A DNA stretch of 64,000 nucleotides. Origin: Streptomyces ambofaciens ATCC 23877. GTDB lineage: Bacteria > Actinomycetota > Actinomycetes > Streptomycetales > Streptomycetaceae. The notes under the pieces are model-generated. The model saw only the letters and a program-made list of their open reading frames with translations, did no database searches and was not told where the DNA came from. Of the stretch, positions 1 through 64,000 are shown in pieces. The stretch spans positions 2,033,001-2,097,000 of the forward strand of contig NZ_CP012382.1 of NCBI RefSeq assembly GCF_001267885.1, read 5' to 3'. Numbering within the stretch: the stretch's first letter is position 1; each line of letters opens with the position of its first letter. Made by a program: the position numbers and the translations under genes.

Positions 1-22
1 GGGTGGTCGGGTCGTGGGTCAT
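1..22 (-). CDS. start of a divergent gene, truncated by window edge
   Basis: On the minus strand an ATG at 22-20 is preceded, six bases upstream, by a clean GAGGAG ribosome binding site (plus-strand CTCCTC at 29-34). The open frame begins MTHDPTT and runs off the window. It faces away from the MFS gene at 163, an arrangement in which a small regulator often controls the exporter. With only seven residues visible no family can be assigned, so the regulator idea is inference from arrangement only. Confidence 0.4.
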
Positions 23-162
23 CAGCTGCTCCTCGGGGGCGCGTGGTCGGCTCTCTGCGGAAAATGACCGATTCCGGCCGCGAAACTCATCGGCCGCCGG
101 GCCCGGGGCCAGGGCACATGCCCGATGCCCGTCCCCGCGCCTTGGAACCACCATGACCAGGC

Positions 163-1425
163 ATGACGGCAAGGACGAGACGTACGAGGAAGACGACGCC
201 CGGGGTCTGGCCCGCGATCCGCGTACTGCGCGACCGCAACGCGGGCCTGTGTCTCGCGGGAGTGGTGGTGTCCGGCTTCGGCACCTCGGCGCTGTGGCTG
301 GCGTCCGGCGTCTGGGTCAAGGACCTCACCGGCTCGGACGGGCTCGCGGCGCTGTGCATGCTCGCCCTGTGGGCCCCGGCCCTGCTGGGACCGGCGCTGG
401 GCACCCTGGCCGACCGCGTGCGGCACAAACCGCTGCTGATCGCGGTGAACCTGCTGCCGGCCGTCCTCCTGCTCGCCCTGTTCACCGTGGACTCGCCGGA
501 CGCGCTGTGGCTGCTGTTCGCGGTGCTCTTCGTCTACGGCGCGGCGGGCGTCGTCCACGACGCGGCCGAGTCGGCGCTCGTCGCCGAGGCCGTCGACCCG
601 CGGCTGCTCGGCGACTTCAACGGACTGCGGACGACCGCGGGCGAGGGGATGAAGCTCGTGGCGCCGCCTGCGGGAGCGGCCGTGTACGCGGGGTACGGCG
701 GCGCGAGCGTGGCGGCGCTGGACGCGGTGACGTTCGTGCTGGCCACGGGGGTGTACGCGGCTCTGCGGGTACGGGAGGAACCGCCGCGGCGCCCCACGGC
801 GAACTGGCGGCGGCGGACCGCCGAGGGCGCCCGGTACCTGTGGGCTCGCCCGCGGTTGCGCCCGCTCGTCCTGGCGGGCGGCGTCATGATGCTGTGCGCG
901 GGCGTCAGCGGGGCGACGCTGTACGCCGTGGTCGACTCCCTGGGGCGCTCCCCCGCGTACGCCGGTGTGCTGTATGCCGTGCAGGGGGCCGACTCGGTGC
1001 TGATCGGGCTGCTGGCCGGGCCCGGCCTGCGGCGCCTGGGTGAGCGGCGGTTCGCGGCGGCCGGGCTCACGCTGCTGGCCATGGCGGTGGCGGCGCGGGC
1101 GGTTCCGAACGAGGCGGTGGCCATGGCGTCCGGCGCGGCGGCCGGGGTGGGGATGCCGGCCGTGCTGATCGCCGCGCTGACCGCCGTGCAGCACGAGACG
1201 CCGGGGCCGCTCCTGGGCCGGGTGACCGCGACGGCCCACTCCCTGATCTTCACGCCCAACGTCCTCGGACTGGCGTGGGGCGCGGCCCTGGTGGAACTGG
1301 CCGACCTCCGCGTCCTGCTGCCCGCCCTGGGGACGGTGCTGCTGGTGGCGGCGGTAGCGCTCGCCCGACGGCCGGCATCCGCCGCCGTCGCGCCCGGGTC
1401 ACCGCCGGCCACCGGCCCCACCTGA
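163..1425 (+). CDS. MFS transporter, drug-efflux type
   Basis: The 420-residue protein has about 12 hydrophobic segments separated by short Arg-rich loops, the usual size and layout of a major facilitator superfamily exporter. A basic N-terminus (TARTRRTRK) precedes the first membrane segment, and the loop after the second or third segment carries DRVRHKP, resembling the MFS loop 2-3 motif. Substrate cannot be read from sequence; drug or metabolite efflux is the family default. The ATG at 163 is chosen because an upstream ATG at 153 lies in another frame. It is transcribed away from the partial gene at 1-22. Confidence 0.8.
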   Translation: MTARTRRTRKTTPGVWPAIRVLRDRNAGLCLAGVVVSGFGTSALWLASGVWVKDLTGSDGLAALCMLALWAPALLGPALGTLADRVRHKPLLIAVNLLPAVLLLALFTVDSPDALWLLFAVLFVYGAAGVVHDAAESALVAEAVDPRLLGDFNGLRTTAGEGMKLVAPPAGAAVYAGYGGASVAALDAVTFVLATGVYAALRVREEPPRRPTANWRRRTAEGARYLWARPRLRPLVLAGGVMMLCAGVSGATLYAVVDSLGRSPAYAGVLYAVQGADSVLIGLLAGPGLRRLGERRFAAAGLTLLAMAVAARAVPNEAVAMASGAAAGVGMPAVLIAALTAVQHETPGPLLGRVTATAHSLIFTPNVLGLAWGAALVELADLRVLLPALGTVLLVAAVALARRPASAAVAPGSPPATGPT

Positions 1426-1510
1426 GCCACCCGTCGCCCGGCCCCTTCACCGCCGCGCCGCAGCGCCGCAGCGCCGCCGGGCGCCCGCACCCGTGCTCGC
1501 GCCCGCGCCT

Positions 1511-1544
1511 GCACCCGCACCCGCACCCGCACCCGCACCCGCAC
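1511..1544. repeat. GCACCC hexamer tandem array
   Basis: The hexamer GCACCC is repeated five times plus a partial copy. It lies in the 301-bp gap between the convergent MFS gene and the gene ending at 1727. The remainder of this gap is low-complexity GC-rich sequence in which I see no gene. Confidence 0.85.
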
Positions 1545-1610
1545 AAGGGCACGACCGAATCGCCCGCACATGCACGCCCGCACACCGCGCACCCGCGACA
1601 GCACAGCCAC

Positions 1611-1634
1611 ACGGCGGCACGGCGGCACGGCGGC
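1611..1634. repeat. ACGGCGGC octamer tandem array
   Basis: Three perfect copies of the octamer ACGGCGGC occur in the same convergent intergenic gap as the GCACCC array. This is simple-sequence DNA with no apparent coding role. Confidence 0.8.
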
Positions 1635-1726
1635 ACCCGCGCAACGCCACGCCCGCACCGCCGCCCCCACGCACCGCCGAGCCCGCCCCCGCACGCCTCA
1701 CCGCGCCGGGGCGCCGCGCACCGGGC

Positions 1727-2896
1727 TCACCGCCCCGCCAGTCCCGCCCGCACCGCCTCCAGGTCCGCGTCCGACGCCAGCCCGGCGTGGTAGAGCCGCA
1801 GCTCCGTCGCGCCCAGCTCGCGCGCGCGTGCCGCGTCCGCGGCGAGGGTGTCCGGCCGGCCGCCCATGCCGGAGACCACGGTGAGGTTGGCGGCGAGGAC
1901 GGCCCCGGCGCGGCCCTGCTCGGCGAACGGCGTCAGCAGGCCCGCGCCGCCCGTGCAGGGCACGACGACGCCGTCCGCGACGGACAGGATGTGCCCGGGG
2001 TCGACGCCGGCGTTGGCCCCGCAGTGGTACGACACCGGATCGGCGTGCAGCAGGACCTGGAAGCCGTCGGGGGCGGCGGCGCGTACGGCCGCGACCGCCG
2101 CCTCCTGGAGGGTGCGGGCGGTCTCGTCCCGCCACGCGCGCGTGGCGTTCGCCGGTGCCGCGCCGAGGAGCTTCTCCACGCCCGCCCAGCCGCCGTCCGA
2201 CGGCACCGCCCCCCGCCACACCGGCTCCAGCGCGGCCCGCACCGCGGCGGCCAGCGCGTCGGCGTCGACGCCGTGACCGCCGTACCCCTCCCGGCAGTTC
2301 GGGCAGAAGCACAGCGACATCAGGTACTGCCCGTCGTCCCCGAGGCCGACGCCGCCGGTCTTGTCGTGGGCGTGCAGGTGGGCGAGCCCGTACCAGCCGA
2401 GGGACTCCAGCTCGGTCCCCCGCGCTCCCGGCCGTACCGCGGCCTCGGCGGCCAGGTCGGTGAGGTAGGCACGCGTGGCGGGCTGTGCGATGCAGGGCGC
2501 CCACGGGTAGCGGTCGCCGTACGCGTTGACGACCGAGGTGTGCGGCCGCTCGGCGCCGAGGCGGGAGTTGTGGGCGAGGACGACCCAGGTGTGCACCTCC
2601 AGTCCCGCGTCCGCGAGCGCGTCCGCCGCCTCGCCCCAGGCGTCGCCGGCCGCCCAGTCCCCGGCCTCGTACGGGCGCAGCGCACGGCCCTCCCAGCGGG
2701 CGGCGTCCGGCGGGTAGAGGACGGCGGCGTACTCGGCGGTGACGACGCGGTGGCGCGGGTGGCGGGGGGTGAGGGCGCGGGTGGAGTGGTAGGCGGCGGC
2801 GAGCGTCGCCTGGGCGACGCCGGTCCCCGCGACGCGCGCGGCGGCTCCCGGGTCGCCGTTGACGTCCCAGGGGTAGACGAACGCCGACGCCTTCAC
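1727..2896 (-). CDS. conserved protein of unknown function, co-translated with kdgD
   Basis: This 389-residue soluble protein has no signal peptide or membrane segment. Its start (MKASAFVYPWDVNGDP), recurring Tyr/Trp/His-rich stretches, the segment GWYGLAHLHAHDKTGG and a CFCPNC cluster suggest a TIM-barrel-like fold with a possible metal site, but I recognise no named family. The GTG start at 2896 overlaps the kdgD stop as GTGA, so the two are translationally coupled. It may act on a sugar acid or lactone in the same pathway; that is inference from operon context. The CPNC pair could bind zinc or a cofactor. Confidence 0.75.
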   Translation of the reverse strand: MKASAFVYPWDVNGDPGAAARVAGTGVAQATLAAAYHSTRALTPRHPRHRVVTAEYAAVLYPPDAARWEGRALRPYEAGDWAAGDAWGEAADALADAGLEVHTWVVLAHNSRLGAERPHTSVVNAYGDRYPWAPCIAQPATRAYLTDLAAEAAVRPGARGTELESLGWYGLAHLHAHDKTGGVGLGDDGQYLMSLCFCPNCREGYGGHGVDADALAAAVRAALEPVWRGAVPSDGGWAGVEKLLGAAPANATRAWRDETARTLQEAAVAAVRAAAPDGFQVLLHADPVSYHCGANAGVDPGHILSVADGVVVPCTGGAGLLTPFAEQGRAGAVLAANLTVVSGMGGRPDTLAADAARARELGATELRLYHAGLASDADLEAVRAGLAGR

Positions 2897-3840
2897 CGGG
2901 CCTCCTCGCCGTCGAGCAGCGCGTAGCCCCGCTCGATCACCTGGGCGAGCTGTTTCACGTGGTCCTCGGTCGGTTCCTGGAGGGGCGGGCGCACTTCGCC
3001 GACGTCCAGTCCGCGCAGCCGTACGCCGGCCTTGACCAGCGCGACGGCGTACCCGCGGCCCTGTGCGCGGAGTTCGACGAACGGCCGGTAGAAGCCGTCC
3101 AGCAGGCGGTGCGCGAGGGACTCGTCGCCCGAGCCGAGCGCCCGGTGGAAGGCGAGGGCGATCTCGGGGGCGAAGCAGAACACGGCGGACGAGTAGAGGG
3201 TGACGCCGAGCGCGCGGTAGGCGAGCTGGGTCTGCTCGGCGGTCGGCAGCCCGTTGAAGTAGAGGAAGTCACCGGGCGCCTCGGTGCGCACGGCACTGAC
3301 GACCCGCTGCATGAGGTCGAGGTCGCCGAGGCCGTCCTTGAGGCCGACGATCCCCTCCGTGCGGGCCAGTTCGACCACGCTGCCGGGGGTGAACACGGCG
3401 TTGTCGCGCTGGTAGACGATCACCGGCAGGGAGGTCGCCGCGGCCACCTCGCGGTAGTGCCGCAGCAGCCCCTCCTGTCCGGCGAGCACCAGGTACGGCG
3501 GCATGGCGAGCAGCCCGTCGGCCCCGGCCTCCTCGGCGAGGCGGGCGTAGCGCACCGCGAGGGCGGTGCCGTAGCCCGCGCCCGCGAGGACGGGCACCCG
3601 TCCCGCGGTCTCCTCGACGGCCGCCCGGACGCAGTCCTGGAACTCCTCGGGCGTCAGCGCGTGGAACTCGCCGGTGCCGCAGCAGGCGAAGACGGCCGCC
3701 GCCCCGGCCTCGACCCCGCGGCGCACGTGCGCGCGGAAGACGTCGAGGTCGACCCCGCCGCCGGGGCCGTACGCCGTGACGGGAAAGAACAGCGGTCCGC
3801 CCGGGGCGGTGAGCCGGGCGGTGAGAGGGGCTGAGGTCAC
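2893..3840 (-). CDS. kdgD: 5-dehydro-4-deoxyglucarate dehydratase
   Basis: This is a member of the DHDPS/NAL aldolase superfamily, about 315 residues. It has the GTGEF motif near residue 56, a catalytic Tyr143 in IVYQRD and the Schiff-base Lys168 in GLKDG. The family converts 5-dehydro-4-deoxy-D-glucarate to 2,5-dioxopentanoate with loss of CO2 and water, in oxidative hexuronate/aldarate catabolism. The GTG at 3840 is preferred over the ATG at 3855 because GGGGAG lies seven bases before the GTG, while the ATG has no ribosome binding site and falls inside a direct repeat. A uronate dehydrogenase is divergent and a protein of unknown function overlaps its 3' end. Confidence 0.88.
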   Translation of the reverse strand: MTSAPLTARLTAPGGPLFFPVTAYGPGGGVDLDVFRAHVRRGVEAGAAAVFACCGTGEFHALTPEEFQDCVRAAVEETAGRVPVLAGAGYGTALAVRYARLAEEAGADGLLAMPPYLVLAGQEGLLRHYREVAAATSLPVIVYQRDNAVFTPGSVVELARTEGIVGLKDGLGDLDLMQRVVSAVRTEAPGDFLYFNGLPTAEQTQLAYRALGVTLYSSAVFCFAPEIALAFHRALGSGDESLAHRLLDGFYRPFVELRAQGRGYAVALVKAGVRLRGLDVGEVRPPLQEPTEDHVKQLAQVIERGYALLDGEEAR

Positions 3841-3853
3841 GGGCGCGCTCCCC

Positions 3854-3887
3854 ATTCATGATCTGCGTCATATTCATGATCTGCGTC
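3854..3887. promoter_or_regulatory. 16-bp direct repeat, likely operator upstream of kdgD
   Basis: The 16-mer ATTCATGATCTGCGTC occurs at 3854-3869 and again at 3872-3887, an 18-bp period that would place two protein copies on nearly the same DNA face. The pair sits just upstream of the kdgD ribosome binding site, in the kdgD-udh divergent promoter region. Operator function is inferred from position and repetition. The same region also has an inverted repeat ACGCAT/ATGCGT at 3981-3986 and 4004-4009. Confidence 0.6.
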
Positions 3888-4056
3888 CATATTTCTGAAC
3901 GCGCCCACGCTAGGCCGCCTCACGAACACCGTCAAGAAGGCCAGCCCTTGACGGCTGACCACGGGTTCCTTAGCGTGTCCACGCATATGAACGCCAGCCG
4001 CTCATGCGTACGGCTGCCGGTCCAGGAGATCCACAGGAGACCTAGGAGCCCCGAGG

Positions 4057-4866
4057 ATGCCCGCTCCCCGCACCGTTCTGCTCACCGGCGCCGCCGGCGG
4101 CCTCGGCACCCTGATGCGGAACCTGCTCCCCGCCTTCGGCTACGAGCTGCGCCTGCTCGACCTGCGCCCCATCGAGGGCGAGCCGGACGCGATCGTCGCC
4201 GACCTCGCCGACCGGGCGGCCCTGAGGGAGGCGGTCCGGGGCGTCGACGCGATCATCCACCTGGCGGGCATCTCCCTGGAAGCCCCCTTCGAGAAGATCC
4301 TGAAGGCGAACATCGAGGGGACCTACCACCTCTACGAGGCCGCCCGCGAGGAGGGCGTCGGCCGCATCGTCTTCGCCTCCTCCAACCACGCCGTCGGCTA
4401 CACCCCGCGCCCCAGGGGGAGCGACCCGCTCATCCCCGTCGAGACCCCGCGCCGCCCGGACACCTTCTACGGCCTGTCCAAGTGCTTCGGCGAGGACCTC
4501 GCCCAGCTCTACTGGGACAAGCACGGGATCGAGACCGTCTCCGTGCGCATCGGCTCCTGCTTCCCCGAGCCGACCAGCGTGCGCATGCTCTCGGTGTGGA
4601 TGAGCCCCGCCGACGGCGCCCGCCTCTTCCACGCCGCCCTCACCGCCGAGGACGTCGGGCACACCGTCGTCCACGGCTCGTCCGCCAACACCCGCCTGTG
4701 GTGGGACCTCACCTCCGCGCGGGCGCTCGGCTACCGGCCGCAGGACGACTCCGAGCCGTACGCCGCCAGGCTCATCGCCGAACAGGGCGATCTCGACCCG
4801 GACGACCCGGCGCACGCCCGCCTGGGCGGCCACTTCGTGACCGACCCCCCGATCTGGCCGTACTGA
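4057..4866 (+). CDS. udh: uronate dehydrogenase (NAD-dependent SDR)
   Basis: The 269-residue extended SDR/epimerase-type protein has the dinucleotide-binding GAAGGLG at residues 11-17, Ser108/Ser109 and the YxxxK pair at Tyr138-Lys142. Length and the C-terminal FVTDPPIWPY tail fit uronate dehydrogenase, which oxidises D-glucuronate or D-galacturonate to the aldaro-lactone. Several purine-rich ribosome binding candidates (AGGAG, GAGG) lie just before the ATG. Divergent kdgD supports an oxidative uronate route. Aldarate dehydratase and dioxovalerate dehydrogenase genes are not in this window. Confidence 0.88.
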   Translation: MPAPRTVLLTGAAGGLGTLMRNLLPAFGYELRLLDLRPIEGEPDAIVADLADRAALREAVRGVDAIIHLAGISLEAPFEKILKANIEGTYHLYEAAREEGVGRIVFASSNHAVGYTPRPRGSDPLIPVETPRRPDTFYGLSKCFGEDLAQLYWDKHGIETVSVRIGSCFPEPTSVRMLSVWMSPADGARLFHAALTAEDVGHTVVHGSSANTRLWWDLTSARALGYRPQDDSEPYAARLIAEQGDLDPDDPAHARLGGHFVTDPPIWPY

Positions 4867-4886
4867 CCGGAACCGGTCGATCACCA

Positions 4887-4917
4887 GGCGGGCGGGCACC
4901 GAACGGGCCCGCCCGCC
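4887..4917 (+). terminator. hairpin downstream of udh
   Basis: A perfect 11-bp stem (GGCGGGCGGGC with GCCCGCCCGCC) encloses a 9-nt loop, 21 bases after the udh stop. No U-tract follows, which is usual for streptomycete terminators. Confidence 0.6.
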
Positions 4918-5137
4918 GCCGCATTCGGGCACCCGCGCCGCCCGTTCCCACTTCCCGGCCCGCTGCGTTCCAGGTCCGCGACGGGCGCCCGGCGACCGGA
5001 ACGGGCACGATCGGGCAGTATCGGGTCCGCAACAGGCCTGGTCAGTGCCGCACGGCCGCTGTAGAACTTCCCCCATGGGTCCGACGGGCCCGAACGGGCA
5101 GGGACACGGCGACGAGGCGGTGAGGCAGGTGTTCGGC

Positions 5138-5908
5138 ATGAGCACGAGGACGGCGGAGGAACGCCAGCGCGAGATCGTGCGGATCGCCCGCGCCACCGGC
5201 TCGGTCGACGTCACCGCGCTCGCGGCCGACCTGGGCGTCGCGAAGGAGACCGTACGACGGGACCTGCGCGCCCTGGAGGACCACGGTCTGGTCCGCCGCA
5301 CCCACGGCGGCGCCTACCCCGTGGAGAGCGCCGGCTTCGAGACCACGCTCGCCTTCCGCGCCACCAGCCACGTGCCCGAGAAGCGCCGGATCGCCGCCGC
5401 GGCGGCCGAGCTGCTCGGCGACGCGGAGACGGTCTTCGTCGACGAGGGCTTCACCCCCCGGCTCATCGCCGAGGCCCTGCCCCGCGACCGGCCGCTGACC
5501 GTGGTCACCGCGTCCCTTCCGGTCGCGGGCGCCCTCGCCGAGACCGGCGACACCTCCGTCCTGCTGCTCGGCGGGCGGGTCCGCTCGGGCACCCTCGCCA
5601 CCGTCGACCACTGGACGACGAAGATGCTGGCCGGCTTCGTCATCGACCTGGCGTACATCGGCGCCAACGGCATCTCCCGCGAACACGGCCTCACCACCCC
5701 CGACCCGGCGGTCAGCGAGGTCAAGGCCCAGGCGATCCGCGCCGCCCGCCGCACCGTGTTCGCGGGCACGCACACCAAGTTCGGGGCGGTCAGCTTCTGC
5801 CGGTTCGCGGACGTCGGCGCCCTGGACACGATCGTCACCAGCACCCTGCTGCCCACGGCCGAGGCCCACCGCTACTCGCTGCTCGGGCCGCAGGTCGTCC
5901 GCGTCTGA
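5138..5908 (+). CDS. DeoR-family sugar-responsive repressor
   Basis: The protein is about 256 residues with an N-terminal winged helix (REIVRIARATGSVDVTALAADLGVA-type, with KETVRRDLRALEDHGLVRRTHGG-like recognition region) followed by a DeoR effector domain of the ISOCOT type. DeoR regulators of this form sense sugar phosphates. The open frame extends upstream to 5045, but the ATG at 5138 (MSTRTAEERQ) fits the family N-terminus. It precedes the sugar ABC operon in the same direction with an 86-bp gap and probably controls it. Whether it also controls kdgD/udh is unknown. Confidence 0.85.
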   Translation: MSTRTAEERQREIVRIARATGSVDVTALAADLGVAKETVRRDLRALEDHGLVRRTHGGAYPVESAGFETTLAFRATSHVPEKRRIAAAAAELLGDAETVFVDEGFTPRLIAEALPRDRPLTVVTASLPVAGALAETGDTSVLLLGGRVRSGTLATVDHWTTKMLAGFVIDLAYIGANGISREHGLTTPDPAVSEVKAQAIRAARRTVFAGTHTKFGAVSFCRFADVGALDTIVTSTLLPTAEAHRYSLLGPQVVRV

Positions 5909-5994
5909 GGCCCCGGTCCACCGGCCCTCGTCCCCACCGGGCACCCGCACGCCCTCCACTGCCCCATACCTCCCCATATGTTCAGGAGCGATCC

Positions 5995-7365
5995 ATGCGA
6001 ACCCAGAGCCGACGGAGGCCGCGAGCCACACTCGCCACGGCCGCCGCAGGGACGCTGCTCGCCCCGCTGCTCTCCGGCTGCTGGGTCGGGGCGGGCGGGG
6101 CGGGGTCAGGCGGTGACGCCATCAACGTCCTGATGGTCAACAACCCGCAGATGGTCGCGTTGCAGAAGCTCACCGCGGACCACTTCACCGCGGAGACCGG
6201 CATCAAGGTGAACTTCACCGTCCTGCCGGAGAACGACGTCCGCGACAAGATCAGCCAGGACTTCGCCAACCAGGCCGGCCAGTACGACGCCGCCACCCTG
6301 TCGAACTACGAGATACCGATCTACGCCCGCAACGACTGGCTGCACGAGATGGACTCCTACGTCGCCAAGGACCCGGCGTACGACGAGAAGGACATCCTCG
6401 GGCCGATGCGCGAGTCCCTCACCGGCGACGACGGCAAGCTCTACGGCCAGCCCTTCTACGGCGAGTCGTCCTTCCTGATGTACCGCAAGGACCTGTTCGC
6501 CAAGGCGGGCCTGACCATGCCCGAGCACCCCACCTGGACCCAGGTGGCCTCCTTCGCCGAGGAACTCGACGGCTCCGAGCCCGGCATGAAGGGCATCTGC
6601 CTGCGCGGCCTGCCCGGCTGGGGCGAGCTGATGGCGCCCCTGACGACGGTCGTGAACACCTTCGGCGGCACCTGGTTCGACCAGGGCTGGCAGGCGCGGC
6701 TCGACTCGCCCGAGTGGGAGAAGGCGACGAAGTTCTACGTCGACCTGGTCCGCGAGCACGGCCAGTCCGGCGCCGCCCAGTCCGGCTTCGCCGAGTGCCT
6801 GAACAACATGACCCAGGGCAAGGTCGCCATGTGGTACGACGCCACCTCCGCCGCCGGGTCCCTGGACGCCGCCCAGTCCCCGGTCAAGGGCAAGGTCGGC
6901 TACGCCCCGGCCCCCGTGGAGAAGACGGACACCTCCGGCTGGCTCTACACCTGGGCGTGGGGCATCCAGAAGGCCTCCCGCAACACCGACAAGGCCTGGA
7001 AGTTCGTCTCCTGGGCGTCGAGCAAGGAGTACGAGCAGCTCGTCGGCGACGAGATCGGCTGGTCCGACGTGCCGGCCGGCAAACGCGCCTCGACGTACGA
7101 GAACCCGGCCTACCGCAAGGAGGCCGCCGCCTTCCAGGAGATGACCCGGGAGGCCATCGAGGGCGCGAAACCCAAGGACCCCGGGGTGCAGCCGCGGCCC
7201 GCACCCGGCATCCAGTTCGTCGGCATCCCCGAGTTCACCGACCTCGGCACCAAGGTCTCCCAGGAGATCAGCGCGGCCATCGCCGGACGGCAGTCCGTCG
7301 AGGAGGCCCTCGAGAAGTCCCAGCAGCTCGCCGAGAAGATCTCCGAGGAGTACGAGGGACGATGA
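5995..7365 (+). CDS. sugar ABC transporter substrate-binding lipoprotein
   Basis: A 456-residue family-1 extracellular solute-binding protein. The N-terminus is twin-arginine-like (RRRPR) and ends in a lipobox LLSGC with Cys29, so the mature protein should be lipid-anchored outside the membrane. A GGAG ribosome binding site precedes the ATG. It is the first gene of a coupled operon with two permeases and a zinc dehydrogenase. That combination is typical of polyol or sugar uptake (sorbitol/mannitol-type). The exact ligand is not readable. Confidence 0.88.
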   Translation: MRTQSRRRPRATLATAAAGTLLAPLLSGCWVGAGGAGSGGDAINVLMVNNPQMVALQKLTADHFTAETGIKVNFTVLPENDVRDKISQDFANQAGQYDAATLSNYEIPIYARNDWLHEMDSYVAKDPAYDEKDILGPMRESLTGDDGKLYGQPFYGESSFLMYRKDLFAKAGLTMPEHPTWTQVASFAEELDGSEPGMKGICLRGLPGWGELMAPLTTVVNTFGGTWFDQGWQARLDSPEWEKATKFYVDLVREHGQSGAAQSGFAECLNNMTQGKVAMWYDATSAAGSLDAAQSPVKGKVGYAPAPVEKTDTSGWLYTWAWGIQKASRNTDKAWKFVSWASSKEYEQLVGDEIGWSDVPAGKRASTYENPAYRKEAAAFQEMTREAIEGAKPKDPGVQPRPAPGIQFVGIPEFTDLGTKVSQEISAAIAGRQSVEEALEKSQQLAEKISEEYEGR

Positions 7366-8306
7366 CCGCCACGACCACGGCCCCCTCGGCCGCACCCGAC
7401 CACGCCCCCGCCCCCGTCCGCCCGCCGTCCCCCCGGCTGAAGGCCTGGGCCACCCGCGCGCCGCTCCTCCCCGCGCTGATCTTCATGATCGCGGTCACCC
7501 AGCTGCCCTTCGTGGCGACCCTGGTGATCTCCTTCTTCGACTGGAACTCCCTCTATCCGGACGCCCGCCGCTTCACCGGCTTCGCCAACTACGGCGACGT
7601 CCTCGGCGACGCCGACCTGCGCGGGTCGGTGTGGACGACGATCCTGCTGACGGTCGCGGTGGTCCTGGCCAGCCTGGTCCTTGGCCTCGCCCTCGCCCTG
7701 CTGCTGGACCGCAGATTCAAGGGCCGGGGCGTGGTCCGCACCCTGCTGATCGCCCCGTTCCTGGTCGTCCCGGTGGCCGCGGCCCTGTTGTGGAAGCACG
7801 TCCTCTACAACCCCGAGTACGGCCTGCTGAACGGCCTGCTGCACTACGTCGGCGGCCCGCAGCCGGACTGGATCTCGAACACCCCGCTGCTCGCGGTCGA
7901 GGCCGCGCTGGTGTGGCAGTGGACGCCCTTCATGATGCTCATCCTGCTGGCCGGGCTGCAGAGCCGGGACCAGCAGCAGATCGAGGCCGCCCGGGTGGAC
8001 GGCGCGAGCGACTGGCAGATCTTCGTCCACCTCACCCTCCCCCACCTGCGCCGCTACCTGGAACTGGGCGCCCTGCTCGGCTCGATCTACATCGTCCAGA
8101 ACTTCGACGCGGTCTTCACCCTCACGTCCGGCGGCCTGGGCACGGCCAACCTGCCCTACACCGTCTACCAGAGCTTCTACCAGGCCCACGAGAACGGCCT
8201 CGCCTCGGCCGCGGGCGTCCTGGTCGTCATCGGCTCGATCATCATCGCCACCTTCGCGCTGCGCGTGGTGTCGTCCCTGTTCCGAGAGGAGGCCGGCCGC
8301 GCATGA
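7362..8306 (+). CDS. sugar ABC transporter permease (MalF type)
   Basis: A 314-residue binding-protein-dependent inner-membrane permease with six predicted membrane segments and the cytoplasmic EAA loop (IEAARVDGASDWQIF) that contacts the ATPase. Its ATG overlaps the stop of the binding-protein gene as ATGA. No ATP-binding gene lies nearby. In Streptomyces a shared ATPase (MsiK) commonly energises such systems, so that is likely here. Confidence 0.9.
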   Translation: MTATTTAPSAAPDHAPAPVRPPSPRLKAWATRAPLLPALIFMIAVTQLPFVATLVISFFDWNSLYPDARRFTGFANYGDVLGDADLRGSVWTTILLTVAVVLASLVLGLALALLLDRRFKGRGVVRTLLIAPFLVVPVAAALLWKHVLYNPEYGLLNGLLHYVGGPQPDWISNTPLLAVEAALVWQWTPFMMLILLAGLQSRDQQQIEAARVDGASDWQIFVHLTLPHLRRYLELGALLGSIYIVQNFDAVFTLTSGGLGTANLPYTVYQSFYQAHENGLASAAGVLVVIGSIIIATFALRVVSSLFREEAGRA

Positions 8307-9178
8307 GCGCCACCGCCGCACGACCCGCCGCCGTACGCACCGAGACCGGGCGGGCCCGCCGCAAGGCGGGCGCCGGGCTGGGCCTGGTGGCCTGGCTGGC
8401 CGGGATCGTCTTCTTCCTGCCCATCGCGTGGATGGCGCTCACCTCCTTCCACTCGGAGGAGGACGCCGCCACCAACCCGCCCTCCTTCGCCGCCTCCCTG
8501 ACCCTGGACGGCTACCGCGAGTTCTTCGGCGCGGACGGCGGCGCCAGCCCCTGGCCGGCGCTGGCCAACTCGGCCGTGGCGTCGATCGCCTCGACCCTCC
8601 TCGTCCTGGTCCTCGCCCTCCCCGCCGCCTACGCCCTGTCCATCCGCCCGGTGAAGAAGTGGACGGACGTCCTGTTCTTCTTCCTCTCCACCAAGATGCT
8701 GCCGGTCGTGGCCGGCCTGCTGCCGGTCTACCTGTTCGCCAAGAACACGGACCTGCTGGACAACATCTGGCTGCTGGTCATCCTCTACACCTCCATGAAC
8801 CTGCCGATCGCGGTCTGGATGATGCAGTCCTTCCTGGCCGAGGTCCCGGTCGCGATCATCGAGGCGGCCCGGGTGGACGGCGCGCGGCTGCCGACGGTCC
8901 TGACCCGGGTGGTCGCCCCGATCGCCCTCCCCGGCATCGCCGCGACCTCGCTGATCTGCTTCATCTTCAGCTGGAACGAGCTGCTTTTCGCCCGGGTGCT
9001 GACGGGTGTGGTCGCCGAGACCGCCCCCGTCTTCCTGACCGGCTTCATCACCAGCCAGGGCCTCTTCCTGGCCAAGGTGTGCGCCGCGTCGCTCGTCATC
9101 TCCCTGCCGGTGCTCGCCGCGGGGTTCGCCGCCCAGGACAAACTGGTCCAGGGCCTGTCGCTTGGAGCCGTGAAATGA
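8303..9178 (+). CDS. sugar ABC transporter permease (MalG type)
   Basis: A 291-residue permease partner with about six membrane segments and an EAA loop (IIEAARVDGARLPTV). It starts with ATG overlapping the previous stop as ATGA and its own stop overlaps the dehydrogenase start. Translational coupling across all four genes suggests fixed stoichiometry. It forms the membrane channel with the product of 7362-8306. Confidence 0.9.
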   Translation: MSATAARPAAVRTETGRARRKAGAGLGLVAWLAGIVFFLPIAWMALTSFHSEEDAATNPPSFAASLTLDGYREFFGADGGASPWPALANSAVASIASTLLVLVLALPAAYALSIRPVKKWTDVLFFFLSTKMLPVVAGLLPVYLFAKNTDLLDNIWLLVILYTSMNLPIAVWMMQSFLAEVPVAIIEAARVDGARLPTVLTRVVAPIALPGIAATSLICFIFSWNELLFARVLTGVVAETAPVFLTGFITSQGLFLAKVCAASLVISLPVLAAGFAAQDKLVQGLSLGAVK

Positions 9179-10164
9179 AGGCCGCCGTCATCGAGTCCGT
9201 GGGCCGTGCCGTCGTCACCGAGGTCCCGGATCCGACGCCAGGGCCGCGCGAGGTCGTCGTGGAGGTCGCCGCCTGCGGCCTGTGCGGCACCGACCTGCAC
9301 ATCCTCCAGGGCGAGTTCGCGCCCGAGCTCCCCATCGTGCCGGGCCACGAGTTCGCCGGCGCGGTGGTCGGCGTCGGCGCCCAGGTCACCGAGGTGGCGG
9401 TCGGCGACCGGGTCGCGGTGGACCCGTCCCTCTACTGCCACGAGTGCCGCTACTGCCGGACCGGCCACAACAACCTCTGCGAACGCTGGGCGGCGATCGG
9501 CGTGACGACGGCGGGCGGCGCGGCGCAGTACGCGGTGGCACCGGTGGCGAACTGCGTGAAGCTCCCCGAGCACGTCCGCACCCAGGACGCGGCCCTGATC
9601 GAGCCCCTGTCCTGCGCGGTCCGCGGCTACGACGTCCTCCAGTCCCGCCTCGGCGCCCACGTCCTGATCTACGGCTCCGGCACGATGGGCCTGATGATGC
9701 TGGAGCTGGCCAAGCGCACCGGCGCCGCCGGCGTGGACGTGGTGGACCTCAACCCGGCCCGGCTGGAGACGGCCCGCACGCTCGGCGTCACGGGAGCCGC
9801 CGCCACCCCGGACGAGCTGGACCGCCCGCAGGGCTGGGACCTCGTCATCGACGCGACCGGCAACGCCGCGGCGATCCAGGACGGCCTGGACCGGGTCTCC
9901 AAGGCGGGCACCTTCCTCCAGTTCGGCGTCGCCGACTACGCGACGCGGGTGCAGATCGACCCGTACCGGATCTACAACCAGGAGATCACCATCACCGGCT
10001 CGATGGCGGTCCTGCACAGCTACGAACGCGCGGCGGAACTCTTCGCGAACGGCGTCCTGGACCCCGACGTCTTCATCAGCGACCGCATCGCACTGGACCG
10101 CTACCCCGAGGCACTGGAGCAGTTCGCGGCGGGGGTGGGCAGGAAGATCGTGGTCGTGCCGTAG
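9175..10164 (+). CDS. zinc-dependent polyol/alcohol dehydrogenase
   Basis: A 329-residue medium-chain dehydrogenase. The catalytic zinc motif CGLCGTDLH is near residue 35, GHEFAG near 60, and a structural-zinc cysteine cluster (CHECRYCRTGHNNLC) near 90. The NAD-binding region includes YGSGTMGL. It resembles sorbitol/threonine-type sugar dehydrogenases that oxidise an imported polyol or sugar to a ketose. Overlap with the permease gene (ATGA) makes import and first oxidation one expression unit. Substrate identity is inference. Confidence 0.88.
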   Translation: MKAAVIESVGRAVVTEVPDPTPGPREVVVEVAACGLCGTDLHILQGEFAPELPIVPGHEFAGAVVGVGAQVTEVAVGDRVAVDPSLYCHECRYCRTGHNNLCERWAAIGVTTAGGAAQYAVAPVANCVKLPEHVRTQDAALIEPLSCAVRGYDVLQSRLGAHVLIYGSGTMGLMMLELAKRTGAAGVDVVDLNPARLETARTLGVTGAAATPDELDRPQGWDLVIDATGNAAAIQDGLDRVSKAGTFLQFGVADYATRVQIDPYRIYNQEITITGSMAVLHSYERAAELFANGVLDPDVFISDRIALDRYPEALEQFAAGVGRKIVVVP

Positions 10165-10170
10165 CACCGA

Positions 10171-10290
10171 AGGGGGTCCGGGGCGGCAGCCCCCGGGGAA
10201 GAGGCGGTGGGGGCGGCAGCCCCCGGGGAGGAGGCGGTGGGGGCGGCAGCCCCCTGGGAGGAGGCGGTGGGGGCGGCAGTCCCCGGGACG
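10171..10290. repeat. four-copy 30-bp tandem repeat of hairpins
   Basis: A 30-bp unit is repeated at 10171-10200, 10201-10230, 10231-10260 and 10261-10290. Each unit contains a (near-)perfect 6-bp inverted repeat around a GGCA tetraloop (GGGGGC/GCCCCC). The first copy begins within ten bases of the dehydrogenase stop. The array probably ends transcription of the sugar operon, and copy number may vary between strains. Confidence 0.9.
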
Positions 10291-10405
10291 GGAAGGGGCG
10301 GCGGGGCGAGACCCACTGGGCCCGCCACCCCATCCCGCCCGGGCCTGCGACCCGATTGGCCCCCGGGTAAGGGAACGGTAAAACGGCCTCGCTCGTTCAC
10401 CCGGC

Positions 10406-11632
10406 ATGACAGCTATGACCCCCGGCTCGAACATCCCCCTCTCCGCCGCCCGCGTGACGGTGGACGTCGCCGCGCCCGTGCGGCTCGACGTATCGGGCCT
10501 GCTGCTCACCGCCGACGGCAAGGTGCGCTCCGACGACGACTTCATCTTCTACAACCAGCCCACCGGGCAGGGCGTGACCTACCGCTCCGGCGGCGGCTCC
10601 GCCCCGGACGCGATCGTGGTCGACACGGCCGCCGTCCCGCCGGGCATCGAGAAGATCGTCGTCACCGCCAGCCCGGACGCCGCCGGCCAGTCCTTCCAGG
10701 GCATCGAGCCCACCGCCACCATCCGCAACGCGGACGACAACTCCGTCCTCGCCACCTTCACGCCCCCGCAGCTCGGCACCGAGACCGCACTGGTGATCGT
10801 GGAGGTCTACCTGCGCAACGGCGCCTGGAAGGCCCGCGCGGTCGGCCAGGGCTACGCCAACGGGCTCGCCGGCATCGCGACGGACTTCGGCGTGAGCGTG
10901 GAGGAGCCGGCCGCCCCCGCCGCCCAGCCCGCCGCACCGCCGGCACCGCAGCGGTCCCAGGCGGTCACCCCGCCCCCGCCCGCCGCCGCGCCGACGATGC
11001 CCGCCGCGCCCCCCGCGGCACCGGCCGCCCCGCCGGCCCCCGCCCCGGGCGCCGGCAAGATCAACCTCGACAAGGGCCGGGTCAGCCTCCAGAAGAACCA
11101 GACCGTCTCCCTGGTCAAGGGCGGGCGCCCGGTGCTCAGCCAGGTCAAGATGGGCCTCGGCTGGGAGCCCGCGTTCCGCGGCAAGGACATCGACCTGGAC
11201 GCGTCGGTCATCGCCTACGGTCCGCAGCGCAACCACATCGACAGCTGCTACTTCGGCAAGCTCTCGATCGTGGGCGGCGCGATCAAGCACTCCGGTGACA
11301 ATCTCACCGGTGAGGGCGGCGGCGACGACGAGGTCATCGTCGTCGACCTCGGCCGGCTCCCGCAGGAGGTCAGCGGCCTGGTCTTCACGGTCAACTCGTT
11401 CTCCGGCCAGAAGTTCACCGAGGTCGCCAAGGCCTACTGCCGCCTCATCGACGCCGCGAGCGGCGAGGAGCTGGTCCGCTTCGACCTCACCGGCGCCGAG
11501 CCGCAGACCGGCGTGATGATGGCGAAGCTCATCCGTCAGTACTCGGGCGAGTGGGAGATGACCGCGATGGGCGACTTCGTGAAGTCCCGCACGGTCCGGG
11601 GCATGGTGAAGCCGTCGGCCCAGGCCCTGTGA
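10406..11632 (+). CDS. two-domain TerD-family protein
   Basis: A 408-residue protein. Residues about 10-165 form one TerD-like domain (acidic KVRSDDDFIFYNQP motif), then a Pro/Ala linker of roughly 45 residues, then a second TerD domain from about 215 to the end (DIDLDASVIAY, GDNLTGEGGGDDE). These acidic motifs match the calcium-binding sites of TerD/TerZ tellurite-resistance and stress proteins, in which a conserved Asp-rich loop coordinates Ca2+. ATG codons occur at 10406 and 10415; the ribosome site is weak for both. Several TerD paralogues are typical of Streptomyces. Confidence 0.87.
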   Translation: MTAMTPGSNIPLSAARVTVDVAAPVRLDVSGLLLTADGKVRSDDDFIFYNQPTGQGVTYRSGGGSAPDAIVVDTAAVPPGIEKIVVTASPDAAGQSFQGIEPTATIRNADDNSVLATFTPPQLGTETALVIVEVYLRNGAWKARAVGQGYANGLAGIATDFGVSVEEPAAPAAQPAAPPAPQRSQAVTPPPPAAAPTMPAAPPAAPAAPPAPAPGAGKINLDKGRVSLQKNQTVSLVKGGRPVLSQVKMGLGWEPAFRGKDIDLDASVIAYGPQRNHIDSCYFGKLSIVGGAIKHSGDNLTGEGGGDDEVIVVDLGRLPQEVSGLVFTVNSFSGQKFTEVAKAYCRLIDAASGEELVRFDLTGAEPQTGVMMAKLIRQYSGEWEMTAMGDFVKSRTVRGMVKPSAQAL

Positions 11633-11669
11633 GCTCCGGGCGCGGGAGGCTCCCGGTGCGGGGAGCCTC

Positions 11670-12236
11670 CTACGCCCGCAAGCCGCCCCACACCAACGAC
11701 AGGTACCGGCGGACGGCCCCGTCCTGCGCCTCCGCCGACTCGGCGGCCGTCGCCACCCCGTGCACCAGCCGCAGCACCTCGATCGGCTCGACGTCCCCGC
11801 GCAGCGTGCCCTCGTCCCGCGCGGCCCCGACCAGCCGCGTCACCGCGCCCCGCACACAGTCGCCGCACGCCCGGTCCGCCGCGGGGCCGTCCTCCGTGAC
11901 GGCCGTCCCCAGCAGCGCCCTGAGTCCCCGCACCTCCAGCATCCCGGCGGCGAGTTCGTCGAGCCACGCGAACAGGGCCTCGCCCGGCGCCAGCTCCGCC
12001 GCTATCACGTCCGCTCGGGCCGCGATCGCCTCGATCCGCTCCAGGTAGGCGGCCTCCAGCAGCGCCTGCCGGGTCGGGAAGTGCCGGTACAGCGTGCCGA
12101 CGCCGACCCCCGCGCGCCTGGCGATGTCGTCCAGCGAGGCGCCCTCACCGTGCTCGGCGAAGGCCTGAGCCGCCACCACGAGCAGCCGCTCACGGTTGCG
12201 CCGGGCATCCGCACGCATGGGCCTGACCTGCGCCAT
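11670..12236 (-). CDS. TetR-family transcriptional regulator
   Basis: A 188-residue regulator with the N-terminal TetR helix-turn-helix (ASLDDIARRAGVGVGTLYRHF) near residues 35-55 and a C-terminal ligand domain resembling the SbtR-like C-terminal family. The ATG at 12236 is chosen over 12254 because GGGGAG sits seven bases upstream. It converges with the TerD gene and lies downstream of rsr on the same strand, separated by a hairpin, so its target is not obvious from context. Confidence 0.82.
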   Translation of the reverse strand: MAQVRPMRADARRNRERLLVVAAQAFAEHGEGASLDDIARRAGVGVGTLYRHFPTRQALLEAAYLERIEAIAARADVIAAELAPGEALFAWLDELAAGMLEVRGLRALLGTAVTEDGPAADRACGDCVRGAVTRLVGAARDEGTLRGDVEPIEVLRLVHGVATAAESAEAQDGAVRRYLSLVWGGLRA

Positions 12237-12298
12237 ACCGTCACTCCCCGCCACCAGGCAACCTTCGGCGCACCCTACCGCGCGGCGCCCGCGGCCAG

Positions 12299-12330
12299 GG
12301 GCCCGCGGCCCCCGACGAGGGCGCGGGCCC
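12299..12330 (-). terminator. hairpin downstream of rsr
   Basis: GGGCCCGCG at 12299-12307 pairs perfectly with CGCGGGCCC at 12322-12330. The stem lies between the rsr stop at 12340 and the start of the TetR gene. Confidence 0.55.
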
Positions 12331-12339
12331 GCGGCCGGC

Positions 12340-13923
12340 TCAGGCCGCCCAGGGCCAGTCGGCGTCCCGGGCCGCCTCCAGCAGGGGAACCATCCGGAAG
12401 GCGGCGTCCGAGAGCCCGCCGAAGGCGTGCCGGTTGTCCTTGCCGGACGGGCCGTGGCCCGCCCGGTACCCGGCGAGGTTCCAGGTGTAGACCGGGACGC
12501 GCTCCGGAACCTGCTCGGTCGGGTCGCCGTGCCGGTGGTACGCGTACTGCTCGTCGGTGACGATCAGCACCCGGTCGTGCTTGCGGTAGTGCCGCCGGAC
12601 CGCCTCGGTCGTGTCGGTGCCGCCCAGGTCGCCGAAGCGCTCCAGGACCTTCAGCACCGACTCGCCCTTGCGGTACTCCACACGGTTGCTCGACGTACCG
12701 AACTCGACGAGGTCCGCGTCGGCCGCCCGCAGCGCGAGCGCCGTGCCGAAGACCGCCGCCGCGTCGGCCCGGTTGAGTTCCGAGCGGTCCGACAGCCGCG
12801 AGTAGAACATCGAGCCCGAGCGGTCCACGAGGACCAGCGTCCGGCCGGGCAGCGCGGGCACGTTGGCGAGCGAGTGGCCGAGCGCCTGCTCCAGCGGGTA
12901 GGACCAGCGCAGCGAGGGCGCGTGCCGGTACGCGGCGAGGTAGCGGAAGGGGAACTGCCGCGAGCGCGCCACCTGCTCCGGGTCGCTGATCCGCGCCGCC
13001 ACCCGGGCCGCGACCTCGTCCGAGACGCCGGCCTCGTCGAAATTGCGCAGGTTGCGGGTCAGAGCCATCGCCCCCATGGACGGGATCACGGACTCCCAGG
13101 CCGCCTTGTCCATCGGCCCCTGGAGCCAGCCCGCCAGCATCTCCCAGGTGATGCCCGCCGCCGCGAGCCGTTCGGCGCCGTCGGGCGCGGTGACGACCGC
13201 CCGCCGCTGCTCGACGGGCAACGCCATCAGCTCGCGGTGCGCGGTCAGGACACCGTTCGAGGCGGGCGGCACCGCGCTGTCCGGGTGGTACCTGCGGTCG
13301 AGCGCGTACTGGAACAGTTCGCCCTGCCACGGCTTGTCCGGATCCGGCGCCGCGTGCACCAGGTTGAGGATGTCGCCGAAACGGTAGCCCTTGGCCGCGG
13401 AGTCGTACTTCAGGAGCGACCTGCCGTGGTAGAGCCGCCGCACGGCGTCGGCGATCCCCCGCTTGACCGGCTTGGGCACGGCACGGCCGTACGTCGCCGT
13501 CCAGTAGGCGAGCAGCTCGCCGGGCTCGTCGGGCCGCTGGAGGACGGAGGCGACGACCTGCCGGTTGGCGGGACCGTCGGTGGCGCCGGCGTCGAGGCGG
13601 GCCTTGACGTACTCGGCGGCTCCGACGATCGAGGCGGTGCGCAGGTTGCCCTCACCGCGCAGCCAGCCGAGCAGACCGGCCGTCCAGGACGGGTCGGCGA
13701 CGGCGAGCTCGCGCACCAGCTCGGTGAAGCGGTCGTCGCGGGCCGCGCCGGTCTCGTAGAACGTCTGCTGGGACACGAAGTCGGTGACCGCCAGGAGGAA
13801 GAGTTCCGAGCGCGGGTCGCGCTCGCGGCCCCGGCCGCCCTCGTAGGTGCGCAGTACGCGGCCCGTCGACGTCACCCGCGAGGTGGGCCGCGCCTTCGCC
13901 GTCCTGGTGTTGAAACGCGCCAT
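12340..13923 (-). CDS. rsr: Rsr: TROVE/Ro60-like RNA-binding protein
   Basis: A 527-residue protein. The N-terminal two-thirds match the TROVE domain, a HEAT-repeat ring that binds misfolded RNA inside and Y RNA on its outer face. The C-terminal third is a von Willebrand A domain with MIDAS motif DRSGSM at residues 367-372 and a later TDEQ. Bacterial Rsr partners with 3' exonucleases such as PNPase in RNA decay and rRNA maturation after stress. GGGGG lies about nine bases before the ATG. Two Y-RNA-like genes lie immediately upstream on the same strand, which strongly supports the assignment. Confidence 0.92.
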   Translation of the reverse strand: MARFNTRTAKARPTSRVTSTGRVLRTYEGGRGRERDPRSELFLLAVTDFVSQQTFYETGAARDDRFTELVRELAVADPSWTAGLLGWLRGEGNLRTASIVGAAEYVKARLDAGATDGPANRQVVASVLQRPDEPGELLAYWTATYGRAVPKPVKRGIADAVRRLYHGRSLLKYDSAAKGYRFGDILNLVHAAPDPDKPWQGELFQYALDRRYHPDSAVPPASNGVLTAHRELMALPVEQRRAVVTAPDGAERLAAAGITWEMLAGWLQGPMDKAAWESVIPSMGAMALTRNLRNFDEAGVSDEVAARVAARISDPEQVARSRQFPFRYLAAYRHAPSLRWSYPLEQALGHSLANVPALPGRTLVLVDRSGSMFYSRLSDRSELNRADAAAVFGTALALRAADADLVEFGTSSNRVEYRKGESVLKVLERFGDLGGTDTTEAVRRHYRKHDRVLIVTDEQYAYHRHGDPTEQVPERVPVYTWNLAGYRAGHGPSGKDNRHAFGGLSDAAFRMVPLLEAARDADWPWAA

Positions 13924-13970
13924 CGTGAATTCCCCCGAATTCCTTTCGGTGGAAGGCGCGCCAGAAGGAG

Positions 13971-14116
13971 GGTGCCCGAGGTCGGGATCGGCGGCGGAGA
14001 AAGTCGGACGTGTCTTCCGTTTTCACCACGTCGGCCCGGAGCCGACGACGGGATTCGAACCCGCACCCCTTTCGGGATCCGATCCAGAAGTATCCGCTGC
14101 CTGCGCACCGGGCACC
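13971..14116 (-). ncRNA. yrlA2: YrlA-type Y RNA 2, permuted tRNA-like module
   Basis: On the minus strand, a T-arm (stem GCGGG/CCCGT, loop TTCGAAT) at 14064-14048 is followed by an acceptor-like 7-bp stem CGTCGGC/GCCGACG (14047-14041 with 14035-14029) closed by loop TCCGG. Then comes a small D-arm-like hairpin (GTG/CAC with GG in the loop). T-arm, acceptor, D-arm is the reverse of tRNA order. GGTGCGCAGGCAG at 14109-14097 resembles the Ro-binding sequence of Y RNAs. A terminal helix GGTGCCCG (14116-14109) with CGGGCACC (13978-13971) defines approximate ends. The 3' end is 47 bases from rsr. Confidence 0.72.
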
Positions 14117-14198
14117 ACCGTCTGTAGCGCCTCCCGAGATCCATACGGCTGCGGCGTCTCTTTCGATGGCACGAAGTAGCCGCGGCCCACGCACCGGG

Positions 14199-14354
14199 AG
14201 GTGCATGACGTTCTGGTGTCCAGAGTTCAGGTCGGCGGAACCGACAAGGTGCTCTCACCCCTGAGCTACACCGGCGCGTGGTGCCGGTGACGGGACTCGA
14301 ACCCGTGGCCGCCCCATTATCAGTGGAAGTAGGTCCTGCCTTCGCACCTGGACG
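14199..14354 (-). ncRNA. yrlA1: YrlA-type Y RNA 1, permuted tRNA-like module
   Basis: The T-arm ACGGG/CCCGT with loop TTCGAGT lies at 14306-14290. A perfect 7-bp acceptor stem follows (CACCGGC 14289-14283 with GCCGGTG 14275-14269), its closing loop beginning ACCA like a tRNA 3' end. Next are TA and a D-arm GCTC/GAGC with loop AGGGGTGA (14266-14251). The order is a circular permutation of tRNA. GGTGCGAAGGCAGG at 14348-14335 closely matches the animal Y RNA Ro-binding site as I recall it. AGGTGC (14349-14344) pairs with GCACCT (14204-14199) to form a terminal helix. Ends are approximate. Confidence 0.75.
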
Positions 14355-14360
14355 TGCATC

Positions 14361-14366
14361 ACTCTA
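14361..14366 (-). promoter_or_regulatory. candidate -10 element for Y RNA 1
   Basis: The minus-strand hexamer TAGAGT matches the streptomycete -10 consensus. It would place the start site at about 14354, within a few bases of the terminal helix of Y RNA 1. No good -35 hexamer is seen at normal spacing, so confidence is limited. Confidence 0.45.
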
Positions 14367-14399
14367 AAAGGGCGGCCACCGCTCGGGCGAGCGAATTAA

Positions 14400-15866
14400 C
14401 TACCGGCGCTTCTGCCGCTTCCACGGCCCGGTGATGGCGAGCATGATGCCCGGGTCCTGGATGTTGGCGTAAAGGGTCTTTCCGTCGGGCGAGAAGGTGA
14501 CACCGGTGAATTCGCTGTACTCGGGCTCCTCCTCCGATCCGATGTTGAGGTCATTGCGCGCGATGGGGTACGTGCGGCCGCTGTCGGTGGCGCCGAACAG
14601 GTGCTGGACGCCGTCGCCGTCCTCGGCGATGACGAGGCCGCCGTACGGGGAGACGGTGATGTTGTCCGGGCCGTCGAAGGCGCCGTCGGCCGACGGGTCG
14701 GCATTGACGCCGAGGAGGACCTTCAGGGTGAGGGTGCGGCGCTTGGGGTCGTAGAACCAGACCTGGCCGTCGTGCGGGCGGCCGGGGCTCTCGTCACGGG
14801 CGTAGGAGGAGACGATGTACGCGCCGCCGTCCGCCCACCACATGCCCTCCAGTTTGCGGGCGCGGGTGACCTGTCCGGCGGTGAACTGCTTGCGGACGGA
14901 GGTGGTCCGCGCGTCGCGGTCGGGGACGTCGACCCAGTCCACGCCGTAGACCGTCCCGGTCCTCGTCGCGCGGGAGAGGTCGTCGACGAACTTGCCGCCG
15001 GAGTCGAAGCACTTGAAGGCCTGGAGGACCCCGGCGTCGTCGGCGAGGGTGCGCAGCCGGCCGCGGCCGTGCCGGAAGCCCTCCGGCGGCGCCCAGCGGT
15101 AGAAGAGGCCGTTGGGGCCGGAGGCGTCCTCGGTGAGGTAGAGGTGACCGCGCTTGGGGTCGACGACGACGGCCTCGTGGGCGTAGCGGCCCAGCGCCTT
15201 GATCGGCTTCGGGTCCCGGTTGGCGCGGCGGTCCTCGGGGTCGACCTCGAAGACGTAGCCGTGGTCCTTGGTCATCCCCTCCTCGCCGGCCTTGTCCTCG
15301 GTCTCCTCGCAGGTCAGCCAGGTGCCCCACGGGGTGCTGCCGCCCGCGCAGTTGGTGGCCGTGCCGGCGATGCCGACCCATTCGGCGACGTGTCCGCCGC
15401 GGCGGACCTCGACGACCGTGCAGCCGCCGGCGGCGGCCGGGTCGTAGACGAGGCCCTCGGTGAGCGGGACGGGGTGCGGCCAGTCGTCGCGGTGGCCGCC
15501 GAGTTCGTGGTTGTTGACGAGGAGGGTGGTGCCGCGCGGACCCTCGAAGGTGGCGGTGCCGTCGTGGTTGGAGGGGGTGTACTCGCCCGACTCCAGCCTG
15601 GTCCGGCCGCAGTAGGTGACGATCTCGTAGCGGAAGCCCTCGGGCAGGGCGAGGATGCCGTCCGGGTCGGGGACCAGCGGTCCGTAGCCGACGCCGTGGT
15701 CGTGGCCGTGTCCGCGGCCTGCTCCGTGCTCCTCCCCCGCGCGCTCGGTGTCGGTGGACGCGAGGGCGTTCGGGGCGGTGGCGAGGGCGCCGACGCTGCC
15801 CGCCAGCACGACCCCGGCGCCGGTGAGCGCGGATCGGCCGGCGAAGTCCCTGCGGGTGAGCGACAT
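14400..15866 (-). CDS. PhoX-like (DUF839) secreted phosphatase, Tat-exported
   Basis: A 488-residue protein. The ATG at 15866 is preceded by AGGAGA at good spacing, and the mature region follows a twin-arginine signal (SLTRRDFAGR) ending near ALAS. The body matches the DUF839/PhoX beta-propeller family: NNHELGGH, an acidic LTCEETE segment, HEAVVVDP and the C-terminal TGVTFSPDGKTLYAN-like repeat. PhoX enzymes are Ca2+/Fe-dependent alkaline phosphatases outside the cell. It lies upstream of the Y RNAs on the same strand. Whether this paralogue is catalytically active cannot be settled from sequence alone. Confidence 0.85.
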   Translation of the reverse strand: MSLTRRDFAGRSALTGAGVVLAGSVGALATAPNALASTDTERAGEEHGAGRGHGHDHGVGYGPLVPDPDGILALPEGFRYEIVTYCGRTRLESGEYTPSNHDGTATFEGPRGTTLLVNNHELGGHRDDWPHPVPLTEGLVYDPAAAGGCTVVEVRRGGHVAEWVGIAGTATNCAGGSTPWGTWLTCEETEDKAGEEGMTKDHGYVFEVDPEDRRANRDPKPIKALGRYAHEAVVVDPKRGHLYLTEDASGPNGLFYRWAPPEGFRHGRGRLRTLADDAGVLQAFKCFDSGGKFVDDLSRATRTGTVYGVDWVDVPDRDARTTSVRKQFTAGQVTRARKLEGMWWADGGAYIVSSYARDESPGRPHDGQVWFYDPKRRTLTLKVLLGVNADPSADGAFDGPDNITVSPYGGLVIAEDGDGVQHLFGATDSGRTYPIARNDLNIGSEEEPEYSEFTGVTFSPDGKTLYANIQDPGIMLAITGPWKRQKRR

Positions 15867-16150
15867 GGTGTCTCCTGTGACGGTGGACGTGCCGTGGAGG
15901 GTGGCGGACCTCGGGTTCGGCGTCACGGTCGCGCCCCCGCCTGAACGGGGAACCCGCCCGTGCCTGAACGAGAGTTGAACTGGGGGCGACCTCTCCCGGC
16001 GCCGTCCGCCGGAACGCGCGGGGGCGCCGGGCGACCGCCCCACCGCAGTGCACCGGTGCAGCCGCCCGGAGAGGACCCGCCGGGAGCGGGAGGCCCGCAC
16101 GGTGCCGAGGTGCCCGCCCCGCGGGCGGCTCTCCGTCAGGACCCGCGTGG

Positions 16151-17578
16151 TCAGCCGCCGTGCTGGGAGCGTGCCTTGAAGGCGGCCTTGCGGGCCTCCT
16201 TGGCGATCTTCTTGTCGGGGTGCAGCCGCCCCATCGCCTCCAGGACGTCCGGCGTGGCCGGGTGGTCCACCCGCCAGACGGTGTCGAAGAAGCCGCTGTG
16301 CTGCCGCGCCAGACCCTCCACGAGGGCGCGCAGCTCCTCGGAGTTGCCCTCGGCCGCGAGCTGTGCGGCCACGGTGTCGATGGTCAGCCAGAAGACCATC
16401 TCCGGCGGCGGGGCCGGGACGTCCCGGGCGCCGTGCTCGGTCAGCCAGACCCGGGCCAGACCGCCCAGCTCGGCGTCGTCGAGGACCTCCCGCAGCGCGG
16501 GCTCCGCCTCGGTGCCGACCAGCGACAGGGCCTGCTGGCAGCGCAGACGGCGCAGGGGCGCGCCGGGGTCGGAGCCCCGTGCAGCCGCGAGCAGTTCACG
16601 GGCCGCGGTGAGCGGGCTGCGGCCGGCCAGCCACAGTTCGGTCTCGGCGTGCGCCGCGGCCGGCGGGAAGGAGGCCGTGCCGTCGAGCAGCGCGTCGGCG
16701 CCCTTGTCGGAGAGGTCGCCGACGGCGGGCGCGTCGAAGCCGGCCTCCAGGAGCCGGGTGCGCAGTCCGTACAGTCCGAGCGGGGTGAGCCGCACCATGC
16801 CGTAGCGGGCGACGTCGGTCTCGTCGACGGGTGCCGCGGGCTCCTCGTCCGCGTCGGCCATCAGCGCCTCGTCGACCGGCTGGTACGCCACGAGGCCGAT
16901 GGGCTCCAGCAGCCGGAACCGGTCGTCCAGCCGCATCATCGCGTCGGACACCTGCTCCAGCACGTCGTTGGTGGGCTCACCCATGTCGCTGGGCACGATG
17001 ACGGAGGCGGCCAGCGCGGGCAGCGGCACCGGTGTGTCGCCCGGGCCGTCCTCGCCGACGGCGAGCAGGTAGAGGTTGCCGAGCACACCGTCGAGGAACT
17101 CGGCCTCGGCCTCCGGGTCCCAGTCGAGGGACGACAGGTCGACCTCGCCGCCCTCGGCCATCGCGTCGACCAGGTCGTCGAGGTCGGGCACGCTCGCGTC
17201 GGCGAGCACCGCCTCCAGGGCGGTGAGCCACACCCCGAGCACGTCCTGCGGCGAGCCGCCGGTGAGCAGGGCGAGGTCCTCGCCCTGCGTGACGGTGCCC
17301 GCCTCCTCGTCGGTGATCTCGACGAGCCCGGTGTCCACGGCGGTCCGCCAGGCCTCGCTCACGTGGGCCGCGGCGTCGTCGCCGGTCAGTCCGAGCTCCT
17401 CGGCCGCCGCCGGCACCTGCTCCTCGACGAGCCCGCCCCCGGCGTCGACACGGGTGTCCGGGCCGGCCCAGCGGGCCAGCCGCGCAGCCCGGGCGAGCAC
17501 CGGCGTGGACAGCGCGTCGCCCGCCAGCTCTGCTTCGGGACGCAGCCGTGCGGGCGGCAGGGTGGAGCTGTCTGACAT
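16151..17578 (-). CDS. conserved actinobacterial protein of unknown function
   Basis: A 475-residue, acidic, Ala/Leu-rich soluble protein with no signal peptide. Central helical stretches and a C-terminal region of HEAT-like helical pairs (ALREVLDDAELGGLARVWL) are visible, ending in a basic tail (KKIAKEARKAAFKARSQHGG). I do not recognise a named family, and the nearby phosphatase and nuclease give no clear functional link. Upstream lies a 308-bp divergent promoter region shared with the nuclease gene. The 284-bp gap on its other side, before phoX, shows no gene. Confidence 0.7.
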   Translation of the reverse strand: MSDSSTLPPARLRPEAELAGDALSTPVLARAARLARWAGPDTRVDAGGGLVEEQVPAAAEELGLTGDDAAAHVSEAWRTAVDTGLVEITDEEAGTVTQGEDLALLTGGSPQDVLGVWLTALEAVLADASVPDLDDLVDAMAEGGEVDLSSLDWDPEAEAEFLDGVLGNLYLLAVGEDGPGDTPVPLPALAASVIVPSDMGEPTNDVLEQVSDAMMRLDDRFRLLEPIGLVAYQPVDEALMADADEEPAAPVDETDVARYGMVRLTPLGLYGLRTRLLEAGFDAPAVGDLSDKGADALLDGTASFPPAAAHAETELWLAGRSPLTAARELLAAARGSDPGAPLRRLRCQQALSLVGTEAEPALREVLDDAELGGLARVWLTEHGARDVPAPPPEMVFWLTIDTVAAQLAAEGNSEELRALVEGLARQHSGFFDTVWRVDHPATPDVLEAMGRLHPDKKIAKEARKAAFKARSQHGG

Positions 17579-17737
17579 CGCCTGTTTTCTCCTCGCGCGC
17601 CTGGGCGGCCGTGCGACCGCGCCTCGACGGCCGTACGGCCATCCGGGCGCCGTACGGCTCAGCCGCTCAGCCTAGACGGGTTTCCACCCATGCCGCCCGG
17701 TTCATCTCCCCGACGGGTGCGGTACATGGCCGAAACC

Positions 17738-17767
17738 TTGACAACCGGCTTTCCCAGGCAGGAGATT
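17738..17767 (+). promoter_or_regulatory. possible promoter for secreted nuclease
   Basis: TTGACA at 17738-17743 is followed after 18 bases by GAGATT, a weak -10. It lies in the 308-bp divergent gap about 120 bases before the nuclease start. Apart from this candidate I see nothing else in the gap. Confidence 0.3.
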
Positions 17768-17886
17768 GACGCGCGTAGAAAGCGGGGGGACAAGTGTTCA
17801 CTCAGGTCCACGTGCGCCCTGTGGCCCCTCGCGCCCCACGTCCCACCCTCGTCCCGGCGCTCTGTCACGTCCCCGGAGGGATCCCG

Positions 17887-19710
17887 TTGGCCAGCAAGTC
17901 CTCGGCGCGCCTCGCCGCGCTCACCGTCGCCGCCGTCTGCTCGGTGACGTCCACCGTCGTACTCACCTCGCCCGCGCACGCCGACTCCGTCCGCGTCCAC
18001 GACATCCAGGGCAGCACCCGCCAGTCGCCGTACGCGGGCCGGCAGGTCACGGACGTGGCCGGAATCGTCACCGGCGTCCGCGGCTACGGCTCCAGAGGCT
18101 TCTGGATCCAGGATCCGCGGCCGGACGCCGACCCGGCCACCAGCGAGGGCGTCTTCGTCTTCACCAACTCCGTCCCGAAGGTCGCCGTCGGTGACGCGGT
18201 CACCGTCTCCGGCACCGTCACGGAGTACGTCCCCGGCGGCACGTCCTCCGGCAACCAGTCGCTGACCGAGATCACCCGCCCGACGTTCACCGTGGTCTCC
18301 AGCGGCAACGCGGTTCCGGCCGCGACGACCGTCTCCGCCCGGTCCGTACCGCGCGCGTACGCCCCCGAGGGCGACGAGGAAGCGGGCGGCTCGGTGGGCG
18401 GGCTGACCCTGCGGCCGGCGCGGTACGCGCTGGACCTGTACGAGTCCCTGGAGGGCATGAACGTCCGGGTCGCGGACGCCCGCGTGGTCGGCGCCTCCGA
18501 CCCGTACACCGAGCTCTGGGTCACGGTGAAGCCGTGGGAGAACGCCAACCGCCGCGGCGGCACGGTCTACGGCTCCTACGACGCGCAGAACACCGGCCGG
18601 CTCCAGATCCAGTCCCTGGGCAAGCCGGCCGACTTCCCCGACGCCAACGTCGGCGACACCCTGGCCGGCACCACCGCGGGCCCGCTGGACTACAACCAGT
18701 ACGGCGGCTACACGCTGGTCGCGAGTCAGCTCGGCTCCCTGGAGAGCGGGGGCCTGGAGCGCGAGTCCACGCGTGCGCAGAGCAGCCGCGAACTGGCGGT
18801 GGCGACGTACAACGTCGAGAACCTCGACCCGTCCGACGACACCTTCGCCGCACACGCCGAGGCGATCGTGCACCACCTGAAGTCGCCGGACATCGTGTCC
18901 CTGGAGGAGATCCAGGACGACAACGGCGCCACGGACGACGGCACGGTCACCGCCGGCGCGACGGTCGGCAAGCTGATCGACGCCATCGCCGCGGCCGGCG
19001 GCCCGCGCTACGAATGGCGCGGCATCGACCCGGTCGACAAGGCGGACGGCGGCGAGCCCGGCGGCAACATCCGCCAGGCGTTCCTGTTCAACCCGGAGCG
19101 CGTCTCCTTCACCGACCGGGGGGCCGGCGACGCGACCACCCCGACCGGGGTGACGAAGGTGCGCGGCAGGGCGGCGCTCACCCACTCCCCCGGCCGCGTC
19201 GACCCGGCGAACCCGGCCTGGGCGAACAGCCGCAAGCCGCTGGCCGGCGAGTTCGTCTTCCGCGGCCGGACGGTCGTGGTGGTCGCCAACCACTTCAACT
19301 CCAAGGGCGGCGACCAGGGGCTGACCTCCCAGTACCAGCCGCCGTCCCGCGGTTCGGAGACCCAGCGCCACCTCCAGGCGGCGGCCGTGAACACCTTCGT
19401 CAAGGAGGTCCTCGCCGTCCAGAAGAACGCGGACGTCATCGCCCTCGGCGACATCAACGACTTCGAGTTCTCGCGGACCACCCGCATCCTGGAGGACGGC
19501 GGCGCCCTGTGGTCGGCGGTCAAGTCGCTGCCGCGCGGTGAGCGTTACTCGTACGTGTACCAGGGCAACAGCCAGGTCCTGGACCAGATCCTGGTCAGCC
19601 CGTCCGTCCGGTGGGCCGGGCGGCTGTCGTACGACAGCGTGCACGTCAACGCCGAGTTCCACGACCAGGTCAGCGACCACGACCCGCAGGTACTGCGGTT
19701 CCGTCCCTGA
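17887..19710 (+). CDS. secreted endonuclease/exonuclease/phosphatase-family nuclease
   Basis: A TTG at 17887 with GGAGGG six bases upstream starts a classic Sec signal (about 32 residues ending AHA-DS). This gives a 607-residue exported protein resembling ExeM/NucH-type extracellular nucleases. An OB-like domain (VTDVAGIVTGV, GFWIQDP) is followed from about residue 300 by the EEP catalytic domain (YNVENLDPSD, LEEIQDD, NHFNSKGGD, ALGDINDF and terminal SDHDPQ), containing the expected metal and catalytic Glu/Asp/His residues. The open frame extends to 17794 but lacks a ribosome site there. It probably scavenges extracellular DNA or phosphate. Confidence 0.87.
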   Translation: MASKSSARLAALTVAAVCSVTSTVVLTSPAHADSVRVHDIQGSTRQSPYAGRQVTDVAGIVTGVRGYGSRGFWIQDPRPDADPATSEGVFVFTNSVPKVAVGDAVTVSGTVTEYVPGGTSSGNQSLTEITRPTFTVVSSGNAVPAATTVSARSVPRAYAPEGDEEAGGSVGGLTLRPARYALDLYESLEGMNVRVADARVVGASDPYTELWVTVKPWENANRRGGTVYGSYDAQNTGRLQIQSLGKPADFPDANVGDTLAGTTAGPLDYNQYGGYTLVASQLGSLESGGLERESTRAQSSRELAVATYNVENLDPSDDTFAAHAEAIVHHLKSPDIVSLEEIQDDNGATDDGTVTAGATVGKLIDAIAAAGGPRYEWRGIDPVDKADGGEPGGNIRQAFLFNPERVSFTDRGAGDATTPTGVTKVRGRAALTHSPGRVDPANPAWANSRKPLAGEFVFRGRTVVVVANHFNSKGGDQGLTSQYQPPSRGSETQRHLQAAAVNTFVKEVLAVQKNADVIALGDINDFEFSRTTRILEDGGALWSAVKSLPRGERYSYVYQGNSQVLDQILVSPSVRWAGRLSYDSVHVNAEFHDQVSDHDPQVLRFRP

Positions 19711-19730
19711 CCGGGCTTGCGGGGGCGGGT

Positions 19731-20435
19731 TCAGCGGGGCACGAGGCCGAGGGCGTGGTCGTAGCGTTCGACAGTGCTGCCCTTGAGGCCCGGCCAGTGC
19801 TGTACCCGCTCCCACCGCGCCGTCGGCGAGCCGACGCCCGTGCCCGGAGGGGCGAGGGCGTCGAGGTGGGCCTGGGCGCTCTCCCACTCCGCGTAGTTGA
19901 GGACGCGGGTGCCGTCGGTGCTGAGGTGGAAGTGGGCGGAGACACCACCGGGGTGCGGCCGCGGCTCGTTCTCCAGTGCCTCGACGACGGCGTCCACCCA
20001 GTCACGCTGACGCTGCGGGTCGGGGCTCTCGAACTCCACGTCGACGATGACGACGCAGCCCGGGGCGGCCGCGGTGCCCTCGTCCCGGACGAGGCTGCGG
20101 TACCGCCGGTACCGGCCGAGCCACAGCCGCTCGATGCCCGGCACGGCGGTGTCGATCTCGTCGACGCGTTCCTGCCGGTGCGTCTTCACGAAGGACTCGT
20201 ACGCCCCCTCGCTCGCCCACTGCGAGTGGTGCAGCAGCGTGCTGCCGTCGTGGCCGGTGTAGACGTGATAGGCCATCAGATCCTCGGCGGGCCAGGGGCG
20301 GCTCTCCCAGGTGCGGGCGATGGCGTCCACGGTCTGCCGCTGCCGTTCGGGGGTGCGCACGCTCCAGGTGCTGAAGAAGGGTGCCCGGACGTCGGAACGG
20401 ACGAGATCGGGGTGTGCGTCGGTACGGCGGGTCAT
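19731..20435 (-). CDS. antibiotic-biosynthesis-monooxygenase-like protein
   Basis: A 234-residue protein with two ABM/dimeric alpha-beta barrel-like halves, each showing a YxxxDGSTLLHHSQW or FHLSTDGTRVLNYAEW strand pattern followed by a helix. Single-domain ABM proteins usually dimerise; here two units are fused, giving an internal pseudo-dimer. The ATG at 20435 is preceded by GGAGG at five bases, so the longer frame to 20492 is rejected. No substrate can be assigned. Its 3' end is convergent with the nuclease gene, 20 bases away. Confidence 0.75.
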   Translation of the reverse strand: MTRRTDAHPDLVRSDVRAPFFSTWSVRTPERQRQTVDAIARTWESRPWPAEDLMAYHVYTGHDGSTLLHHSQWASEGAYESFVKTHRQERVDEIDTAVPGIERLWLGRYRRYRSLVRDEGTAAAPGCVVIVDVEFESPDPQRQRDWVDAVVEALENEPRPHPGGVSAHFHLSTDGTRVLNYAEWESAQAHLDALAPPGTGVGSPTARWERVQHWPGLKGSTVERYDHALGLVPR

Positions 20436-20546
20436 GCCGGCCTCCGGTGATCGGTGGTCCTCGGATGCGGGTGCATCGGGTGCGCGCACCACCCTCCGGC
20501 CTCGACCAAGGTCGAGGTCAAGCGCCCTCCCTCCGCGGACGCGCGA

Positions 20547-20573
20547 GAGGGGCCTCCCGTCGGGAGGCCCCTC
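20547..20573 (-). terminator. terminator of the DUF3618/holin operon
   Basis: GAGGGGCCTCCCG at 20547-20559 and CGGGAGGCCCCTC at 20561-20573 are perfect complements flanking one base. The hairpin is 13 bases beyond the stop of the DUF3618 gene. Confidence 0.8.
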
Positions 20574-20585
20574 GTCGCGCCGCCC

Positions 20586-21113
20586 TCAGCAGGGCCCGTG
20601 GCGCCGGCGCCGCAGCACGCCCGCCGCGACCACCGCGCCCGCCGCCGCCGCGGCGACCAGCACCGCGCGGGGGTGCCTGCGCCCCGCCTCGACCGCACCG
20701 CGCGCCCGGCCCGGCACCCGTCGCTCCGCGGCGTGCCCGGCCTGACCCGCCTTGCCCTGCACGGCGTAGCCGGCCTGTCCGGCCTTCTCCTGTGCGGTGT
20801 GTCCGGCGCGGCTCGCCTTCTCCTGCGCCGAGTGACCGGCGCGGCTCGCCCTGTGCTGCACGGTGTGCCCGGCCTGCGCGGCGGAACTGCGCAGCTGAAC
20901 GGTCATGGCACCGGCCTTGTCCCTGAGGTCGGCGGCCCGGGCCTTGGCACGGCCCTTCACGTCCGCCCTGCCCGCCAGCTCCTCCACGGTGTCGCCGAGT
21001 TCGCTGCGGGTCTGCTCGATCTGCCTTCGCAGCTCGTCGGGCCCCTTGGCCCCGCCGGTCGGCTGCGCGGTGGAACCGGCCCTGGTGCCGTCCCCGCTCG
21101 TCGCGTCGGTCAT
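20586..21113 (-). CDS. DUF3618 protein
   Basis: A 175-residue protein. Residues about 25-45 (ELRRQIEQTRSELGDTVEELAGR) match the DUF3618 signature. A middle region has imperfect repeats of roughly 11 residues (SRAGHxAQEKA, GQAGxAxQGKA), likely forming an amphipathic helix, and a C-terminal hydrophobic segment (VLVAAAAAGAVVAAGVL) with a basic end anchors it in the membrane. It overlaps the holin-like gene as ATGA. Such pairs are common in actinobacteria and are thought to act at the envelope, but function is not established. Confidence 0.85.
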   Translation of the reverse strand: MTDATSGDGTRAGSTAQPTGGAKGPDELRRQIEQTRSELGDTVEELAGRADVKGRAKARAADLRDKAGAMTVQLRSSAAQAGHTVQHRASRAGHSAQEKASRAGHTAQEKAGQAGYAVQGKAGQAGHAAERRVPGRARGAVEAGRRHPRAVLVAAAAAGAVVAAGVLRRRRHGPC

Positions 21114-21529
21114 CGATGCGCCCTTTCCCTGATCACATCCACGTCGGTCCTGACGCTGCCGAGGGTCTCCTCGGGCTTGGGCGGTGCGGCGCGGCGGAGC
21201 TGGGCGCGGCCGGTCATGGCCAGCACGCCGGCGATCACGAAGAGCACCGCCGTCACGATGAGCGCCGCGGCCCAGACGGGCAGCACCAGCGAGAGCGCGG
21301 CGACACCCGTGCCGGCCAGGGCGATCAGGCCGACGTACGCGATGGCTCCCGCGGCGCCCAGCATGCCGCCGCCGCGCCCGACGCGCTTGCCCTTCTCGGC
21401 CAGCTCCATCTTGGCGAGGGCCACTTCCTGGCGCACGAGCCGGGAGAGCTGTTCGGTGGCCTGACCGACGAGTTCGCCCACGGAGTGGTGCTCGTCGTGC
21501 ACTGGCCTGGTGTGCATGGTCCCGGTCAC
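21110..21529 (-). CDS. phage holin superfamily-like membrane protein (DUF1469)
   Basis: A 139-residue protein with an N-terminal amphipathic helix (GELVGQATEQLSRLVRQEVALAKMEL) and two membrane segments between about residues 58 and 105. This is the actinobacterial phage-holin-family layout, found on chromosomes and not evidence of prophage. The GTG at 21529 is supported by AGGAGG seven bases upstream. It is the first gene of a two-gene operon with the DUF3618 protein and is divergent from dapA. Confidence 0.83.
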   Translation of the reverse strand: MTGTMHTRPVHDEHHSVGELVGQATEQLSRLVRQEVALAKMELAEKGKRVGRGGGMLGAAGAIAYVGLIALAGTGVAALSLVLPVWAAALIVTAVLFVIAGVLAMTGRAQLRRAAPPKPEETLGSVRTDVDVIRERAHR

Positions 21530-21624
21530 GGTCCCGCCTCCTCTCGGTTCGGAGCCACCCGGGTACCCCCGCCGCCCGGCGCTACCCCCTCGCTCTCGGA
21601 CGCCCGACCGCGCAGCATTCCTTA

Positions 21625-21634
21625 GAGGTACCTC
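21625..21634. promoter_or_regulatory. palindrome between dapA and holin operon
   Basis: The perfect palindrome GAGGTACCTC lies in the divergent promoter region about 50 bases before dapA. It may be an operator or a restriction-type chance palindrome. Confidence 0.3.
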
Positions 21635-21683
21635 GTAGAAGAATTAAGTGGAGCTACACGATCAGGGCGCCGAGACTACTCCC

Positions 21684-22607
21684 ATGACGACAGCCGACCG
21701 CCTGGCCCCTCCCCCCTTCGGCCGCGCCCTGTGCGCCATGGTCACGCCCTTCACCGAGGCGGGCGCCCTCGACCTCGACGGCGCCCAGCGGCTCGCCGAC
21801 CGGCTGGTGGCGCGGGGTTGCGACGGACTGGTGCTGTCCGGCACCACGGGCGAGTCGCCGACCACCACGGACGCCGAGAAGGCGGCGCTGATCACGGCGG
21901 TGCGGGAGGCCGTCGGGGACCGGGCGGCGCTCGTCGCCGGGGTGGGCACGGCGGACACCCGGCACACCGTGGAGCTGGCGCGGGCCGCGGAGAAGGCGGG
22001 CGCGGACGGCCTGCTGGTGGTCGCGCCGTACTACAGCAGGCCCCCGCAGGACGCCCTGGAGGAACACTTCCGGGAGGTCGCGGACGCCTGCGGACTGCCG
22101 CTCGTGCTGTACGACATCCCGGGCCGCACCGGCACCCGCATCGAACCCGACACCCTCGTGCGCCTCGCCGGGCATCCACGGATCGTCGCCGTCAAGGACT
22201 GCTCCTACGACCTCCTCGGCACCCAGAGCGTCCTGTCCCGCACCGACCTGGCGTACTACGCCGGGTGCGACGAGCAGGTCCTCGCCCTGTACGCGGTCGG
22301 GGCGAGGGGGTACGTCAGCACGGTCGCGAACGTCGTACCGGAACTGTTCCGGGCCGTCCTCGACGCCTTCGACGCGGGGGACACGGGGCGGGCCGCCCTG
22401 CTCCAGCGGAGGGCGATCCCCCTCGTCGAGGCCGTCATGGCGGGGGGCCTGCCCGGGACGGTCACGGCCAAGGCCCTCCTCGGGGCGCTCGGCCTGCCCG
22501 CGGGGCCGGTCCGGGCTCCGCTGCGGCCCGCGGACCGGCCCACCGCCGACCGGCTCCTCGCTGCCTACGAGCAGCTGGTCGCCCGCACCGGTCAGCTCCA
22601 GGTGTAA
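21684..22607 (+). CDS. dapA: 4-hydroxy-tetrahydrodipicolinate synthase
   Basis: A 307-residue aldolase-superfamily enzyme. It carries GTTGES near residue 53, the catalytic Tyr143 in LYDIPGR and the Schiff-base Lys171 in VAVKDCS, with Arg149 in the same loop. It condenses pyruvate with aspartate semialdehyde in lysine/diaminopimelate synthesis. The ATG at 21684 gives the usual length; an upstream GTG at 21648 would add 12 unconserved residues. A second lysine-pathway gene, dapD, lies about 0.6 kb downstream on the opposite strand, so they are neighbours but not an operon. Confidence 0.92.
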   Translation: MTTADRLAPPPFGRALCAMVTPFTEAGALDLDGAQRLADRLVARGCDGLVLSGTTGESPTTTDAEKAALITAVREAVGDRAALVAGVGTADTRHTVELARAAEKAGADGLLVVAPYYSRPPQDALEEHFREVADACGLPLVLYDIPGRTGTRIEPDTLVRLAGHPRIVAVKDCSYDLLGTQSVLSRTDLAYYAGCDEQVLALYAVGARGYVSTVANVVPELFRAVLDAFDAGDTGRAALLQRRAIPLVEAVMAGGLPGTVTAKALLGALGLPAGPVRAPLRPADRPTADRLLAAYEQLVARTGQLQV

Positions 22608-22822
22608 CCGTCCCCGAGCAGCAGCGTGTGTTCCAGCACGTCCTCCGCCGGGTCGTCGATCTGTCCCACGTTGACGTTGAGGAGGCCGACCCGGGGGCCG
22701 TTGTGCGAGCCCGTGGTGGTCTCGTCGGCGTGCGCGGCCCCCGCCGGGGCCCAGCACACCAGTACCGCAGCGCTCGCCCCGGCCAGCCAACGCGCCACGG
22801 TCCTCGCCCGCTCGTTCGTCAT
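22592..22822 (-). CDS. small secreted protein, unknown function
   Basis: A 76-residue protein with a clear Sec signal (RARTVARWLAGASAAVLVCW, cleavage near AHA-DE), leaving a mature peptide of about 42 residues that is Gly/Asn/Asp-rich with a hydrophobic patch (VGLLNVNVGQ). GAGGG precedes the ATG at seven bases. Its 3' end overlaps the dapA stop by 16 bp on the opposite strand. It carries no cysteines in the mature part, unlike long chaplins, and I recognise no family. Confidence 0.7.
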   Translation of the reverse strand: MTNERARTVARWLAGASAAVLVCWAPAGAAHADETTTGSHNGPRVGLLNVNVGQIDDPAEDVLEHTLLLGDGYTWS

Positions 22823-22992
22823 ACCAGGCCCTCGTTTCGTCGGATCGGCTTCTGATCGGACCCTGCGTCCACCCGTTCATCCGCCGGGACCCCCGCGAGG
22901 ACACGGGAGATCATCCGTACGTGCGGGGGGCGCTCGAAGCACGCGCCGCTTTTCCGCCTGCGGGACACCACCCCGGCCGTCTACGGTCGCGC

Positions 22993-23040
22993 GGTGAGCA
23001 GGTGAGCAGGTGAGCAGGTGAGCAGGTGAGCAGGTGAGCA
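22993..23040. repeat. six perfect copies of the octamer GGTGAGCA
   Basis: The octamer GGTGAGCA is repeated six times without error over 48 bp. It is in the 357-bp gap between the small secreted gene and dapD, which otherwise holds only hairpins. An error-free array of this type is expected to change copy number by slippage. Confidence 0.95.
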
Positions 23041-23108
23041 GAAGACGTTATGTGGCCCGGGGCGTCCCGGGCGGTTACCGCATCCGGGGCAACCGGGGAA
23101 ACGCTGAG

Positions 23109-23149
23109 CGCCCCCGCGGCGGGCCCGGCAGGGCACCGCCACGGGGGCG
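23109..23149 (-). terminator. long hairpin downstream of dapD
   Basis: CGCCCCCG at 23109-23116 pairs with CGGGGGCG at 23142-23149, with an inner GGCGG/CCGCC extension. A second hairpin, GACCGGC/GCCGGTC, overlaps the dapD stop at 23164-23181. Confidence 0.65.
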
Positions 23150-23179
23150 ACTCGACCGTCACGGACCGGCTGCGGCCGG

Positions 23180-24169
23180 TCAGTTGTGGCTGTGCAGGAT
23201 CTCGTTCAGGCCGCCCCACACCGCGTTGTTCGGGCGGGCCTCGACGGTGCCCGTGACCGAGTTGCGGCGGAAGAGGATGTTCGAGGCGCCGGAGAGCTCG
23301 CGGGCCTTGACGACCTGGCCGTCGGGCATCGTCACGCGGGTGCCCGCGGTGACGTAGAGGCCGGCCTCGACCACGCACTCGTCGCCGAGGGCGATGCCGA
23401 CGCCCGCCTCGGCGCCGACCAGGCAGCGCTCGCCGATGACGATGCGGACGTTGCCGCCGCCGGAGAGGGTGCCCATGGTGGAGGCGCCGCCGCCGATGTC
23501 GGAGCCGTCGCCGACGACGACGCCGGCGGAGATGCGGCCCTCGACCATCGAGGTGCCGAGCGTGCCGGCGTTGAAGTTGACGAAGCCCTCGTGCATGACC
23601 GTGGTGCCCGCGGAGAGGTGCGCGCCGAGGCGGACGCGGTCCGCGTCGGCGATGCGGACGCCCTTGGGGGCCACGTAGTCCGTCATGCGCGGGAACTTGT
23701 CGACCGAGGTCACCTGGAGGTGCAGGCCCTCGGCACGGGCGTTGAGGCGGACCTTCTCCAGGTCGTCCACGGCGACCGGGCCGAGCGAGGTCCAGGCGAC
23801 GTTGGCGAGGTGGGCGAAGATGCCGTCCAGGTTCTGGCCGTGCGGCTGGACCAGGCGGTGGGAGAGCAGGTGCAGACGCAGGTAGACGTCGTGCGTGTCG
23901 ACCGGCTTCTCGTCCAGCGAGGAGATGACCGTGCGGACCGCGACCACCTCGACGCCGCGGCGGGCGTCCGGACCGACCGCGGCGGTCGCGCCGCCGCCGA
24001 GGAGCTCTGCGGCCTGTTCGGCGGTGAGGCGCTCGGTGCCGGACGGTCCGGGCTCGGCGGACAGTTCGGGCGCCGGGAACCAGGTGTCGAGAACGGTGCC
24101 GTCGGCGGCGATCGTGGCGAGGCCGGCGGCCACGGCGCCGGTGGTGCGGGGAGCAGTCGTGTCGGTCAT
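23180..24169 (-). CDS. dapD: 2,3,4,5-tetrahydropyridine-2,6-dicarboxylate N-succinyltransferase
   Basis: A 329-residue enzyme. The C-terminal half shows left-handed parallel beta-helix hexapeptides ([34 protein letters not shown]) typical of succinyl/acetyltransferases. The N-terminal half matches the actinobacterial long-form DapD. It succinylates tetrahydrodipicolinate with succinyl-CoA, the step after dapA/dapB in meso-diaminopimelate and lysine synthesis. The length is usual for the actinobacterial form and longer than the E. coli enzyme. Confidence 0.93.
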
Positions 24170-24264
24170 GAGGGCAACCTAACCGGCAGCCGCCCGCCGA
24201 AGCGAGTCGGCCCCGTGGCCGTCTCGCGTGCCGGGCGCCGCGGGGCGTACGCCGCCGGTCACGG

Positions 24265-24810
24265 TCACCGGCCCGGAGGGATCACCCGTGCCAGGACCTC
24301 CCTCGCGTACGCCTCGTCGTACGGCGTGTCCGTCAGCAGGACCTGGAGGCAGATGCCGTCCAGCACGGCGACCAGGGCCCGCGCCGTGACGGGGTCCGTG
24401 CGGTCGGTGAGGAGGGCGCCGACGCCCTGCGCCCACTCGGCCGCGACCGGGCGCAGCGCGGGGCGGCGCAGGGCCGCCAGGTACAGCTCGTACTCCAGCT
24501 CCACGCCCGTGCGGTCGCCCGCCAGCCACTCGCCGAGGACCCGGGCGAGTTCTCCCGGCAGGTCGGCGTCGGGGTCGGACAGGGCCGGGTGCGCGGCGAC
24601 CACCGCGGCGAAGCCCTCGCCTGCCTGGCGGAGGGCGGCGACGAGGAGTTCGTCGAGGGTGGCGAAGTGATAGGTCGTGGAGCCCAGCGGGACGTCCGCC
24701 TCGGCGGCCACGGAACGGTGGCTCAGGCCGGCGATGCCCTTGCGCCCCACCACCCGGATCGCCGCGTCGATGATCCGCCGGCGCCGCTCGGGGTCGTGGC
24801 GCCGGGTCAT
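24265..24810 (-). CDS. TetR regulator of the adjacent SMR pump
   Basis: A 181-residue TetR-family protein with helix-turn-helix GIAGLSHRSVAAEADVPLGS near residues 25-45 and a BetI/AcrR-like ligand domain. The ATG at 24810 overlaps the SMR gene stop by one base (TGATG), so pump and regulator are co-translated. A perfect palindrome at the pump promoter is its likely operator, making this an autoregulated efflux unit. The open frame continues upstream, but inside the pump gene. Confidence 0.87.
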   Translation of the reverse strand: MTRRHDPERRRRIIDAAIRVVGRKGIAGLSHRSVAAEADVPLGSTTYHFATLDELLVAALRQAGEGFAAVVAAHPALSDPDADLPGELARVLGEWLAGDRTGVELEYELYLAALRRPALRPVAAEWAQGVGALLTDRTDPVTARALVAVLDGICLQVLLTDTPYDEAYAREVLARVIPPGR

Positions 24811-25130
24811 CAGTGCGCGCCGCCCAGGTTCAGCACGACCACCCCGACGATGATCAGCGCGATGCCGGCGGCCTTCACCGCGGTCATCCCCTCCCCCAGG
24901 AACACCACGCCGATGGCGGCGATGGCCGCCGTGCCGACGCCCGCCCAGATAGCGTACGCGGTGCCGACGGCGAGGGTCTTCAGGGTCTGGGCGAGCAGCG
25001 TGAAGGAGAGGACGTAGGCGAGCGCCGTCAGCAGTGAGGGGACGAGCCGGGTGAAGCCCTCGCTGTACTTCATGGCGGTGGTGCCGGCGACCTCGGCGGC
25101 GATGGCTCCGGCCAGGAGCAGGTATCCCAT
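24810..25130 (-). CDS. SMR-family multidrug efflux protein
   Basis: A 106-residue four-helix membrane protein. The essential membrane glutamate lies in helix 1 (AIAAEVAGT, Glu13) and the conserved Trp in helix 3 (YAIWAGVGT), as in EmrE/QacE pumps that exchange cationic compounds for protons. The ATG at 25130 (MGYLLLAG) gives the exact family length; the longer frame to 25181 is rejected. The start is one base from a palindromic operator, suggesting a leaderless or very short-leader mRNA. Confidence 0.92.
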   Translation of the reverse strand: MGYLLLAGAIAAEVAGTTAMKYSEGFTRLVPSLLTALAYVLSFTLLAQTLKTLAVGTAYAIWAGVGTAAIAAIGVVFLGEGMTAVKAAGIALIIVGVVVLNLGGAH

Positions 25131-25131
25131 G

Positions 25132-25145
25132 TGTACGAGCGTACA
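25132..25145. promoter_or_regulatory. palindromic operator of the SMR/TetR operon
   Basis: TGTACG and CGTACA are perfect inverted repeats separated by two bases. The site starts one base before the SMR start codon and overlaps the expected -10/start-site region, as expected for TetR self-repression. Confidence 0.7.
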
Positions 25146-25172
25146 TAACGACACCGTCCGCGGACGCGAGAA

Positions 25173-25198
25173 CGGCGGCACCCGAAAGGGTGCCGCCG
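25173..25198 (-). terminator. terminator of the suf operon
   Basis: A perfect 11-bp stem (CGGCGGCACCC/GGGTGCCGCCG) with a GAAA tetraloop lies 20 bases after the stop of the last suf gene. GNRA loops are especially stable. Confidence 0.88.
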
Positions 25199-25217
25199 TC
25201 GTCGTGAGGGTCGCGTC

Positions 25218-25550
25218 TCAGACGTTGAAGCCGAGCGCGCGCAGCTGCTCGCGGCCGTCGTCCGTGATCTTGTCCGGGCCCCACGGCGGCATCCAGACCC
25301 AGTTGATGCGCAGCTCGTTGACGAGGCCGTCCGTGGCGGACTTGGCCTGGTCCTCGATGACGTCCGTCAGCGGACAGGCCGCCGACGTCAGGGTCATGTC
25401 GATGGTCGCGATGTTGGCGTCGTCGATGTGGACGCCGTAGATCAGGCCCAGGTTGACGACGTCGATGCCCAGCTCGGGGTCCACGACGTCCAGCAGGGCT
25501 TCGCGGACCTCCTCCTCGGAGGCCGGCTTCATTTCCACGGTCTCACTCAT
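25218..25550 (-). CDS. sufT: SufT-like MIP18/PaaD (DUF59) Fe-S assembly protein
   Basis: A 110-residue DUF59 protein with the family core VVDPELGIDVVNLGLIYG near residues 22-40 and a later TSAACPL motif with the conserved Cys near residue 59. Proteins of this family help mature Fe-S proteins. It is last in the suf operon, and its ATG overlaps the sufU stop as ATGA. The ends WVWMPPWGPD and GREQLRALGF are typical of actinobacterial members. Confidence 0.9.
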   Translation of the reverse strand: MSETVEMKPASEEEVREALLDVVDPELGIDVVNLGLIYGVHIDDANIATIDMTLTSAACPLTDVIEDQAKSATDGLVNELRINWVWMPPWGPDKITDDGREQLRALGFNV

Positions 25551-26017
25551 GCCGTCGTCTCCTTCTCGGCGTCGGCGCCGTCCAGTGCCTGGGCCGTCGC
25601 GTCCTTCCAGGCCATCCAGCTCAGCAGGGCGCACTTGACCCGGGCCGGGTACTTCGAGACCCCGGCGAACGCGACCGCGTCCTCCAGGACCTCCTCCATC
25701 GCGTCGTCGGGCTCGATCCTGCCCTTGGACTGCATCAGCTCCAGGAAGGTCTCCTGAATCCGCTGCGCCTGGGCGAGGTCCTTGCCGACCAGCAGGTCGT
25801 TCAGCACGGAGGCGCTCGCCTGGCTGATCGAGCAGCCCTGGCCCTCGTACGACACGTCGCTGATCGTCGTGCCGTCGTACTTCACGCGCAGCGTGATCTC
25901 GTCGCCGCACGTCGGGTTGACGTGGTGGACCTCGGCGTCGCCCTCCCGCAAGCCCCGCCCGTGCGGGTTCTTGTAGTGGTCCAGGATGACTTCCTGGTAC
26001 ATGGAGTCCAGCTTCAT
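25547..26017 (-). CDS. sufU: SufU zinc-dependent sulfur transfer protein
   Basis: A 156-residue IscU-fold protein with the SufU residues Cys37, Asp39, Cys62 and Cys129, plus the extra insertion that separates SufU from IscU. SufU accepts persulfide sulfur from SufS through a bound zinc. The ATG at 26017 (MKLDSMYQEVI) is the standard start. Gap to sufS upstream is 17 bases, and the downstream sufT start overlaps its stop. Confidence 0.93.
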   Translation of the reverse strand: MKLDSMYQEVILDHYKNPHGRGLREGDAEVHHVNPTCGDEITLRVKYDGTTISDVSYEGQGCSISQASASVLNDLLVGKDLAQAQRIQETFLELMQSKGRIEPDDAMEEVLEDAVAFAGVSKYPARVKCALLSWMAWKDATAQALDGADAEKETTA

Positions 26018-26034
26018 GCTCTTCGCTCGTCCCG

Positions 26035-27291
26035 TCAGCCGAAGAAGTTCCGTACGTGCTCCAGACCGTCGACCAGTGCGTCGATCTCGGCCGGCGTGGA
26101 GTACAGATAGAACGACGCTCGCGTGGTCGCAGGAATTCCGTAGCGCAGGCACACGGGGCGGGCGCAGTGGTGACCGACCCGGACCGCGATGCCCTGCTCG
26201 TCGAGGACCTGGCCCACGTCGTGCGGGTGGATGTCGCCGAGCGTGAAGCTGATCGCCGCGCCGCGCTCCTCGGCCGTGGTGGGGCCGATGATGCGCAGGT
26301 CGGGGACTTCCGCGAACCGCTTCACCGCGTACTCGGTGAGGGCGTGCTCGTGGGCGAAGATCTTGTCCATGCCGATCGACTGCAGGTAGTCGATGGCCGC
26401 GCCCAGACCGACCGCCTGCGCGATCGGGGGCGTGCCCGCCTCGAACTTGTGCGGCGCCGGGGCGTACGTCGAGGAGTGCATCGAGACCGTCTCGATCATC
26501 TCGCCGCCGCCCAGGAAGGGCGGGAGGTCCTCCAGCAGCTCCTGGCGGCCCCACAGGACGCCGATGCCGGTCGGCCCGCACATCTTGTGGCCGGTGAAGG
26601 CCACGAAGTCGGCCTGGAGGGCCTGTACGTCCAGCGGCATGTGCGGTGCGGCCTGGGAGGCGTCGACGCAGACGAGCGCGCCGACCTCCTGGGCGCGGCG
26701 CACGATGGCCTCGACCGGGTTCTGGGTGCCCAGGATGTTGGAGACCAGCACGAAGGAGACGATCTTCGTCTTCTCGGTGATGACCTCCTCGATGTTCGAG
26801 AGGTCGAGGCGGCCGTCGTCGGTCAGGCCGAACCAGCGGAGCTTCGCACCGGTGCGCTGCGCGAGCAGCTGCCACGGCACGATGTTGGAGTGGTGCTCCA
26901 TCTCCGTGATGACGATCTCGGTCTCGTGGTCCACGCGGTAGGGCTCGTCGGCCCAGCCCAGCATGTTGGCCACGAGGTTGAGGGACTCCGAGGCGTTCTT
27001 GGTGAAGATCACCTCGTCGCGCGAGGGCGCGTTGATGAACTCCGCGACCTTGTCGCGTGCGCCCTCGTACAGCGCCGTGGCCTCCTCGGCGAGGACGTGC
27101 ACGCCACGGTGGACGTTGGCGTTGTAGCGCTCGTAGTACTCGCTGAGGGCGTCGATGACCTGACGCGGCTTCTGCGAGGTCGCCGCGTTGTCCAGGTAGA
27201 CGAGCTTCCGGCCGTCGTGGATCTGGCGGTCCAGGATGGGGAAGTCCTTGCGGATCGCCTCGGTGTCGAGGAGGCCCGGCAGCTGTGTCAC
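26035..27291 (-). CDS. sufS: SufS cysteine desulfurase
   Basis: A 418-residue group II cysteine desulfurase. PLP is expected on Lys236 (FTGHKMCGP); His133 lies in EMEHHSN, and the persulfide-carrying Cys376 is in the short RVGHHCARP loop. It releases sulfur from cysteine to SufU. GTG start overlaps the sufC stop by four bases (GTGA). SufB, SufC and SufD form the scaffold that accepts the sulfur. Confidence 0.95.
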   Translation of the reverse strand: MTQLPGLLDTEAIRKDFPILDRQIHDGRKLVYLDNAATSQKPRQVIDALSEYYERYNANVHRGVHVLAEEATALYEGARDKVAEFINAPSRDEVIFTKNASESLNLVANMLGWADEPYRVDHETEIVITEMEHHSNIVPWQLLAQRTGAKLRWFGLTDDGRLDLSNIEEVITEKTKIVSFVLVSNILGTQNPVEAIVRRAQEVGALVCVDASQAAPHMPLDVQALQADFVAFTGHKMCGPTGIGVLWGRQELLEDLPPFLGGGEMIETVSMHSSTYAPAPHKFEAGTPPIAQAVGLGAAIDYLQSIGMDKIFAHEHALTEYAVKRFAEVPDLRIIGPTTAEERGAAISFTLGDIHPHDVGQVLDEQGIAVRVGHHCARPVCLRYGIPATTRASFYLYSTPAEIDALVDGLEHVRNFFG

Positions 27292-28052
27292 GCGGATACG
27301 CCACCCTTCGTGTATGCCTCGTAGCCCTCGGCCTCCAGCTTGTCGGCCAGCTCGGGGCCGCCCGACTCGGCGATGCGGCCGTTCGCGAAGACGTGGACGT
27401 GGTCGGGCTTGATGTAGCGCAGGATGCGCGTGTAGTGCGTGATCAGCAGGGTGCCGACCTCGCCGGTCTCGCGGACGCGGTTGACGCCCTCGGAGACGAC
27501 GCGCAGGGCGTCGACGTCGAGGCCGGAGTCGGTCTCGTCGAGGATCGCGACCTTCGGCTTGAGCAGCTCCAGCTGCAGGATCTCGTGCCGCTTCTTCTCA
27601 CCGCCGGAGAAGCCCTCGTTGACGTTGCGCTCGGCGAAGGCGGGGTCCATGTTGAGGCGCTCCATGGCCTCCTTGACCTCCTTCACCCAGGTGCGCAGCT
27701 TGGGGGCCTCGCCGCGGACGGCGGTGGCGGAGGTGCGCAGGAAGTTGGAGACCGAGACGCCGGGGACCTCGACCGGGTACTGCATGGCGAGGAAGAGGCC
27801 GGCGCGGGCGCGCTCGTCGACGGACATCTCCAGGACGTCCTCGCCGTCGAGGGTGACGGTGCCGCTGGTGATCGTGTACTTGGGGTGACCCGCGAGGGAG
27901 TAGGCGAGGGTCGACTTGCCGGAGCCGTTCGGGCCCATGATGGCGTGCGTCTCGCCCTGCTTCACGGTGAGGTCGACGCCCTTGAGGATCTCCTTCGTGG
28001 CGTTGTCGGCCTCGACGGTGACGTGCAGGTCTCGGATTTCAAGCGTTGCCAT
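27288..28052 (-). CDS. sufC: SufC Fe-S assembly ATPase
   Basis: A 254-residue ABC-type ATPase with Walker A GPNGSGKST at residues 40-48, a signature FSGGEKKR and Walker B VAILDETDSGLD. Unlike transporters it acts in the cytoplasm, bound to SufB and SufD. The start ATG lies seven bases downstream of the Rieske gene stop. Confidence 0.95.
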   Translation of the reverse strand: MATLEIRDLHVTVEADNATKEILKGVDLTVKQGETHAIMGPNGSGKSTLAYSLAGHPKYTITSGTVTLDGEDVLEMSVDERARAGLFLAMQYPVEVPGVSVSNFLRTSATAVRGEAPKLRTWVKEVKEAMERLNMDPAFAERNVNEGFSGGEKKRHEILQLELLKPKVAILDETDSGLDVDALRVVSEGVNRVRETGEVGTLLITHYTRILRYIKPDHVHVFANGRIAESGGPELADKLEAEGYEAYTKGGVSA

Positions 28053-28059
28053 GGGTGCC

Positions 28060-28377
28060 TCAGGACTCCTGGGTGAGGGAGACGAGCACGTCGTCCCCTT
28101 CGATCTTTACGGGGTAAACGGGGACGGGGCGCGTCGCCGGAAGACTGTCGGGCTTGCCGGACCGGAGGTCGAAGCGCGAGCCGTGCAGCCAGCACTCGAT
28201 GTGGCAGTCGTCGACCTCGCCCTCGGCGAGCGAGACGTTCGCGTGCGAGCAGATGTCGTTGATCGCGAACACCTCGCCCTCGGTCCGCACGACGGAGATC
28301 GGCGTGCCGTCGAGTTCCACCCGCTTCGGGGTGTCCTCCTCCAGCTCGTCCGCTCCACAGACGCGTACGAACGTCAT
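28060..28377 (-). CDS. Rieske-type ferredoxin encoded inside the suf operon
   Basis: A 105-residue Rieske [2Fe-2S] protein with Cys43-x-His45 (CSHANVSL) and Cys62-x2-His65 (CWLHGSRFD). It resembles ferredoxin components of aromatic-ring dioxygenases, but here sits between sufD and sufC in the same operon with stop/start overlap to sufD. It may supply electrons for cluster assembly; that is inference. Such an insert is common in actinobacterial suf operons but absent from the E. coli one. Confidence 0.9.
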   Translation of the reverse strand: MTFVRVCGADELEEDTPKRVELDGTPISVVRTEGEVFAINDICSHANVSLAEGEVDDCHIECWLHGSRFDLRSGKPDSLPATRPVPVYPVKIEGDDVLVSLTQES

Positions 28378-29558
28378 GCGACCGACGCCTCCAGCTCCTC
28401 CGCGATCTTGGCGAGCAGACGCTCCTCGATGTCCGGGACACCGATCTGCTGGACCAGCTCGGCGAAGAAGCCGTGGACCACCAGGCGGCGGGCGTCGAGC
28501 TCGGGGATGCCGCGCGCCATCAGGTAGAAGAGCTGCTCGTCGTCGAAGCGACCGGTCGCGGAGGCGTGGCCGGCGCCGACGATCTCGCCGGTCTCGATCT
28601 CCAGGTTCGGCACCGAGTCGACCCGCGCGCCGTCCGTGAGGACGAGGTTGCGGTTCATCTCGTAGGTGTCGGTGCCCTCGGCCGCGGCCTCGATGAGCAC
28701 GTCGCCGATCCAGACGGCGTGCGCGTCGTCGCCCTGGAGCGCGCCCTTGTAGACGACGTTGGACTTGCAGTGCGGGACGTTGTGGTCGACCAGGAGGCGG
28801 TGCTCCTGGTGCTGGCCCCGGTCGGTGAAGTACAGGCCGAACAGTTCGGCCTCGCCGCCGGGACCGGCGTAGGCGACCCGGGGGTGCAGCCGCACCAGGT
28901 CGCCGCCGAAGGTGACCACGAACGACTTGAAGGTCGCGTCCCGGCCGATCAGCGCGTTGTGCTGGCCGACGTGCACGGCCTTGTCGTCCCAGTCCTGGAC
29001 GGAGACGACGGTCAGCTTGGCACCGTCGCCCAGGACGTAGTCGACGTTGGCGGCGAGGACCGCGTCACCGGTGTGGTCGATGACGACCACGGCCTCGGCG
29101 AAGGCACCCAGCTCGACGACCTGGTGGGCGTAGGCGGTGCCGCCCTGGCCGTGCACGACGATGCGGATCGGCTCGGTGAGGACCGTCTCCTTGGGGACGG
29201 TGATCACGCCGGCCTTCTCGAACGCCGAGTAGGCCTGGGCGGCGACCCGGTCCACGGGGGTCCCGGCCCGGCCGATGCGCGCGTCCTCGCGGCCGACGGT
29301 CTCGACGACGACGCCCTCGGGCGCGTCGATGTCGACCTTCACGCCGTCGCCGGTGGCGACGGCGGTGCCGTCGTGCAGCCCGCGCAGCCGCTCCAGCGGG
29401 GTGAACCGCCACTCCTCCTCGCGGCCGTGCGGGACCGGGAAGTCCGCCACGTCGAAGGACGCGGGCGCGCTCATGCGCGTGGCGACGGTCGACTCGGCGG
29501 CCACCGCGATCTGGCCCGCGGTGGTGGACCCCACGGGGATGTTCTGAGCCTCAGCCAT
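28374..29558 (-). CDS. sufD: SufD Fe-S scaffold subunit
   Basis: A 394-residue SufB/SufD-family protein with a right-handed beta-helix core and the C-terminal motif GRFDDEQLFYLMARGIPELDAR, including the ARRLVVHGFFAE segment. SufD forms SufBC2D. The ATG is at 29558. It is separated from sufB by 58 bases, the largest gap inside the operon, and overlaps the Rieske gene by four bases. Confidence 0.93.
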   Translation of the reverse strand: MAEAQNIPVGSTTAGQIAVAAESTVATRMSAPASFDVADFPVPHGREEEWRFTPLERLRGLHDGTAVATGDGVKVDIDAPEGVVVETVGREDARIGRAGTPVDRVAAQAYSAFEKAGVITVPKETVLTEPIRIVVHGQGGTAYAHQVVELGAFAEAVVVIDHTGDAVLAANVDYVLGDGAKLTVVSVQDWDDKAVHVGQHNALIGRDATFKSFVVTFGGDLVRLHPRVAYAGPGGEAELFGLYFTDRGQHQEHRLLVDHNVPHCKSNVVYKGALQGDDAHAVWIGDVLIEAAAEGTDTYEMNRNLVLTDGARVDSVPNLEIETGEIVGAGHASATGRFDDEQLFYLMARGIPELDARRLVVHGFFAELVQQIGVPDIEERLLAKIAEELEASVA

Positions 29559-29616
29559 GGCTGTCGGTCTGCTCTCTTCCTACGTCAGATATCTGGCGAC
29601 TGCTTCGGGGCGGGTC

Positions 29617-31038
29617 TTAACCGACCGCGCCTTCCATCTGCAGCTCGATCAGCCGGTTCAGCTCCAGGGCGTACTCCATCGGCAGCTCCTTGGCGATCGG
29701 CTCGACGAAGCCGCGCACGATCATCGCCATCGCCTCGAACTCGCTCAGACCGCGGCTCATCAGGTAGAAGAGCTGGTCCTCGGAGACCTTGGAGACGGTC
29801 GCCTCGTGGCCCATGGACACGTCGTCCTCGCGGACGTCCACGTACGGGTACGTGTCGGAGCGCGAGATCGTGTCGACGAGGAGCGCGTCGCACAGCACGT
29901 TCGACTTGGAGCCGTGGGCGCCCTCACCGATCTCCACGAGACCGCGGTAGGACGTACGGCCGCCGCCGCGCGCCACGGACTTGGAGACGATGTTGGAGGA
30001 GGTGTTCGGCGCCATGTGGACCATCTTGGAGCCGGCGTCCTGGTGCTGGCCCTCGCCCGCGAAGGCGATGGAGAGGGTCTCGCCCTTGGCGTGCTCGCCC
30101 ATCAGGTAGACGGCCGGGTACTTCATCGTCACCTTGGAGCCGATGTTGCCGTCGATCCACTCCATGGTCGCGCCCTCGTACGCCACGGCGCGCTTGGTGA
30201 CCAGGTTGTAGACGTTGTTCGACCAGTTCTGGATGGTCGTGTAGCGGCAGCGGGCGTTCTTCTTGACGATGATCTCGACGACCGCGGAGTGCAGCGAGTC
30301 CGACTTGTAGATCGGGGCGGTGCAGCCCTCGACGTAGTGCACGTAGGCACCCTCGTCGACGATGATCAGGGTCCGCTCGAACTGGCCCATGTTCTCCGTG
30401 TTGATACGGAAGTAGGCCTGGAGCGGGATCTCGACGTGCACGCCCTTCGGCACGTAGATGAAGGAGCCGCCGGACCACACCGCGCTGTTCAGCGAGGCGA
30501 ACTTGTTGTCACCGACGGGGATGACGGTCCCGAAGTACTCCTTGAAGAGCTCCGGGTGCTCCTTCAGCGCGGTGTCGGTGTCCAGGAAGATGACGCCCTG
30601 CTCCTCCAGGTCCTCGCGGATCTGGTGGTAGACGACCTCGGACTCGTACTGCGCCGCGACACCGGCGACGAGGCGCTGCTTCTCCGCCTCGGGGATGCCG
30701 AGCTTGTCGTACGTGTTCTTGATGTCCTCGGGCAGGTCCTCCCAGGACTCCGCCTGCTTCTCCGTGGAGCGCACGAAGTACTTGATGTTGTCGAAGTCGA
30801 TGCCCGACAGGTCCGAGCCCCAGTTCGGCATGGGCTTCTTCTCGAAGAGGCGCAGGCCCTTGAGACGGAGCTTGGTCATCCACTCCGGCTCGTTCTTCTT
30901 CGCGGAGATGTCGCGGACGACGTCCTCGTTGATGCCGCGCTTGGCAGAGGCGCCGGCCGTGTCGGAGTCGGCCCAGCCGTATTCGTACTTGCCCAGGCCC
31001 TCGAGCTCAGGGTGAGCAGTCTCCGTGGGGAGAGTCAT
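29617..31038 (-). CDS. sufB: SufB Fe-S scaffold subunit
   Basis: A 473-residue protein, the expected size for SufB, with [17 protein letters not shown], the [10 protein letters not shown] segment and the C-terminal [21 protein letters not shown] motif. It builds nascent clusters with SufC and SufD. The GTG/ATG start region at 31038 overlaps the sufR stop by four bases, so repressor and scaffold genes are coupled. Confidence 0.95.
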
Positions 31039-31793
31039 GCGGGGTTCCTCCCGGCCGTGCTTGCAGATGCGTTAGCGGTGTTCGTGGGCGCTTGCGCCGC
31101 GGGCGGCGCGTGCGAAGTCTTCGGAATGAACGTGGTGCAGACCCCGTCGCCGTGCGCGATGGTCGCGAGCCGCTGTACATGCGTACCGAGCAGCTCGGCG
31201 AAAAATTCCGTCTCCGCCTCGCACAGCTGCGGGAACTGCTCGGCGACATGGGCGACCGGGCAGTGGTGCTGGCACAGCTGCTCGCCCTGCTGGGGGTGGG
31301 GCGCGCTCCGCGCGGTAGCAGCGTACCCGTCCGCGCTCAGGGCCTTGGCCAGCGCTTCCGTGCGCCGGCCGGGGGCGGCCGACTCGACCGCCTTGCGGTA
31401 CGCGCCGGCCTGACCGGCGATCCGGGCCCGGGCGAAGGCGGCGATCGCCTGCTCCCCGCCCTCCTGCTCGGCGATCCAGCGCAGGGCGTCGGCGGCCAGC
31501 TTGTCGTACGACTGGTCGAAGGCGTCCCGGCCGCAGTCGGTCAGCGCGAAGACCTTGGCGGGCCGCCCGCGCGTGCGCGTGCCGTAGACCCGCTGTTCCC
31601 GGGCTTCGACCACGTCGTCGGCGACCAGCGCGTCGAGATGGCGCCGGACGGCCGCCTGGGTCAGGCCCAGGCGCCCGGCGAGCTCGGCGACGGTCGACGG
31701 CCCGTGGTCCAGGATGGAGCGCGCGACGCGGTTGCGGGTGGACCGCTCACCGGTCGCGAGTTCCTCCTGCGGAGCCTCGCCAACGTTTTTCAC
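31035..31793 (-). CDS. sufR: SufR-type Fe-S cluster repressor
   Basis: About 252 residues: a winged helix near residues 18-75 ([20 protein letters not shown]) and a C-terminal cysteine set Cys174, Cys178 and Cys191 (LCQHHCPV ... QLCEAE) able to bind a cluster. SufR with a cluster represses its own suf operon. The GTG at 31793 is chosen as start; the frame also opens at TTG 31829 but no ribosome site is seen for either. A weak TTGCCC/AACAAT promoter would start transcription at the GTG, implying a leaderless mRNA. Confidence 0.85.
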
Positions 31794-31806
31794 AACGCCA
31801 TTGTTG
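31793..31806. promoter_or_regulatory. SufR operator CAAC-N6-GTTG
   Basis: The palindrome CAAC GCCATT GTTG ends at the proposed sufR start codon and would cover the -10 region. As I recall, the same CAAC-N6-GTTG sequence was defined as the SufR site of S. avermitilis. Confidence 0.8.
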
Positions 31807-31865
31807 CGTAATTCCTTCGAGGCGGGCAACCCACGTCCGGATCATCGGACGGTGCCCTGCGTCAC

Positions 31866-31879
31866 TTAGGTATACCTAA
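31866..31879. promoter_or_regulatory. perfect 14-bp palindrome TTAGGTATACCTAA
   Basis: This palindrome lies between divergent sufR and the AAC(3)-like gene. Its half-site TTAGGTA recurs around the GH13 and PadR genes at 50728, 50838 and 52235. An iron box would have TTAGG and CCTAA nine bases apart; here they are four apart. Confidence 0.5.
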
Positions 31880-31953
31880 TCTGACCTGCGGAAACGATCT
31901 TTGATCGATCAATCCGGTGGCGTCCCGGACCGGTCTGCGGGACACTCCGCGAC

Positions 31954-32742
31954 ATGCCCACACCCCCTCCCACCGGCCCACTCGTCACCCGGGGCACGAT
32001 CGCCGCCGGGCTGCGCGAGATGGGTGTGCGGACCGACGACACCCTCCTCGTGCACTCCTCCCTCAGCTCCCTCGGATGGGTCTGCGGCGGGCCCGTCGCG
32101 GTGGTCCAGGGACTGCTCGACGCGCTCGCACCGGACGGCACGCTGGTCGTCCCCACACAGACCGGCGACCTCTCGGACCCCGCCCTGTGGAAGAGCCCGC
32201 CGGTGCCCGAGGAGTGGTGGGACACCGTCCGTCGGGCGATGCCCCCCTACGATCCCCTGGTCACGCCCTCGCGGGGCGTCGGGGTGATCCCCGAGACCGT
32301 GCGGACCTGGCCGGGCGCCCGGCGCAGCGCGCATCCGCAGACGTCGTTCGCGGCCGTCGGCCCGCGCGCCGCCGAAGTGGTGGCCGGGCACGCGACCGAC
32401 TGCCGGCTCGGCGAGCGCAGTCCGCTGGCGACCCTGGAGCGGCTGGGCGCCCGGGTGCTGCTGATGGGCGCCGGCTACGAGGCGTGCACCGCCTTCCATC
32501 TCGCCGAGTACCGGATTCCCTCCCCGGTGGTGGAGGTGGGGCGGCCGGGCCCGGTGGGCTGGGAGCGGGTGACCGAGGTGTCGATCACCTCGGAGCGGTT
32601 CGACGAACTGGGGCACGACTTCGAACGGGACCGGCCGGTGGGGCGCGGGCGGATCGGCGCCGCCGTCGCCCGGTTGTTCCCGCTGGCCGACGCGGTCGCG
32701 TACGCACAGCGCTGGCTGCCGGTCCACCGACCTCGCGAGTAG
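31954..32742 (+). CDS. aminoglycoside N3-acetyltransferase family protein
   Basis: A 262-residue AAC(3)-family protein with the N-terminal core VHSSLSSLGWVCGG, where the main chain binds acetyl-CoA, and the later family motifs HPQTSFAAVG and GAGYEACTAFHLAEY. Characterised members acetylate the 3-amino group of aminoglycosides, but many chromosomal homologues have other amine substrates, so resistance is not proved. It is divergent from sufR and stands alone. A tandem repeat begins at its last codons. Confidence 0.85.
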   Translation: MPTPPPTGPLVTRGTIAAGLREMGVRTDDTLLVHSSLSSLGWVCGGPVAVVQGLLDALAPDGTLVVPTQTGDLSDPALWKSPPVPEEWWDTVRRAMPPYDPLVTPSRGVGVIPETVRTWPGARRSAHPQTSFAAVGPRAAEVVAGHATDCRLGERSPLATLERLGARVLLMGAGYEACTAFHLAEYRIPSPVVEVGRPGPVGWERVTEVSITSERFDELGHDFERDRPVGRGRIGAAVARLFPLADAVAYAQRWLPVHRPRE

Positions 32743-32807
32743 GCGCCGCGCGGCGCACCGGCCTCGCGAGAAGGCGCCACGCGGTGCACCGCCCTCGCGT
32801 GCACCCG
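32731..32807. repeat. 31-bp imperfect tandem duplication at the acetyltransferase 3' end
   Basis: Units 32731-32761 and 32762-32792 differ at four positions, and a partial third copy follows. Unit 1 contains the gene's last codons and its TAG stop, while in unit 2 the matching triplet is AAG. The rest of the 197-bp gap before 32940 shows no gene. Confidence 0.75.
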
Positions 32808-32939
32808 CTCCACGACCACCCGCGCGCCATCGTGCGCCCCCGCGCGAGCCCCGCCGGGCAGTGCCCCGCCCTCCCCCTCCGGAGGACATCCCGCACCCCC
32901 GCGCCCGTACCCCCGGTCGCCTACCTAGACTCGTGACCC

Positions 32940-33863
32940 ATGCGAAGCGAGCCCGTGGTCCAGGTCCAGGCCCTGGTGAAGCGGTACGGCACGAAGACCG
33001 CGGTGGACGGCCTCGACCTGGCGGCCAGGGCGGGTGTCACCGCCGTGCTCGGCCCCAACGGGGCGGGCAAGACGACCACGGTCGAGACCTGCGAGGGATA
33101 CCGGAAGCCGGACTCCGGCACCGTGCGCGTCCTGGGTCTCGACCCGGTGCGGCAGGGCCCCGAGCTGCGGCCCCGGATCGGCGTGATGCTCCAGTCCGGC
33201 GGCGTCTACTCCGGCGCCCGCGCCGACGAGATGCTGCGCCACGTCGCGAAGCTGCACGCCCACCCGCTGGACGTCGACGCGCTGATCGAGCGGCTCGGCC
33301 TCGGCTCGTGCGGCCGGACCGCGTACCGCAGGCTCTCCGGGGGCCAGCAGCAGCGCCTCGCCCTCGCGATGGCCGTGGTCGGCCGGCCGGAGCTGGTCTT
33401 CCTGGACGAGCCGACGGCCGGCCTGGACCCGCAGGCCCGCCGCGCCACCTGGGACCTCGTCCGGGACCTGCGCGGCGACGGCGTCGCGGTGATCCTCACC
33501 ACGCACCACATGGACGAGGCCGAGCAGCTCGCCGACGACGTCGCCATCATCGACGCCGGCCGGGTCGTCGCGCAGGGCTCCCCCGAGGAGCTGTGCCGCG
33601 GCGGCGCCGAGAACACCCTGCGGTTCTCCGGCCGGCCCGGACTGGACGTCGCCTCGCTGCTCAAGGCGCTGCCCGCGGACTCCACGGCGGCCGAGCTGAC
33701 CCCGGGCTCCTACCGCGTCAACGGCAAGATCGACCCGCAGCTGCTGGCGACGGTGACCTCCTGGTGCGCCCAGCACGGGGTGATGCCGGACCGGATCTCG
33801 GTGGAGCGGCACACCCTGGAGGACGTCTTCCTGGAACTGACCGGCAAGGAACTGCGCTCATGA
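32940..33863 (+). CDS. ABC exporter ATP-binding protein (ABC-2 type)
   Basis: A 307-residue ATPase with Walker A GPNGAGKTTT near residues 39-48, signature LSGGQQQR, Walker B LVFLDEPTAGLDP and an H-loop TTHHMDEAEQ. The C-terminal extension after residue 225 is typical of drug or polyketide exporters such as DrrA. The stop overlaps the permease gene start (ATGA). The exported compound is unknown. Confidence 0.9.
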   Translation: MRSEPVVQVQALVKRYGTKTAVDGLDLAARAGVTAVLGPNGAGKTTTVETCEGYRKPDSGTVRVLGLDPVRQGPELRPRIGVMLQSGGVYSGARADEMLRHVAKLHAHPLDVDALIERLGLGSCGRTAYRRLSGGQQQRLALAMAVVGRPELVFLDEPTAGLDPQARRATWDLVRDLRGDGVAVILTTHHMDEAEQLADDVAIIDAGRVVAQGSPEELCRGGAENTLRFSGRPGLDVASLLKALPADSTAAELTPGSYRVNGKIDPQLLATVTSWCAQHGVMPDRISVERHTLEDVFLELTGKELRS

Positions 33864-34633
33864 CGACCACCACCGGCACCTACACGCCGAAGCCCGGCGG
33901 CGCGCCGCTCGGCCGCATGATCGCCGCGCAGGCCGTGCTGGAGACCAGGATGCTGCTGCGCAACGGCGAGCAGCTGCTGCTGACGGTGGTCATCCCGACG
34001 CTGCTGCTCGTGCTGTTCAGCTCCGTGGACATCATCGACACCGGCGCCGGAGAGGCCGTCGACTTCCTCGCCCCCGGCGTCCTGGCCCTCGCCGTGCTGT
34101 CGACGGCGTTCACCGGGCAGGCCATCGCCACCGGCTTCGAACGCCGGTACGGGGTGCTGAAGCGGCTGGCCGCCTCACCGCTGCCGCGCTGGGGTCTGAT
34201 GACCGCAAAGACGGTGTCCGTCCTGGTCACCGAGGTGCTCCAGATCGTCCTGCTCACCGTGATCGCCTTCGCGCTGGGCTGGTCGCCGCACGGCAACCCG
34301 TTCGCCGTGCTGCTGCTCCTGGTCCTCGGCACGGCCGCCTTCTCGGGGCTCGGGCTGCTCATGGCGGGCACGCTGAAGGCCGAGGCGACGCTGGCCGCGG
34401 CCAACCTGGTCTTCCTGCTGCTGCTCGTGGGCGGCGGTGTGATCGTGCCGCTGGACAAGTTCCCGCAGGCGGCGCAGAGCGTGCTCGGACTGCTGCCGAT
34501 CTCCGCCCTGTCGGACGGGCTGCGGGACGTGCTCCAGCACGGGGCCGGGATGCCGTGGGGCGACCTCGGGATCCTCGCGGTGTGGGCGGTCGCCGGCCTC
34601 GCGGCGGCCGGGAAGTTCTTCCGCTGGGAGTAG
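33860..34633 (+). CDS. ABC-2 type permease
   Basis: A 257-residue membrane protein with about six segments, the ABC-2 permease partner (DrrB-like) of the preceding ATPase. A cytoplasmic loop between segments 2 and 3 (ATGFERRYGVLKRLAASPLPRW) is the usual ABC-2 signature region. Start codon overlaps the ATPase stop. It ends 53 bases before the heme A synthase gene and may be co-transcribed with it. Confidence 0.9.
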   Translation: MTTTTGTYTPKPGGAPLGRMIAAQAVLETRMLLRNGEQLLLTVVIPTLLLVLFSSVDIIDTGAGEAVDFLAPGVLALAVLSTAFTGQAIATGFERRYGVLKRLAASPLPRWGLMTAKTVSVLVTEVLQIVLLTVIAFALGWSPHGNPFAVLLLLVLGTAAFSGLGLLMAGTLKAEATLAAANLVFLLLLVGGGVIVPLDKFPQAAQSVLGLLPISALSDGLRDVLQHGAGMPWGDLGILAVWAVAGLAAAGKFFRWE

Positions 34634-34686
34634 GACGACGCCCGATGGACGACCCTCGTGAAAGCGTGCACAAGCGGGCGCCTACG

Positions 34687-35709
34687 ATGGACCGCGTGCC
34701 AAACGTGACCCGTGCCGACACCGCAGCCGCCGTGCGCAACCCGCTCGCCTTCATCGCCGCGCGCTGGACCCCGGACCCCCGGACGGTTCAGCGGGCGGTC
34801 CTCGTCGCGCTCGCCATGTCGGTGGTCATCGTGATCACCGGCGGCGCGGTGCGCCTGACCGGCTCGGGCCTCGGCTGCCCGACCTGGCCCAAGTGCACCG
34901 ACGACTCGCTGACCACCACCAGCGAGATGGGCTTCCACGGCGTCATCGAGTTCGGCAACCGCCTGCTGACCTACGTGCTGTGCGCCGCGGTCGGCTGGGC
35001 GATCATCGCCGCGCGGTCGCAGAAGCCGTACCGGCGCAGCCTGACGCGGCTCGGCTGGGCACAGTTCTGGATCGTGATGGGCAACGCGATCCTCGGCGGC
35101 ATCGTGGTCCTGGTCGGCCTCAACCCGTACACCGTCGCGGCGCACTTCCTGCTGTCCAGCGCGCTGATCGCGGTCGCGACCGTGATGTGGCAGCGCACCC
35201 GGGAGGGGGACGGGGCCCCGCGCCCGCTGGTCGGCGGCTCCGTCCGTCAGCTGGTGTGGGTGATGATCGTCGTCTCCGCCCTGCTGATCGCGGTGGGCAC
35301 GGTGGTCACCGGTGCGGGCCCGCACGCGGGTGACTCCAGCGAGGTCGAGCGGATGCCGATCGACTGGGAGACGGTGAGCAAGGCGCACGCCGTCCTGGCC
35401 TGGATCGTCGTGACGCTCACCTTCGCCCTGTGGTTCGTGCTGAAGGCGGTCGACGCGCCCAAGGGCCCGCTGGCCCGCACCCGTGACCTGTTCCTGGTGC
35501 TGCTCGCCCAGGGCGTCATCGGCTACGTGCAGTACTTCACCGACCTCCCCGAGGTCCTGGTCGGGCTGCACATGTTCGGCTCCTGCCTGGTGTGGATCGC
35601 GACGCTGCGGGTGCTGCTGGCGCTGCGCGAGCGGACGCGGGAGACGGCACCCGGGCTGCCGGCCCAGGAGTACGAGGCGCCGAGCGTGTCGATGGCCGGT
35701 CCCCGGTGA
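34687..35709 (+). CDS. ctaA: heme A synthase (COX15/CtaA)
   Basis: A 340-residue protein with eight predicted membrane segments. It carries GGAVRLTGSGLGCPTWPKC near residue 45, where the cysteine pair is typical of actinobacterial CtaA, and the heme-ligand His in GFHGVIEFGNRLLTYV. It oxidises the C8 methyl of heme O to make heme A for aa3 cytochrome oxidase. The start is uncertain: ATG 34687 and GTG 34696 are both in frame, neither with a clear ribosome site. ctaB, which makes heme O, is 2 kb away on the other strand. Confidence 0.92.
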   Translation: MDRVPNVTRADTAAAVRNPLAFIAARWTPDPRTVQRAVLVALAMSVVIVITGGAVRLTGSGLGCPTWPKCTDDSLTTTSEMGFHGVIEFGNRLLTYVLCAAVGWAIIAARSQKPYRRSLTRLGWAQFWIVMGNAILGGIVVLVGLNPYTVAAHFLLSSALIAVATVMWQRTREGDGAPRPLVGGSVRQLVWVMIVVSALLIAVGTVVTGAGPHAGDSSEVERMPIDWETVSKAHAVLAWIVVTLTFALWFVLKAVDAPKGPLARTRDLFLVLLAQGVIGYVQYFTDLPEVLVGLHMFGSCLVWIATLRVLLALRERTRETAPGLPAQEYEAPSVSMAGPR

Positions 35710-35718
35710 CTTCGGGTC

Positions 35719-35798
35719 GGCCCGGGCAGCTCCGGGCCGGCCCAGTCGGCTCCCGGCCGGCCCACGCCGCTCCCGGTCGGCCCGGACAGCTCCGGGCC
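35719..35798. repeat. four 20-bp tandem palindromic units
   Basis: Four imperfect 20-bp units follow each other directly. Each is a dyad with arms GGCCC(GG)/(CC)GGGCC. The array fills the short gap between convergent ctaA and the amidohydrolase gene and could act as a bidirectional terminator. Confidence 0.8.
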
Positions 35799-35841
35799 GG
35801 CTGACCGCCGCGGACCTGCCCGCTTCGTACGGGCGCCGGGT

Positions 35842-36948
35842 TCACTCCAGCCCGTAGACCCGCTCGGCGTTCCCCGACGCGATCATCTCCGCCACCCGCT
35901 GCGCGTCCCCGAGGGACCACGCCCCCTCGGCCACCCAGGTGCCCAGCACCCTGCCGAGGGCGTCGCGGAACAGCCGGGCCGCGACCACGTGCAGCTCGGG
36001 CAGGCCCTGGGCTCCGCTGGAGAAGAGGATCTTGCCGAAGGGCGCCAGTTCCAGGATCTCCGCCAGCACCGTCGCCGCGCGGGCACCGGTGCGGACCAGG
36101 GCGGCGCCGGAGTCGGCGTAGACGTGCGGGAAGACGCCGGCCAGGTGGGCGGCGTGGCGGTGGTACGGGTAGCCGTGCAGCAGGATCAGGTCGGTGCCGA
36201 GGCCCGCGGTGGCCCGCACGAAGTCGGTGAGCAGGACCGGGTCGGTGCGGTCGATGCGCAGGCCCGGCTCGCCGAGGCCGGCGTGCAGCTGGAGCGGCAG
36301 CCCCGAGGCGACGGCGATCCACAGCAGGTGGCGCAGCAGGACGGGGTCGCTCAGCTCGCCGCCGACCTCGCGTCCGGTCAGCCAGCGGGCGGCGGCGCCG
36401 CGCACCTCGCCCGGCCCGGGAGGCTCGGGCGCGAGGGCCAGACCGTGCCGTACCCCCGCGACCGAGGTGAAGGCGACCGCGTCGGCGGCGACGCCGTGCA
36501 CGGCCTCGGCGAGGTTGGCGAGGAAGGAGTCGACGGTGCCGGAGGTGTCGGCGACCTGCTCGGCCAGCAGTTCCAGGCGCACGATCTCGTGGGTGTCGGC
36601 GTCCGCGGCGCGGGCCATCTCCGCGGGGCCCGTGAGGTCACCGGGCAGCCCCGCGTCGACCAGGTAGGTCGTGATGCCGCTGCCCCGCAGCAGCCGGCGG
36701 TCGGCCTCCAGGACGCCCAGTTCGCGGCGCCGGGCCAGGTAGTGGGCGGGCGGGCAGTGCGGCTCCAGGCCGAGCAGGGGCGGGCACCAGCGGCGTACCG
36801 CGAAGCCGGTCTGGGTGTCGAAGAGGGTGGTGCCCGGCGCGGGCGGGCCCTCGGTACGGGCCAGCTGGGCCTCGAAGGTGCCGAGGCCCAGCTCCGTTCT
36901 CAGGACGCCGTGGCAGTACTGGTCCACCAGGGACGGCGTTTCGATCAT
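35842..36948 (-). CDS. amidohydrolase-family protein (FluG-N-like)
   Basis: A 368-residue metal-dependent amidohydrolase-2 type TIM barrel. The start DQYCHGVL replaces the usual D-x-H metal pair with QYCHG, then a strand-5 His in LQLHAGLGE and HGYPYHRHAAHLA near residue 260 supply ligands, and SSGAQG near 305 sits where the last Asp usually lies. Similarity to the amidohydrolase half of FluG-type proteins suggests action on a gamma-glutamyl or amide compound. The change in the first metal motif leaves catalytic activity uncertain. Confidence 0.78.
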   Translation of the reverse strand: MIETPSLVDQYCHGVLRTELGLGTFEAQLARTEGPPAPGTTLFDTQTGFAVRRWCPPLLGLEPHCPPAHYLARRRELGVLEADRRLLRGSGITTYLVDAGLPGDLTGPAEMARAADADTHEIVRLELLAEQVADTSGTVDSFLANLAEAVHGVAADAVAFTSVAGVRHGLALAPEPPGPGEVRGAAARWLTGREVGGELSDPVLLRHLLWIAVASGLPLQLHAGLGEPGLRIDRTDPVLLTDFVRATAGLGTDLILLHGYPYHRHAAHLAGVFPHVYADSGAALVRTGARAATVLAEILELAPFGKILFSSGAQGLPELHVVAARLFRDALGRVLGTWVAEGAWSLGDAQRVAEMIASGNAERVYGLE

Positions 36949-37030
36949 CCGGACTCCCCGTGATGGGACCGTGCGCCTCGCGGCTCGTACGCCTTGCGGC
37001 TCTCCACGGTCCTAACGGGTGAACCCGGTC

Positions 37031-37363
37031 TCAGGTGTTGCTCGGCCCGCCCACCTGGATGCCCGCCATGCGCGACCACTCGTAGGGGCCGGTCTCCACC
37101 TTGGCCGCGAACTCGCCGTCGAAGTCCTCGTGGACGGTGATGCCCGACTTCTCCACGGCCTTGTGGGCCGTCTGGTGGGAGCGCGCGACGAGGTCGCCCC
37201 AGGCACCGTCCGCGCCGACGAGCACGATCCGGGCGCCGCGCTCGCCGAGGTAGGCCACCTGGCCCTCGGCGCCGCCGTGCGCCTTGGAGAAGGAGTCGAT
37301 CCGCCGGGCGAGTCGGGCCGCCTCGCGCTCGGCCTTCGCGTCAACCTGCTGCGTGTCTGCCAT
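37031..37363 (-). CDS. small conserved actinobacterial protein, unknown function
   Basis: A 110-residue soluble protein with a charged N-terminal helix (DAKAEREAARLARRIDSF) followed by an alternating alpha/beta pattern (GARIVLVGADGAWGDLVARS). No signal or membrane segment. The ATG at 37363 (MADTQQVDA) is chosen; the longer frame runs into the ctaB terminator. I do not know a function. It follows ctaB on the same strand but is separated from it by a very strong hairpin. Confidence 0.7.
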   Translation of the reverse strand: MADTQQVDAKAEREAARLARRIDSFSKAHGGAEGQVAYLGERGARIVLVGADGAWGDLVARSHQTAHKAVEKSGITVHEDFDGEFAAKVETGPYEWSRMAGIQVGGPSNT

Positions 37364-37396
37364 GACCAGGATGCTACCGACGGGTAGATCAATCGG

Positions 37397-37440
37397 CGAC
37401 GGGCGGGGTGCGTGGCCTTGGCCACGCACCCCGCCCGTCG
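37397..37440 (-). terminator. strong terminator downstream of ctaB
   Basis: A perfect 21-bp stem (37397-37417 with 37420-37440) closes over two bases, TT, the longest perfect hairpin I see in the window. It starts 38 bases after the ctaB stop. Confidence 0.92.
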
Positions 37441-37477
37441 GACGCTCTTCTGGAACGGTTGTTCGGCGAGCAGGCGC

Positions 37478-38425
37478 TCAGCGCAGGAAGGGGTCCACCG
37501 CGATCGCCAGGAACAGGACCGACACGTAGGTGATCGACCAGTGGAACAGCCGCATCTCCTTGAGCTTGCCGCCCGTGACCTCGGCCTTGGCGCGGTTCTG
37601 CAGCCCGTGGGCCTCCCACAGCCACATGCCGCCGGCCAGCAGGGCCACCGCCGTGTAGAACCAGCCGGTGTAGCCGAGCGGCGTCAGCAGCAGCGACACA
37701 CCGACCATCACCCAGCTGTAGAGGACGATCTGCCGGGCGACGACCTTGTTGGAGGCCACGACCGGGAGCATCGGCACGCCGACGCGTGCGTAGTCCTCCT
37801 TGACCTTCATGGACAGCGGCCAGTAGTGCGGGGGCGTCCAGAAGAACATCACGCCGAAGAGGATGACCGGCGCCCAGGACATCGAGTTGGTCACGGCCGA
37901 CCAGCCGATGAGCACCGGCAGGCAGCCGGCGATACCGCCCCAGACGATGTTCTGCGAGGTGCGGCGCTTGAGGATCATCGTGTAGACGACCACGTAGAAG
38001 AGGAGCGCACCGAGCGAGAGCCAGGCCGACAGCCAGTTGACGGTGAGACCGAACAGCAGCGTGGAGACGACGGCCAGGCCGATACCGAACGCGAGGCATT
38101 CGCGCGGGCTGACCATGCCGGTCACCAGCGGACGCTGCGAGGTCCGGTCCATCAGCGCGTCGATGTCGCGGTCGATGTACATGTTCAGCGCGTTCGCGCC
38201 GCCCGCGGACAGGTAGCCGCCGACGCAGGTCAGCAGCACCAGCTTCAGATCCGGAACACCCTGCTCGGCCAGGAACATCACCGGAACGGTGGTGATCAGC
38301 AGAAGCTCGATGATCCGCGGCTTGGTCAGCGCCACGAACGCCTTGACACGGGCCCCGAACGGCCGGTGACTCGGGCTCTGGCTCGTCCCGATAACCCCCG
38401 CAGGACGGGATTCAACGGCCGTCAC
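37478..38425 (-). CDS. ctaB: protoheme IX farnesyltransferase (heme O synthase)
   Basis: About 315 residues with nine predicted membrane segments and the prenyltransferase aspartate motifs [18 protein letters not shown] and [17 protein letters not shown]. It attaches the farnesyl group to heme B, making heme O for CtaA. GTG 38425 has AGGGG at five bases upstream; ATG 38446 and GTG 38431 are alternatives. It is divergent from tkt across a 356-377 bp region. Confidence 0.93.
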
Positions 38426-38749
38426 GCACACCCCTGACAGAGACATCCCAGCAAGCCCCGCCGTGTGAAGTGGCGGTAAAGGCTCGCGCGTACCACGCCA
38501 CTTTAGACGTTGCCCGTACCTCGGCCTTCGCGGGGGTGGGGTCGTGTTGGCGAGGGCGCTCCGACGTGCGTTCGGAGAGTCGATTGAGCGGTCAGATGAG
38601 CGGCTCCGTATTCACTTGCCGAATGCGGTTTCACCCAGTCGACAGGCGGATCGCGAAGAGTCCCGGCAGTCTGGTTTCCAGCGGAAAAACGCACGTACTT
38701 ACGGGGGTAGGCTCGACAACGGCCGGCCGACTCACGGACGCGCCGGCAG

Positions 38750-38769
38750 CCGGTGCACCCGTGCACCGG
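38750..38769. promoter_or_regulatory. 20-bp palindrome in the tkt leader
   Basis: CCGGTGCAC and GTGCACCGG form a perfect dyad spaced by two bases, 33 bases before the tkt start. It could be an operator or an mRNA hairpin. A TAGGCT -10 candidate lies upstream near 38708. I saw no other feature in this divergent gap. Confidence 0.55.
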
Positions 38770-38802
38770 CATCCGACATGTGGAGAGGAGCCCTGACTCA
38801 GG

Positions 38803-40905
38803 GTGAGCACCAAGCCGACCACCACAGACCTCGAGTGGACCGAACTGGACCAGCGGGCCGTGGACACCGCCCGCGTCCTGGCCGCCGATGCCGTACAGAA
38901 GGTTGGCAACGGCCATCCGGGTACGGCGATGAGCCTGGCGCCCGCCGCCTACACCCTCTTCCAGAAGGTGATGCGGCACGACCCGGCCGACGCGAACTGG
39001 GTCGGACGCGACCGTTTCGTGCTGTCCGCCGGCCACTCGTCCCTGACCCTCTACACCCAGCTGTACCTGGCCGGCTTCGGCCTGGAGCTGGCGGACCTCG
39101 AGTCCTTCCGGACGTGGGGCTCCAAGACCCCCGGTCACCCGGAGTACGGCCACACCACGGGCGTGGAGACGACGACCGGCCCGCTCGGCCAGGGTGTCGC
39201 CAACGCGGTGGGCATGGCGATGGCCGCCCGCTACGAGCGCGGTCTGTTCGACCCGGAGGCCGCCGAGGGCACCTCCCCGTTCGACCACTTCGTCTACTGC
39301 ATCGCCGGTGACGGCTGCCTCCAGGAGGGCATCTCCGCCGAAGCCTCCTCCCTCGCCGGCCACCAGAAGCTCGGCAACCTGGTCCTGCTGTGGGACGACA
39401 ACCACATCTCGATCGAGGGCGACACCGAGACCGCCGTCTCCGAGGACACCTGCAAGCGGTACGAGGCGTACGGCTGGCACGTGCAGCGCGTCGCCCCGAA
39501 GCCGGACGGCGACCTGGACCCGAACGCGCTCTACGACGCGATCGAGGCGGCGAAGAAGGTCACCGACCGCCCCTCCTTCATCGCGATGCGCTCGATCATC
39601 GCCTGGCCCGCCCCGAACGCGCAGAACACCGAGGCCGCGCACGGCTCGGCGCTCGGCGACGACGAGGTCGCCGCGACCAAGCGCGTGCTGGGCTTCGACC
39701 CGGAGAAGACCTTCGAGGTCTCCGACGAGGTCATCGGCCACACCCGCAAGGCGCTGGAGAAGGGCCAGGCGGCCCGCGCCGTGTGGGAGAAGGCCTACCA
39801 GCAGTGGCGGGACAACAACCCCGAGCGCGCCGCCGAGTACGACCGGATCGCCAGGGGCGAGCTCCCCAAGGGCTGGGAGGAGAAGATCCCGGTCTTCGAG
39901 ACCGGCAAGGGTGTGGCCACCCGTGCCGCCTCCGGCAAGATCCTCCAGGCGCTCGGCGCGGTCGTCCCCGAGCTGTGGGGCGGCTCGGCCGACCTGGCCG
40001 GCTCGAACAACACGACGATCGACAAGACGTCGTCCTTCCTCCCGGCGGGCAACCCGCTGCCCGAGGCGGACCCGTACGGCCGCACCATCCACTTCGGCAT
40101 CCGCGAGCACGCGATGGCCGCGGAGATGAACGGCATCGCGCTGCACGGCAACACGCGCATCTACGGCGGCACCTTCCTGGTGTTCTCCGACTACATGCGC
40201 AACGCGGTGCGCCTGTCCGCGCTGATGCACCTGCCGGTGACGTACGTGTGGACGCACGACTCCATCGGCCTCGGTGAGGACGGTCCGACCCACCAGCCCG
40301 TCGAACACCTCGCCTCGCTGCGCGCCATCCCGGGTCTGAACGTGGTCCGTCCGGCCGACGCCAACGAGACCGCCATCGCCTGGCGTGAGGTCCTGCGCCG
40401 CTGGACCAAGGAGTTCGGCAAGGGCCAGCCGCACGGTCTGGCGCTGACCCGCCAGGGCGTGCCGACGTACGAGGCGAACGAGGACGCGGCCAAGGGCGGC
40501 TACGTGCTGTTCGACGCCGAGGGGCCCGAAGGACAGAGCGCCGAGGCCGAGGTCGTCCTGATCGCCACCGGTTCCGAGGTGCACGTGGCCGTGGAGGCCC
40601 GCGAGGCGCTCCAGGCCGACGGCGTGCCGACGCGCGTGGTGTCCATGCCGTGCGTGGAGTGGTTCGAGCAGCAGGACCAGGGGTACCGGGACAGCGTCCT
40701 GCCTCCGTCCGTGAGGGCGCGGGTCGCGGTGGAGGCCGGGATCGGTCTCACCTGGCACAAGTACGTCGGGGACGCCGGCCGGATCGTCTCCCTGGAGCAC
40801 TTCGGTGCCTCGGCCGACGGCAAGCTGCTCTTCGAGGAGTTCGGCTTCACCGCCGAGAACGTGGCCGCCCAGGCGAGGGAATCGATCGCCGCAGCCCAGC
40901 GCTGA
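38803..40905 (+). CDS. tkt: transketolase
   Basis: A 700-residue thiamine-diphosphate enzyme of full family length. [10 protein letters not shown] near residue 35 and the GDG...N ThDP/Mg motif ([10 protein letters not shown] ... WDDNHISI) are in the N-terminal half; the catalytic Glu is in [14 protein letters not shown]. It exchanges two-carbon units between ketose and aldose phosphates, linking pentose phosphates to glycolysis. It starts with GTG at 38803 and leads the operon tkt-tal-zwf-opcA-pgl. Confidence 0.95.
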
Positions 40906-40939
40906 CGCCCGTACACGACACGTAGGAGATGCATTTTCC

Positions 40940-42058
40940 ATGACAGACGCACTCAAGCGCCTCTCCGATGAAGGCGTCGCGATCTGGCTGGACGACCTGT
41001 CGCGCAAGCGGATCACGTCCGGCAACCTCGCCGAGCTGATCGACCAGCAGCACGTCGTGGGCGTCACCACCAACCCGTCGATCTTCCAGAAGGCGATCTC
41101 GCAGGGCGACGGTTACGACCAGCAGCTCTCCGACCTGGCCTTCCGCAAGGTCACGGTCGAAGAGGCGATCCGCATGATCACCACGGCGGACGTCCGCGAC
41201 GCCGCCGACATCCTGCGCCCCGTCTTCGACGCCACCGGCGGCAAGGACGGGCGGGTCTCCATCGAGGTCGACCCGCGCCTCGCGCACAACACCAAGGCGA
41301 CGGTCGCCGAGGCCAAGCAGCTCGCCTGGCTGGTGGACCGGCCCAACACGCTCATCAAGATCCCGGCGACCGAGGCCGGCATCCCGGCGATCGCCGAGGT
41401 CATCGGCCTGGGCATCAGCGTCAACGTGACGCTGATCTTCTCGCTGGAGCGCTACCGCCTGGTCATGGACGCCTTCCTGACCGGCCTGGAGAAGGCCAAG
41501 GAGCGCGGCCTGGACCTCTCCCGGATCCACTCCGTGGCGTCCTTCTTCGTGTCCCGCGTGGACACCGAGATCGACAAGCGCCTCGACGCGCTCGGCACCG
41601 ACGAGGCCAAGGCCGCCCGCGGCAAGGCCGCCGTCGCCAACGCCCGTCTCGCCTACCAGGCGTACGAGGAGGTCTTCTCGACGGACCGCTGGAGCGCCCT
41701 GGAGAAGGCCGGCGCCAACAAGCAGCGTCCGCTGTGGGCGTCGACCGGCGTGAAGGACAAGGCGTACAGCGACACCATGTACGTCACCGACCTGGTCGCG
41801 CCCAACACGGTGAACACCATGCCGGAGGCGACGCTGCTGGCCACCGAGGACCACGGCGAGATCACCGGGAACACCGTCGCCGGCACCTACGAGCAGGCCC
41901 GCGCCGACCTCGACGCCGTCGAGAAGCTCGGGATCGGCTACGACGAGGTGGTCCAGCTGCTGGAGAAGGAGGGCGTCGACAAGTTCGAGGACTCCTGGAA
42001 CGACCTGCTGAAGTCGACCGAGGCCGAGCTGAAGCGCCTCGCTCCCTCGGAGGGCTAG
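40940..42058 (+). CDS. tal: transaldolase
   Basis: A 372-residue actinobacterial-type transaldolase. [11 protein letters not shown] near residue 35 and the Schiff-base Lys in [12 protein letters not shown] near residue 140 are the family motifs. It moves dihydroxyacetone units between sugar phosphates. The ribosome site AGGAG is eleven bases before the ATG. Gap to tkt is 34 bases, to zwf three bases. Confidence 0.95.
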
Positions 42059-42061
42059 AAA

Positions 42062-43585
42062 TTGTCAAGCAGCAATCCGCTGCGTGACCCCGCAGACCGA
42101 CGGCTCCCGCGCATCGCGGGGCCGTCGGGTCTGGTCATCTTCGGCGTCACCGGTGATCTGTCCCGCAAGAAGCTCATGCCCGCCGTGTACGACCTCGCGA
42201 ACCGTGGTCTGCTGCCGCCGGGCTTCTCGCTCGTCGGCTTCGCCCGCCGCGACTGGGAGCACGAGGACTTCGCCCAGGTCGTGCACGACGCCGTCAAGGA
42301 ACACTCCCGTACGCCGTTCCGCGAGGAGGTCTGGCAGCAGCTCATCCAGGGGATGCGCTTCGTCCAGGGCACCTTCGACGACGACGACGCGTTCGAACGG
42401 CTGCGCGCCACCATCGAGGACCTGGACAAGGCGCAGGGCACGGGAGGCAACTTCGCCTTCTACCTGTCGGTGCCGCCGAAGTCCTTCCCGGTCGTCATCC
42501 AGCAGCTGAAGAAGCACCAGCTGGCCGACCAGACGAACGGCTCCTGGCGCCGCGCGGTGATCGAGAAGCCCTTCGGCCACGACCTGAGGTCGGCCGAGGA
42601 ACTCAACGCGATCGTCCACGAGGTCTTCGGCTCCGACCAGGTCTTCCGCATCGACCACTACCTGGGCAAGGAGACCGTCCAGAACATCCTGGCGCTGCGG
42701 TTCGCCAACACGATGTTCGAACCGATCTGGAACCGGTCGTACGTCGACCACGTGCAGATCACCATGGCCGAGGACATCGGCATCGGCGGCCGGGCCGGCT
42801 ACTACGACGGGATCGGCGCCGCCCGCGACGTCATCCAGAACCACCTGCTCCAGCTGCTCGCGCTGACCGCCATGGAGGAGCCCGCCTCCTTCGACGCGGA
42901 CGCGCTGGCCGCGGAGAAGACCAAGGTGCTCGGCGCGGTCCGGCTGCCCAGGGACCTGGGCCGGGACACGGTGCGCGGCCAGTACGCGGCCGGGTGGCAG
43001 GGCGGCGCGAAGGCCGTCGGCTACCTGGAGGAGGAGGGCATCGACCCGAAGTCGAAGACCGACACCTATGCCGCGATCAAGGTGGGCATCGACAACCGCC
43101 GCTGGGCGGGCGTCCCCTTCTACCTGCGCACCGGCAAGCGGCTCGGCCGCCGGGTGACGGAGATCGCGGTCGTCTTCCAGCGGGCCCCGCACTCCCCCTT
43201 CGACACGACGGCCACCGAGGAACTCGGCTCGAACGCGATCGTCATCCGCGTCCAGCCCGACGAGGGCGTCACCGTCCGCTTCGGTTCCAAGGTGCCGGGC
43301 ACCTCGATGGAGATCCGGGACGTGTCCATGGACTTCGCCTACGGCGAGTCCTTCACGGAGTCCAGCCCGGAGGCGTACGAACGCCTCATCCTCGACGTGC
43401 TGCTCGGCGACGCGAACCTCTTCCCGCGCACCGAGGAGGTCGAGCTGTCCTGGAAGATCCTCGACCCGATCGAGCAGTACTGGGACCAGCACGGCACCCC
43501 GGCGCAGTACCCGGCCGGCACCTGGGGCCCCGTCGAGGCGGACGAAATGCTCGAGCGAGACGGACGGAGCTGGCGCCGGCCATGA
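42062..43585 (+). CDS. zwf: glucose-6-phosphate dehydrogenase
   Basis: A 507-residue enzyme with the NADP-binding FGVTGDLSRKKL near residue 27 and the substrate motif RIDHYLGKE near residue 196, which contains the catalytic His-Asp region. It makes 6-phosphogluconolactone and NADPH, the entry to the oxidative pentose phosphate branch. The start is TTG at 42062, with GGAGGG seven bases before it. TTG can lower initiation. Its stop overlaps opcA as ATGA. Confidence 0.96.
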   Translation: MSSSNPLRDPADRRLPRIAGPSGLVIFGVTGDLSRKKLMPAVYDLANRGLLPPGFSLVGFARRDWEHEDFAQVVHDAVKEHSRTPFREEVWQQLIQGMRFVQGTFDDDDAFERLRATIEDLDKAQGTGGNFAFYLSVPPKSFPVVIQQLKKHQLADQTNGSWRRAVIEKPFGHDLRSAEELNAIVHEVFGSDQVFRIDHYLGKETVQNILALRFANTMFEPIWNRSYVDHVQITMAEDIGIGGRAGYYDGIGAARDVIQNHLLQLLALTAMEEPASFDADALAAEKTKVLGAVRLPRDLGRDTVRGQYAAGWQGGAKAVGYLEEEGIDPKSKTDTYAAIKVGIDNRRWAGVPFYLRTGKRLGRRVTEIAVVFQRAPHSPFDTTATEELGSNAIVIRVQPDEGVTVRFGSKVPGTSMEIRDVSMDFAYGESFTESSPEAYERLILDVLLGDANLFPRTEEVELSWKILDPIEQYWDQHGTPAQYPAGTWGPVEADEMLERDGRSWRRP

Positions 43586-44640
43586 AGACAGACCTCACGG
43601 ACACCACGGCCAGCAAGATCAACAAGGCGCTGGTGCTGGGGCGCCGGGCCATCGGCACGCCCGCCATCGGCATGGTGCTCACGCTGGTCATCGTCACCGA
43701 CGAGGAGAACGCCTACGACGCGCTGAAGGCCGCGAGCGACGCCGCGCACGAGCACCCCTCACGCACGCTCGTGGTCATCAAGCGGGTCTCTCGTTCGCCC
43801 CGGGACCGCACGAAGTCCCGGCTGGACGCGGAGGTACGCCTCGGCGCCGACGCGGGCACCGGCGAGACGATCGTGCTGCGCCTGTACGGCGACGTCGTCG
43901 ACCACGCCCAGTCGGTGGTCCTGCCGCTGCTGCTGCCGGACGCGCCGGTCGTGGTGTGGTGGCCGGTGAACGCGCCGCTGAACCCGGCCGGGGACCCGCT
44001 GGGCGCGCTGGCCCAGCGCCGGGTCACCGACACCTACGCCTGCGAGCAGCCGGTACGGGAGCTCGCCGCCCGGGCCGACGCCTACACGCCGGGCGACACC
44101 GACCTGTCCTGGACCCGCATCACGCCGTGGCGCTCGATGCTGGCGGCGGCCCTGGACCAGGTCGACTGCAAGGTGCAGTCGGTCGAGGTGGAGGGCGAGG
44201 CGGACAACCCGAGCTGCGAACTGCTGGCGATGTGGCTGGCGGACCGGCTGGACGTCCCGGTCGAGCGCACCGTGTCGAACGGCCCGGGTCTGACTGCGGT
44301 CCGGATGGACACCGACTGCGGTCCGGTGGTCCTGGACCGGGCCGACGGCTCGCTGGCGAACCTGTCCATCCAGGGTCAGCCGGCCCGCGCGGTCGCGCTC
44401 AAGCGCCGCGAGACGGCCGAGCTGATCGCGGAGGAGCTGCGGCGCCTCGACCCGGACGACACGTACGCCTCGGCGCTGCGGTTCGGGGTGGACCGGCTCA
44501 ACGCGCCCCGCAAAGGGGACGCGGGCGGTGACGGCGGCGGGGCCGTCGCGGTCGCCGCTCCCGTCGGGACGGTCGCGAAGGCCCGCGCGAAGGACGCGGC
44601 GCAGGAGAAGGCACCGGTGAAGAAGGCGGCGGCGAAGTGA
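43582..44640 (+). CDS. opcA: OpcA, glucose-6-phosphate dehydrogenase assembly protein
   Basis: A 352-residue OpcA/actinobacterial-type activator of Zwf, with the conserved VVVWWPVNAPL and SWTRITPWRSMLAAALDQ segments. The C-terminal tail (last about 40 residues) is Ala/Lys/Gly-rich and probably disordered. OpcA is needed for full assembly or redox control of G6PDH. ATGA overlap with zwf and GTGA overlap with pgl couple all three. Confidence 0.93.
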   Translation: MKTDLTDTTASKINKALVLGRRAIGTPAIGMVLTLVIVTDEENAYDALKAASDAAHEHPSRTLVVIKRVSRSPRDRTKSRLDAEVRLGADAGTGETIVLRLYGDVVDHAQSVVLPLLLPDAPVVVWWPVNAPLNPAGDPLGALAQRRVTDTYACEQPVRELAARADAYTPGDTDLSWTRITPWRSMLAAALDQVDCKVQSVEVEGEADNPSCELLAMWLADRLDVPVERTVSNGPGLTAVRMDTDCGPVVLDRADGSLANLSIQGQPARAVALKRRETAELIAEELRRLDPDDTYASALRFGVDRLNAPRKGDAGGDGGGAVAVAAPVGTVAKARAKDAAQEKAPVKKAAAK

Positions 44641-45419
44641 GCACTCCCCAACTGGTCGTGCACCGCGACAAGGAGCTGATGGCCCAGGCCGCGGCGGCAC
44701 GGCTGCTCACGAAGATCGTGGACGCGCAGGCCTCCCGGGGCAGCGCGTCCGTCGTCCTCACCGGTGGCCGCAACGGCAACGGCCTGCTGGCCGCGCTCGC
44801 GGGCTCCCCGGCCCGGGACGCCGTCGACTGGAGCCGCCTGGACCTGTGGTGGGGCGACGAGCGCTTCCTGCCGGAGGGCGACCCGGAGCGCAACGTCACC
44901 CAGGCCCGGGAAGCCCTGCTGGACTCGGTGCCGCTGGACCCCGGGCGGGTGCACGCGATGCCGGCGTCCGACGGTCCGTACGGCTCGGACGTGGAGGCCG
45001 CGGCGGCCGCGTACGCGCGGGAGCTGGCCGAGGCCTCCGTCCCCGAGAACCACGCCGCGGTGCCGTCCTTCGACGTCCTGCTGCTGGGCGTCGGCCCGGA
45101 CACGCACGTGGCGTCGCTCTTCCCGGAGCACCCGGGCGTACGGGAGACGGAGCGCACGGTGATCGGCGTCCACGGCTCGCCCAAGCCGCCCCCCACCCGC
45201 GTCTCGCTGACCCTGCCGGCCATCCGCACGGCCCGTGAGGTGTGGCTGCTCGCGGCGGGTGAGGACAAGGCGAACGCGGTCGCGATGGCCCTCTCGGACG
45301 CGGGCGAGATCCAGGCCCCGGCGGCCGGGGCGCGGGGCCGCTCCCGCACGTTGTGGCTGTTGGACGCGGCGGCGGCTTCGCGGCTGCCGCGGTCCCTGTA
45401 CCCGCCGGCGTCGGCGTAG
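44637..45419 (+). CDS. pgl: 6-phosphogluconolactonase
   Basis: A 260-residue protein of the NagB/DevB lactonase type, with LTGGRNGNGLLAAL, WWGDERFLPEGDPERN and LLGVGPDTHVASLFPEHP, the last two forming the active site (Asp/Glu and His). It hydrolyses 6-phosphogluconolactone. It is last of the five-gene operon, starts with GTG overlapping opcA, and is closed by a perfect hairpin. A 6-phosphogluconate dehydrogenase gene is not in this window. Confidence 0.95.
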   Translation: MSTPQLVVHRDKELMAQAAAARLLTKIVDAQASRGSASVVLTGGRNGNGLLAALAGSPARDAVDWSRLDLWWGDERFLPEGDPERNVTQAREALLDSVPLDPGRVHAMPASDGPYGSDVEAAAAAYARELAEASVPENHAAVPSFDVLLLGVGPDTHVASLFPEHPGVRETERTVIGVHGSPKPPPTRVSLTLPAIRTAREVWLLAAGEDKANAVAMALSDAGEIQAPAAGARGRSRTLWLLDAAAASRLPRSLYPPASA

Positions 45420-45430
45420 CAACCCGGGAA

Positions 45431-45473
45431 CGGGACGGGGCGGCGGGGCCGAAAGCCCCGCCGCCCCGTCCCG
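45431..45473. terminator. bidirectional terminator after pgl
   Basis: A perfect 19-bp stem (45431-45449 with 45455-45473) closes over CGAAA. It occupies the 58-bp gap between convergent pgl and the permease gene, so it can serve both. Confidence 0.92.
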
Positions 45474-45477
45474 CGCC

Positions 45478-46317
45478 TCACTTCACCGACCCCGCCATGA
45501 CGCCCTGCACGAAGTGCCGCTGGAAGGCGAAGAACACGACCACCGGCACCACCAGCGACAGGAACGCCCCCGGCGCCAGTACGTCGATGTTGCTGCCGAA
45601 CTGCCGGATCTGCGACTGGAGTTCCACCGTCAGCGGCTGTGCGGAGCTGTCCGCGAAGAGGAGCGCCACCAGCATGTCGTTCCACACCCACAGGAACTGG
45701 AAGATGGCGAGGCTGGCGATCGCCGGCCGTCCCACCGGCAGCACCAGACGCGTGAAGATCCGCCACTCGTTGCCGCCGTCCATCCGCGCGGCCTCCAGCA
45801 TCTCCTTCGGCATCTCGGCGAAGTAGTTCCGCAGCAGGAACACCGCGAACGGCAGTCCGTACGCCACGTGGAAGAGCACCACGCCCGGGATGGTCCCGAA
45901 CAGCCCCAGCTGCCCGAAGATCTTGGCGACCGGCAGCAGTCCGATCTGCACGGGCACCACCAGCAGCGCCACGACGACCAGGAAGACCGCCTCCCGGCCC
46001 GGGAAGTCCAGCCAGGCGAAGGCGTACCCGGCGAGCGCCCCGACGACCACGACGAGCACGGTCGTCGGCACGGAGATCAGCACCGTGTTCCAGAAGGCCT
46101 GGGTGATGCCCGAGTTGCCCAGCAGGGCCGAGTAGTTGTCGAGGGACAGCTGCCCGGGACTGGCCAGAGCGGTCCACCAGCCGCCCTTCGCCGTGTCCTC
46201 GGCGGACCGCAGCGAGGACAGGAACAGTCCGGCCAGCGGTGTCATCCACACGAGACCGACGAGCACGAGGAAGGCCTGGACGACCCCGTTGCCCAGATAG
46301 CGCCGCACGGCGTTCAT
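45478..46317 (-). CDS. sugar ABC transporter permease (MalG type)
   Basis: A 279-residue permease with six membrane segments and EAA loop (EMLEAARMDGGNEWRIF). It completes the channel with the MalF-type permease. The ATG at 46317 follows the MalF stop by ten bases. The likely substrate is an alpha-glucoside because a GH13 enzyme heads the operon. No ATPase is encoded nearby. Confidence 0.9.
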   Translation of the reverse strand: MNAVRRYLGNGVVQAFLVLVGLVWMTPLAGLFLSSLRSAEDTAKGGWWTALASPGQLSLDNYSALLGNSGITQAFWNTVLISVPTTVLVVVVGALAGYAFAWLDFPGREAVFLVVVALLVVPVQIGLLPVAKIFGQLGLFGTIPGVVLFHVAYGLPFAVFLLRNYFAEMPKEMLEAARMDGGNEWRIFTRLVLPVGRPAIASLAIFQFLWVWNDMLVALLFADSSAQPLTVELQSQIRQFGSNIDVLAPGAFLSLVVPVVVFFAFQRHFVQGVMAGSVK

Positions 46318-46327
46318 CGCTGACTCC

Positions 46328-47692
46328 TCATCGCTGACTCCTCCTGAAGCGGCGGACGTTGAAGACCATGGCCGGGACGACGAGCAGCAGGAGCAGCACG
46401 CCCAGCGCACTGCCGAGCCCCTGGTTGTTGCCGCCGCCGAACGACACCAGCCACATCTGCGTCGCCAGGACCGTCGCGTCCTCCTGCACGGGCCCGGGCG
46501 CGATGATGTAGACGAGGTCGAAGACCTTCATCACGTTGATCACGAGGGTGATGAAGACGACCGTCAGCACCGGCGCCAGCAGCGGCACGGTGATCCGCCG
46601 GAAGATCTGCCATTCGTTCGCGCCGTCCATCCGCGCCGCCTCCAGCGCGTCGCGCGGCAGCGAGGACAGCCCGGCGCCGATCAGCACCATCGCGAACCCG
46701 GTCCAGATCCACAGGTACGCCCCGATGATCGCGGGCGTGACCAGTGCGGGCCCGAGCCACGAGACGCCCTCGTAGGGCGGGGCGAAGTTCGAGGCGGGGA
46801 GCTTCACGGCGTACGAGCCCTGCTCCAGCGAGCCGAACCGGAAGGAGCCGTCGGCCGCGGTGGTCGTGGTCGCCACCGTGCGGCCGTCGCGCACCGCCTC
46901 GACCGTCATCTCGGGCAGCCCGCTCTCGCGCCGGTCCACCCGGCCCTGCTCCCCTCCCCCGCCGGGCGTGAAGTCCAGGTAGACGACGCCGCGCAGCTCG
47001 TCGGCGGCCGCCTCGCGCCCCGCCGCCCCGTAGGCGGGCCGCGCGCCGGAGGGCAGGTCGCCGGGCAGCACCCCGACCAGCCCCAGTGCCACCGTGTCCC
47101 CCGGCGCCACGCCCGCACCCGTCCGGTACGAGCCGTCCGCCTCCTCGGCCAGGCCGCCGTCCTGTCCGTCCCGCGCCCGGGCGGTCGGGTAGGAGGACGT
47201 GCCGGTGAAGGCGTCGTGGACACCGGTCACGGCGGCGTTGAGGACGCCCTTGTCCGGGTCGTGGTCGTAGGCGAGCCGGAAGATGATGCCGGCGGCCAGG
47301 AAGGACACCGCCATGGGCATGAAGAGCAGCAGCTTGAAGGCGGTGGCCCAGCGGACCTTCTCGACCAGCACGGCGAGGACCAGACCGAGGCCGGTGAGCA
47401 GGGTGGGTGCGACGACGACCCACAGGGCCGTGTTGCGGACGGCCTTGAGGGTGGCCGGGTCGCGGAACATCTCGGTGTAGTTGTCGCCGCCCACGAAGCG
47501 GGTGCCCGAGGCGTCGAAGAAGCTGCGCCCGACGGAGAACAGCACCGGGTAGACGACGAGCGCGCCCAGCAGGAGCAGCGCGGGGAGGACGAAGAGCAGG
47601 GCGACGGCCGCCCGGCGCCGCCGGGGGCGCCGCACGCGGGCCGGGCCGGGGACGGTGGGCGGGCTCGTCTCTTTCACCAGGGTCGAGGTCAT
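46328..47692 (-). CDS. sugar ABC permease (MalF type) with extracytoplasmic beta-sandwich insert
   Basis: A 454-residue permease, about 140 longer than usual. Three membrane segments (to about residue 140) are followed by an insert of roughly 140 residues: a Gly/Ala-rich hydrophilic part, then a prealbumin/SdrD-B-like module (PEMTVEAVRDGRTVATTTTA, DGSFRFGSLEQGSYAVKLP). The permease core resumes near residue 300 with the EAA loop (LEAARMDGANEWQIF). E. coli MalF also has a periplasmic P2 domain that contacts the binding protein, which could be the role here. Fold assignment is by pattern only. Confidence 0.87.
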   Translation of the reverse strand: MTSTLVKETSPPTVPGPARVRRPRRRRAAVALLFVLPALLLLGALVVYPVLFSVGRSFFDASGTRFVGGDNYTEMFRDPATLKAVRNTALWVVVAPTLLTGLGLVLAVLVEKVRWATAFKLLLFMPMAVSFLAAGIIFRLAYDHDPDKGVLNAAVTGVHDAFTGTSSYPTARARDGQDGGLAEEADGSYRTGAGVAPGDTVALGLVGVLPGDLPSGARPAYGAAGREAAADELRGVVYLDFTPGGGGEQGRVDRRESGLPEMTVEAVRDGRTVATTTTAADGSFRFGSLEQGSYAVKLPASNFAPPYEGVSWLGPALVTPAIIGAYLWIWTGFAMVLIGAGLSSLPRDALEAARMDGANEWQIFRRITVPLLAPVLTVVFITLVINVMKVFDLVYIIAPGPVQEDATVLATQMWLVSFGGGNNQGLGSALGVLLLLLVVPAMVFNVRRFRRSQR

Positions 47693-47698
47693 GACCGG

Positions 47699-49027
47699 TC
47701 AGCCCTTGTAGGCCTTGGCCGCCGCGGCCTCCAGCTGCGCCGCGGTCTCCTCGGGGTCGGACGGGTCGCGCAGGAAGTCCTGGAGGAGCTTCCACTCGCC
47801 GGTGCCCTTGGTGCCGCCGAAGGCCGCCGGTGCCTGGTCGGACATGTCGAAGCGGACCGAGTCCCCGGCGCCGACGAGGGACTTGGCCGTGGCGCGGCTG
47901 ACGTCGTCCCCGTACGCGGCCGGGTCGAGGTTCTTGTTCGGGGAGAGGAAACCGCCCGCCTCGGCCCACACGGCCGCGGCCTCCGGCGTGGCGAGGTACT
48001 CCAGGAGCGCCATGCCGGCCTTCGCGTTCTTGCCGTCCTTGAGGACGACGGCCGCGTCACCGCCGCTGACCACCGGCGCCTCGCCGCCGCCGACCGCGGG
48101 GAAGGGGAAGAAGTCGGCGTCCTCGCCGATCTCCCTGCCGAACTGGTCCTTGGCGACCCCGGCGACGAAGTCGCCCTCGTAGACCATGCCGGCCTCGGGC
48201 TTCGGGCCGAAGACCTTCTCCACGGAGCCCGGGAAGTCGGTGTTCAGTGCGCCCTTCTGGCCGCCCTCGATCAGCTGCTCGTCCTTGAAGAGCTTGCCGA
48301 GGGTGGTGAGCGCCCGGACCACGCTCGGGTCGGTCCACTTCAGCTCGTGGGCGGCGAGGGCGTCGTACTTCTCGGGTCCGGCCTGGGAGAGGTAGACGTT
48401 CTCGAACCAGTCGGTGAGCGTCCAGCCGTCCTGGCCGGCGACGGAGAAGGCGGCGAGTCCGGAGTCGGAGACGGTCCGCCCGGCCTCCAGCATCTCGTCG
48501 TACGTCGTCGGCGGTTCGACCCCGGCCTGGGTGAGGGCCTCGGGGCTGTACCAGACGGTCGACTTGTGGGCGGCCTTGAAGTAGAGGCCGTAGAGGCTGC
48601 CGTCGACGGTGCCGTACGTCTTCCAGACGTCCGCGAAGTGGGTGTCCACGGACTTCCGGGCCGTCTCGGACAGCGGCTCCAGCCAGCCCTTGCCGGCGAA
48701 CTGCTTGAGCACGCCGACCTGCGGGACCATCACCACGTCGGGGGCGTTGCCGCCCTCGATCTTGCTGCCGACGACGGTGGAGACGTTGTCGCCGGTGGAG
48801 ACGAAGGAGGTCTTGGCGCCGGTCTTCTCGGTGAAGGCGTCCAGCACCTTCTGGAAGTTCTCCTGCTCGGTACCGGACCAGACGCCGGCGACGGTGACCG
48901 TCTGGCCGCCGAGCGCCTTGTCACCGCCGCCGGCCGTGACGGGGCCCGAGCCTCCGCAGGCGGTCGTGCCGAGGGCGAGGGCGAGGGCGGTGCAGCCGGT
49001 GAGCAGGGTGGTACGTCGTCGCGTCAT
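47699..49027 (-). CDS. sugar-binding lipoprotein of the GH13-linked ABC system
   Basis: A 442-residue extracellular solute-binding protein. The signal ends at lipobox LALGTTAC with Cys24 (start ATG 49027, AAGGGA seven bases upstream). The mature part matches carbohydrate-binding families that bind alpha-glucosides or similar. It is seven bases upstream of the MalF gene and 35 bases downstream of the GH13 gene, all on the minus strand, forming an operon. Confidence 0.9.
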   Translation of the reverse strand: MTRRRTTLLTGCTALALALGTTACGGSGPVTAGGGDKALGGQTVTVAGVWSGTEQENFQKVLDAFTEKTGAKTSFVSTGDNVSTVVGSKIEGGNAPDVVMVPQVGVLKQFAGKGWLEPLSETARKSVDTHFADVWKTYGTVDGSLYGLYFKAAHKSTVWYSPEALTQAGVEPPTTYDEMLEAGRTVSDSGLAAFSVAGQDGWTLTDWFENVYLSQAGPEKYDALAAHELKWTDPSVVRALTTLGKLFKDEQLIEGGQKGALNTDFPGSVEKVFGPKPEAGMVYEGDFVAGVAKDQFGREIGEDADFFPFPAVGGGEAPVVSGGDAAVVLKDGKNAKAGMALLEYLATPEAAAVWAEAGGFLSPNKNLDPAAYGDDVSRATAKSLVGAGDSVRFDMSDQAPAAFGGTKGTGEWKLLQDFLRDPSDPEETAAQLEAAAAKAYKG

Positions 49028-49062
49028 CGTCGATGTCCCTTCGAGGGTGGGGCGAGCACGGG

Positions 49063-50685
49063 TCAGAGGTCGGCGATCCACCAGGCGGCGGTGGCGCCGG
49101 GCAGGACGCCTGCCGGGCAGGGGCCGCTGCCGAGCAGCGGGGTGCCGGGTACCGGCGCGGGCGTGGGGGCGGTGCCGAAGTTCACGGCGCAGACCAGGCC
49201 GTCGCCGCGGACGAAGGCCAGGACCCCCGGCGGGGTGTCCAGCCAGCGCAGGGTGCCCTCGCCCAGCTGGGGCAGCGCGGAGCGGATTTGCAGCCCGTCG
49301 CGGTACAGGTGCCAGAAGGAGCGGGTGTCGGCGAGCGCGCGGTCGGTGGCGTACTCGGCGAAGTACTCCGGCTGGGGCAGCCAGGGCTTGGCGCCCCCGT
49401 CACCGGTGGTGAAGCCGAACGGGGAGGCCTGTCCCGACCAGGGCAGCGGCACCCGGCAGCCGTCGCGGATGCGGGCGCGGCTGCCGGTGCGGTGGAAGAT
49501 CGGGTCGGTGAGCACGTCGTCGGGCAGGTCGACGACCTCGGGCAGGCCCAGTTCCTCGCCCTGGTAGATGTACGCGGCGCCGGGCAGCGCCAGCATCAGC
49601 AGGGCCGCGGCGCGGGCGCGGGCGGCGCCGAGGCCGCTGCCTTCGGTCGCGGGTTCGCCGTAGCGGGTGACGGTGCGGACCTGGTCGTGGTTGTTGAGGA
49701 CCCAGGTGACCGTGGAACCGGTGCCGGCGATGTCCTGCATGGCCTCGGAGATGACCTTGCGGAAGGCGTCCGGGTCCCAGGGGGCGCCGAGGAGGTCGAA
49801 GAAGAAGGCCTGGTGGAGCTCGTCGGGGCGGACGTAGCGCGCGTGTTCGCGGGCACTGGGCACCGACACCTCGCCGACCAGGAGGCGTTCGCGGCCGTCG
49901 CGGGCGGCGTACTCCTCGCAGACGGCGCGCCAGTGCCGCCACACGTCGTGCACCTCGGGCTGGTTCCAGGCGAGCGGATTGACCGAGTCCCGGGTGCGGG
50001 CGTCGGCCTCCGGGTCCGGGGAGTCGGGCAGCTCCGGGTGCTTGAAGAGGCCGGCGGCGACGTCGATGCGGAAACCGTCGACGCCCCGGTCCAGCCAGAA
50101 GCGGAGTATCCGGTCGAACTCGGCGGCGACCTGCGGCTCGCGCCAGTTCCAGTCCGGCTGCTCGGGCGTGAACATGTGCAGGTACCACTGGCCGGGCCGG
50201 CCGTCGGCCTCGGTCACCCGGGTCCAGGCGGGTCCGCCGAACATGGCGTGCCAGTTGTTGGGCGGCTCGGCGCCGTCCGGGCCCCGGCCGTCGGCGAAGT
50301 GGAAGCGGGCGCGGGCCGGGCTGCCGGGCGGGGAGGCCAGCGCCTCGCGGAACCACGGGTGCTCGCTGGAGCAGTGGTTGGGAACGATGTCCAGCAGCAC
50401 CCGGATGCCCAGGCGCCGGGCGGCCGCGACCAGCGCGTCGAACTCGTCGAGGTCGCCGAAGAGCGGGTCCACGCCGCGGTAGTCGGCGACGTCGTAGCCG
50501 TGGTCGTGCTGCGGCGAGGGGTAGAAGGGGCTCAGCCAGATCCCGTCCACGCCGAGTTTGCGCAGGTAGGGCAGCCCGGCCCGCACGCCGGCGAGGTCGC
50601 CGACGCCGTCGCCGGTGCTGTCGAGGAAGCTGCGGACGTAGACCTGGTAGATCACCGCGTCACGCCACCACTGGTGCCTGTTCAC
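49063..50685 (-). CDS. GH13 alpha-glucosidase
   Basis: A 540-residue cytoplasmic GH13 enzyme (no signal peptide), beginning WWRDAVIYQVYVRSF. Catalytic residues are Asp208 (GFRIDVA), Glu272 (LLVGEV) and Asp334 (NNHD), with the usual GDLAGV and DIVPNH motifs. It likely hydrolyses imported maltose, trehalose-type or isomaltose-type sugars to glucose. The GTG start at 50685 has only a weak ribosome site. A near-consensus TTGACA promoter lies upstream. Confidence 0.9.
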   Translation of the reverse strand: MNRHQWWRDAVIYQVYVRSFLDSTGDGVGDLAGVRAGLPYLRKLGVDGIWLSPFYPSPQHDHGYDVADYRGVDPLFGDLDEFDALVAAARRLGIRVLLDIVPNHCSSEHPWFREALASPPGSPARARFHFADGRGPDGAEPPNNWHAMFGGPAWTRVTEADGRPGQWYLHMFTPEQPDWNWREPQVAAEFDRILRFWLDRGVDGFRIDVAAGLFKHPELPDSPDPEADARTRDSVNPLAWNQPEVHDVWRHWRAVCEEYAARDGRERLLVGEVSVPSAREHARYVRPDELHQAFFFDLLGAPWDPDAFRKVISEAMQDIAGTGSTVTWVLNNHDQVRTVTRYGEPATEGSGLGAARARAAALLMLALPGAAYIYQGEELGLPEVVDLPDDVLTDPIFHRTGSRARIRDGCRVPLPWSGQASPFGFTTGDGGAKPWLPQPEYFAEYATDRALADTRSFWHLYRDGLQIRSALPQLGEGTLRWLDTPPGVLAFVRGDGLVCAVNFGTAPTPAPVPGTPLLGSGPCPAGVLPGATAAWWIADL

Positions 50686-50725
50686 CCCGAGAACCCGTCT
50701 GTTGGGAGAAGCCGTTATGCATGCA

Positions 50726-50755
50726 TGTTAGGTAGCGGTGTCGCGGGGATGTCAA
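50726..50755 (-). promoter_or_regulatory. promoter and operator of the GH13 operon
   Basis: On the minus strand TTGACA (50755-50750) is followed after 19 bases by TAACAT. The -10 overlaps the operator-like element TGTTAGGTAGCG (plus strand, 50726-50737). A repressor bound there would block transcription. The next bases are ATGCATGCAT, a further palindrome. Confidence 0.6.
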
Positions 50756-50836
50756 CGAAAAGAACAGGGGCCGCGGAACAACTGGGCCTTTATATCCGCA
50801 CTTTTCGCCGCACCACGGGCACAGATGAGATGGGGG

Positions 50837-50848
50837 CGTTACCTAACA
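50837..50848 (-). promoter_or_regulatory. second TGTTAGGTA operator-like site
   Basis: TGTTAGGTAACG on the minus strand is an inverted copy of the site at 50726, 111 bases away. It lies between the binding-protein stop and the GH13 start. With the first it could allow DNA looping. The intergenic 178 bp otherwise hold only the promoter. Confidence 0.55.
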
Positions 50849-50863
50849 CGTAACTAGAGGGCC

Positions 50864-52135
50864 TCAGCGGTGCGAGAGGGCGGCCAGCTCGCGCGCCAGT
50901 CGCCGCACCGCGGCCTCGGGCGTCTGCCGCCCGGTCATCGCGTCGTGCACGACCGCCTGCACGGCCAGGCTGACCTGGTCGTAGCGCGGGCTCTTGGGGC
51001 GCGGCGCGGCGGCCAGCACGCTCTCGCGCAGGGTCGGCAGGTAGGGGAACGCGGCGACGAGCTCCGGGTCCTCGTAGAGGTCGGCCCGCACCGGCGGCAG
51101 CGCGCCGCGGGTGAGGACCTGTCGCTGGACGCGCTCGCTGGTGAGGTACGCGATGAGGCGCGCGGCCGAGTCGGGATGCCGGGCATGGGCGCCGACGGCC
51201 AGGTTGGACCCGCCGAGGACGCTGGTCCCGGGACCGTCCGGCCCCGGCAGCGGTACGGCGCCGACCTTGCCGGCGACCTTCGAACCCTCGGCGGACGCGC
51301 CGACGTAGGCGTAGGGCCAGTTGCGCAGGAAGAGCAGGCGGCCGTCCTGGAAGGCCTGCTTGGACTCCTCCTCCTTGTAGGCCAGCGCGTCCCTCGGTAT
51401 CCAGCCCTCGCGCACGCCGCGCGCCAGGAAACCGACGCCCTCGCGGGCCGCCGCCGAGTCCACGGTGACCCGTTCGCCCTCGTCACCGAGGATGCTCCCG
51501 CCCGCCGAGTAGACGGCCTCGGCCGCGTTGACCGTGAGGCCCTCGTAGGGCAGGAACTGGCCCGCGTAGCCGGCGAGTCCGTGCTTCGGGGCGATCGCCT
51601 CGGCGTACCGCTCCAGCTCGGCCCAGGTGCGCGGCGGCGGGACGCCCTCCGCGGCCAGGACGTCCTTGCGGTACAGCAGGAGACCCGCGTTGGTGACGTA
51701 CGGGACGGCGTACAGCCGGCCCTCGTAGGTCGCGGTGTCGACGACCGGCGGCAGCAGGGCGCCGAGCGGGAACCGGTCGCGGGGCAGCGGACGTATCCAG
51801 CCGGCGGCGGCGAACTCGGTGGTCCAGTTGACGTCGATGTTGAGGACGTCGAAGCGGTGCCGGTCACCGTCGCGCAGGTCGGTGGCCATCTGCGCGCGGG
51901 TCTCGTCCGCGGAGTCGGGCAGTTCGACGAGGGTGACCTTCTCCGCGGGGTGCGCGCGGTTCCAGCCCGCCAGCAGCGGACCCAGATACCCGGTGAGGTC
52001 ACCGGCGGTGGCCAGGGTGAGCGGACCGCGCCCGCCCGTCGCGCCCCCGTCGGCGCGGACGCCGGAGGCGGCGTATCCGGTCAGGATCACGACGAGGACG
52101 AGGAGGCCCCTACCGGCGGCGTGGATCCACCGCAT
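50864..52135 (-). CDS. extracellular sugar-binding protein with degenerate lipobox
   Basis: A 423-residue solute-binding protein similar in layout to trehalose/maltose-binding LpqY/ThuE types. The N-terminal membrane segment VLVVILTGYAAS has Tyr (TAC) where the lipobox cysteine should be, so it may not be lipid-anchored. It could be secreted free, or held as an N-terminal membrane anchor. The first gene of the minus-strand sugar cluster, it has no permease directly beside it; it may share the MalFG pair downstream. It is divergent from padR. Confidence 0.85.
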   Translation of the reverse strand: MRWIHAAGRGLLVLVVILTGYAASGVRADGGATGGRGPLTLATAGDLTGYLGPLLAGWNRAHPAEKVTLVELPDSADETRAQMATDLRDGDRHRFDVLNIDVNWTTEFAAAGWIRPLPRDRFPLGALLPPVVDTATYEGRLYAVPYVTNAGLLLYRKDVLAAEGVPPPRTWAELERYAEAIAPKHGLAGYAGQFLPYEGLTVNAAEAVYSAGGSILGDEGERVTVDSAAAREGVGFLARGVREGWIPRDALAYKEEESKQAFQDGRLLFLRNWPYAYVGASAEGSKVAGKVGAVPLPGPDGPGTSVLGGSNLAVGAHARHPDSAARLIAYLTSERVQRQVLTRGALPPVRADLYEDPELVAAFPYLPTLRESVLAAAPRPKSPRYDQVSLAVQAVVHDAMTGRQTPEAAVRRLARELAALSHR

Positions 52136-52227
52136 AGGTTCCTCCCTGTACGACCTCGCTCACCGGCCGGTACGTGCGCACCTCGCGGGCCGGCACCGGG
52201 CGCCCTCGCCCGGACCAGAGGCCATGT

Positions 52228-52242
52228 ATACCTGTTAGGTAT
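52228..52242. promoter_or_regulatory. operator-like inverted repeat before padR
   Basis: ATACCT and AGGTAT are separated by GTT. The sequence includes TGTTAGGTAT, the same core as the sites at 50726 and 50837. It sits in the 167-bp divergent region between padR and the binding-protein gene. Confidence 0.65.
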
Positions 52243-52302
52243 GCGCGATACTAGGGCCTGGAGCACATCCGGGGACATGACCAGAGGCGGGAGGACGGCT
52301 GA

Positions 52303-52818
52303 GTGCGCCTGCACCTCCTGGCTCTCCTGGCCCGCGGTCCGGCCCACGGCTACGAGCTGAAGCAGGACCTTGAGCAACTGCTGGGCTCCGCGTACCCTCA
52401 GCCGAACGTCGGCCAGATCTACGTCACCCTCGGCCGCCTCGAGAAGACGGGACTGATCGAGGGCGAGGCCATCGAGCAGTCGAGCCGGCCCAACAAGAAG
52501 GTCTACCACCTCACCGAGGCCGGGCGCGACGAGCTGCGGGCCTGGTACGAGGAGACGGCGGACGAGCCGCGGGTGCGGGACGACTTCTTCATGAAGCTCG
52601 CCCTCGCCCCGCAGACCGGGCTCGCCGACCAGGTCGCCCTCATCAACAAGCAGCGGCGGCAGTACCTGAACACCATGCGGCAGCTGTCCAAGCTGGCCGC
52701 CGCCGAAGACCGCGACAACCGCGTCGCCCACCTCCTCATCGAGGGCGCGATGCTGCACCTGCAGGCCGACCTCGACTGGCTGGAACGGTGCCAGGAAGAG
52801 CTGGAGGAGCTGGAGTGA
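52303..52818 (+). CDS. PadR-family transcriptional regulator
   Basis: A 171-residue PadR protein: a winged helix (LLALLARGPAHGYELKQDLE, VGQIYVTLGRLEKTGLI) plus a C-terminal dimerisation coiled coil (about residues 120-168). The GTG at 52303 has GGGAGGAC eight bases upstream. Its stop overlaps the ATPase gene start (GTGA), so it is the first gene of a PadR-ATPase-FtsX operon, a common arrangement where PadR represses an exporter until it binds a toxic ligand. Confidence 0.9.
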   Translation: MRLHLLALLARGPAHGYELKQDLEQLLGSAYPQPNVGQIYVTLGRLEKTGLIEGEAIEQSSRPNKKVYHLTEAGRDELRAWYEETADEPRVRDDFFMKLALAPQTGLADQVALINKQRRQYLNTMRQLSKLAAAEDRDNRVAHLLIEGAMLHLQADLDWLERCQEELEELE

Positions 52819-53615
52819 GCGCTGGAGCCGACTCCGCGGTGGTCTCCGCGGCGGGCACGGACCCGGCTCCCGTGCTGCGCGCCGAGGGCCTGGTCAGGAC
52901 GCACCACGGTGAGGGCGCCCCGGCGCACGCCGTGCGCGGGGTCGACCTGTGTGTGCGGCGGGGCGAGTTCGTGGCGATCACCGGACCGTCCGGCGCCGGG
53001 AAGTCGACGCTGCTGCACCTGCTCGGCGGGCTCCAGCGGCCGGACGCCGGCAGCCTCTGGCTGGACGGCGCGTGCACGGACGCGTACAGCGAGGCGCGCT
53101 GGGCCGTCGAGCGCAGGAAGCGCATCGGGATCGTCTTCCAGTTCTTCAACCTGGTCTCCGACCTGTCCGTCGCCGACAACGTCGAGCTGCCCGCCCTGCT
53201 CGCCGGACTGCCGCCGAAGCGGGCGCGCGCCGAGCGGGAGGGGCTGCTGGCCGAGCTGGGCCTGACGGGCAAGGAGCGCAGCATGCCCGGGGAGCTGTCC
53301 GGCGGTGAGCAGCAGCGGGTGGCGCTCGCCCGGGCCCTGGTCAACCATCCGCCGCTGCTGCTGGCCGACGAACCCGCGGGCAGCCTGGACAGCAAGGGCA
53401 CCCGCGAGGTGATGCGGCTGCTCACCCGCTTCCACCAGCGCGGCCAGACGATCCTGCTGGTCACCCACGACGCCCGGCTCGCGAGCGCCGCCGACCGGGT
53501 GATCAGCTTCTTCGACGGGCGCATAGCCGACGACGCCGCACTGGACGCCGGCACCCCGCCGCGCCGCCGGCCCGGCGCCTCCGCCGTGCTGGAGCTCGGG
53601 GACCGACCGCGATGA
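52815..53615 (+). CDS. MacB-type ABC ATP-binding protein
   Basis: A 266-residue ATPase with Walker A GPSGAGKST near residue 57, signature LSGGEQQR, Walker B LLLADEPAGSLDS and H-loop VTHDARLA. This LolD/MacB-type subunit works with FtsX-like permeases in lipoprotein release, peptide export or cell-envelope stress response. GTG start overlaps padR by four bases. The permease follows after 55 bases. Confidence 0.9.
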   Translation: MSAGADSAVVSAAGTDPAPVLRAEGLVRTHHGEGAPAHAVRGVDLCVRRGEFVAITGPSGAGKSTLLHLLGGLQRPDAGSLWLDGACTDAYSEARWAVERRKRIGIVFQFFNLVSDLSVADNVELPALLAGLPPKRARAEREGLLAELGLTGKERSMPGELSGGEQQRVALARALVNHPPLLLADEPAGSLDSKGTREVMRLLTRFHQRGQTILLVTHDARLASAADRVISFFDGRIADDAALDAGTPPRRRPGASAVLELGDRPR

Positions 53616-53670
53616 CCGGCACGCGGACGTACGACCACCGCGCGCACCGCGCTCCGGAGCGCTGAGGCCG

Positions 53671-56082
53671 GTGCGAGCCACCCTGCGCTGGGCCCACTCC
53701 GATCTGCGCACCCATCGGGGCGAGGCGCTGTTCCTCGTCCTCGCCACCGCGGGCGTGGTCGCCTCGCTGCTGCTGGCCACCGCCCTGTTCGGGTACGCGA
53801 CCAACCCCTGGCAGCGCGTCTTCACGCAGTCCCGCGGCGCCCATGTCTGGCTGCACACCGATGCCTCGGCGGACCCGGCCGAGCTGGCCGGCCTGGACGG
53901 CGTGCGCTCCGTCGCCGGTCCCTACCCCACCGCCCCCGCCACCGTCTCCGTACGCGGCACCCGCGCCTCCGTCGAGCTGCGCGGCACCGCCGAGGAGCCC
54001 GCCGTGGGGCGCCCGCTGCTCACCGCCGGGCACTGGCTCGACCCGGCGGATCCCCACGGGGTGGTCCTGGAGAGCCGGCTCGCCCGCGCACTGCTGGCCC
54101 AGCCCGGCGACACCCTCGCCCTCCCGGGCACGGCACGGACCCTGACGGTGCTCGGCATCGCGGACAGCCCCGAACGCCGCTACCGCCCGGGTGAGCAGCC
54201 GGGCCTGGTGTGGGCGCCGCCGGCCGCGGTGAGCCGCCCGGGCGGTCAGGTGACCGGCCTGCGGCTGACCGATCCCGCCGACACGGACTACGTCGTGCAG
54301 CGCGCCGTGACCGTGCTCGGCGCCGGTGCGATCGGCCAGGTCTCCACCTGGCAGCAGGCCCGCGCCGAGGCGCAGGGCGACAACCGGCTGCTCGGCCAGG
54401 TCCTCGGCCTGTTCGGACTGGGGGCGCTGCTCGCCGCCGGGCTGGCGGTGCACGGGGCGATCGGCACCCGGATCCGCGGTCATCTGCGGGACATCTCCGT
54501 GCTGAAGGCGATCGGCTTCACACCGGGCCAGGTCGTCCGGGTCTTCCTGCTCCAGCACCTCGCCTACGCGCTGCTCGGCGCGGTGGCCGCCGCCGCGCTC
54601 ACCCAGGCCCTCGGCAGCCGGGTGCCCGGCCGGCTCGGGGACGCGGTCGGCGTCTGGCAGGGGCTGCCCGGCCACACCGTCGCGCTGTTCGCCGTACCCG
54701 CGGGCGCGGTGCTGTTCATCGCCGCCACCACCGGCCTCGCGGCCTGGCGGGCGGGGCGGGTGCCACCGGTTCCGGTACCCCGTCCGGCGGCGGTGCGGGG
54801 CGGGGGCCTGTCCGCCGCGGCCCGGCGTGCGCTGGGGCTGCGGGGGCTCCGGGTGCCGGGGGTCCGCCGGGGGCCGGGGCGCGGGCGGGGGTCCGACGTC
54901 CTGGAGCCCGGCGGAGAGGCCGGTGGAGAGCCTGCCGCGGGGCGGTCCGGCGGACGGGAACTCGAGGTGCGCGTGCCGCCCGCACTCGTCCTGGGCTGGC
55001 ACAAGGCGTTCACGCGCTCTCCGCGCTCGCTCGCCACGGTCGCCCGCCTCACGCTGCCGCTGCTGCTGATCGTGGTGGCGATGAGCGCCTGGACCACCAT
55101 CGACCGCTTCCAGAGCCGGCCCGAGCAGATCGGGCTGCCCGCCGCCCTCACCGTGCGCGCCGACACCGGTCTCGGCGACCGGGACGCCCGCGCCCTGCTG
55201 GAGCGCGACCCCGAGGTCGACGCCGCCTACCCCGGCGTGGAGGTGGCCGCGCTGGTGCCGGGGCAGACCGCGACCATCGCGCTGCGCGGTCTCGGCACCC
55301 ATGAGGACCCGTACCCCTACGCCCTGGCCGAGGGCCGCCGCGCGCACGGGGCGGACGAGGCGGTGGCCGGGCAGGGCCTGCTCGACCTGCTGGACGTACG
55401 GGTCGGCGACTGGGTCCGGATGACCGTCGGCGACCGGCCGCAGATCCTGCACATCGTGGGCCGCAGCATCGAGCCGGAGAACGCGGGCCGGGTCGTCTCC
55501 ACCTCCCTGGACACGCTCCGGGAGAACGATCCGCGGCTGAGTCCCACCCTCTACCAGCTGCGTCTGCACGCCGGCGCCGACCCGGACGAGGTCGCCGGGC
55601 GGCTCGCCGGAGCCGGGGAGGGCCGGCTCGACGTGCACCCCGTGGCGAACCCGGCCGACGGGCTCTCCCCGCTGCGCGGGGTCGTCCTCGGGCTGATCGC
55701 CGTACTCGCCCTGATCGGGCTGGTCGAACTGCTCACCGCGATCGGTGGCACCGTCCGCGAGAGCGAACGGGACCTGCTCGCCCTCAAGGCGATCGGCCTG
55801 TCACCCCGCCAGATCACCGGCATCACCGTCACGGCCACCGCCTGCACCGCCCTGGCGGCGGTGCTCCTCGCCACCGCGCTCGGGCTGCCGCTCGCGCACT
55901 GGCTGATCGACGCCCAGGGCGCCTCCAGCGGGATCGGCGCGGGGATCGCCCGGGCGCCCTCCCCCGGACTCCTCACGCTGCTGGGTACGGCCGCCGTGCT
56001 CGGTGCCGCCGCCCTGGCCGCGGTGCCCGCGGCGCGGGCGGCCCGGCGGCGCCTCGCCGACACGCTGGGGGCGGTGGCCTGA
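53671..56082 (+). CDS. FtsX-like permease with two core domains
   Basis: An 803-residue permease. It has an N-terminal membrane segment, an extracellular domain to about residue 245, then three segments of one FtsX core (LGALLAAGLAVHGAIG, RDISVLKAIGFTPGQV), a linker, a second segment-domain-core unit ending near residue 800 (RDLLALKAIGLSPRQI). The DISVLKAIG-type coupling motif appears in both halves, so it is a fused pair of MacB/FtsX units. It probably exports a peptide or lipid, or reacts to antimicrobial peptide stress. GTG start has GGAG upstream. Confidence 0.88.
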   Translation: MRATLRWAHSDLRTHRGEALFLVLATAGVVASLLLATALFGYATNPWQRVFTQSRGAHVWLHTDASADPAELAGLDGVRSVAGPYPTAPATVSVRGTRASVELRGTAEEPAVGRPLLTAGHWLDPADPHGVVLESRLARALLAQPGDTLALPGTARTLTVLGIADSPERRYRPGEQPGLVWAPPAAVSRPGGQVTGLRLTDPADTDYVVQRAVTVLGAGAIGQVSTWQQARAEAQGDNRLLGQVLGLFGLGALLAAGLAVHGAIGTRIRGHLRDISVLKAIGFTPGQVVRVFLLQHLAYALLGAVAAAALTQALGSRVPGRLGDAVGVWQGLPGHTVALFAVPAGAVLFIAATTGLAAWRAGRVPPVPVPRPAAVRGGGLSAAARRALGLRGLRVPGVRRGPGRGRGSDVLEPGGEAGGEPAAGRSGGRELEVRVPPALVLGWHKAFTRSPRSLATVARLTLPLLLIVVAMSAWTTIDRFQSRPEQIGLPAALTVRADTGLGDRDARALLERDPEVDAAYPGVEVAALVPGQTATIALRGLGTHEDPYPYALAEGRRAHGADEAVAGQGLLDLLDVRVGDWVRMTVGDRPQILHIVGRSIEPENAGRVVSTSLDTLRENDPRLSPTLYQLRLHAGADPDEVAGRLAGAGEGRLDVHPVANPADGLSPLRGVVLGLIAVLALIGLVELLTAIGGTVRESERDLLALKAIGLSPRQITGITVTATACTALAAVLLATALGLPLAHWLIDAQGASSGIGAGIARAPSPGLLTLLGTAAVLGAAALAAVPAARAARRRLADTLGAVA

Positions 56083-56110
56083 CGGGACCGCCGGGCCACC
56101 GCGACCCGGC

Positions 56111-57763
56111 TCACTTCCGTCCGCGCAGCTCCCGGTAGGCGGCGACCAGTGCCTTGGTGGAGGCGTCCAGACCGGGGACCTCGGCGCCCTCCGTGAGGGC
56201 GGGCTCGACGCGCTTGGCGAGCACCTTGCCGAGTTCGACGCCCCACTGGTCGAAGGAGTCGATGTTCCAGATCGCGCCCTGGACGAACACCTTGTGCTCG
56301 TAGAGGGCGACGAGCTGGCCGAGCACCGAGGGGGTCAGCTCGCGGGCGAGGATCGTGGTCGTCGGGTGGTCGCCCCGGAAGGTCTTGTGCGGGACCAGTT
56401 CCTCCGGCACGCCCTCGGCCCGCACCTCGTCCGGTGTCTTGCCGAAGGCGAGTGCCTGGGTCTGCGCGAAGAAGTTGGCCATCAGCAGGTCGTGCTGGGC
56501 CGCGAGCTCGTCGCTCAGTTCGGCCACCGGGCGGGCGAAGCCGATGAAGTCCGCCGGGATCAGCTTGGTGCCCTGGTGGATCAACTGGTAGTAGGCGTGC
56601 TGCCCGTTGGTGCCCGGCGTGCCCCACACCACCGGTCCGGTCTGCCACGCGACAGGGCGTCCCTCGCGGTCCACCGACTTGCCGTTGGACTCCATGTCCA
56701 GTTGCTGGAGGTAGGCCGTGAACTTCGACAGGTAGTGCGAGTACGGCAGTACCGCGTGCGACTGGGCACCCATGAAGTTGCCGTACCAGACGCCCAACAG
56801 GCCCATCAGCAACGGCACGTTGGACTCGGCCGGAGCGGTGCGGAAGTGCTCGTCGACGAGGTGGAAGCCGTCGAGCATCTCCCGGAAACGGTCCGGGCCG
56901 ATGGCGATCATCAGGGAGAGCCCGATCGCCGAGTCGTACGAGTAGCGGCCGCCGACCCAGTCCCAGAACTCGAACATGTTGGCCGTGTCGATGCCGAACC
57001 CGGCGACCTTCTCCGCGTTCGTCGACAGCGCGACGAAGTGCCGGGCGACCGCCTTCTCGTCGCCCAGCGCCTTCAGCAGCCAGGTCCGGGCGGAGGTCGC
57101 GTTGGTGACCGTCTCGATCGTGGTGAAGGTCTTGGAGGCGATGACGAACAGCGTCTCGGCCGGGTCCCGGTCCCGCGTCGCCTCGTGCAGGTCGGCGCCG
57201 TCGACGTTGGAGACGAAACGGACCGTCAGTTCGCGGTCGGTGAAGGCGCGCAGGGCCTCGTAGGCCATGGCGGGGCCCAGGTCGGAGCCGCCGATACCGA
57301 CGTTGACGACGTTCCGGATGCGCTTGCCGGTGTGCCCCGTCCACTCACCGGAGCGGACCCGGTCGGCGAAGTCCGCCATCTTGTCGAGTACGGCGTGCAC
57401 CTTGGGCACGACGTTCTCGCCGTCGACCTCGATCACCGCGTCCCGCGGGGCACGCAACGCGGTGTGCAGCACCGCCCGGTCCTCGGTGGTGTTGATCCGC
57501 TCGCCGCGGAACATGGCGTCGCGCAGGCCGAAGACGCCGGTCGCGGCGGCCAGTTCCCGCAGCAGCCGCAGGGTCTCGTCGGTGACGAGGTGCTTGGAGT
57601 GGTCGACGTACAGGTCTCCCACCCGGAGCGTGCAGCCGGTGCCGCGCCCGGGGTCGGCGGCGAACAGGTCGCGCAGCCGGACCTCGCCGAGCTCGTCGCG
57701 GTGCTTGGCCAGCGCCTTCCATTCGGGCGTCTGATGGAGCCTGGTACGGCCGTCTGCGTTCAT
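56111..57763 (-). CDS. pgi: glucose-6-phosphate isomerase
   Basis: A 550-residue PGI of normal length, with [18 protein letters not shown] near residue 150, [13 protein letters not shown], and the catalytic region [11 protein letters not shown] ... [15 protein letters not shown] near residues 355-395. It interconverts glucose-6-P and fructose-6-P, connecting the pentose phosphate operon and glycolysis genes here. ATG 57763. It converges with the FtsX gene, 28 bases away. A TAGGTT -10 candidate is seen at about 57815 on the minus strand. Confidence 0.95.
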
Positions 57764-57889
57764 GTTCGGACTTCAGCCTTCTTCCCTAGGTGTCCCAGCT
57801 GTCCCGGCTGTTCCAACCTAATTGATCAATAGTGGAGAAGACTGAACCGGACCGAAGTGACCGCAAGAGAAAGCCGCGAAGACCCCCGC

Positions 57890-58225
57890 CTAAATCTCGC
57901 CGCGGAGTTTGGCGAGCGCCTCGGCGAGAATCGCCTCGCCGTCCGCGTCGCTGCGACGCTCGCGCACATATGCCAGGTGGGTCTTGTAGGGCTCGGTGCG
58001 CGGCGGGTCCGGGGGGTTGTCCCGGTCCTGTCCGGCGGGGAAGCCGCAGCGCGGGCAGTCCCAGGTCTCGGGGACCTGTGCGTCGCTCGCGAAGCTCGGC
58101 TGCGTCTCGTGTCCGTTGGAGCACCAGAAGGAGATGCGCAGACGCGGCGCGGACTCGCCGCGCTCGGCCTCGCCCATCGGCCCCGCTCCGACCCGGCTCC
58201 CCCGGATCGCGTTGCCACTTGCCAC
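57890..58225 (-). CDS. RbpA-family RNA polymerase-binding protein
   Basis: A 111-residue protein. The zinc-site residues Cys35, His39, Cys57 and Cys60 and the WCSNGHETQPSF...WDCPRCG pattern match RbpA, which binds sigma factor and RNA polymerase and stabilises the open complex. As I recall, S. coelicolor RbpA is at another locus with a somewhat longer C-terminus, so this looks like a paralogue. The C-terminal helical part (ERRSDADGEAILAEALAKL) is kept. ATG at 58225. Confidence 0.85.
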   Translation of the reverse strand: MASGNAIRGSRVGAGPMGEAERGESAPRLRISFWCSNGHETQPSFASDAQVPETWDCPRCGFPAGQDRDNPPDPPRTEPYKTHLAYVRERRSDADGEAILAEALAKLRGEI

Positions 58226-58353
58226 GGTCGTAACTCCCTGCGTGATGGTGCCGCAAAGCGAGTCGGCGTTCCGCTTCGCTGCGAGCGCCTCAGTCTACGT
58301 AAGGCCCAACGCGCGTCCAGTGATTCGAGTTACAAGCCCAAGCGCCCAGACGC

Positions 58354-58402
58354 AAGCCCCATGATAGGCGGCGCCGTGAAGCGCGTACCGAACATGGGGC
58401 TT
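58354..58402 (-). terminator. terminator of secG
   Basis: AAGCCCCATG and CATGGGGCTT form a perfect 10-bp stem over a 29-nt loop, downstream of the secG stop. Confidence 0.6.
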
Positions 58403-58425
58403 TACGTGCGGAAGTGCGTGATGGG

Positions 58426-58662
58426 TCAGCTGTTCGCCTTCATCAGCAGGCCGAGCACCATGATGCACGCGAACCACAGGAGACCGACCACCACGGTGAT
58501 CCGGTCGAGGTTGCGCTCGGCGACCGAGGAGCCACCGACGGACGACTGCATGCCGCCACCGAACATGTCGGAGAGGCCGCCGCCCTTTCCCTTGTGCATC
58601 AGCACCAGCAGCATCAGCAACAGGCTGAAGACGATCAGGGCGATCGAGAACCCCATAACCAC
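58426..58662 (-). CDS. secG: SecG translocase subunit
   Basis: A 78-residue protein with two membrane segments (GFSIALIVFSLLLMLLVLM, VVVGLLWFACIMVLGLL) and the glycine-rich loop KGKGGGLSDMFGGG, typical of SecG. It assists SecYE protein export. The GTG at 58662 (MVMGFSIAL) is preferred over ATG 58656 because GAGGAAG is positioned better for it. It is downstream of tpiA on the minus strand with a 145-bp gap. Confidence 0.93.
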   Translation of the reverse strand: MVMGFSIALIVFSLLLMLLVLMHKGKGGGLSDMFGGGMQSSVGGSSVAERNLDRITVVVGLLWFACIMVLGLLMKANS

Positions 58663-58807
58663 GGCTGGACCAACTTCCTCGGCTTCGGATGAACTACGGG
58701 GGCATGATGACAGCAGGCCACCATGCCCCCGCAAGGGTACGACGTATCGCCGCCACCGCATACTCACCGGTCGATCCGCCGGGCGAGCGGCCGGCCGACC
58801 GGGCGGT

Positions 58808-59584
<777 letters not shown>

Positions 59585-59589
59585 TGAGG

Positions 59590-60801
59590 TCAGTCCTCCA
59601 GTGCGGCGAGGCCGGGGAGCGTCTTGCCCTCGAGGTATTCGAGGGAGGCGCCGCCGCCGGTCGAGATGTGGCCGAATGCGTTCTCGTCGAAGCCGAGCGT
59701 GCGGACGGCCGCGGCGGAGTCGCCGCCGCCGACCACGGTGAAGCCCGGGGCGTCGACGAGGGCCTGGGCGACCGCTTTGGTGCCCTCGGCGTAGTCGGGG
59801 TGCTCGAAGACGCCCATGGGGCCGTTCCAGAAGACGGTGGCGGCGTCGGCGAGCTTCGAGGCGTACAGCTTGCGGGTCTCGGGACCGATGTCCAGACCCT
59901 CCTGGTCGGCCGGGATGGCGTCCGCGGCGACGGTGGTGGGGTGGGCCGCGGCCTTGGTCTTCAGGTCGGGGAACTCGGTGGAGACCAGGACGTCGACGGG
60001 GAGGACCAGCTCGACGCCGTTCTTCTCCGCGCGCTCCATGTACTCCTTGACGACCGGGACCTGGTCCTCCTGCAGGAGGGAGATGCCGACCTCGTGGCCC
60101 TGGGCCTTGAGGAAGGTGTACGCCATGCCGCCGCCGATGAGGAGCCGGTCGGCCTTGCCGAGCAGCTGGTCGATGACGGCGAGCTTGTCGGAGACCTTGG
60201 CGCCGCCGAGGGCGACGACGTACGGGCGCTGGACGTCGTCGGTGAGCTTCTTCAGGACGCCGACCTCGGTGGCGATGAGGTAGCCGGCGTAGTGCGGCAG
60301 CCTCTTCGGCAGGTCGTAGACCGAGGCGTGTCCCCGGTGCACCGCGCCGAAGCCGTCGCCGACATAGACGTCCGCGAGGCCGGCCAGCCTGTCGGCGAAG
60401 GCCGCGCGCTCGGCGTCGTCCTTGCTGGTCTCACCGGCGTTGAAGCGCAGGTTCTCGATGACGGCCACCTGGCCGTCCGCGAGGCCGGACACCGTGGACT
60501 CGGCGGCCTCCCCGACCGTGTCCTCGGCGAAGGCGACGTCGGCGCCGAGGATCTCGCCGAGGCGGGCGGCGGCGGGGGCGAGGGAGAAGGCCGGGTCCGG
60601 GGCGCCCTTGGGGCGGCCCAGGTGCGAGGCGACGATCACGCGCGCGCCCGCGTCGGCGAGGGCCTTGACGGTGGGCACCACGGCGCGGATGCGGCCGTCG
60701 TCGGTGATGGTGGTGCCGTCCAGCGGCACGTTCAGGTCGGCGCGGACGAAGACGCGCTTGCCCGCGACGCCTTCGGAGAGCAGTTCGTCGATCGTCTTCA
60801 A
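59590..60801 (-). CDS. pgk: phosphoglycerate kinase
   Basis: A 403-residue PGK, expected length. N-terminal [13 protein letters not shown] near residue 20 binds 3-phosphoglycerate, and [16 protein letters not shown] near residue 360 is the nucleotide-side loop. The start is TTG at 60801 with AGGAG seven bases before it; TTG is unusual for a glycolytic gene. A 138-bp gap with a CAGCGC/GCGCTG hairpin separates it from gap. Confidence 0.95.
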
Positions 60802-60939
60802 GAGTGCTCCTGGGTTCTCGGATCGCTCGTGATCCTACGAGGGCTGGTCGCTGCGGACGCGACGCAGGGCCCGGACAGCGCGGCCTTGCGCTGCCCGAGC
60901 CCTGCTACCGCATCGAGGTGCCTGCTGAGTCCGGTTCGA

Positions 60940-62142
<1,203 letters not shown>

Positions 62143-62174
62143 TTACACCGTGTCAGTCCCCAGCCCACTCGGAT

Positions 62175-64000
62175 TCACTCATCCAGGGCACGCAGCGCCT
62201 GGCGGAGCAGGGCCGCCCGGGCGGCCGGCTCGGTGAGGTGCTCCAGGCCGAAGCCCAGCAGCACGGTGTCGTCCGTGGTGACCGCGCCGTACGTCTGGAA
62301 CAGGGTCCCGGTACGGGCCCAGTCCTTCAGGACGGCGGGGCTGCCGGCGGGCGGCCCGGCCACCCGCCAGGCGCCGAGCGAGGTCTCGAAGCCCTCGGTC
62401 ACGGCGGTGCCGCCGACGACGAGGGAGGCCTCGTCGGCGAGGACGCCGCGTCCGCCGCTGCCGGGGTCGGTGACGTAGGCGATCGACAGCTCGACGGACT
62501 TCCCGGCGTAGGCGCTCAGGTCGAACGCGACCTGCCGCCAGCCGCCGGACGATCCGGTGAGGCTGTTCCACTGCCCGGTGGTGCCGGCCGCGGTGCAGCC
62601 GTCGTCCGACAGGGTCAGGTAGCGCTCCAGCCAGGGGTGCTCGCTCACGTAGAACCCGGCCGAGCACTCCGCGGGCACGGCCGTGCCGGTGGCGCCGCCG
62701 GCCTCGGGCAGCGTCGTCCAGTCGTCGGCGCCGGTGGTGTGCGCCTCGACCAGGGCGTGGTCGTAGCCGCGCTCAGTGTCCCACAGCAGCTGGGTGCGGA
62801 GCGTGGGACGGTCGGCGGCGGTGACACCGGTGAGGTCGACGGTGCGGGTGAGGCGCTTGTAGGCGTCGTCGGTGTGGACGGCGGCGGCCATCCAGTCGCC
62901 CGCGTAGGGCCCGTACGGGTTGACCGTCCCGGCGAACTTCCCGGCGCCCGCGCTCGCGAACTGGGGGTAGGTGCCGACGGGCAGCTGGTCCGAGGTCACG
63001 CTGTAGGTTCCGGCCGCGTCGAGCGGGTTGCCGGGGGCGTCACCGAGCTTGCCGGTGGTGCCGCCGAGCTTGCCGGAGCCGGTGAATCCGGTGGCCCCCG
63101 GGGTCGAGGTGCGGGTGTAGGCGCCCAGGTAATACTGGCTGAAGTCGTCGGACAGGGTGCCGCCGCCGAGGTCGACGCTGCCGCCGGCCCGCTCCCCCGC
63201 CTCGATCAGCCGGCCGCCCTCGTTGAGGAAGGCGCGCAGCTGGAGCTGGGTGGCGTTGCCGGGCACCGCGGCGCCGGTGTGGTGGACGACGGTGTCGAAG
63301 TGGGCGAGGACGCCGAGCGCGTCGGGCGCGCCCTGTGCGGCGACGTCCCAGACGGCCGCCCGCTTGCCGTTGGCCTTGAGCGCGTCCACGTAGGTCTGCG
63401 TCTGCGTGGCCTTCGCGCCCTCCTCCGCGACGACGAGGACGTCCGCGCGGGGGCGCTCGGCGATCGTGTACGTGAAGTGCTCGCTCTCCGTCCGCTTCCC
63501 GCTCTTCGTCTCGCCGGTGAACCAGACCTCGACCTCGTCGCCGCGGTCGCCGTCCTTGACCTTGGCGCGGTACTCGTCGAAGTAGAGGTTGTCCTCGCCG
63601 CCGTACCGCTCACCTCCCCGCCACGGCTTGAGGGCCATGTCGTGGACGCGTCCGCCGTTGACGCGGTACTTCAGCTCCTTGTCGCGCACGGACTTGCGGA
63701 CGACGACCGAGACCTCCTGGTCGGCGCCGCGCGAGTAGGACGTGGTGAAGGGGGCCGGGGTGAAGTCGGCGGCCTCCAGGCCGACCGCGGAGGACGGCCG
63801 GTCGGGGTGCGCGGCGCTCTCGGCGACGGAGAGCGCGAAGGGGATGTTCTTCGCGAACTCCTGCTGGATCAGCTCCTCGTCGTCGGGGAAGTTGAAGCCC
63901 GACTGGCAGTCGCCCGCGTTCCACTCGTCGTCGGGGTCCTGCTCGGAGATGGTCTGGCAGGTGGACATCTCCGGGGTGAACATCGCCATGCCGTTGACGT
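62175..64000 (-). CDS. secreted M14-type zinc carboxypeptidase, C-terminal part
   Basis: The C-terminal 608 or so codons of a large gene entering from beyond the window. The segment AMFTPEMSTCQ near the edge carries a Glu where M14 enzymes have their general base, followed by CQSGFNFPDDEELIQQ. Further on are a module with VLVVAEEGAK and HFDTVVHHTGA (flavodoxin or glutamine-amidotransferase-like), and a terminal jelly-roll-like region (VAFDLSAYAGKSVELSIAYVTDPG). Secretion is inferred because the signal peptide is outside the window. It is upstream on the minus strand of gap, with a terminator between. Confidence 0.78.
   Translation of the reverse strand, partial: VNGMAMFTPEMSTCQTISEQDPDDEWNAGDCQSGFNFPDDEELIQQEFAKNIPFALSVAESAAHPDRPSSAVGLEAADFTPAPFTTSYSRGADQEVSVVVRKSVRDKELKYRVNGGRVHDMALKPWRGGERYGGEDNLYFDEYRAKVKDGDRGDEVEVWFTGETKSGKRTESEHFTYTIAERPRADVLVVAEEGAKATQTQTYVDALKANGKRAAVWDVAAQGAPDALGVLAHFDTVVHHTGAAVPGNATQLQLRAFLNEGGRLIEAGERAGGSVDLGGGTLSDDFSQYYLGAYTRTSTPGATGFTGSGKLGGTTGKLGDAPGNPLDAAGTYSVTSDQLPVGTYPQFASAGAGKFAGTVNPYGPYAGDWMAAAVHTDDAYKRLTRTVDLTGVTAADRPTLRTQLLWDTERGYDHALVEAHTTGADDWTTLPEAGGATGTAVPAECSAGFYVSEHPWLERYLTLSDDGCTAAGTTGQWNSLTGSSGGWRQVAFDLSAYAGKSVELSIAYVTDPGSGGRGVLADEASLVVGGTAVTEGFETSLGAWRVAGPPAGSPAVLKDWARTGTLFQTYGAVTTDDTVLLGFGLEHLTEPAARAALLRQALRALDE

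Follow-up and report, generated by a model that had tools for sequence, protein, structure and literature searches.

The window, a 64,000-nucleotide stretch of Streptomyces ambofaciens ATCC 23877 DNA, carries three Y RNA units in a row on the minus strand at 14366-13924, the region upstream of rsr, in the order A, B, C. When its parts are modelled in tRNA order, unit A appears to be a complete tRNA that has been permuted, the chain being cut between positions 26 and 27, and it includes a closed anticodon arm. From the positions of the units, their covarying structures, their conservation and their linkage to rsr we infer, with a probability of roughly two in three, that three Y RNAs are transcribed from one promoter, processed out of one precursor ahead of the rsr mRNA and bound by Rsr, and that their tRNA modules dock tRNA-handling proteins as partners onto Ro60. 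A preliminary description of this sequence had recognised a pair of RNAs; the locus holds a trio, with a unit devoid of a tRNA module (B, 14129-14203) lying between A and C. Two features look new and were absent from that description: A has a closed anticodon arm, and C a variable arm.

The rsr locus and its upstream units

The rsr gene (12340..13923, minus strand) encodes a bacterial Ro60 orthologue of 527 aa, which matched Pfam TROVE with 49.2 bits (cut-off 23) and TROVE chains of the PDB with an E-value of 4e-30. The earlier placing of the units directly before a Ro60-like gene was hereby confirmed, and an encoding site beside the Ro60/Rsr gene is a trait that the window units share with YrlA-type RNAs. 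A perfect inverted repeat located by pattern search, GAATTCGGGGGAATTC (13927..13942, minus strand), contains the presumed Shine-Dalgarno sequence of rsr; the same type of pattern stands immediately 5' of the rsr start in 57 of 81 loci, and the repeat could be a regulatory hairpin. GGTGCG elements are situated at -425, -272 and -186 relative to the rsr start of the window, and a T-arm follows the first and the third only. Motif positions upstream of rsr displayed the same three-motif layout in many other Streptomyces loci. The two paralogous minus-strand units with a T-arm, a closed 7-bp acceptor-like stem and a D-arm had been correctly identified and correspond to A (14216-14355) and C (13970-14117), both of which contain GGTGCG(A/C)AGGCAG, as reported.

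Counting weak and partial matches, 110 of 199 Streptomyces genomes gave an Rsr match at E 0.001 or better. Upstream regions were taken from 102 loci (30 + 72), fragments and the near-full-length Rsr match of genome G032 being left out, and the rsr start was located in 96 of these, with six loci remaining without one. Sequence patterns recovered A in 53 of the 96 loci, B in 75 and C in 63; all three were found together in 36 loci and none in 15, and many Streptomyces loci are without A, B or C. To cut out the units, the patterns required GGTGCG together with portions of the terminal helices, plus a near-match to the T-arm in the case of C, so the conservation of GGTGCG, of the terminal helices and of the T-arm of C is partly built in. 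GGTGCG was first seen at like positions in a motif survey of the loci, before most of the motif was required by the cutting patterns. Of the 15 loci without any unit, 11 belong to a second rsr paralogue and the other four to a third Rsr group. A B-type model match was found upstream of the second paralogue in 11 of 11 loci (10 tested together, then L080); this paralogue (L079-L086, L089, L091, L092) is 67-72% identical to the window rsr. In the third group (L098-L101) the first upstream unit, inspected by eye, has T-arm-like and acceptor-like hairpins without a D-arm, and is perhaps an intermediate form.

A -10-like box, TAGAGT (14361..14366, minus strand), is located before A, the only unit in the window to be preceded by a promoter-like box. 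In 51 of the 53 orthologues TANNGT keeps a constant distance from A, and in the remaining two it is 1-2 nt off; the looser TANNNT was found within 22 nt upstream of none of the 63 C units and of 14 of the 75 B units. Judged from its position, TAGAGT would direct transcription from about 14353, where the terminal helix of A begins. Spacers between units have a median length of 12 nt. A box at A only, combined with spacers of this length, fits one promoter and a processed precursor; A, B and C would accordingly be transcribed from the single promoter before A and cut from one precursor.

Unit A and its anticodon arm

Covariation resolved A (14216..14355; all coordinates in this section are on the minus strand) into a terminal helix, a Ro60-type internal loop, a second helix and a permuted tRNA module with an anticodon arm. 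The terminal helix pairs GTCCAG with CTGGAC (14353-14348 with 14223-14218), which corrects the GGTGC/GCACC helix proposed earlier for both copies; those letters do occur in C, contained in GGTGCCCG/CGGGCACC. The 5' motif of the presumed Ro60-binding stem of A, GGUGCGAAGGC, spans 14338..14348, and its GGTGCG is found in the alignments of A, B and C. Within the module, a 5-nt variable loop (14307-14311) precedes a T-arm of 5 bp with the loop UUCGAGU (14290..14306; 5/5 pairs in 53/53 loci), which is followed by an acceptor-like 7-bp stem closed by a 7-nt loop (14269..14289; 7/7 pairs in 52/53 loci) and a D-arm, GCUC...GAGC (14251..14266). The T-loop contains GTTCRA in 53/53 A units and 63/63 C units, a near-match having been required when C was cut, and the D-loop contains GG in 53/53 A units. 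Three pairs of the acceptor-like stem were changed on both sides, and its closing loop measured 4-9 nt across the A orthologues. The D-arm gives no covariation evidence because its stem, required by the parser, is invariant in the 53 sequences. Read in tRNA order, A has canonical lengths throughout: a 7-bp acceptor, UA at positions 8-9, a 4-bp D-arm, position 26, a 5-bp anticodon stem with a 7-nt loop, a 5-nt variable loop, and a 5-bp T-arm with a 7-nt loop.

The 53 orthologues were aligned with MAFFT in a structure-free manner (alignment A1). The named structure pairs in 97.2% of cells of this alignment and 13 of its 36 pairs showed changes on both sides; shuffles yielded a mean of 2.9, none of 500 reached 13, and slid versions gave at most 5. 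A1 covariation is no independent support for GGTGCG or for those portions of the terminal helix that the cutting patterns asked for. RNAalifold recovered the helices of A unaided, minus one pair of the second helix and plus two extra pairs. The cloverleaf was not obtained by folding the single sequence, for which the minimum free energy was -55.9 kcal/mol vs -47.7 kcal/mol for the proposed fold, and the stretch containing A folded with a z of -0.41 vs shuffles.

The closed anticodon arm of A, UUCCA-CUGAUAA-UGGGG (14312..14328), has GAU at the anticodon position (14321-14319) and was assigned by pairing and positional tests. All five pairs form in 50 of 53 loci, and compensation in the stem was observed in A1 as CG to GC in five loci and AU to GC in two. 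The anticodon loop of the window A is identical to the loop of tRNA-Ile(GAU) of the same genome. Triplets at the anticodon position of the 53 loci were CAU (20), GAU (13), CUU (9), GUU (4), UCU (3), CCU (2), CAA (1) and UUU (1), two of them misread since L052 (6-nt loop) and L067 (arm deleted) were kept in the arm and covariation counts. The triplet differs between close relatives.

Three bases of the anticodon stem of A are supplied by the UUC of UACUUC, and because this motif is shared by B and C only the two inner pairs were tested. In a length-based test, units were selected by the distance from UUC to the T-stem alone (21 or 22 nt), with 11 units lacking a recognised T-loop or UACUUC-like motif left out. 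Both inner pairs form in 80 of the 87 length-selected units, U33 being present in 84 and A38 in 81, as against both pairs in 5 of 54 units at the same positions of other length classes. Thirty-five of the length-selected units lie outside set A, in other Streptomyces, other genera, phages and plasmids, and form both pairs in 29 cases; they came mostly from matches to the covariance model R1, which holds the arm, and so are not a blind sample. A blinder pattern was therefore constructed from UACUUC, CUnnnAA, one G and the T-arm, all fixed, with the two inner stem pairs left free, and it occurred in at least 119 genome and at least 120 viral stretches. Of the matches listed, 112 of 115 distinct genome sequences and 112 of 116 distinct viral ones have Watson-Crick bases at both free pairs, with 11 stem types in the former and 15 in the latter. 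Position 34 is A in 1/115 genome and 8/116 viral matches listed, and position 36 is U in 89/115 and 105/116 respectively; U33 and A37-A38, being fixed by this pattern, carry no weight here. Downstream of the pattern an acceptor-like hairpin was present in 98/115 genome and 85/116 viral matches among those listed, and such a hairpin was also found at 927 of 3000 random places.

These counts bear on whether the arm could be a structural side effect, that is, a small hairpin that merely resembles an anticodon arm. Part of the stem does derive from the UACUUC motif common to B and C, and the minimum free energy fold of the single sequence differs. Against this, the loop has seven bases, U33 and A38 are present in most units, the arm lies 4-5 nt before the T-arm, and many compensated stem types were encountered in several phyla, which together make a side effect unlikely.

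When the A units were re-ordered, ARAGORN called a tRNA in 53/53, compared with 20 of 1060 whole shuffles; in native order it called no tRNA in the window, and 7/53 A and 3/63 C units. The re-ordered module was rejected as evidence for the anticodon arm: shuffled arms also pass (1010/1060), so what the test supports is confined to the D, T and acceptor parts. A single tRNA isotype as donor of A was likewise discarded, the best matches of the 53 units among the 40 anticodon kinds of the window's genome being spread over His (19), Thr (15), Met (14) and Arg (5), with identities mostly around 70-80%. With all tRNA parts of A at canonical lengths, A and C might be regarded as permuted tRNA genes processed into working tRNAs. 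A CCA after the acceptor 3' strand, a hallmark of such genes, is not conserved, ACCA occurring in 8 of 53 closing loops; the ACCA-containing loop that had been singled out earlier as a notable trait is consequently not a conserved one. Furthermore, a Ro60-type stem separates the D-arm from the anticodon arm, and the anticodon changes between close relatives as described above. Processing into working tRNAs is on these grounds hardly credible.

Units C and B in relation to known Y RNAs

C (13970..14117, minus strand) comprises the terminal helix GGUGCCCG/CGGGCACC and, with a leucine-like D-arm, a tRNA body of YrlA type that is open at the anticodon position. Two models not trained on the window C detected it (locus L001), R1 with 71.2 bits (E 5.4e-16) and R3 with 109.5 bits (E 1.2e-22). 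The construction of a new covariance model had been proposed at the outset; R3, built from C units of other species with the window sequence excluded, also found A, at E 1.9e-14. At the anticodon position C has a stem that was missed in the preliminary description. Of its 63 units, 39 + 21 were aligned, L078, L093 and L096 being left out. In the 39 loci C has a YrlA-type body in which the helix at the anticodon position encloses the T-arm, the acceptor hairpin and the D-arm; 17 of 38 pairs were changed on both sides, and an RNAalifold run was in support. The 21 loci that include the window (class II) have a leucine-like D-arm and, in most, a variable-arm hairpin, and 15 of 43 pairs were changed on both sides, a figure reached by 0 of 500 shuffles. 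In class II all five pairs of the variable-arm hairpin (UCCCGAAAGGGGU, 14065..14077, minus strand) had changes on both sides, yet only 73.2% of its cells are paired. In the leucine-like D-arm (14010..14026, minus strand) GUG...CAC replaces GCG...CGC, with one compensated pair in 1/21 sequences.

Compared with the tRNAs of the window's own genome, 18 of the 21 class II modules had tRNA-Leu as best match; for the window's own module Leu was ahead of Pro by just 23.5 vs 23.0, and shuffled modules reached 21.5. The C units of L057 and L071 were closest to the fMet (initiator) tRNA. C modules match different tRNAs, so the tRNA type of the module is not constant among related species, having changed either by exchange with tRNA genes or by drift.

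B (14129..14203, minus strand) is formed by a terminal helix, CCUCCCG/CGGGAGG, and a second helix, without a tRNA module. The window B scored 81.8 bits against model R2, in which the window sequence is included. Covariation is weak, with 4 of 16 pairs changed and 30 of 500 shuffles reaching this value, and the covariation among orthologues suggested earlier as a check thus supports A and C well and B weakly. Folding of the single sequence prefers another fold (-35.7 vs -26.7 kcal/mol), and the stretch holding B and C gave a more stable fold than its shuffles (z -2.33). In L028, L030 and L039 B is reduced to about 35 nt, approximately the terminal helix and the motif.

At gathering thresholds Rfam gave no match in the window. 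The YrlA covariance search (RF02553), run at a loose threshold, did match both copies, the first with 28.3 bits (E 4.7e-4) and the second with 19.6 bits (E 0.16), values below the gathering score of 69. The Deinococcus locus beside rsr (L261) reached 49.6 bits, likewise under the gathering score, and the Rfam cut-off therefore seemingly does not define the biological family. We therefore treat A and C as variant YrlA-type RNAs, and not as Rfam members. The initial assignment to YrlA-type Y RNAs next to rsr hence stands as regards the family, with sub-threshold Rfam matches and a trio in place of a pair.

The 5' and 3' ends of the units lie in a long stem with conserved loop motifs, less clearly in B, the motif having been partly required by the patterns, and the module of A and C, absent from B, is ordered T-arm, acceptor hairpin, D-arm. 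The units resemble YrlA of Salmonella and Deinococcus in adjoining rsr, in the terminal stem with its internal loop and second stem, and in this order of arms. The Rfam YrlA consensus also has a helix that encloses the three arms at the anticodon position, as in C, and the plan of stem, internal loop and module in the window copies is, by eye, that of Deinococcus L261. The window units depart from YrlA in that A possesses an additional closed anticodon arm, a variable-arm hairpin is present in the window C, and three units stand in a row. The order of arms described earlier is real, and is already known for YrlA from the available portions of PMC8394870 and PMC11472068, one or other of which also notes that YrlA is circularly permuted relative to tRNA. 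Those portions of the literature, which lie outside the primary YrlA papers, describe D, T and acceptor arms only and mention no anticodon arm in any Y RNA. Both additions to the YrlA-like plan, in A the closed anticodon arm and in C the variable arm, may be new, and we regard their novelty as uncertain.

B is similar to YrlB in possessing two stems only, differing in its position between two tRNA-like units; to our knowledge YrlB has no tRNA module. The yrlB gene is part of an rsr-yrlBA-rtcBA operon (PMC7790460, available portion). RtcB was absent among the seven window proteins scanned with Pfam. GGUGCGAAGG resembles GGUCCGAAGG, the Ro60-binding strand of animal Y RNAs; we know of no tRNA module in animal Y RNAs, and up to an E of 5 Rfam listed no Y_RNA match in the window. 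Algae and archaea have circularly permuted tRNA genes, which share with the window modules a 3' half placed before the 5' half, whereas here there is no conserved CCA and the module is embedded in a Y RNA stem. Permuted tmRNA (RF04321) has in common a closed acceptor region after the T-arm, and the window scored 17.7 bits vs a gathering score of 47.

Distribution, origin and proposed function

TROVE was found in 54 of 394 genomes of the host's class. In loci of other genera the number of units varies, with arrays of up to five (L115, L118). An R1 match was present at the free-pair pattern in 79 of the 80 genome loci examined out of at least 119, 76 of them full length and the exception being the archaeal L314, and in 73 of the 80 viral loci examined out of at least 120. 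A home-made TROVE profile detected a TROVE-like ORF in 59/80 genome and 66/80 viral loci among the matches listed; in a control of 19 pieces (the window in 8, and 11 loci away from rsr) its one hit was the window rsr itself. Again among the matches listed, the ORF lay at most 1 kb from the pattern in 58/59 genome and 62/66 viral cases, and on the same strand in 59 and 65. By record title, 25 of the 80 genome loci among the matches listed are non-Actinomycetota, several of them metagenome-assembled; they include Paenibacillus, Cohnella, Ruminococcus, Desulfosporosinus, Pontibacter, Parachryseolinea, Hyphomonadaceae, Bradyrhizobium, Akkermansiaceae and Acidobacteriaceae, among others. In an Akkermansiaceae locus (L310:3586-5330) a closed-arm Y RNA-like unit (5070-5209) was observed inside a run of tRNA matches.

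Full-length model matches away from rsr were obtained in several Streptomyces genomes, including two in G196, a genome without an Rsr match. Seven closed-arm Y RNA-like units of Streptomyces away from rsr were inspected (L144, L145, L146, L147, L148, L150, L152; L144 lies in G196); they have a glutamate-like D-arm, judged by eye, and a 4-nt variable loop. No common neighbour gene was seen in an inspection of their surroundings. Such units are relevant to the alternative that the three structures form a cis-acting leader, in which Rsr would regulate its own synthesis by binding to its 5' UTR, free RNAs being irrelevant. The structures are on the same strand as rsr and directly upstream of it, behind one promoter-like box and followed by the Shine-Dalgarno inverted repeat of 57/81 loci, and pattern matches elsewhere are mostly within 1 kb of a TROVE-like ORF on the same strand, among the matches listed. 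The full-length matches away from rsr, with two in the genome devoid of an Rsr match (of which L144 was examined), and the arrays of variable number, up to five units, argue to the contrary and render a cis-acting leader distinctly unlikely.

The number of R1 matches per genome (at least 192 of 199 genomes) was rejected as a measure of Y RNA frequency, many being short matches (model 28-106) to a tandem tRNA pair. Eleven loci with short matches were examined; the four from Streptomyces were all pairs of tRNA-Asn genes, 4-5 nt apart, the junction of which R1 matches. One of these four pairs, with its genes 4 nt apart and its junction matched by the A-module model, occurs in the host's own genome outside the window (L133:659-810). 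The junction of tandem tRNAs reads anticodon arm, T-arm, acceptor 3', acceptor 5', D-arm, which is the order of A, and one unit (L116:1501) was closest to tRNA-Asn, with 66/86 identities. An origin by tandem duplication is therefore plausible; the permuted order would then have arisen at the junction of two tandem tRNA genes.

Ro-like genes were present in phages of Streptomyces, Gordonia and Arthrobacter, and three of those retrieved sit among tRNA genes. The unit of Gordonia phage VanLee (L255:1202-1341) has a closed arm with the loop CUUCUAA and is partly annotated as tRNA-Arg(tct). A Y RNA-like unit of Streptomyces phage Alone3 (L254:1268-1415) is partly annotated as tRNA-Ser(gct). In Streptomyces phage Kela (L258:531-3165) a YrlA-like RNA, an RNA ligase and a Ro-like gene follow each other in a row; this RNA scored 36.3 bits, below the Rfam cut-off. 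None of 16 closed-arm pattern loci passed the Rfam YrlA threshold, and part of one (L331) was called tRNA by Rfam.

Taken beyond the window, the occurrence of the pattern in bacteria and viruses tentatively suggests a widespread, hitherto unrecognised class of Y RNAs that would carry a whole permuted tRNA with a readable anticodon arm and would thereby recruit to Ro60 enzymes that read the arm, namely t6A synthase, anticodon nucleases or repair ligases; we put the chances of this broader proposal at somewhat below even. The anticodon arms of the class would mostly be of the ANN-decoding type, with U36-A37, a t6A determinant. A related and rather doubtful possibility is that A acts as a decoy or sensor for anticodon-cleaving nucleases, the arm serving as bait and its cleavage altering the Ro60 particle. 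The arm is kept while its triplets change within a steady U33/A38 frame, and Ro genes are located among phage tRNA genes and, in Kela, beside an RNA ligase. The available part of PMC8628891 refers to VapC tRNases and to the cleavage of tRNA in Streptomyces coelicolor, and a role of YrlA as competitive inhibitor of an anticodon nuclease is suggested in that of PMC7790460, where, on the other hand, Salmonella YrlA is uncut by the nuclease studied. Against the decoy reading, the U36 of most loops suggests a constraint other than the target of a single nuclease.

In the preferred reading, of three processed Y RNAs that dock proteins onto Ro60, the internal loop of each unit, GGUGCGnnGGC with GAnCUC, would bind Rsr. 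B, with its two helices only, could act as a plain Ro60 partner or gate, and C would present, like YrlA, a tRNA body with an opening at the anticodon position. The Y RNA stem is known to bind Rsr, and the tRNA-like part PNPase; according to the available portion of PMC8394870, YrlA tethers Rsr to PNPase and is a substrate of DusA and TruB. The tRNA modules probably dock tRNA-handling proteins onto Ro60, PNPase among them by analogy with Deinococcus, and the anticodon arm of A would let it also be read by arm-recognising factors, for example modification enzymes or anticodon nucleases.

RNAs of this kind can be mislabelled or missed by tRNA finders and Rfam, as exemplified by the annotated tRNAs of VanLee and Alone3 and by the Rfam tRNA match in L331. 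A full tRNA, anticodon arm included, mounted on a Ro60 stem points to tRNA-specific partners and may provide a handle on the role of Ro60 in bacteria.
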